Shown in pieces: positions 1 to 21,249 of a stretch of DNA of 21,249 nt. Position numbers and translations under genes: made by a program. A model generated the notes under the pieces. That model was not told the origin of the DNA and did not search any database. It saw only the letters and a program-made list of their open reading frames with translations. The first letter of the stretch is position 1, and each line of letters starts with the position of its first letter. Source of the DNA: a virus. The DNA is taken from positions 1 to 21,249 of IMG/VR virus record IMGVR_UViG_3300018067_000031. One strand, given 5' to 3'.

Positions 1-203
1 CGACCCCGACCCAGGAGGAACTCGACCGGATGGCGGAAGGAACCTACAACCCGACCGAGGCGCAGCCGCCAGAGGCAGCCGCCGAGGCGCAGAAGCGCGA
101 GCGCGATGCGCTGGAAGCGAAGCACAAGCGTGAACGCGAGCAGCTTGAGCAACGCCAGCGTGCGATGAACCCGCAGGCGGGCGGCGGCTATACCACCCGC
201 TGA
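1..203 (+). CDS. C-terminal end of an unidentified phage protein (5' truncated)
   Basis: The frame beginning at base 3 is open to the TGA at 201-203 and encodes the last 66 residues of a protein that starts outside the window. Its stop overlaps the portal ATG by one base (TGATG), the coupling used throughout this operon, so it is very probably a real gene. The visible part has a Pro/Ala/Glu linker, then a strongly charged helix rich in Lys, Arg, Glu and Gln (KREREQLEQRQR), then a short tail NPQAGGGYTTR. Its position just before the portal would suit the large terminase subunit or a small head accessory protein. No catalytic motif lies in this fragment, so the identity cannot be decided. Confidence 0.6.
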   Translation, partial: TPTQEELDRMAEGTYNPTEAQPPEAAAEAQKRERDALEAKHKREREQLEQRQRAMNPQAGGGYTTR

Positions 204-1576
204 TGGCTAACTGGCTCACCGCCAGATTGCCGTGGGGCCCGGCACGGGCTGTCGAGGGGCAGTACCGCCCCGGTCCGTACATGTTGTCGGATGGTTGGCT
301 ATCGCAGTCGGCTGGGCGTTATCTCAACTGGTGGCAGTCCGGGCACAACCTGCAACCCTACGGCTCGCGCTCGGCGATGCTCGAGGCGTGCATTTCCGCG
401 TATGCGCAGACCGTACCAATGTGCAGCGGCGACCACTGGCGCAGCCTCGATAACGGCGGCCGCGAGCGCGTCACAAACTCGGCATTGTCGCGGATTATGC
501 GGCACCCCAATGACTACCAGAGCATTTCGGATTTCCTGCTGAACCTCACCCGCCGACTGTACGAGTGCGGCAATGCCTATGCCGTTGCGGTGCGGAACAA
601 CCGGGCCGAGATCACCGAGCTTCATCTGACGCGAGCCGGCGCGGCCACGGTGGCGGAGGATGGCAGCATTTTCTATTCGCTCTCGGGCAACGAGATCATC
701 GAGCGGCGGCTGAACCTATCCGTGCCCGTTCCCGGCCGGGATGTGCTGCATGTGCGATTGCACACGCCGCGGCATCCGCTGAAGGGCGAAAGCCCGATTC
801 TAGCGGCGCAGGTTGATCTGGCGATGTCGGGTGCGGCGCTGAACCAGCAGGTTCAGTTCTATATCAACCAATCCCGTCCGAGCTTCCTCCTAACGACCGA
901 TGTTGTGATGAAGCGGGAACAGGCGCAGGAACTGCGCGCCTGGTGGAACGAGCAGTCGCAGAGCGAGAACGTCGGCGGCACACCGATCCTGACGAGCGGG
1001 CTCAAGGCGCAGCCGGTGCAGACCTCGGCCGTCGATTCTCAACTAGTCGAATCGCTCAAGATGAACGACCAGAACATTGCGCTTGCGTTGCGCATACCGC
1101 TGCAAATACTCGGCATCGGAAACTCGACGTTCTCCAGCACCGAACTATTGATGCAGTCGTGGGTTTCGACCGGGCTCGGGTTCACGCTGAATCACATCGA
1201 GGAATCGTTCGGGCTGCTGTTCGGCTTGCGCGGTGTGCCTGACGAGTACCTCGAACTCGACACCCGCGCGCTGCTGCGTTCGGCTTATCGCGAGCGCATC
1301 GAGGGCCTGGCGCGCGGCGTCATTTCTGGGATCTACAGCCCCGACGAGGCGCGGGCGCAGGAGGATTTGCCGGCGGTGCCGGGCGGGCACGGAGCTGAAC
1401 CGCGGGTGCAGCAACAGGTCGTGCCGCTCAGCTATGGCAGCGATATGCAGCCGCCCTCGCCGCAACCGGCGACACCGCCGCAGGATACGCCGCCACCCGA
1501 CAATGCCGACAACACCGCAAGCCAACTCGCTTCGTTCCGCGCTGCGTATGACGAACACCGCCGCTTTGCCGCGTGA
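203..1576 (+). CDS. Phage portal protein (HK97 gp3-like family)
   Basis: The 457-residue product matches the HK97-type portal family in length and layout. The portal is a dodecameric ring at one capsid vertex through which DNA is packaged and ejected, and to which the connector attaches. Recognisable elements are [18 protein letters not shown] after about residue 50, the HPND turn at residues 101-104 followed by a helix carrying ECGNAYA, and a stem/clip region with [18 protein letters not shown] then [12 protein letters not shown] from about residue 303. The last 60 residues are Pro/Gln-rich and look disordered. The ATG at 203 overlaps the upstream stop by one base. The 3' end overlaps the next gene by 29 bases in another frame. 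The family call is firm; the role of the disordered tail is not known. Confidence 0.92.
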
Positions 1577-2087
1577 CCCGCTGGCAGCGGAGCTCGGCTC
1601 CGTTGTCGGCATGCTGGAGCGAGAGCTGCGGTCACAGGTAGCGACGGCAATCGCCGAGATCCGCGAGGAGGTCGCAACGCTGCGGGCCTGGCGTGCCGAG
1701 ACGGCGTTGTATATGGCGTCGCAGACAGGGCCGCTGGGCCCGCCGGGGCCTCCCGGAGAGCGTGGGGAGATGGGGTTGCCGGGCGAAGCCATACAGGGCC
1801 CGCCCGGTGAACGGGGGGTTCCTGGGGCTCCAGGCGCGCCGGGCGAACAGGGGCCGCCAGGCGATCCTGGCGAGCAGGTAGAATTGGCGGCGCCTGATTA
1901 TCTGGTGCCGGTATTGGGCCGCGCGCTCGCGCTGTTGAATGAGGCGCCATTGCTCCCCGAATCAAAAGCAGCGCCGCCCAACATCACACTCAATGTACTG
2001 GCGCCGGGTGGCGCGCACCGTAAGACGATAACGACCCGACGGGACGATGACGGCAACCTGATCGCCGAGGTGGTCGAGGATGAGTAA
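1548..2087 (+). CDS. Collagen-like phage virion protein with N-terminal coiled coil
   Basis: The 179-residue protein is read from ATG 1548, giving [15 protein letters not shown] and a 29-base overlap with the portal; ATG 1611 is a later alternative. Residues about 15-55 look like a coiled coil ([19 protein letters not shown]). Residues 61-110 form 16 Gly-X-Y triplets with one two-residue break (IQ) after the seventh triplet. The C-terminal part, about 111-179, is a small conserved-looking domain ending in a charged [16 protein letters not shown] stretch. Collagen repeats in phage proteins normally form trimeric stalks, and the coiled coil would suit trimerisation. Lying directly behind the portal, it may be a head or neck fibre or a fibre adaptor; this role is inference. 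The frame is open further upstream inside the portal gene, but that part reads as non-coding shadow. Confidence 0.75.
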
Positions 2088-2520
2088 GTCCGACAGTTGG
2101 GAAAATGCTCTGCTGTTGCTGCTGTTCAACAATACGAATGCCGCCAATATCGGCGATGCGACCGGGCTGCGCGGCAGCACGACGGCCGGCAGCCTGTACC
2201 TGTCGCTGCACACTGCCGACCCCGGCGAGGCAGGCACCCAAACCACGAGCGAGATCGCGTACACCAGTTATGCCAGGGTTGCCGTGGCGCGCTCGGCCGC
2301 CGGGTTTACCGTCACCGGCAGCAGTGTGGCGCTGACGGCGGCGGCATCGTTCCCGGCCGGCACCGGCGGCTCGGGCACGGTGACGCATTTCGGGATCGGC
2401 ACGGCGGCGAATGGTGCCGGCAGCCTACTCTATAGCGGCACGGTGACCCCGAATATCGTCACCGGCAACGGCATCACCCCGCAACTGACGACTGCGGCCG
2501 GGCTCGTCACGGAAGACTGA
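2080..2520 (+). CDS. Small beta-rich phage structural protein (tail-fibre-type annotation common)
   Basis: The 146-residue product begins [20 protein letters not shown] and contains [14 protein letters not shown] followed by [16 protein letters not shown] recognise this pattern from small virion proteins often labelled tail fibre protein in phages of Gram-negative bacteria; their exact function is not established. The rest is Gly/Thr/Ser-rich and alternates like beta strands, with the segment [14 protein letters not shown] near the C-terminus. The ATG lies eight bases inside the end of the collagen-like gene (ATGAGTAA), and the next gene starts two bases after the stop, so it sits inside the fibre cassette. 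It could be a fibre accessory or a decoration protein. No enzymatic motif is visible. Confidence 0.7.
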
Positions 2521-2521
2521 G

Positions 2522-5332
2522 ATGTCGCTGCAACGCATCTCCGACCTGACAGCCGGCACGCCGCCATATAGCGGCGCGAGCATCATCGAAGTTTCGGTGC
2601 CAACCGGCGCTGCGCCGCCCTACGCCTCGCGCAAGGCGCAGCTATCGGACATTGTCGGGGCTTATCTGCCGTTGACCGGCGGCCTTTTGAGCGGCGCGCT
2701 GGGGATCAAGACAACGACCCTGCTGGCTGATTTGCACATCGGGCAGTCAGCTCCCGCGACCGCCCGCAGCTACCACACCATGTCCGACGCCAACAATGGC
2801 GAGTGGGCTTACTTGGGAGATTGGCTTGGTAATGTTGCGAGGTATGGCACTGATAAGAATGGTTCCGGGGTCGCGCGCGACATTTATTTAATGCGCGGGG
2901 GCATGCCACAGCTTTCAATCGCCAACGGGTTTGGAACTACCGCTTACATTGGCATCAACACGACTGCGCCGGGCTGCATGCTGGACGTTGTTGTCCCGAG
3001 CGACGCTTCCGGCACCATCAGGATTGGCAACCCGCTGATCGGGGCCGGGGCCAGTTGCGGTGCAACCGTCGAGGCTACCGGCGTGCGTGGCGACGCCAAC
3101 GGCACCTTCGACGGCAGGATCGCGATCGGCTTTCGCCGCACCGACGGCAACCCGATCGACAACGCCTACATCGGCCGCGTCGGAACCCTTGGATTTGGTG
3201 GTCAGTGGGGCACCGACCAGACCTTCCAGCAGACCAAGATGCTGTACCCCGCCTCGATCCAGGGGTTGGTCGAGGGCTCGTACACCGCCGCCAACAACAT
3301 GCCGACCGCGCTGTCATTCCGCACCGGGCTGGTGGGCGAGGACATCCGCGCACCGAACACCAGCTTCGGCACCGAGCGGATACGGATCACCAGCGGCGGC
3401 AATGTTGGGTTTGGCACGAGTATTCCGCAAGCCTTACTTCACATTGGCACTACCGCAGCAACTGCGCGTACTTACAATACCTTCACCGACGCCAGCAACG
3501 GCGAATGGGCTTACATGGGGGATTGGAGTACCAATACCGCGAAGTATGGCACTGATAAGAATGGTTCTGGGATCGCGCGCAACGTCCAGTTTATGGTTGG
3601 TGGCGTTGACAAGCTGAATTACGGTGTGTCACTAGCTAATTATTGGGCTGCATCGAGCCCGCTTCATATATATGGCTTCGATGCGGCTAGTGGCGCGGCG
3701 TTAGTGCTCGGTAATAATGGTGGAGCCAACTCCTATATTGGAGGCTCTTGGTTTAGCTTTAATACTTATTGGAATGGGTCAAGTTACGTATTCGGTCAGG
3801 GTAGTCATGCTGGTACGCCATACGGCGGCCTGTATGTGTTTGATCCACCTACTGGAGTTCACAGGTGGAGTATAACTGACGCGGGAGGTGCTGCCGGGGC
3901 GGCGACTTCGGCTGTTACTGCTTTAGCGTTGAAGCGTATCGCCGGTGTCTCATTATTAACGATTGGAACCTGGGTCGATTTTACCGCCGCTTTTCCGGCA
4001 TTGCGGGCCAACGGCAATTCACTGGAAGTGCGTCTCGCTGACGACAGCGCCTATGCGCAGTTCCGTGCCTCAATACTTTACGGCGATACGCTTGGCGGCA
4101 ACGCTATGGCGTTTGCCCAGGCGCAGTGGACGATGAGTGGCGGCGGTGCAATCACTTGGTCGGGTAACCGGTTGTACTGGAACGCGCGGTTAATCTGGAT
4201 ACCGATTTCGCAGCCGTATGGCACGTTCACGCAGGCAGATTTACCGACTACCGATATACCGCCAAGTCAGGTCTACGATGGTGTCGCGCGCAGTGTTGCT
4301 GGCGGTATCCTGCTCAACGCATGGGAAGCCCTGTATTGGGATCCAACCATTGGTAATTTCCATATCGTTTTTTACGGCAATCCGTGGACCGTACAGAGTT
4401 CTTGGTTACTCGTCGCCTCTGTGAACGGTGATAGCACCTTACTGAAGCTAGGTACAGGCCAACAGATCGCTAATCCGGGTTCAATTACGAATGGGTATGA
4501 GAATAAGTATATCTGGAACAGCGGTGGCGCTCCGCAGCCCGTCAGCATCTCTGTTACTGGCGGTTCCATGCGTAACTACAAGACCTACACCGACGCCAGC
4601 AACGCCGAGTGGTCGATTCTGGGAAGTTGGGGCAGCAACGTCGCGTATTATGGCACCTCGATGATCGGCTCGGGCGTGGCCCGCGATGTTGCTATTCAGC
4701 GCGGCGGCCTCAACCAGATGCTGATCAACGGCGCGCTGATCGCATACGGCCCGGCCGCCGCGTTTACCAGCTCGTTTCCGGCGTTGAAGCGGGTTGGCAC
4801 GTCGCTTCAGCTCCGGTTGGCGGACGACAGCGCCGACGCGCCTTTTTACTCTTCAACCATATACTCTAGTGGTGACTTGTCGGCGACCGGCGCGGTCTTT
4901 GCCGTTGGGTACACAGCTAGGGCGGGTACCCCCGGCCCCAACCGCGGTAACAGGTTCAATATCGACTGGGCACCCGGTGCTCAGTTATGGATCGATAACG
5001 TTAATCAGGGCACGTTCACGCTTACCTGCGACTATCGGATCAAGGAGAATATCGCCGAATTGCCGAGTACCTGGGACAAGGTGAAGGCGCTGCACCCGGT
5101 TAGCTATAGCTATGCGGCCAACCCGGAATTGCTGCGCAATGAGGCGGACCCGGCCGAGCGCTGGGGCTTTATCGCGCACGAGCTGCAAGAGGTGCTACTG
5201 CCGACCGCCGCCACTGGGTACAAGGACGCGCCGAATTTAATTCAGTCCCCCGACATCCTGGCTGTAGCTGCTTCGCTGACAAAGGCGTTGCAAGAAGCAA
5301 TGGCTCGGATCGAGGCGTTGGAGGCAAGATGA
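2522..5332 (+). CDS. Phage tail or head fibre protein with C-terminal S74-type intramolecular chaperone domain
   Basis: The 936-residue fibre starts MSLQRISDLTAGTPPYSG, a common fibre N-terminus. Three related modules (about residues 80-128, 314-362 and 683-731) share a D-A-(S/N)-N-(A/G)-E-W core followed by a YGT(D/S) and GSG(V/I)AR pattern. Two further related segments, near residues 486-519 and 747-780, share FPAL and RLADDSA. The last 100 residues are a peptidase S74-type chaperone: CDYRIKENI at 836-844, then WGFIAHELQEV and a final helix ending in ALQEAMARIEALEAR. Such domains help the fibre trimerise and usually cleave themselves off. The family nucleophile is Ser; here it is Cys836, with the partner Lys841 kept. 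The central DNA, about 3630-4560, has clearly lower GC than the flanks, suggesting an exchanged host-range module. A start two bases after the previous stop, with GGAAG upstream, fits well. Confidence 0.88.
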   Translation: MSLQRISDLTAGTPPYSGASIIEVSVPTGAAPPYASRKAQLSDIVGAYLPLTGGLLSGALGIKTTTLLADLHIGQSAPATARSYHTMSDANNGEWAYLGDWLGNVARYGTDKNGSGVARDIYLMRGGMPQLSIANGFGTTAYIGINTTAPGCMLDVVVPSDASGTIRIGNPLIGAGASCGATVEATGVRGDANGTFDGRIAIGFRRTDGNPIDNAYIGRVGTLGFGGQWGTDQTFQQTKMLYPASIQGLVEGSYTAANNMPTALSFRTGLVGEDIRAPNTSFGTERIRITSGGNVGFGTSIPQALLHIGTTAATARTYNTFTDASNGEWAYMGDWSTNTAKYGTDKNGSGIARNVQFMVGGVDKLNYGVSLANYWAASSPLHIYGFDAASGAALVLGNNGGANSYIGGSWFSFNTYWNGSSYVFGQGSHAGTPYGGLYVFDPPTGVHRWSITDAGGAAGAATSAVTALALKRIAGVSLLTIGTWVDFTAAFPALRANGNSLEVRLADDSAYAQFRASILYGDTLGGNAMAFAQAQWTMSGGGAITWSGNRLYWNARLIWIPISQPYGTFTQADLPTTDIPPSQVYDGVARSVAGGILLNAWEALYWDPTIGNFHIVFYGNPWTVQSSWLLVASVNGDSTLLKLGTGQQIANPGSITNGYENKYIWNSGGAPQPVSISVTGGSMRNYKTYTDASNAEWSILGSWGSNVAYYGTSMIGSGVARDVAIQRGGLNQMLINGALIAYGPAAAFTSSFPALKRVGTSLQLRLADDSADAPFYSSTIYSSGDLSATGAVFAVGYTARAGTPGPNRGNRFNIDWAPGAQLWIDNVNQGTFTLTCDYRIKENIAELPSTWDKVKALHPVSYSYAANPELLRNEADPAERWGFIAHELQEVLLPTAATGYKDAPNLIQSPDILAVAASLTKALQEAMARIEALEAR
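2759..4714 (+). repeat. Three dispersed copies of a ~49-residue module within the fibre gene
   Basis: Copies lie at about 2759-2905, 3461-3607 and 4568-4714. Copies 1 and 2 share YGTDKNGSG exactly and differ mildly elsewhere; copy 3 is more diverged (AEWSILGSWGSNVAYYGT). They mark internal duplication of a fibre building block. The spacing is irregular, so this is not a tandem array. Confidence 0.7.
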
Positions 5333-5634
5333 CTGATTTTGTTGTGACGATTACTGACCCGGACGAATTGGCGGGGATTACCTGGGCACGCGAGCAGCAC
5401 AACGCGGCATTGCCGCCACCACCACCGGAGGATATGGGCGTGACCACATTGCCCGTAGTGCCGCCAGACGGTGTGGTCCAGTTACCGGCGACAACCGTGG
5501 ACGACCCGCTTCTAACCGATGAAGCGTATGTGCAGTGGGTCATGGAACAGGCGGCGCGCTCCTATTCCGATCAGAAGCTCCGGCACGAATACGAGCAGGA
5601 GTACCAAGCTGCTGTAAATGCGCGTGCGGGATGA
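5329..5634 (+). CDS. Small hypothetical phage protein downstream of the fibre
   Basis: The 101-residue protein starts at ATG 5329 and overlaps the fibre stop by four bases (ATGA). It has a short beta-like N-terminus (MTDFVVTITDPDELAGI), an aromatic-charged helix around residue 20, a run of five prolines at residues 29-33, a Val/Pro-rich linker, and a C-terminal helix with WVMEQAARSYSDQKLRHEYE. I recognise no enzyme motif. Position and tight coupling suggest a fibre assembly helper or minor virion protein made together with the fibre; this is inference. It has no signal peptide or membrane segment. Confidence 0.7.
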   Translation: MTDFVVTITDPDELAGITWAREQHNAALPPPPPEDMGVTTLPVVPPDGVVQLPATTVDDPLLTDEAYVQWVMEQAARSYSDQKLRHEYEQEYQAAVNARAG

Positions 5635-5792
5635 TTGACGACCCTGAACGCGAACAACGGACGCTGACCGAGATCGACGTCATCCGCACGCAGCGTAACA
5701 ATTTGATGGCGCGGCTATTGGAATTGGAAGTGCAATTAGCGATGCAGGACGACGAGCTGCGGCGACTGCGTGGTGCTGACCCACAACGATGA
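5631..5792 (+). CDS. Short coiled-coil hypothetical protein
   Basis: The start is ATG 5631, overlapping the previous stop by four bases (ATGA) and giving 53 residues beginning MIDDPEREQRTLTEIDVIRT. Almost the whole protein is a charged amphipathic helix with heptad-like spacing (NNLMARLLELEVQLAMQDDE). An upstream in-frame extension to 5535 only shadows the previous gene. The next gene again overlaps by four bases, so the translational chain is unbroken. It may be a small assembly factor or oligomerisation peptide; no family was recognised. Confidence 0.62.
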   Translation: MIDDPEREQRTLTEIDVIRTQRNNLMARLLELEVQLAMQDDELRRLRGADPQR

Positions 5793-6556
5793 TTAGCGAG
5801 CGCGGCATCGCCGTCTCAGTAGGACACGCGGCCGGGATTGGGCGCGCCGCGGCGCAGGCATCGGTATACGGCGATGCCATCGATTACCGGCTGACCGAGG
5901 ACGACGCCGGGCGACTGACCGAGGACGGGCTCGATTACCGGGTGCTCGACGGTGCGCTGTCGCTGGCTTCGGCGGGAAGCGTGGTCGGATCAAGTACCGT
6001 TTCGGCGGCTGGCGCATGGCGTGTCGCCGCGGCTGCCGCGGCCAGCGGCACCAGCGCCGTTGCTGCCGCGTCATCTGTCGGCGTGACCATCGCCGCAGCG
6101 GGTGCGTCTACTGGCACCAGCACCGTATCGGCGACGGGCGCGGCCGGCACACTCGGCGTCGCCGCAGCCTACGGGACCAGTACGGCGGTTGCGGCGAGCC
6201 TTGCCGGCGCGGCAGGCGTGGCGGATGGGGCGGCGGCCGGCAGCTCGACGGCGGATGCCACGGGCGCCGCCACAGCGGCGGCCAGCGGCTCGGCGAGCGG
6301 CACCTCGACGGCCGAAGCCAACTCAACCGCGGCGCCGCCTGTTCTGGTGGTGATCGGCGGCGGGCGGATCTCCCCGCGCGAATACATCATTGCGGCGGAA
6401 GGGCACGCGGCCGGCACCTCGACATGTGCGGCACGGGGTTGGGCAATTGTGGCCGGCACAGGGAAGGCTGATGGCATGGCGGCCGTGACGGCCGAAGGTG
6501 TCGCACGCCGATATCTGCACGACGACGAGATTATGATCCTGCTCGAGGCCGCCTGA
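5789..6556 (+). CDS. Ala/Gly/Ser/Thr-rich repeat protein, probably a fibrous virion component
   Basis: The 255-residue protein starts at ATG 5789 (ATGA overlap). After a short N-terminal part with two LTED motifs around residues 35-50, residues about 60-185 are almost entirely Ala, Gly, Ser, Thr and Val. A G-(T/S)-S-(T/A) motif recurs at residues 67, 87, 109, 129, 151 and 171, spaced exactly 20/22/20/22/20, with a seventh copy at 209 after a Pro-rich hinge (STAAPPVLVVIGGG). The C-terminus RRYLHDDEIMILLEAA is helical and acidic. The pattern suggests a beta-solenoid or similar fibrous fold. Its place among fibre and collagen-like genes suggests an external appendage. No signal peptide or anchor is visible. 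Function is unknown; the repeat reading is firm and the fold is inference. Confidence 0.72.
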   Translation: MISERGIAVSVGHAAGIGRAAAQASVYGDAIDYRLTEDDAGRLTEDGLDYRVLDGALSLASAGSVVGSSTVSAAGAWRVAAAAAASGTSAVAAASSVGVTIAAAGASTGTSTVSATGAAGTLGVAAAYGTSTAVAASLAGAAGVADGAAAGSSTADATGAATAAASGSASGTSTAEANSTAAPPVLVVIGGGRISPREYIIAAEGHAAGTSTCAARGWAIVAGTGKADGMAAVTAEGVARRYLHDDEIMILLEAA

Positions 6557-7023
6557 TGCCCGACCTGCCATTGCCGCGCTATTCGTTATGGCAGGCGATC
6601 GGCGTCGCGCTGGGGCTCGCGACGCGGGCGATTGAGGAGGTGCGGGCGGGCGGCAAGCCGGGGCCGCAGGGGAAACCCGGCAAGCCCGGCGAGGATGGGC
6701 GCACACTCGCCTTCCGCGGCGCATGGAAGGCCGCCAGCGAGTATCAAGCGTTCGATGTGGCGATGTGCGACGGCTCATCGTTTGTCGCGCTGTGCGACGC
6801 TCCAGGCGCGTGCCCTGGCGATGGCTGGCGCCTCTTGGCAGCCCGCGGCAAATCCGGCCCGCCGGGCCCCGCCGGGGCAACCGGGGAGAGGGGCTGGCCC
6901 GGACCGCCGGGGCCATCGCCGGCTTCGCTTGAGGTCGACGGCGAGGGGCTGTTGACGTTGCGCCTCGGCGATGGGACTCGGCTCGACTGCGATCTGTACC
7001 CGGTGCTGGCGAAGCTGCGATGA
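6556..7023 (+). CDS. Collagen-like virion protein with embedded carbohydrate-binding-like module
   Basis: The 155-residue protein starts at ATG 6556, overlapping the previous stop by one base. Residues 1-31 are an amphipathic N-terminal anchor. Residues 33-50 are six Gly-X-Y triplets. Residues about 53-97 hold FRGAWKAASEYQAFDVAMC then SSFVALCD and GDGWRLLA, the aromatic pattern (G-x-W, Y, D-V, S-x-(F/W), W) of small chitinase-type carbohydrate-binding modules. Residues 98-121 are eight more triplets, and a short beta domain ends the protein. Four Cys residues are present (71, 80, 86 and 142), three of them within the module. A triple-helical stalk carrying a sugar-binding head would suit host-surface adhesion; that role is inference. 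The next gene starts four bases before this stop. Confidence 0.78.
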   Translation: MPDLPLPRYSLWQAIGVALGLATRAIEEVRAGGKPGPQGKPGKPGEDGRTLAFRGAWKAASEYQAFDVAMCDGSSFVALCDAPGACPGDGWRLLAARGKSGPPGPAGATGERGWPGPPGPSPASLEVDGEGLLTLRLGDGTRLDCDLYPVLAKLR

Positions 7024-7673
7024 GCCGCTGGGGCTATCGCATCACGCGCGTCGTGACACCAGCGACAAGCCTGGCGCTGGTGAGCGTCGACCAGGCAAAG
7101 GCCGCGCTCGGCATTGACCCGGCCGACACTTCGCAGGATGCGGCGCTCTCAGCGCAGATCGATTCCGTGTCGATGGCGATCAACAATTACTGCGACCGCA
7201 TTTTTGCCGTGCAGGTCTACCGCGACCAACTCCGCAACGCCTGCGGCTGGTACGGCGAGCCGCTGGTGACGCGGCAATATCCGATCATGGTGAACGATAC
7301 CGGCGTGGCGCTGGTCGCGGTCACCGAGAATGGCGTGGTGCTCGATGCGGCGTATTTGGAGGTGTACCTGGAGACGGGCGGCATCTATCGGCTCGACGGC
7401 TCGATGGCACCAGCCGCCTGGGCCAGCGCATTGCTCGTGGTGGACTACACCGCCGGCTACGACCCGATCCCGGCGGACGTGCAGGGCGCCGCGCTGGAAT
7501 GGCTGACGGCGCGGTGGTTCGCGGTGGGGCGCGACCCGGCATTGCGGTCGGAGACCATCCCGGATCTGATCACCCAGGTTTACGCAGGGGATTTCGGGGC
7601 GGGTACAAACGCCGGCTCGATGCCGCCGGGCGCCCGCGACCTGTTGGCGCCCTATAAGCTGTGGTCGGTATGA
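7020..7673 (+). CDS. Head-tail connector protein (gp6-like family)
   Basis: The 217-residue product has the hallmark N-terminal helix pair of gp6-like connectors: SLALVSVDQAKAALGID, then a region with AALSAQIDSVSMAINNYCDR ending in an aromatic turn. A beta domain in the middle carries the YRLDG and YTAGYDPIPADVQGAALEW segments, the latter typical of this family's C-terminal helical repeat. Proteins of this type form a ring under the portal and seal the packaged capsid. It opens the connector block that follows the fibre cassette. The ATG overlaps the previous stop by four bases. The length is slightly above the usual 100-200 residues, consistent with the long-form members. Confidence 0.85.
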   Translation: MSRWGYRITRVVTPATSLALVSVDQAKAALGIDPADTSQDAALSAQIDSVSMAINNYCDRIFAVQVYRDQLRNACGWYGEPLVTRQYPIMVNDTGVALVAVTENGVVLDAAYLEVYLETGGIYRLDGSMAPAAWASALLVVDYTAGYDPIPADVQGAALEWLTARWFAVGRDPALRSETIPDLITQVYAGDFGAGTNAGSMPPGARDLLAPYKLWSV

Positions 7674-8020
7674 CGCCGCCGACGCTGATCGCCCGGCTCG
7701 ACGCGGCGATTGCCGGCTACGGGCAGAGCGTGACGCTGCAGCGCACGGCGGTCGATGCAGCCGGCGGCGTTACGGTCGCGGAAGAAGTAGAATGCCCGGC
7801 GGCGGTGCGCAATTTCGGGCCGCAGGATTTGCAGGCCGGCGAAGTGCAGGATATCCGGGTCGTGCTTAGTCCGACCTCGCTCGGTCCCTTTGGCCCGCCA
7901 AACCTGCCCAAGCGCGACGACGTCATTTTAATCGATGGCGATCCGGCGAACATTGTACAGATTGCGCCACTGTCCTACGGCGGTGCGTTGGTCAGGCTAA
8001 ATCTACTCTGTCGTGGCTGA
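7670..8020 (+). CDS. Head closure / head-tail adaptor protein
   Basis: ATG 7670 (ATGA overlap with the connector stop) is preferred over GTG 7661; it gives 116 residues beginning MTPPTLIARLDAAIAGYGQS. The small beta-barrel pattern, with YGQSVTLQRTAVDAAGG near the start, PKRDDVILIDGDPANI in the second half and a final strand, is typical of head-tail adaptors, which cap the connector ring and receive the tail. Order (connector, adaptor, terminator-like, gp10-like, tube) agrees with siphophage neck modules. No unusual features are seen. Confidence 0.82.
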   Translation: MTPPTLIARLDAAIAGYGQSVTLQRTAVDAAGGVTVAEEVECPAAVRNFGPQDLQAGEVQDIRVVLSPTSLGPFGPPNLPKRDDVILIDGDPANIVQIAPLSYGGALVRLNLLCRG

Positions 8021-8777
8021 CGTTCGGGAGGATATCCTGGCGCGGCTAGTGACGGTATGCGCCGCCGTTCCAGGCATTACCGCGGTTGCCCGCAACCGGC
8101 TCGACCAGAATCTGGCGCGGCCGGCAATCATCATTCTCGATGGCGTCGAGCAACTGCTGGACGCGCCGCCACTGCCGCTCCGTTCGCAGGCGCAGCAGAT
8201 CCAGCGGATGGAATTAACCCCGGCAATCATCCCGCTGATCCGCGGCAATCGTGATGGCGGCGGCGCTGATGCCGGCTCGATCCTCTCGCTCTATCGCAGC
8301 CGCATCGTCGCCGCCGTGCTCCGCGACGCGACGTTGGCCGATCTCGTCGGAACCACAGGACGTATTCGCTACGAGGGCATGGCGGTGGCGCCGCCGGATG
8401 CCGAGGGGCGCGAGTACCGCGGCGAGATCACGATGGTTTTTACCTATATCTTCCGGTTGACGGATGCGGAGGTGCCTTTGGCGTTGCCGGTTCGGGTCGA
8501 GTATCCGGCGAGCGGCGCGACTATCGTGCTGCTCGCCGAGCAATACGCGCTGCGTGTAGCGACGGGACCGCTGGATTCATTGACCGTGCGATTGCCACCC
8601 TATGTTCCGGTTGGCGGGATAGTGGAGATATCGTTCGCGCTCCCGGTCGCCGATCTGGTCATACAGGATGCCGCCGGGGAAGCAATACCCGAGGCTCCGA
8701 CGCAGGCATATGGGCCGGGTTCGGCGCAGCAATTCCGCTACGTCGACACGACACTCGGGTGGATTTTCTGGAAATGA
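8013..8777 (+). CDS. Tail-terminator-like neck protein with C-terminal beta-rich extension
   Basis: The GTG at 8013 overlaps the previous stop by eight bases and gives 254 residues. Residues 1 to about 150 resemble phage neck or tail-terminator proteins: a leading helix (REDILARLVTVCAAVPGI), a strand with ARPAIIILDG, a middle MELTPAIIPLIRG strand and EITMVFTYIFRL at the end of the domain. Residues about 155-254 are a second, beta-rich domain (RVEYPASGATIVLL, then DSLTVRLPPYVPVGG) ending YVDTTLGWIFWK, a terminal strand like those of add-on virion domains in other phage proteins. Terminator proteins stop tube polymerisation and join tail to head. The extra domain is unusual in length and may decorate the neck. 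The terminator assignment rests on domain feel and gene order. Confidence 0.75.
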   Translation: MADVREDILARLVTVCAAVPGITAVARNRLDQNLARPAIIILDGVEQLLDAPPLPLRSQAQQIQRMELTPAIIPLIRGNRDGGGADAGSILSLYRSRIVAAVLRDATLADLVGTTGRIRYEGMAVAPPDAEGREYRGEITMVFTYIFRLTDAEVPLALPVRVEYPASGATIVLLAEQYALRVATGPLDSLTVRLPPYVPVGGIVEISFALPVADLVIQDAAGEAIPEAPTQAYGPGSAQQFRYVDTTLGWIFWK

Positions 8778-9250
8778 TCGATGTCCGCATCGACGCCAAC
8801 GATACCCGGCTGAAGCTGCAACTCGACAATCTGCCGAAGGCGTTGCGGCGGCGGCTCCGCGCCAGGATCGAGATCCTGACCAACCAGCTATTGCGGATGG
8901 TCGAGGCGCGCGAGCCAGTACGCACCGGCTACCTGCGCAGTCGGACGCGTGCTTACGTCGATGAAAACCCGGTGAAGAACTTCGTGCGCGGCCGGGTGAG
9001 GATACTGGCGACTGGCAGCGCTCAAAGGGTCGGCGCGGCATTTGGGGCGCTCGAATACGGCAGCACCGGGCGGCCGTTCCCGGTGCGCCCGTATACCCGC
9101 AACGGCCACACGGTTCGCGGCTACCAACGCCGCGGAACCATCCAGGCGCAGCGGTTTTTGCGTGGGCCGGCGGCAATCATATTGCCGAAGGCGCGCCGCG
9201 AACTCGCGCTCGTGCTGCGCGAGGCATTGCGTGACGGATTAGCTAAGTAA
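8774..9250 (+). CDS. HK97 gp10-like tail completion / head-tail joining protein
   Basis: ATG 8774 (ATGA overlap) is preferred over GTG 8759, giving 158 residues starting MIDVRIDANDTRLKLQLDNL. The product is very basic and has the family layout: N-terminal helices with PKALRRRLRARIEILTNQLL, the signature EPVRTGYLRSR with its P-x-x-T-G-x-L core, an aliphatic GAAFGALEYGSTGRPFPVRP strand, and a C-terminal helix. Members sit at the head-tail interface and are needed to complete the tail. It lies between the terminator-like gene and the tube gene, as in many siphophages. It is followed by a 12-base gap carrying the tube gene's ribosome binding site. Confidence 0.86.
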   Translation: MIDVRIDANDTRLKLQLDNLPKALRRRLRARIEILTNQLLRMVEAREPVRTGYLRSRTRAYVDENPVKNFVRGRVRILATGSAQRVGAAFGALEYGSTGRPFPVRPYTRNGHTVRGYQRRGTIQAQRFLRGPAAIILPKARRELALVLREALRDGLAK

Positions 9251-9256
9251 GGGAGG
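9251..9256 (+). promoter_or_regulatory. Strong Shine-Dalgarno site for the tail tube gene
   Basis: GGGAGG lies six bases before ATG 9263, directly after the previous stop. Most starts in this operon rely on overlap coupling, so a strong independent site here fits a protein needed in many copies. Confidence 0.7.
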
Positions 9257-9262
9257 CTGTTA

Positions 9263-9775
9263 ATGGCTGCCGGGACATTCAACGTTTATGCCGCCTCCGA
9301 GATAATCGGCTCGGTGAAATTTGTCGGCGCAAATGCCGTCGGGCCGAAGCTCGCCGTCGAATTTCCCAAGGTCATGTTCCGCCCGGCCGAAGCCATCGGG
9401 CTGATACAGGAAGAATGGGGCACGCTCACTCTGACGGGCGAGGTACTGGTGGACGAAAACGGTATTTTCGGCACCCTCACGCATCCCGACACGGGCGCCG
9501 TCTCACCGCTGACGAGCCAGTATTACATCGGCAAGGGCGTTGTCTCGATCATGCTGGAGGGCGAAAGCACCTGGAGAGACATCGGCAACGTGCCGACATT
9601 CGAGTTCACGCCCGACATCACCACGCTGCCGCACTTCTCCTCGCGGTACGGCGTGCGGGCGAAAGATCTTGAAGTGGTCACCGAGAAGAACGCCTCGCTA
9701 AACATCGTCATGGATGAGTTCACTTACGAAAACCTGATGTTGGCCTTCCTGGGCGAGCCTGTGGTAATGCCATAA
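9263..9775 (+). CDS. Major tail tube protein
   Basis: The 170-residue product fits siphophage tube proteins, which stack as hexameric rings around the tape measure. Typical features are an alternating-strand beta sandwich, a middle EGESTWRDIGNVPTFEFTP segment and a late loop with HFSSRYGVRAKD leading into repeated strands (EVVTEKNASLNIVMDE) and a short C-terminal helix. The start is fixed by ATG 9263 with GGGAGG six bases upstream, and by MAAGTFNVYAASEIIGS at the N-terminus. It is followed, with a one-base overlap (TAATG), by the tail assembly chaperone gene. No C-terminal Ig-like decoration is present. Confidence 0.9.
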   Translation: MAAGTFNVYAASEIIGSVKFVGANAVGPKLAVEFPKVMFRPAEAIGLIQEEWGTLTLTGEVLVDENGIFGTLTHPDTGAVSPLTSQYYIGKGVVSIMLEGESTWRDIGNVPTFEFTPDITTLPHFSSRYGVRAKDLEVVTEKNASLNIVMDEFTYENLMLAFLGEPVVMP

Positions 9776-10191
9776 TGCCCGTCAGTTTTCTCGATCTTGT
9801 ACCGGCGCCGGCCACGGCAACGGTCAAGGTCAACACCAGTACGGGGCCGGTCGAGGTCGAGCTTACGGGCGTGTCGCTGAAGGCGCTTGCCGAAGTGGCG
9901 AAGCGCTACCCAGCGTTCGTGCGGAGGCTGGAGGGCGGCACCGGCTCGATAATGGAACAGCCCGAGGCGATGGGCGCGCTGGTTGCCGCTTCGCTCGGGC
10001 ATCCTGGCGATACCAAGTACGAGGCGCAGATTGCCGCATTCCCGTCTGCCGATGTGATGGAGATGTTTCAGGCGGCATTGCGGCTCACCTTCCCGCAGGC
10101 CGATCCCGGCCCTTTAGCGGTAGCGCCCGACGCGCCGCTGCCGCTCGGCGACGGGTTGGATCAGACCTCGCCATTACCCTTGAGCAACTGA
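9775..10191 (+). CDS. Tail assembly chaperone, short (G-type) form
   Basis: Between tube and tape measure genes, this 138-residue protein occupies the place of lambda gpG. It starts MPVSFLDLVPAPATATVKVN, has a small beta domain followed by a helical core (VSLKALAEVAKRYPAFVRRL, then ADVMEMFQAALRLTFPQ), and ends in a Pro/Leu-rich tail. Chaperones of this type coat the tape measure and recruit tube subunits. Within the gene, codons 113-114 (CCT TTA) form a CCCTTTA heptamer in the phase needed for -1 slippage, followed directly by a 9-bp stem. A minor fraction of ribosomes would then make a 200-residue fusion with the downstream frame. The chaperone call rests on position, size and this frameshift geometry. 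Confidence 0.84.
   Translation: MPVSFLDLVPAPATATVKVNTSTGPVEVELTGVSLKALAEVAKRYPAFVRRLEGGTGSIMEQPEAMGALVAASLGHPGDTKYEAQIAAFPSADVMEMFQAALRLTFPQADPGPLAVAPDAPLPLGDGLDQTSPLPLSN
10110..10144 (+). promoter_or_regulatory. Predicted programmed -1 frameshift site: slippery heptamer plus stem-loop
   Basis: CCCTTTA at 10110-10116 is read C CCT TTA in the chaperone frame, an XXXYYYZ slippery heptamer. GCGGTAGCG (10117-10125) pairs with CGCTGCCGC (10136-10144) over nine base pairs including one G-U, closing a 10-base loop. The stem begins immediately after the heptamer, closer than the usual 5-9 bases, so its base would have to be partly melted when the ribosome pauses. A smaller alternative hairpin lies just downstream near 10140-10149. 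Confidence 0.68.
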
Positions 10192-10376
10192 CCGCCTGGG
10201 GGCATTCGCCCGAGCGACTGTGGGACTGTACCCCACGGCAAGTGGCGGCATGGGCGATTCTCGGCTACGCGCGGAAGCGCAACGAGTTGGCCGAGACGCT
10301 AGCACTACAAACGATGGCGGCGCGGGAGAAAATCGAGAAGGTGAACAAGCAGTTAAAGGATTGGTCCGACGCCTGA
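10116..10376 (+). CDS. Tail assembly chaperone frameshift extension (T-type domain of a G-T fusion)
   Basis: This frame has no ATG, GTG or TTG in its first 40 codons but is clearly coding from about 10160. It gives LAITLEQLTAWGHSPERLW, then RQVAAWAILGYARKRNELAE, then a charged helix, and ends KQLKDWSDA at TGA 10374-10376. It is in the -1 frame relative to the chaperone gene and overlaps its 3' end. After slippage at 10110-10116 it adds 86 residues to the first 114, giving a 200-residue product. This corresponds to lambda gpGT, in which the T part binds tape measure and tube protein. Low-level independent initiation at an internal GTG cannot be excluded, but would lose most of the domain. Confidence 0.74.
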   Translation, partial: SGSARRAAAARRRVGSDLAITLEQLTAWGHSPERLWDCTPRQVAAWAILGYARKRNELAETLALQTMAAREKIEKVNKQLKDWSDA

Positions 10377-12327
10377 CAATCTAAGCATTCAGATATCCGC
10401 CGATACGACGCGGCTACGCTCTGCGCTGGCTCAGGCGCAGCAGCAGGTAACCCAATTCGGGCGCGAGTTGCGGGCCGCCGCGGCGACGGCGGCGCAGACC
10501 GGCGACACGGCGCCGGTCGATCGCCTCGCGAGGAGCTACGAGTCCGCCCGCGCCGAGGTGACGCGGCTCAACCGGGCATTGCGCGTCACCAATACCGAGG
10601 TCGCCGCCACCGGCTCGGCGATGGCTGACGCGAACCGCTATTTCGCGGAGATGAACTCGCACGCCTCCAATCTCGGCGGCGCATTGCGGACGATGACGAC
10701 CCGCTTCGCCACCTTCACCGTAGCGGTCGGGGCGGCGGCGGTTGCGATGGGCAAGCTGGCGACAACCTCGGCTCACTCGCTCGACGACCTCGATGACCTG
10801 GCATCGGCTACGGGAACGACAACACAGCAGATCGAGACGTTACGCCAGGTGGCGGTTAAATCCGGCGACATCGGTTTCGAGAGCATGGACAAGGCGCTCG
10901 AACGAACCACCAAGGCGATGGGCGCGGCGGCGATCGAGGCGGCCAAGTTGGAGAACACGTGGCCGAAGCGCGATTTCTCGGACCCATTCAAGGCGCTCGA
11001 TATCGACGTGACGCGGTTCAAGGATCCCCTCGCCCTGTTGGAGCGGTTCGCGGGCGAGTTGGACAAAGAAAGCAACGCGGCGATCAAGGCTTCCCTCGCC
11101 GCCGAAGTTTTCGGCAAAGCGTGGGCGCGCGTTTTACCGAATATGAAAAATCTACGCGCCGAGATGGCGCTGGCCGAGCGCGAGATAGCTGCGGGTGGTG
11201 GGTTTACCAGCCAGCAGTCGATCGACGCCGCAAACAAGTTCCTGGCGGCTCTCGGCAAACTGGAGTTGCTATTCGGACGGCTGCGCGATGCGGCCGGCGC
11301 GCAACTCGGCGCGGCGCTAACACCCGCGCTCGAACAACTTACCGCCTTTGTCGGGCAGAATATCGCCCAGATCTCCGCCTGGATTGTGAATGCCGCCACC
11401 TACATCCGGGCACTGACAGCGGATCTCATCCGGTTCTTCGTACTAGGTCAGCCCGGCCAGGATACCGAGTGGGGCGCCGCGATCATCAACACGCTGCTCT
11501 ACATTCAGAACACGCTTATCCCCGGCGTTACGACCGCTTTCCAAACGCTAAAGGGGTTCCTCGATCAGGTCGCGGGCGGCATCAACGCAATCTTTGGGAC
11601 GAACCTTACCGGCGGCCAAGTCGGCATGGCTGTCGCTATCCTGCAAATTAGCGGCGCATTCACAACGCTGGCGGCGGCACTTTCAGCGGTCGCCGCAGTG
11701 CTCGCGATTGCCGGACCGGTCGCTCTCGCGCTGACGCCCGCCGGCTGGTTGGTCGCCGGAATGATCGCGATCAGCGCAGCGATCGTGACTCTGACCGACC
11801 AATGGGGGCCGCTGGTCGATGCCGTTGTCGGTGCCGTGCAAAAGATCGGGAACGCCTTATCCTGGCTGTGGGACAAGATGAAAGCCCTCGGCTCTGCCTT
11901 CGGGAATATGCCGAGCCTCGTCGGCGGTGCAACGGCGCCGGCAGGTTTCGCAACCGGCGGCAAGGTGCCCGGCCGCGGTATCGGCGACACCGTGCCGGCA
12001 TGGCTGACGCCGGGCGAGTACGTCGCGCGTCGCGCCAGCGTCGATTATTACGGTCCGCGCATCTTCGCGGCGCTCAACGCCCGCCTGATACCGCGCGATA
12101 TGTTCTCGCGGCGGGGCTTTGCGATGGGCGGTCTCGTCGGCGGTCCGCCAATGGCATTTGCCGGCGGCGGCGAGACATCCGGCGGCAGGCCGGTACATCT
12201 GCACCTGGGCGGTCACAGCTTCGCGCTATCCGGTCAAACAGGCGTCGTGGATGCGCTCGTCACCGAGGCGCACCGGCAGCGCATGCGTTCAGCCGGCACC
12301 AAGCCGAGTTGGTACGGCGGGCACTGA
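10360..12327 (+). CDS. Tape measure protein (start uncertain)
   Basis: This is a long helical protein following the chaperone pair and setting tail length. The conserved-looking N-terminus DNLSIQISADTTRLRSALAQ begins by 10375, but the frame, open only from 10357, has no ATG, GTG or TTG until TTG 10468. I place the start provisionally at ATT 10360 (655 residues); TTG 10468 (619 residues) would remove about 30 plausible residues. A coiled-coil N-terminal half carries EVTRLNRALRVTNTEVAATG. Hydrophobic stretches span about residues 420-480, as expected for a protein reaching the cell membrane during injection. The C-terminus has the family motif FATGGKVPGRGIGDTVPAWL then TPGEYVARRASV. The size is modest, implying a fairly short tail. 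It shares one base with the next gene (TGATG). Confidence 0.88.
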   Translation: MGPTPDNLSIQISADTTRLRSALAQAQQQVTQFGRELRAAAATAAQTGDTAPVDRLARSYESARAEVTRLNRALRVTNTEVAATGSAMADANRYFAEMNSHASNLGGALRTMTTRFATFTVAVGAAAVAMGKLATTSAHSLDDLDDLASATGTTTQQIETLRQVAVKSGDIGFESMDKALERTTKAMGAAAIEAAKLENTWPKRDFSDPFKALDIDVTRFKDPLALLERFAGELDKESNAAIKASLAAEVFGKAWARVLPNMKNLRAEMALAEREIAAGGGFTSQQSIDAANKFLAALGKLELLFGRLRDAAGAQLGAALTPALEQLTAFVGQNIAQISAWIVNAATYIRALTADLIRFFVLGQPGQDTEWGAAIINTLLYIQNTLIPGVTTAFQTLKGFLDQVAGGINAIFGTNLTGGQVGMAVAILQISGAFTTLAAALSAVAAVLAIAGPVALALTPAGWLVAGMIAISAAIVTLTDQWGPLVDAVVGAVQKIGNALSWLWDKMKALGSAFGNMPSLVGGATAPAGFATGGKVPGRGIGDTVPAWLTPGEYVARRASVDYYGPRIFAALNARLIPRDMFSRRGFAMGGLVGGPPMAFAGGGETSGGRPVHLHLGGHSFALSGQTGVVDALVTEAHRQRMRSAGTKPSWYGGH

Positions 12328-12791
12328 TGCTGGGCTACGTCGCCACCGCGCTCGACATCCGTTTCGACATCGCCGCGCCAGCACCGGGCATCAACCCGTT
12401 CTCCGCGCGCGGCCTCAGCGGCACGCTGGCGCCGATCGACATGGCGCAGGGCGACGACAAGCTCGCCCGCACGGTCAACGGCACCCTGATCTCGATCGCC
12501 GCGCCGCAGATGCGGAAATATCGGTTGGAGGTCAGCGGCGACGATCAGGCACCGCCCGCGCTCGATGGGCTTTGGGTCGGCATGCAGGTCGCGGTCGATG
12601 CGCACGTCGAGCTTGCGTATCTCACGGCCGGCGGCAGCCCGTCGCGGAGTCCGGTATCCGGCAGCAGCCGGGTCGATGGGGATTACACTTATTACCGCCC
12701 GCACTTCGACATGCTTGTGGTTGAGCACGAGGTCGAGCGGGACGAGTGGGCCGCCGCCGTCACTTGGTCGCTGACCCTGGAGGAAATCTAG
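12327..12791 (+). CDS. Distal-tail-type structural protein
   Basis: The 154-residue product begins at ATG 12327, overlapping the tape measure stop by one base; an upstream in-frame extension only shadows the tape measure gene. It is beta-rich with repeated short strands (RTVNGTLISIAAPQMRKYRL, then DGLWVGMQVAVDAHVELAYL) and ends in HEVERDEWAAAVTWSLTLEE. Position after the tape measure and before the large tail-tip gene suits a distal tail or tip-hub adaptor protein. The GGAGG at its 3' end (12779-12783) is well placed to drive the gene that follows. The specific family was not recognised. Confidence 0.72.
   Translation: MLGYVATALDIRFDIAAPAPGINPFSARGLSGTLAPIDMAQGDDKLARTVNGTLISIAAPQMRKYRLEVSGDDQAPPALDGLWVGMQVAVDAHVELAYLTAGGSPSRSPVSGSSRVDGDYTYYRPHFDMLVVEHEVERDEWAAAVTWSLTLEEI
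12779..12783 (+). promoter_or_regulatory. Shine-Dalgarno site in front of the HNH gene
   Basis: GGAGG inside the last codons of the distal tail gene lies eight bases before GTG 12792. It probably served the tail-tip gene before the HNH insertion, since that gene has no comparable site of its own. Confidence 0.5.
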
Positions 12792-13166
12792 GTGCCCGAT
12801 ACTATCTCATGGTCTGACGCTAAAGCCGCGGGATTGAAGAGATATTTTATCGGCAGCGCTTGTCCAAAAGGTCATTTCTGCGAGCGCATGGTATCAAACC
12901 GTGATTGCGTCGATTGCATGCGGGCGCGCGACGCTGATATTTACCGCGATGTAAGGCGGGTTAGATCCCGCGAGTACATGAGGCGGGATCGTGTTGCGGA
13001 TCCAGAGAAGTACAACGCCCGCAGTCGAGCGCACTATGCGGCGAACAAGGAAGCGTGGAAGGGTCGGGTGAGGGATTATGAACTACGTAATCCTTTCAAT
13101 GTGCGCGCTTGGCATCGCCTCAAAAAGCAAAAGGATGTACCGGGCCGTTTCGCGGCGACGATCTAA
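12792..13166 (+). CDS. HNH endonuclease, N-terminal fragment (zinc-ribbon part; frameshifted)
   Basis: The 124-residue frame starts at GTG 12792 right after the previous stop. It has a cysteine/histidine cluster SACPKGHFC...DCVDCMRA (C-x3-H and C-x2-C) near residues 23-43, then a basic linker with repeated RSREYMRRDRVADPEKYNAR and AHYAANKEAWKGR units. This N-terminus is typical of free-standing phage HNH endonucleases. The frame ends at TAA 13164, before the nuclease core, which continues in another frame from about 13151. Restoring one base in the T-run at 13148-13150 would join the parts as about 187 residues. As it stands this fragment lacks the nuclease active site. Base composition is near 47% GC over sampled lines, against about 70% in the previous gene, which indicates recent acquisition. 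Confidence 0.75.
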   Translation: MPDTISWSDAKAAGLKRYFIGSACPKGHFCERMVSNRDCVDCMRARDADIYRDVRRVRSREYMRRDRVADPEKYNARSRAHYAANKEAWKGRVRDYELRNPFNVRAWHRLKKQKDVPGRFAATI

Positions 13167-13354
13167 TTGCCAAATTTGATATGCAGGGTGGGCGCTGTCT
13201 ATGCGGCGCTGATCTTTGTATCAATTGGACGGTAGATCACATTGTGCCGATAAGTCGAGGCGGTACACATTGGCCTGATAACATTCAACTACTGTGTTCA
13301 CCATGCAATAACGCCAAGGGCCGCAAGATGATGGCCGAATGGAACCTGGCTTAA
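13109..13354 (+). CDS. HNH endonuclease, C-terminal nuclease-core fragment (frameshifted)
   Basis: The frame carries the complete HNH core: GGRCLCGADL, then WTVDHIVPISRGGTHWPDN, then IQLLCSPCNNAKG. The paired DH, the Asn and the C-x2-C zinc knuckle are all present, so the catalytic unit looks intact. It is in the frame reached by a one-base insertion relative to the N-terminal fragment. The biologically meaningful part begins near 13151; translation from TTG 13109 or ATG 13181 alone would give an incomplete protein without the DNA-binding zinc ribbon. The stop at 13352-13354 directly abuts the next ATG. HNH endonucleases of this kind cut DNA at a site in the element-free allele and spread as selfish elements. 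Confidence 0.76.
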   Translation: MASPQKAKGCTGPFRGDDLIAKFDMQGGRCLCGADLCINWTVDHIVPISRGGTHWPDNIQLLCSPCNNAKGRKMMAEWNLA

Positions 13355-16075
13355 ATGGCGGGGCCATTTAATTTTGCGTGGTCTGGCGGCATCATCGAAG
13401 AACAGATCACCGTCGTCACGACCGGCAACACGCACGGCGGCGTCTTAGAGACGGTCGGCCTCGTCGGCGACGTGGATGTTACCGTCGGCAGTTCGCAGAT
13501 CATGCGGCTGGCGGCGCCGGGCAAGCTCACCGACAACGAGTATTACACGCTCGCCGGGCCGGGGCTCGCCGCCGGCACCGTCGCGATACCCGACGCCACG
13601 ATCAGCGCGCCGGGCGCGATTAACATTCTGCCGGCCGGCGCGGATGCCCACAGCGCCACGTTCGTCGCCACCAAGGCCGTGCCGGTCGGCACCGTGCTCG
13701 CCAGCTTCGACGCGGGCAGCGACGCGGTGTTCATCGACGGCGCCGAGTTGCCCGGCGGTGTCATCTACAGCATCTCGGGCACCGCCATCGGCGATGCGGG
13801 CGACCGCCCGGTGTCGACCGCCTTCCTGACCTGGGACGGGACGAGCGGGCTGATGTGGGCGCTGGTCGCCGTCAAGCTGGATGAAGACGTTAACAACTAC
13901 GTCGTGGAATCCCGGCCGGTCACGGCCACAGTCAGCGGCGACTTCCCAGCCGCGCTCAGCGGCATGCCGAGCGGCGACTGGTATTCCATCACCGGCATCC
14001 CTTCCGCCGCGCTGGCGGGCCTTACAGCGGGCCTATCGTACAACGTCAGCGGCAACGGCATCCCGGTCGGCTGCACCTTCGTCGCGCCCGCCAGCGGCGC
14101 CACGGCGATCACCATCGACCAGCCAGCGAGCTCGGCCGAGCTCGGGGCGCTCCTGACGATCACCGGGCCGCGCACACCGAACGCGCCGTTCGACCCGGCG
14201 CTGCACGCGCGGTTCGACGAGGATGTGATCTCGGTCGAGATCGCGCAGTCCGAGGGCGACTTTGCCACGCTGACGGTCGGCTTGCGCAATCCCGGCGTCG
14301 GGCTGCTCGCCGCCGGCCGCAATCTCTGGTGCTGGCTCTCCTGGGATCAGGCGTGGCCGGATGGCACGCCCGATCTGGTGCCGCTGTTCAATGGCCGGCT
14401 GGTCGGCATCCCACGCCTCGCAGCCGGCGAGTTGGTCGAGCTTCAGTTCCTGGCGCGGCCCGACGATTACAACGCGCAGAAGGCGGCGCTGGCAGCCTCG
14501 CTACAGGTGCTGCCGTATTGGGACCCGGTGTGGCTCGCCACCAACATCAGCGCCGACACGGTGCTCGAAACCTACTCGGCGCTCTGGCACATCGACCGCA
14601 CCACGCTGGCGCTCTCGATCAGCGACATCATCGAGGGCGAGGACGGCACGATCACGATCGCCGAGGACCGGGCGCTCTACGAGAATTTCTCGTTGGCCTA
14701 TGGCGAGCCTCCGCTGGTGGCCACCGCCGTCAAGGGCACGGTGTCGTGGTCGCAGCAGGGGCAGGGCATCATTGACGTGACGCCCAACATTGTGCGCGCC
14801 TTTGATGCACTCGGGGCGGCGCCCTACGGCACGTTGCCGCTCGGTCTGCAAGCCTATCCGCGGTGGCTGCGCATCGGCGGCAGCGGCATGATTCAGGCGC
14901 TGTACGGCGACGGCCTGGAGAACAGTTGGCCCAAGCCGGGCACCAATATCGGCGGCGGCTGGTCGCTCAGTCAGCTTACCGATAGTTCCGGCAAGCCGCT
15001 GTGTTTTATCGAGGAGGCGTCGGTCAACAACAAGGGAGGCTGGCTCACGCCATTGAACTACAACGTCGTTTTCTCGGCCGACCAGATTGCGAACCCGCCC
15101 GATTCAACTCCACCATCCGACTCGGAGATTGTCTTGAGCCAGGGGCTTAGGCGCGTGGTGTTGAGCTTCCCGCTTCAGACCTACAACATCCGCATGCGTG
15201 TCGAGTATCGCGCCGACCGGCCGCGCACCGAAACGGTTAGCGCGGTCCTGACGGCGGATGTGCAGCGGGTGCTTTCCGACACCGCCGACAGCGACCGGGA
15301 AACCATCGAGCTTACCTCCGATTTCGTCGCGCAGGGCGTCGATCCCGGCGGCGGCGTGCCGATCGGCGATCTTGCGTACAAGAGCTATTTCCAAACCGAG
15401 CGCGGCACGGCCAGTTTTGAATATCTGCTGTTGGCCGCGCGGGCGAAGATGCGGGCGAGGGCGCGCTCGGTCGAGGTTACGCTGGCCGTCGATTGGCGCA
15501 CCGCGCTCGACATTGGATTGCGCCACAGCATCACGCTGCTCGACAGCCGGCTACCGGGCGGCAGCGCCACCGGCAAGGTCAAGAGCTACACGCTGCGCTG
15601 CGCCGATGGGGTGATGCTCGGCGAGTTCGTGATCGGCTGTACCATCGGCAACGGCACGCCCAGCGTCGCCGCCATAGGGGAAAATACCTATGTCGACGAT
15701 CCCTACGTCGAGAACGGCTGGCAGGTTATGGCCGGGGCGCAGTACCCGCTGATCGAGGACGAGCTTGCTTACGAAACGCTCGACGCCTTCGTCGTGGCAG
15801 ACGACGGAATCAACCTCAGCCACTTCACCGCCGACGAGGCGGTTAACTACGTCACCGTCGAGAACGCGCTGGATACCCAGCTTGAAGAGCTGGCCAAATA
15901 CCAGGGCGCTTTTTCGACGACAAGCGGTGGCGACCCGCTAACCAAGGCGCGCGAGATGACCACCACCGTTGCACTGGACTTGCGGCCGGTTCAGGGCTCG
16001 GAGTTCCACACCAACTTCTTTCCGGCGCTGACGCAGTTGTCATTGCCGAAGACCATCGACCTGGCCGCGGAGTAA
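13355..16075 (+). CDS. Large tail-tip / baseplate hub protein
   Basis: The 906-residue product begins MAGPFNFAW. From residue 279 onward (FDPALHARFDEDVISVEIAQ, then SEGDFATLTVGLRNPGVGLL) it resembles the hub proteins of alphaproteobacterial siphophages, with AALWHIDRT-type and SDIIEGEDGTITI segments further on. Residues about 11-277 appear to be an inserted beta-rich region made of two Gly/Ala/Thr-rich modules between the short N-terminal signature and the main body. The C-terminal part continues in alternating strands and ends in a short helix plus DLAAE. Hub proteins organise the tail tip and start infection. The ATG directly follows the HNH stop, and its own ribosome binding site is weak. 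The hub assignment is by pattern and position. Confidence 0.82.
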   Translation: MAGPFNFAWSGGIIEEQITVVTTGNTHGGVLETVGLVGDVDVTVGSSQIMRLAAPGKLTDNEYYTLAGPGLAAGTVAIPDATISAPGAINILPAGADAHSATFVATKAVPVGTVLASFDAGSDAVFIDGAELPGGVIYSISGTAIGDAGDRPVSTAFLTWDGTSGLMWALVAVKLDEDVNNYVVESRPVTATVSGDFPAALSGMPSGDWYSITGIPSAALAGLTAGLSYNVSGNGIPVGCTFVAPASGATAITIDQPASSAELGALLTITGPRTPNAPFDPALHARFDEDVISVEIAQSEGDFATLTVGLRNPGVGLLAAGRNLWCWLSWDQAWPDGTPDLVPLFNGRLVGIPRLAAGELVELQFLARPDDYNAQKAALAASLQVLPYWDPVWLATNISADTVLETYSALWHIDRTTLALSISDIIEGEDGTITIAEDRALYENFSLAYGEPPLVATAVKGTVSWSQQGQGIIDVTPNIVRAFDALGAAPYGTLPLGLQAYPRWLRIGGSGMIQALYGDGLENSWPKPGTNIGGGWSLSQLTDSSGKPLCFIEEASVNNKGGWLTPLNYNVVFSADQIANPPDSTPPSDSEIVLSQGLRRVVLSFPLQTYNIRMRVEYRADRPRTETVSAVLTADVQRVLSDTADSDRETIELTSDFVAQGVDPGGGVPIGDLAYKSYFQTERGTASFEYLLLAARAKMRARARSVEVTLAVDWRTALDIGLRHSITLLDSRLPGGSATGKVKSYTLRCADGVMLGEFVIGCTIGNGTPSVAAIGENTYVDDPYVENGWQVMAGAQYPLIEDELAYETLDAFVVADDGINLSHFTADEAVNYVTVENALDTQLEELAKYQGAFSTTSGGDPLTKAREMTTTVALDLRPVQGSEFHTNFFPALTQLSLPKTIDLAAE

Positions 16076-16078
16076 GCA

Positions 16079-16540
16079 ATGCCGCACGGCTTTGAATACA
16101 TCGTCCGGCCCTACCAAAGCCCAGACACCTTCGGCAACACGGTTATCCCGGCGACGCCGAAGGGCACTCGGGAACGCGCGTATTTGACCTGGGGCGGCAA
16201 GGGCACGATGCCGAGCCTGCGGTTTACCGGGTTAGACTTTAATACGCAGGAACGGAAGAAGGATGTTGTGCACGACGAGCAAGATCGCGAGAGCGACATC
16301 ATCCGAATCGAGCAGCCGGGAAAACCGGAGAACTATGTGGATGTCGCGCGGGCGCGAAAGGTTAAACTTAAGAGGGACGAAACCGAGATAACGCCGCAAG
16401 AGCTTGCCGACCGTCAGTACGCGGCGAGCGGGCTCGATCCGAGATTGGACCCATACAAACCGAATATTGCCGCGCCAACAAACAGCAATATAACGAAATC
16501 GACCGGGCCGGATACTTGGAACATGAAGAACCAACAGTAG
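16079..16540 (+). CDS. Hypothetical phage protein downstream of the tail-tip gene
   Basis: The 153-residue product starts at ATG 16079, with GGAG about seven bases upstream inside the previous gene's end. The N-terminus FEYIVRPYQSPDTFGNT looks structured. A very charged middle (DEQDRESDIIRIEQPGKPEN, then ARARKVKLKRDETEITP) is followed by a disordered Asn/Thr/Pro-rich tail. No catalytic motif or membrane segment is seen. Because it lies between the tail-tip and fibre genes, a minor virion or assembly role is plausible but not shown. Base composition appears slightly lower in GC than the hub gene. Confidence 0.7.
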   Translation: MPHGFEYIVRPYQSPDTFGNTVIPATPKGTRERAYLTWGGKGTMPSLRFTGLDFNTQERKKDVVHDEQDRESDIIRIEQPGKPENYVDVARARKVKLKRDETEITPQELADRQYAASGLDPRLDPYKPNIAAPTNSNITKSTGPDTWNMKNQQ

Positions 16541-16541
16541 A

Positions 16542-17255
16542 ATGGTCTTTGTCGAAGACCCGTGGTCGCGCATCGTTGCGGTGCATTGGGCTGACGACGG
16601 GCCTCCATTACCACCGCCCGACGACGTTGGCATCCAGTGCGGCAGCGGGTGGTTCCCCTTCGGCGGGTGGTTCCCCGGCGGCGACGGCTTTCCGCCGCAG
16701 CCATCTGTCGGGGAGGCAAATATGTTGGTCGAGCATGGCGGCGTTCACTGGAACCCCGCTGTGGCCGTGACACCCGTTGAAAATCCTTATCTGTTTTTTG
16801 TTCCCGGCCTCAACGCGCGCGGCCTGACGATACGCATCAAGTGGCAAGGGGTGTTACCGCCCACACACGAGGGCGTCCTGCCCCTCGTGGCGGGGCTTTG
16901 GATACTCCCCGGCAGAGCGCCTATCCCGCCATATAACGATGCCAACGGTAATCCACTGCCAATAGACGAGCGCCCGCCGTTTAGTCCGCCAACGGTAAGC
17001 GATCAGGTTATTGGCACCGGGAGCGTGGCGTTTAACGGGCCGGAAATCCAAATCGGGAAATACGATATGGCATGTACGGTTGTCGCTGGTTATGCGGCCG
17101 ACGACTCATCGCGAAGCGCGGCACAAGTGGCGGCGATTCCTTCTATGCCGTTTATTCCGTCCATGCGCGCCGATGGGCCACCGCATTTTGGCTTTCCAGG
17201 CGATCATCCCGGCGACGGGATTTGGATCTCGGTCGAATATGATTGCGGCAGTTAA
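16542..17255 (+). CDS. Hypothetical phage protein with Gly/Trp/Phe/Pro-rich N-terminal segment
   Basis: The 237-residue product starts at ATG 16542, one base after the previous stop. A striking low-complexity segment, GSGWFPFGGWFPGGDGFPP at residues 34-52, follows a Pro-rich stretch. The rest is a beta-type domain containing NPYLFFVPGLNARGLTIRIK, then Pro-rich loops, and ending in GDGIWISVEYDCGS. The second half has the feel of a small jelly-roll virion domain. It is coupled to neither neighbour by overlap, but lies in the same operon directly before the tail fibre gene. No known family was recognised; a fibre-attachment or tip role is only a guess. Confidence 0.68.
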   Translation: MVFVEDPWSRIVAVHWADDGPPLPPPDDVGIQCGSGWFPFGGWFPGGDGFPPQPSVGEANMLVEHGGVHWNPAVAVTPVENPYLFFVPGLNARGLTIRIKWQGVLPPTHEGVLPLVAGLWILPGRAPIPPYNDANGNPLPIDERPPFSPPTVSDQVIGTGSVAFNGPEIQIGKYDMACTVVAGYAADDSSRSAAQVAAIPSMPFIPSMRADGPPHFGFPGDHPGDGIWISVEYDCGS

Positions 17256-17259
17256 TTAA

Positions 17260-19851
17260 ATGGATCTGACCTTTCGCCTGCCGGGACCGTGGGGATCTGG
17301 CAAGGGCGCAAACCTTCAACCGACGGAGGTCGACAATAATTTCTGGGAACTGGCCCAGGCGATTGTAGACCTGCAAAGCAACCCCGCGCAGCCGGTCGGC
17401 ATCTCGTCGATCAGCGTCAGCGGTACGCAGATGACGATCACGCTGACCGATGGCTCGACCATGGGTCCGTTTACGCTGCCGGTGCTGACGTTCCGCTGGC
17501 GCGGCGAGTGGGTGCCGGGCGCCGCATACGCTGAGCTGGATGTCTTCAGCGTGCTCAACACCGGCATCTTTATGGCGGTGCTGGATCACATCAGCGGCGC
17601 TACCTTCGACCCAGACATCGCAGTCGATGGCGAGCCCGCGCTCCAGCAGTTGTTCGGGTCGGCCGATGCAAGCCTGTCGGCGCTGACGGACGTTGATGCC
17701 GACGACGTCGAGGGCGGCGACGCCTTAATCTGGGACGAGACAGCAGCGCTGTGGCGCGCCACGCATCTCGGCGGGATGGCGTATCAGGAAAGCAACGACG
17801 TGCTGATCAGCGGCGGGCAGATCGGGGGATTACCCGCCCCGATCCAGCCCGGCGATGCCGCGACGAAAGCCTATGTCGACGCGCTGCCGGCCGGGATGAT
17901 GGTTGCCGACCGCACGATGATGGCCAACATCTCCGGGCTGACCGGCCCGGCATTAGCCAACACGCTCAGCGATTTTCTCGATTACGCGCTGCTGACATCG
18001 GCGCGCGGCACGCTCCTGTATCGCGCGGCAGCCGGGTGGGATGCGCTGGCGCCGGGCACCGCCGGCCTATTCCTGCGCACCGCCGGCACGGGCGCGGACC
18101 CGAGTTGGGAGGTCGGGGCTTCCGGCGTCACCAGCGTCGGCGCCGGCACCGGGATCACAACCGGCGGCTCGGCGATCGTCGCCACCGGCACGGTTGCGCT
18201 CGCGGCGATTGCCGACAACAGCTTTTTGGCGAACATCAGCGGCGCCAGCACGGCCCCGACGCCGACCACGCTGACCGCTTATCTCGACCATTTGCTCGGC
18301 ACGGCGCGCGGCACGATCATCACGCGCACTGTTGGCGGCTGGGTGTCGCTCGCTCCCGGCTTGACCGGCCAATACCTGAAGGCACTCGGCAGCGGCGCTG
18401 ACCTCGTGTGGGATAGCCCGGCCGGCGCGGGCACGGTGACCAGCGTCGCCAGCGGCAGCGGCCTGACGGGCGGGCCGATCACTGGCAGCGGCACCCTGGC
18501 GCTCGCCGCGATTGCCAACAATTCGGTGCTGGCGAACATCAGCGGCGGCAGCGCGGCGCCCGGTGGCGCGACGCCATCTCTGCTATTCGATACCGTGTTC
18601 GGGGCAACGCAGGGGAGCATCCTCTATCGTAATGCCAGCGCGTGGGTGGTGCTGACGCCCGGTACCAGCGGCCAGCTTTTGACGACGGCCGGGGCGGCGG
18701 CAAATCCTAGCTGGCAGAACGCGCCGACCGGGGCCAGCGTGGCGAGCCTGCGGATCGTCTCCAACGTCAGCGGCGGCACGGCGGCCCCGATCGGCAACAC
18801 GATCAGCGCGGTGTTCGACGCCATGCTCGGCTCAAGCCGAGGCATGATCATCTACCGCGGCGCCGGCGGCTGGTCGGTGTTGTCGCCCGGCACGTCAGGG
18901 CAGCTATTGCAGACCGGCGGCACCGCTGGTGATCCCAGTTGGGTAACGGGCGCCAGCGGCGGCATCAGCGACGCACCGAGCGACGGGACGGCCTATGGCC
19001 GGCTGAATGCCACCTGGGCGGGCGTGGCGGCGCTGGCCAGCCCGACATTCAGCGGCACGCCCGCGGCGCCGACCGCGGCGCCCGCGACAAACACGACGCA
19101 GATCGCCAACACGGCATTCGTGCAGGCTGCGGTGGCTGCCGGCGGCGCCGGCATCAACCAGCTAACCGGCGATGCGACGGCCGGGCCGGGCAGCGGCAGC
19201 CAGGCGCTCACCCTCGCCGCCACCGCAGTGGCGCCGGGCGCCTATACCAACGCCAACATCACGGTCGACGCAAAGGGGCGCGTGACGGCTGCCAGTAGCG
19301 GCAGCAGCGGCGGCGCGACGCCGCATCCCGGCTATCGCTCCGGGGTCTACTACACAAAAACATTGTCGGCGGTCGGCACCAATGCCGCGGTCACCGCCAA
19401 CCGCATATACGCGACGCCGATCTTTATCGCCTCGGCGCTGACCATCGACGCCGTGCAGATTTATGTCGGCACGCTGGCATCGGGCTCATCGGGCGAGCTA
19501 GGCTTATACGCCAATTCCAACGGCGCGGTTGGCTCCCTGGTCAGGGATTTTGGCACAGTCAGCACGGCCGGCAGCACGGCGCAGACAATCACCGGATTCA
19601 CCCAGTCCGTCACCGCCGGCTGGTACTTTCTGGCAGCGGCCTTTTCCAGCACGCCGTCGATTATCTCGTCGGCCGCCACCGATGTTTCGGTGCAGCACCT
19701 GCTCGGCGTTACCGCTTTGATTTCGAGTTTCCAGGGGTTCCAGGGGTGGATCGCCAATTGGACGTTCGCCGCCGGGGCGCTGCCGACAAACCTGACCAGC
19801 CCGGCGCAGAGCAACCTATCGATGCCGCTGGTCGCCTTCCGGGTGCAGTAG
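17260..19851 (+). CDS. Tail fibre protein with four internal repeats and C-terminal beta-sandwich
   Basis: The 863-residue protein starts at ATG 17260. The N-terminal part has LTFRLPGPWGSGKGANLQ, then a WRGEWVPGAAYAELDVFSVL segment resembling a small carbohydrate-binding module. Four related repeats begin near residues 222, 324, 425 and 501 (spacing 102, 101, 76). Each has an (A/S)N(I/V)SG start, a helix, an R-G-x-(I/L)-(I/L)-x-R motif and a W...L(A/T/S)PG turn. The first three are joined by linkers of the GTVTSVASGSGLTGG type. Later come SPTFSGTPAAPTAAPATNTT and a second linker, then a C-terminal domain from about residue 700 with YANSNGAVGSLVRDFGTVS, a beta-sandwich likely to bind the host. 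There is no S74 domain, unlike the other fibre. Confidence 0.85.
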   Translation: MDLTFRLPGPWGSGKGANLQPTEVDNNFWELAQAIVDLQSNPAQPVGISSISVSGTQMTITLTDGSTMGPFTLPVLTFRWRGEWVPGAAYAELDVFSVLNTGIFMAVLDHISGATFDPDIAVDGEPALQQLFGSADASLSALTDVDADDVEGGDALIWDETAALWRATHLGGMAYQESNDVLISGGQIGGLPAPIQPGDAATKAYVDALPAGMMVADRTMMANISGLTGPALANTLSDFLDYALLTSARGTLLYRAAAGWDALAPGTAGLFLRTAGTGADPSWEVGASGVTSVGAGTGITTGGSAIVATGTVALAAIADNSFLANISGASTAPTPTTLTAYLDHLLGTARGTIITRTVGGWVSLAPGLTGQYLKALGSGADLVWDSPAGAGTVTSVASGSGLTGGPITGSGTLALAAIANNSVLANISGGSAAPGGATPSLLFDTVFGATQGSILYRNASAWVVLTPGTSGQLLTTAGAAANPSWQNAPTGASVASLRIVSNVSGGTAAPIGNTISAVFDAMLGSSRGMIIYRGAGGWSVLSPGTSGQLLQTGGTAGDPSWVTGASGGISDAPSDGTAYGRLNATWAGVAALASPTFSGTPAAPTAAPATNTTQIANTAFVQAAVAAGGAGINQLTGDATAGPGSGSQALTLAATAVAPGAYTNANITVDAKGRVTAASSGSSGGATPHPGYRSGVYYTKTLSAVGTNAAVTANRIYATPIFIASALTIDAVQIYVGTLASGSSGELGLYANSNGAVGSLVRDFGTVSTAGSTAQTITGFTQSVTAGWYFLAAAFSSTPSIISSAATDVSVQHLLGVTALISSFQGFQGWIANWTFAAGALPTNLTSPAQSNLSMPLVAFRVQ
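17917..18957 (+). repeat. Four internal repeats in the tail fibre gene
   Basis: Repeat units begin near 17923, 18229, 18532 and 18760 and are about 65 codons each. The first three are separated by related Gly/Thr-rich linkers; the fourth lacks most of its linker, so its spacing is 76 rather than about 101 residues. This suggests growth by unequal recombination. Confidence 0.65.
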
Positions 19852-19862
19852 GAACCATTCCC

Positions 19863-20021
19863 ATGATTTTAGAAATCCTGTTCGTCGTGGTCATGTTCCT
19901 CTGGTTATTGACGATCCTACCGCTGCCGCCGATGGCGCCATTCGCATCATCGAACGTGTTTTTCGCCTTCGTCGCAGTATTGCTGCTCGGGCTCTACATC
20001 TTCCTTCCCACGCTGCGGTGA
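19863..20021 (+). CDS. Small two-helix membrane protein
   Basis: Start ATG 19863 has AGGAA eight bases upstream and gives 52 residues. It consists almost entirely of two hydrophobic helices (ILEILFVVVMFLWLLTILPL and FFAFVAVLLLGLYIFL) joined by a short Pro-rich turn, and ends FLPTLR. Such proteins in phage late operons are often holins or holin partners, but this one could equally be another inner-membrane accessory. No lysin or spanin gene is visible nearby. The upstream in-frame extension to 19746 shadows the fibre gene. Confidence 0.65.
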   Translation: MILEILFVVVMFLWLLTILPLPPMAPFASSNVFFAFVAVLLLGLYIFLPTLR

Positions 20022-20236
20022 GCGAGAATCAAGCCTCCCCTGGCGTCACTGCCGCCGTTGCGGATGTCACTCGGATATTAATTAGCGCACTGCCGCCGGC
20101 ATTCTTAATGCTGTGCGTACTGAATGCGGCCTTTCTCGGCGGGACGTTGTGGTTCCTGACTAACCAGATGGAAAAGCGCACCGATATCGTGGGCAAAATG
20201 CTGGACCGGTGCATGGAGCAGCAGGTGCACAAGTAA
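20018..20236 (+). CDS. Small single-helix membrane protein
   Basis: GTG 20018 overlaps the previous stop by four bases (GTGA), so the two membrane proteins are made together. The 72-residue product has one hydrophobic stretch around residues 21-47 (ISALPPAFLMLCVLNAAFLG then TLWFL), followed by a charged C-terminal helix (NQMEKRTDIVGKMLDRCMEQ). The topology could suit a holin-like or antiholin-like role, but no sequence motif confirms it. Confidence 0.66.
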   Translation: MSENQASPGVTAAVADVTRILISALPPAFLMLCVLNAAFLGGTLWFLTNQMEKRTDIVGKMLDRCMEQQVHK

Positions 20237-20479
20237 GTGGGCCGGGTCCTGGCGGCAGCGCTGCAACTGATAGTCCTGCACCGGGTTGATGGCGGCGAGG
20301 TGCTGGTCAGCCCGCCTCATGTTGTTAGTTTGCACGCGACGGCGGAGGCGGTTGGGAAACAAAATAAGTTAGTTGTCGGCAAGGCGCTTTGCGTGATGTG
20401 GCTCGCTAATGGAAAGTTGCTCGCCGTGCTGGAGCCGTGCAATGTTGTGAAACAGTTACTGGAAGCGGTGGCGAAATGA
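20237..20479 (+). CDS. Small hypothetical phage protein
   Basis: The 80-residue frame begins at a GTG directly after the previous TAA; the start is uncertain. The pattern LQLIVLHRVDGGEVLVSPPH suggests a short beta-strand protein with a C-terminal helix (CNVVKQLLEAVAK). I think similar small proteins occur in phages and prophages of related bacteria, but I know no function for them. It overlaps the next gene by four bases (ATGA), supporting real translation. Confidence 0.6.
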   Translation: MGRVLAAALQLIVLHRVDGGEVLVSPPHVVSLHATAEAVGKQNKLVVGKALCVMWLANGKLLAVLEPCNVVKQLLEAVAK

Positions 20480-20649
20480 TCGTGAAACTGACCTACACCA
20501 ACGCTCTGCCGATCCCCGTCCTGCTGCGCTCCAACATGGGCTCGGGGCAATCCCTACAGCCCGGCCAGCCGCTGGAGATGACGTTCGATATGCACGAGGA
20601 CGCGAGGACGAAGGTTGCCGAACTCGTCCTTATCTGCGAACCGGCGTAA
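20476..20649 (+). CDS. Small hypothetical protein
   Basis: Start ATG 20476 overlaps the previous stop by four bases, giving 57 residues beginning MIVKLTYTNALPIPVLLRSN. It alternates hydrophobic and polar residues like a small beta domain, with GQSLQPGQPLEMTFDMHEDA in the middle, and has no Cys cluster or membrane segment. In-frame sequence upstream to 20437 shadows the previous gene. No family was recognised. Confidence 0.64.
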   Translation: MIVKLTYTNALPIPVLLRSNMGSGQSLQPGQPLEMTFDMHEDARTKVAELVLICEPA

Positions 20650-20662
20650 ATATCAACCACGA

Positions 20663-20668
20663 AAGGAA
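20663..20668 (+). promoter_or_regulatory. Shine-Dalgarno site for the HPDQGLP-repeat gene
   Basis: AAGGAA seven bases before ATG 20676 lies in a 26-base gap, the largest gene-free gap between genes in the window. It fixes the start of the repeat protein and allows translation without coupling. No clear promoter was seen in the gap. Confidence 0.6.
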
Positions 20669-20675
20669 ACGACAC

Positions 20676-21182
20676 ATGGCATATGTAGCAGTAAGCGCTT
20701 CGCCGATCCGGGTCAGGCAAACCGGCGGTGGTCCGGTCGATCCCGATTATGGGGTAGGCGGCGAACATCCCGATCAGGGACTACCGCCCTATCCGGATCA
20801 GGGTCTGCCCATTCCGCCTCCGGGCGTCTGGCCGCCGCCAACCATCTCGCACCCGATTGTGCCTATTCCGCCAGGCAGCTCGGTCCCGCCCGGTACGATC
20901 TGGCCGTCACCAGGGCATCCCGATCAGGGACTCCCGCGCCCGCCAGCTTATCCAGATCAGGGGCTGCCCGGAGCGCCCGGGCATCCCGACCAGGGGCTTC
21001 CGGGAGAGCCAGGACATCCCGATAACACGCTGCCGCGTCCGCCGGGTTCGCCCGATCAGGGGCTGCCGAGCCAGAAATTCTGGATAGTTGCCGGCATCCC
21101 CGGCTATGGCTGGCGCTATGTCTGCGTCGATCCGAGCCTGAGCGTGTCACACCCGATCGCGCCGACGCCGACCCCAAAGTAA
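20676..21182 (+). CDS. Pro/Gly-rich HPDQGLP-repeat protein
   Basis: The 168-residue protein begins MAYVAVSASPIRVRQTGG. It carries six exact PDQGLP motifs and one altered copy (PDNTLP). Five of the seven begin at residues 82, 93, 104, 115 and 126, an exact 11-residue period; the others begin at 32 and 40. The C-terminal part, with KFWIVAGIPGYGWRYVCVDP, looks like a small folded domain, and the tail is Pro/Thr-rich. I recall similar proteins in Bradyrhizobium-type prophages annotated only as proline-rich. There is no signal peptide or membrane segment. Whether it is a virion part or a moron gene is unknown. Confidence 0.75.
   Translation: MAYVAVSASPIRVRQTGGGPVDPDYGVGGEHPDQGLPPYPDQGLPIPPPGVWPPPTISHPIVPIPPGSSVPPGTIWPSPGHPDQGLPRPPAYPDQGLPGAPGHPDQGLPGEPGHPDNTLPRPPGSPDQGLPSQKFWIVAGIPGYGWRYVCVDPSLSVSHPIAPTPTPK
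20766..21068 (+). repeat. HPDQGLP repeat array (11-residue period in its second half)
   Basis: Motif copies begin with Pro codons at 20769, 20793, 20919, 20952, 20985, 21018 and 21051. The last five are each 33 bases apart. Codons differ between copies (for example ccc/ccg/cca for the first Pro), so the array is old or selected at the protein level rather than a fresh DNA duplication. Confidence 0.75.
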
Positions 21183-21199
21183 CCGCGCCGTCTGCGCGG
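21183..21199 (+). terminator. Possible hairpin after the last gene (weak)
   Basis: CCGCGC (21183-21188) can pair with GCGCGG (21194-21199) around a five-base loop directly after the stop of the last gene. No T-run follows, so it may be a weak or Rho-assisted terminator, or chance pairing in GC-rich DNA. Nothing else is recognisable up to the window end. Confidence 0.25.
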
Positions 21200-21249
21200 C
21201 GGCGCTTCGGGCGGCGTTCACCGACGAGAACCGCTTGACCACTGGCCCC

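Follow-up and report, generated by a model that had tools for sequence, protein, structure and literature searches.

The virus record examined here, a stretch of 21,249 bases analysed at its full length (the window) and carrying a siphovirus-like structural module, very probably makes use of a -1 ribosomal frameshift of the phage lambda G/GT kind at the heptamer C CCT TTA in its tail assembly chaperone gene, and translation of its tape measure gene likely begins at an ACG codon. We draw the frameshift conclusion because the heptamer is conserved in phase among relatives, the -1 frame beyond it lacks a start codon, and that frame is under purifying selection. The features discussed below are as follows:

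9263..9775, + strand: major tail (tube) protein gene, the upstream neighbour (phrog_807, major tail protein with Ig-like domain, E 2.5e-26)
9775..10191, + strand: tail assembly chaperone ("G"), 0-frame product of 138 amino acids (PF23789 / phrog_1442 matches of relatives)
10110..10116, + strand: slippery heptamer C CCT TTA, predicted -1 slip to CCC TTT, at residues 113-114 of G
10116..10376, + strand: -1 frame extension ("T"), 86 codons past the site, stop codon TGA 10374-10376
10117..10144, + strand: stem-loop directly after the heptamer, 10117-10125 pairing with 10136-10144; not supported as functional
10356..10360, + strand: AAGGA Shine-Dalgarno-like element, 8 nt before the ACG
10369..12327, + strand: tape measure protein gene (PHROG tape measure matches), with a probable ACG start at 10369-10371 that overlaps the extension stop (ACGCCTGA)

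Slip site and reading frames of the chaperone gene

CCT (10111-10113) and TTA (10114-10116) are in-frame codons of the gene that starts at ATG 9775, so the heptamer at 10110-10116 has exactly the X XXY YYZ register that a tandem -1 slip requires. From there the -1 frame continues without a stop for 86 codons to the TGA at 10374, and its earliest ATG, GTG or TTG is a GTG at codon 45 of P0002. The initial annotation of this DNA was correct on all these points: the position and phase of the heptamer, the length of the open -1 frame, and the lack of a standard start in its first 40 codons. Most ribosomes would read G to its own stop codon (TGA 10189-10191), while a minority would slip back one base, the tRNA-Pro and tRNA-Leu on CCT TTA (10111-10116) re-pairing with CCC TTT, and would continue in the -1 frame as far as TGA 10374-10376, giving a G-T fusion with a predicted length of about 200 amino acids. 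If the proteins work as in lambda, G would serve to bind the tape measure protein and the T part to recruit tube subunits. We infer the slip itself, its efficiency and this division of labour; the site, the frames and the selection on them come from sequence comparison.

Both codons of the site are uncommon in this genome, CCT being used for 22 of 388 proline codons (5.7%) and TTA for 30 of 561 leucine codons (5.3%), and from this usage a Pro-Leu pair is expected to be spelled CCT TTA only about 0.3% of the time. In-phase XXXYYYZ heptamers occur only 9 times in about 6,200 codons of the genome, so a single heptamer is by itself weak evidence and the relatives decide.

The lambda-like layout claimed in the initial annotation, with the frameshift between the tube and tape measure genes, is borne out by the neighbours: the upstream gene matches phrog_807, and the downstream one matches several PHROG tape-measure families. 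The proteins P0001 and P0002 have no significant match in Pfam or PHROG, and the family links run through relatives: PF23789 (Pre_tape_measure) is matched by 17 of the 30 aligned 0-frame proteins of relatives (best match 1.3e-14), phrog_1442 (tail assembly chaperone) by two of them, and PF09550 (Phage_TAC_6) by the extension of one relative. In an AlphaFold model of G (pLDDT 72.8), order extends to about residue 109 and the remainder is disordered, so the slip at residues 113-114 would fall just past the folded domain. With this moderate model, Foldseek found N15 GT (E 4.5e-3, probability 1.00) and Sano G (E 6.1e-3); a PDB fold search with it gave nothing useful, and Rfam and tRNA scans found nothing. 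Elsewhere in the window, a small open reading frame after the tape measure gene (12792-13166) matches PHROGs of unknown function (phrog_1081, E 6.7e-14) and, weakly, an endonuclease VII-like family (phrog_1035, E 2.5e-4). Three further open reading frames (2522-5332, 1233-2087 and 6556-7023) are present between the portal gene (203-1576) and the tail genes; one encodes a large protein whose C-terminal domain is Peptidase_S74 (endosialidase chaperone), and two have collagen-like repeat matches.

The 9-bp stem, with no spacer between it and the heptamer, to which the initial annotation drew attention does exist. Its arms (GCGGTAGCG and CGCTGCCGC) include one G-U pair, their pairing probability is about 0.83 in isolation, and the stem is the local minimum-energy fold; yet its energy is like that of shuffled sequence (fold z-scores of -0.11 for 50 nt and 0.49 for 5-60 nt in the window, with a mean of -0.32 over 34 loci), and relative L017 forms a different stem in which that of the window is not kept. 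We therefore reject it as a conserved stimulator and, on this comparison, leave it out of the frameshift signal.

Conservation of the site and selection on the extension

The relatives (L002-L053) come from searches whose queries were the 0-frame protein, profiles for each of the two frames, and the N-terminal part of the tape measure protein. A direct search with the extension alone found no relatives, a profile of the first relatives being needed; the chaperone protein of the window found none in INPHARED, and none were found in GTDB genomes. An in-phase CCCTTTN lies upstream of the extension in 28 of 34 loci (window included), and none of the 34 has an ATG, GTG or TTG in the -1 frame from the site to the conserved block; a good separate start there had been named in the initial annotation as a finding that would speak against a frameshift. 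Across the 27 heptamer-bearing loci compared, very diverged relatives among them, the first six bases CCCTTT are invariant, while the seventh is A in 9, C in 9, T in 7 and G in 2, and the neighbouring bases vary too. Six fixed bases followed by a drifting Z base are the signature of slippage, as read from these alignments, and not of selection on the protein alone. Stop codons in the -1 frame 15 nt (L017) and 12 nt (L037) before the site leave hardly any space in which an earlier shift could occur.

As an independent test, loci were located through a DNA pattern that describes the conserved N-terminus of the tape measure protein, a search that is blind to the chaperone gene. In 36 of 37 such loci an in-phase CCCTTTN lies 259-290 nt upstream, with a -1 frame that ends near the tape measure start. 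The 37 are those genuine tape measure loci whose upstream sequence is long enough; some are near-identical contigs, and they comprise 28 distinct site regions. L066 is included in the 36 (the automatic count was 35, L066 being missed solely because the start of its contig cuts the chaperone gene), and the one exception, L095, is the same contig as L028. The alignment of relatives that the initial annotation proposed thus finds the heptamer conserved in phase, in both the 28 of 34 and the 36 of 37 loci, and strongly supports its central claim, a programmed -1 frameshift that fuses the chaperone to a start-less frame.

The extension itself evolves as protein under purifying selection, to judge from its substitutions. 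Between the window and L017, dN/dS is 0.14-0.15 for the -1 frame but 0.95 and 2.05 for the two others, which agrees with the earlier impression that this frame reads like real protein; between L018 and L020 it is 0.06 in the -1 frame. The extension residues A, E, L, H, TP.Q and R are invariant in 30 loci. (The dN/dS values of the donor gene for window/L017 and L028/L030 are invalid, since the sequences were unaligned across indels, and they were not used.)

Two other explanations of the paired frames can be weighed against these data. The downstream frame could be a separate gene with a non-standard start of its own, the heptamer being incidental; a non-AUG start does seem to be in use elsewhere in the operon, at the tape measure gene. 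However, none of the 34 loci has an ATG, GTG or TTG in the stretch just described, the first six bases of the heptamer do not change across very diverged relatives, and the homologous gene of cultured phages carries a different classical heptamer in the corresponding place (below), and we consider this explanation very improbable. Still less credible is a sequencing or assembly indel that split one continuous gene: the window is one metagenomic contig whose reads cannot be inspected, but the same frame relation recurs in dozens of independent contigs and in cultured phages, and the relatives refute it.

Frameshifting at C CCT TTA is thus the reading we retain for the window; a more distant part of the family differs. 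An in-phase XXXYYYZ is absent from one clade of six loci (L024, L028, L030, L031, L034 and L036), which has 100/99 support and stands beside L035, whose heptamer is CCCTTTG; the near copies L032 and L033 go with it. Loss of the heptamer while the -1 frame stays conserved had also been named as a finding that would count against the frameshift; it does occur in these six loci, but only in this one more distant clade, and C CCT is kept there, followed by ATC, ACG, TCC or CCG. The -1 frame of the clade is start-less, with dN/dS of 0.06 (L034/L036) and 0.26 (L024/L030), so the full heptamer appears to be dispensable in the wider family. The likeliest reading for this clade, though not for the window, is a shift on one tRNA at C CCT, to which we give about an even chance. 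C CCT is the one in-phase feature common to all six and allows perfect P-site re-pairing (CCT to CCC), although in CCCTATC and CCCTACG the A-site tRNA would re-pair poorly. On the other hand, the Pro-CCT codon may persist by shared ancestry only, and another site such as G GAG GGC could slip, since L028 and L030 also hold GAG GGC, at different offsets. The clade is a natural test of the minimum sequence for a -1 shift.

Start of the tape measure gene

No ATG, GTG or TTG is present in the tape measure frame between TAA 10354-10356 and TTG 10468. A start at TTG 10468 was considered and is rejected: between the window and L017 the 33 codons from the ACG to this first canonical start have dS 1.21, dN 0.11 and dN/dS 0.09, strong purifying selection which indicates that they are translated, and the first canonical starts of L017 and L028 are not at homologous places (+99 nt in the window, +186 in L017 and +282 in L028). 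In 38 tape measure homologues, found by a pattern that excluded the start codon, the start slot is ATG in 34, GTG in 2, ACG in one (L089, the L017 contig) and ATA in one (L095, the L028 contig); that of the window is ACG. The non-canonical slot lies within 10354-10468 in the window, at 2706 in L017 and at 2712 in L028. Tape-measure-frame stop codons precede the slot by 15 nt in the window and L017 and by 6 nt in L028. AAGGA stands exactly 8 nt before the slot in these three non-AUG loci, and of the 36 metagenomic homologues with ATG or GTG none has it at this distance; cultured Casjensviridae phages, which have ATG, carry AAGGA at 8 nt too. The three non-AUG tape measures may be one lineage, which is present in 54% of bootstrap trees, and they fall within a well-supported set of six.

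We prefer initiation at ACG 10369-10371, which on this pattern is the probable start, aided by the Shine-Dalgarno-like AAGGA (10356-10360) and by coupling to termination at the overlapping extension stop. The tape measure protein could instead arise as a fusion to the extension, through a +1 shift at GCC TGA C (10371-10377). Frame and position would fit, the window and L017 have the same GCC TGA C, and TGA C is a weak stop context; but neither GCC nor the ACC of L028 can re-pair with CCT, homologues carry ATG or GTG in exactly that slot, and the AAGGA 8 nt before it is placed as in the Casjensviridae with ATG, so a +1 shift seems unlikely. An ACG start would be weak, since initiation in E. coli reporters, relative to ATG, was 0.1-1.5% with ACG and 19-44% with ATA across constructs (PMC6925171).

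Taking the ACG start as the preferred one, we tentatively propose a broader scheme, as a possibility which falls a little short of an even prospect: a natural ACG start (AUA in L028) would be rescued by AAGGA at 8 nt and by the stop overlap, tape measure output would depend on both the -1 shift and the weak start, and the related clade would shift on C CCU alone. The dependence on the -1 shift would arise because only shifted ribosomes terminate at the overlapping stop, and, if the scheme is true, tape measure output is tied to the amount of G-T made. An ACG or AUA start of an essential virion gene would, if confirmed, be a rare natural non-AUG start, and gene callers would misplace the start of such tape measure genes.

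Comparison with known chaperone frameshifts

The comparisons above confirm the predicted frameshift as a new member of the well-known lambda G/GT kind. It has in common with the tail assembly chaperone -1 frameshift of lambda (reviewed in PMC5009743) its place between the tube and tape measure genes, a -1 slip near the end of G, a start-less extension and, as predicted here, a short and a long product. It differs from lambda in its heptamer, CCCTTTA, and in protein families that are not lambda's own, the links running through PF23789 and a predicted N15 GT-like fold. PF23789 and PF09550 are matched by relatives, with the window's own proteins below significance. The G/GT frameshift is thereby extended to an uncultured phage group in which CCCTTTN is constant except for its last base.

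A different heptamer is found in cultured phages. A site AAAAAAG has been predicted in Burkholderia phage AH2 (PMC3483164), and cultured Casjensviridae have a homologous G, recognized through the proteins of the relatives at about 30% identity, and the same gene order. A tblastn search for the extension in Casjensviridae found no match. One Casjensviridae record is annotated with a joined pre-tape measure frameshift protein; the UF_RH7 and MA11 records are annotated without a joined product. In the Casjensviridae, as in the window, the start of the tape measure gene overlaps the stop of the extension and is preceded by AAGGA at 8 nt; their start is ATG, unlike the window's ACG. Their A AAA AAG (at about 1866 of each of the loci L097-L099) occupies the codon pair that aligns with C CCT TTN (GGVKKFVE compared with GGV[N/D]PFVE). 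This link, in which a different heptamer occupies the matching codon pair, suggests that the place of the shift outlives any particular heptamer.
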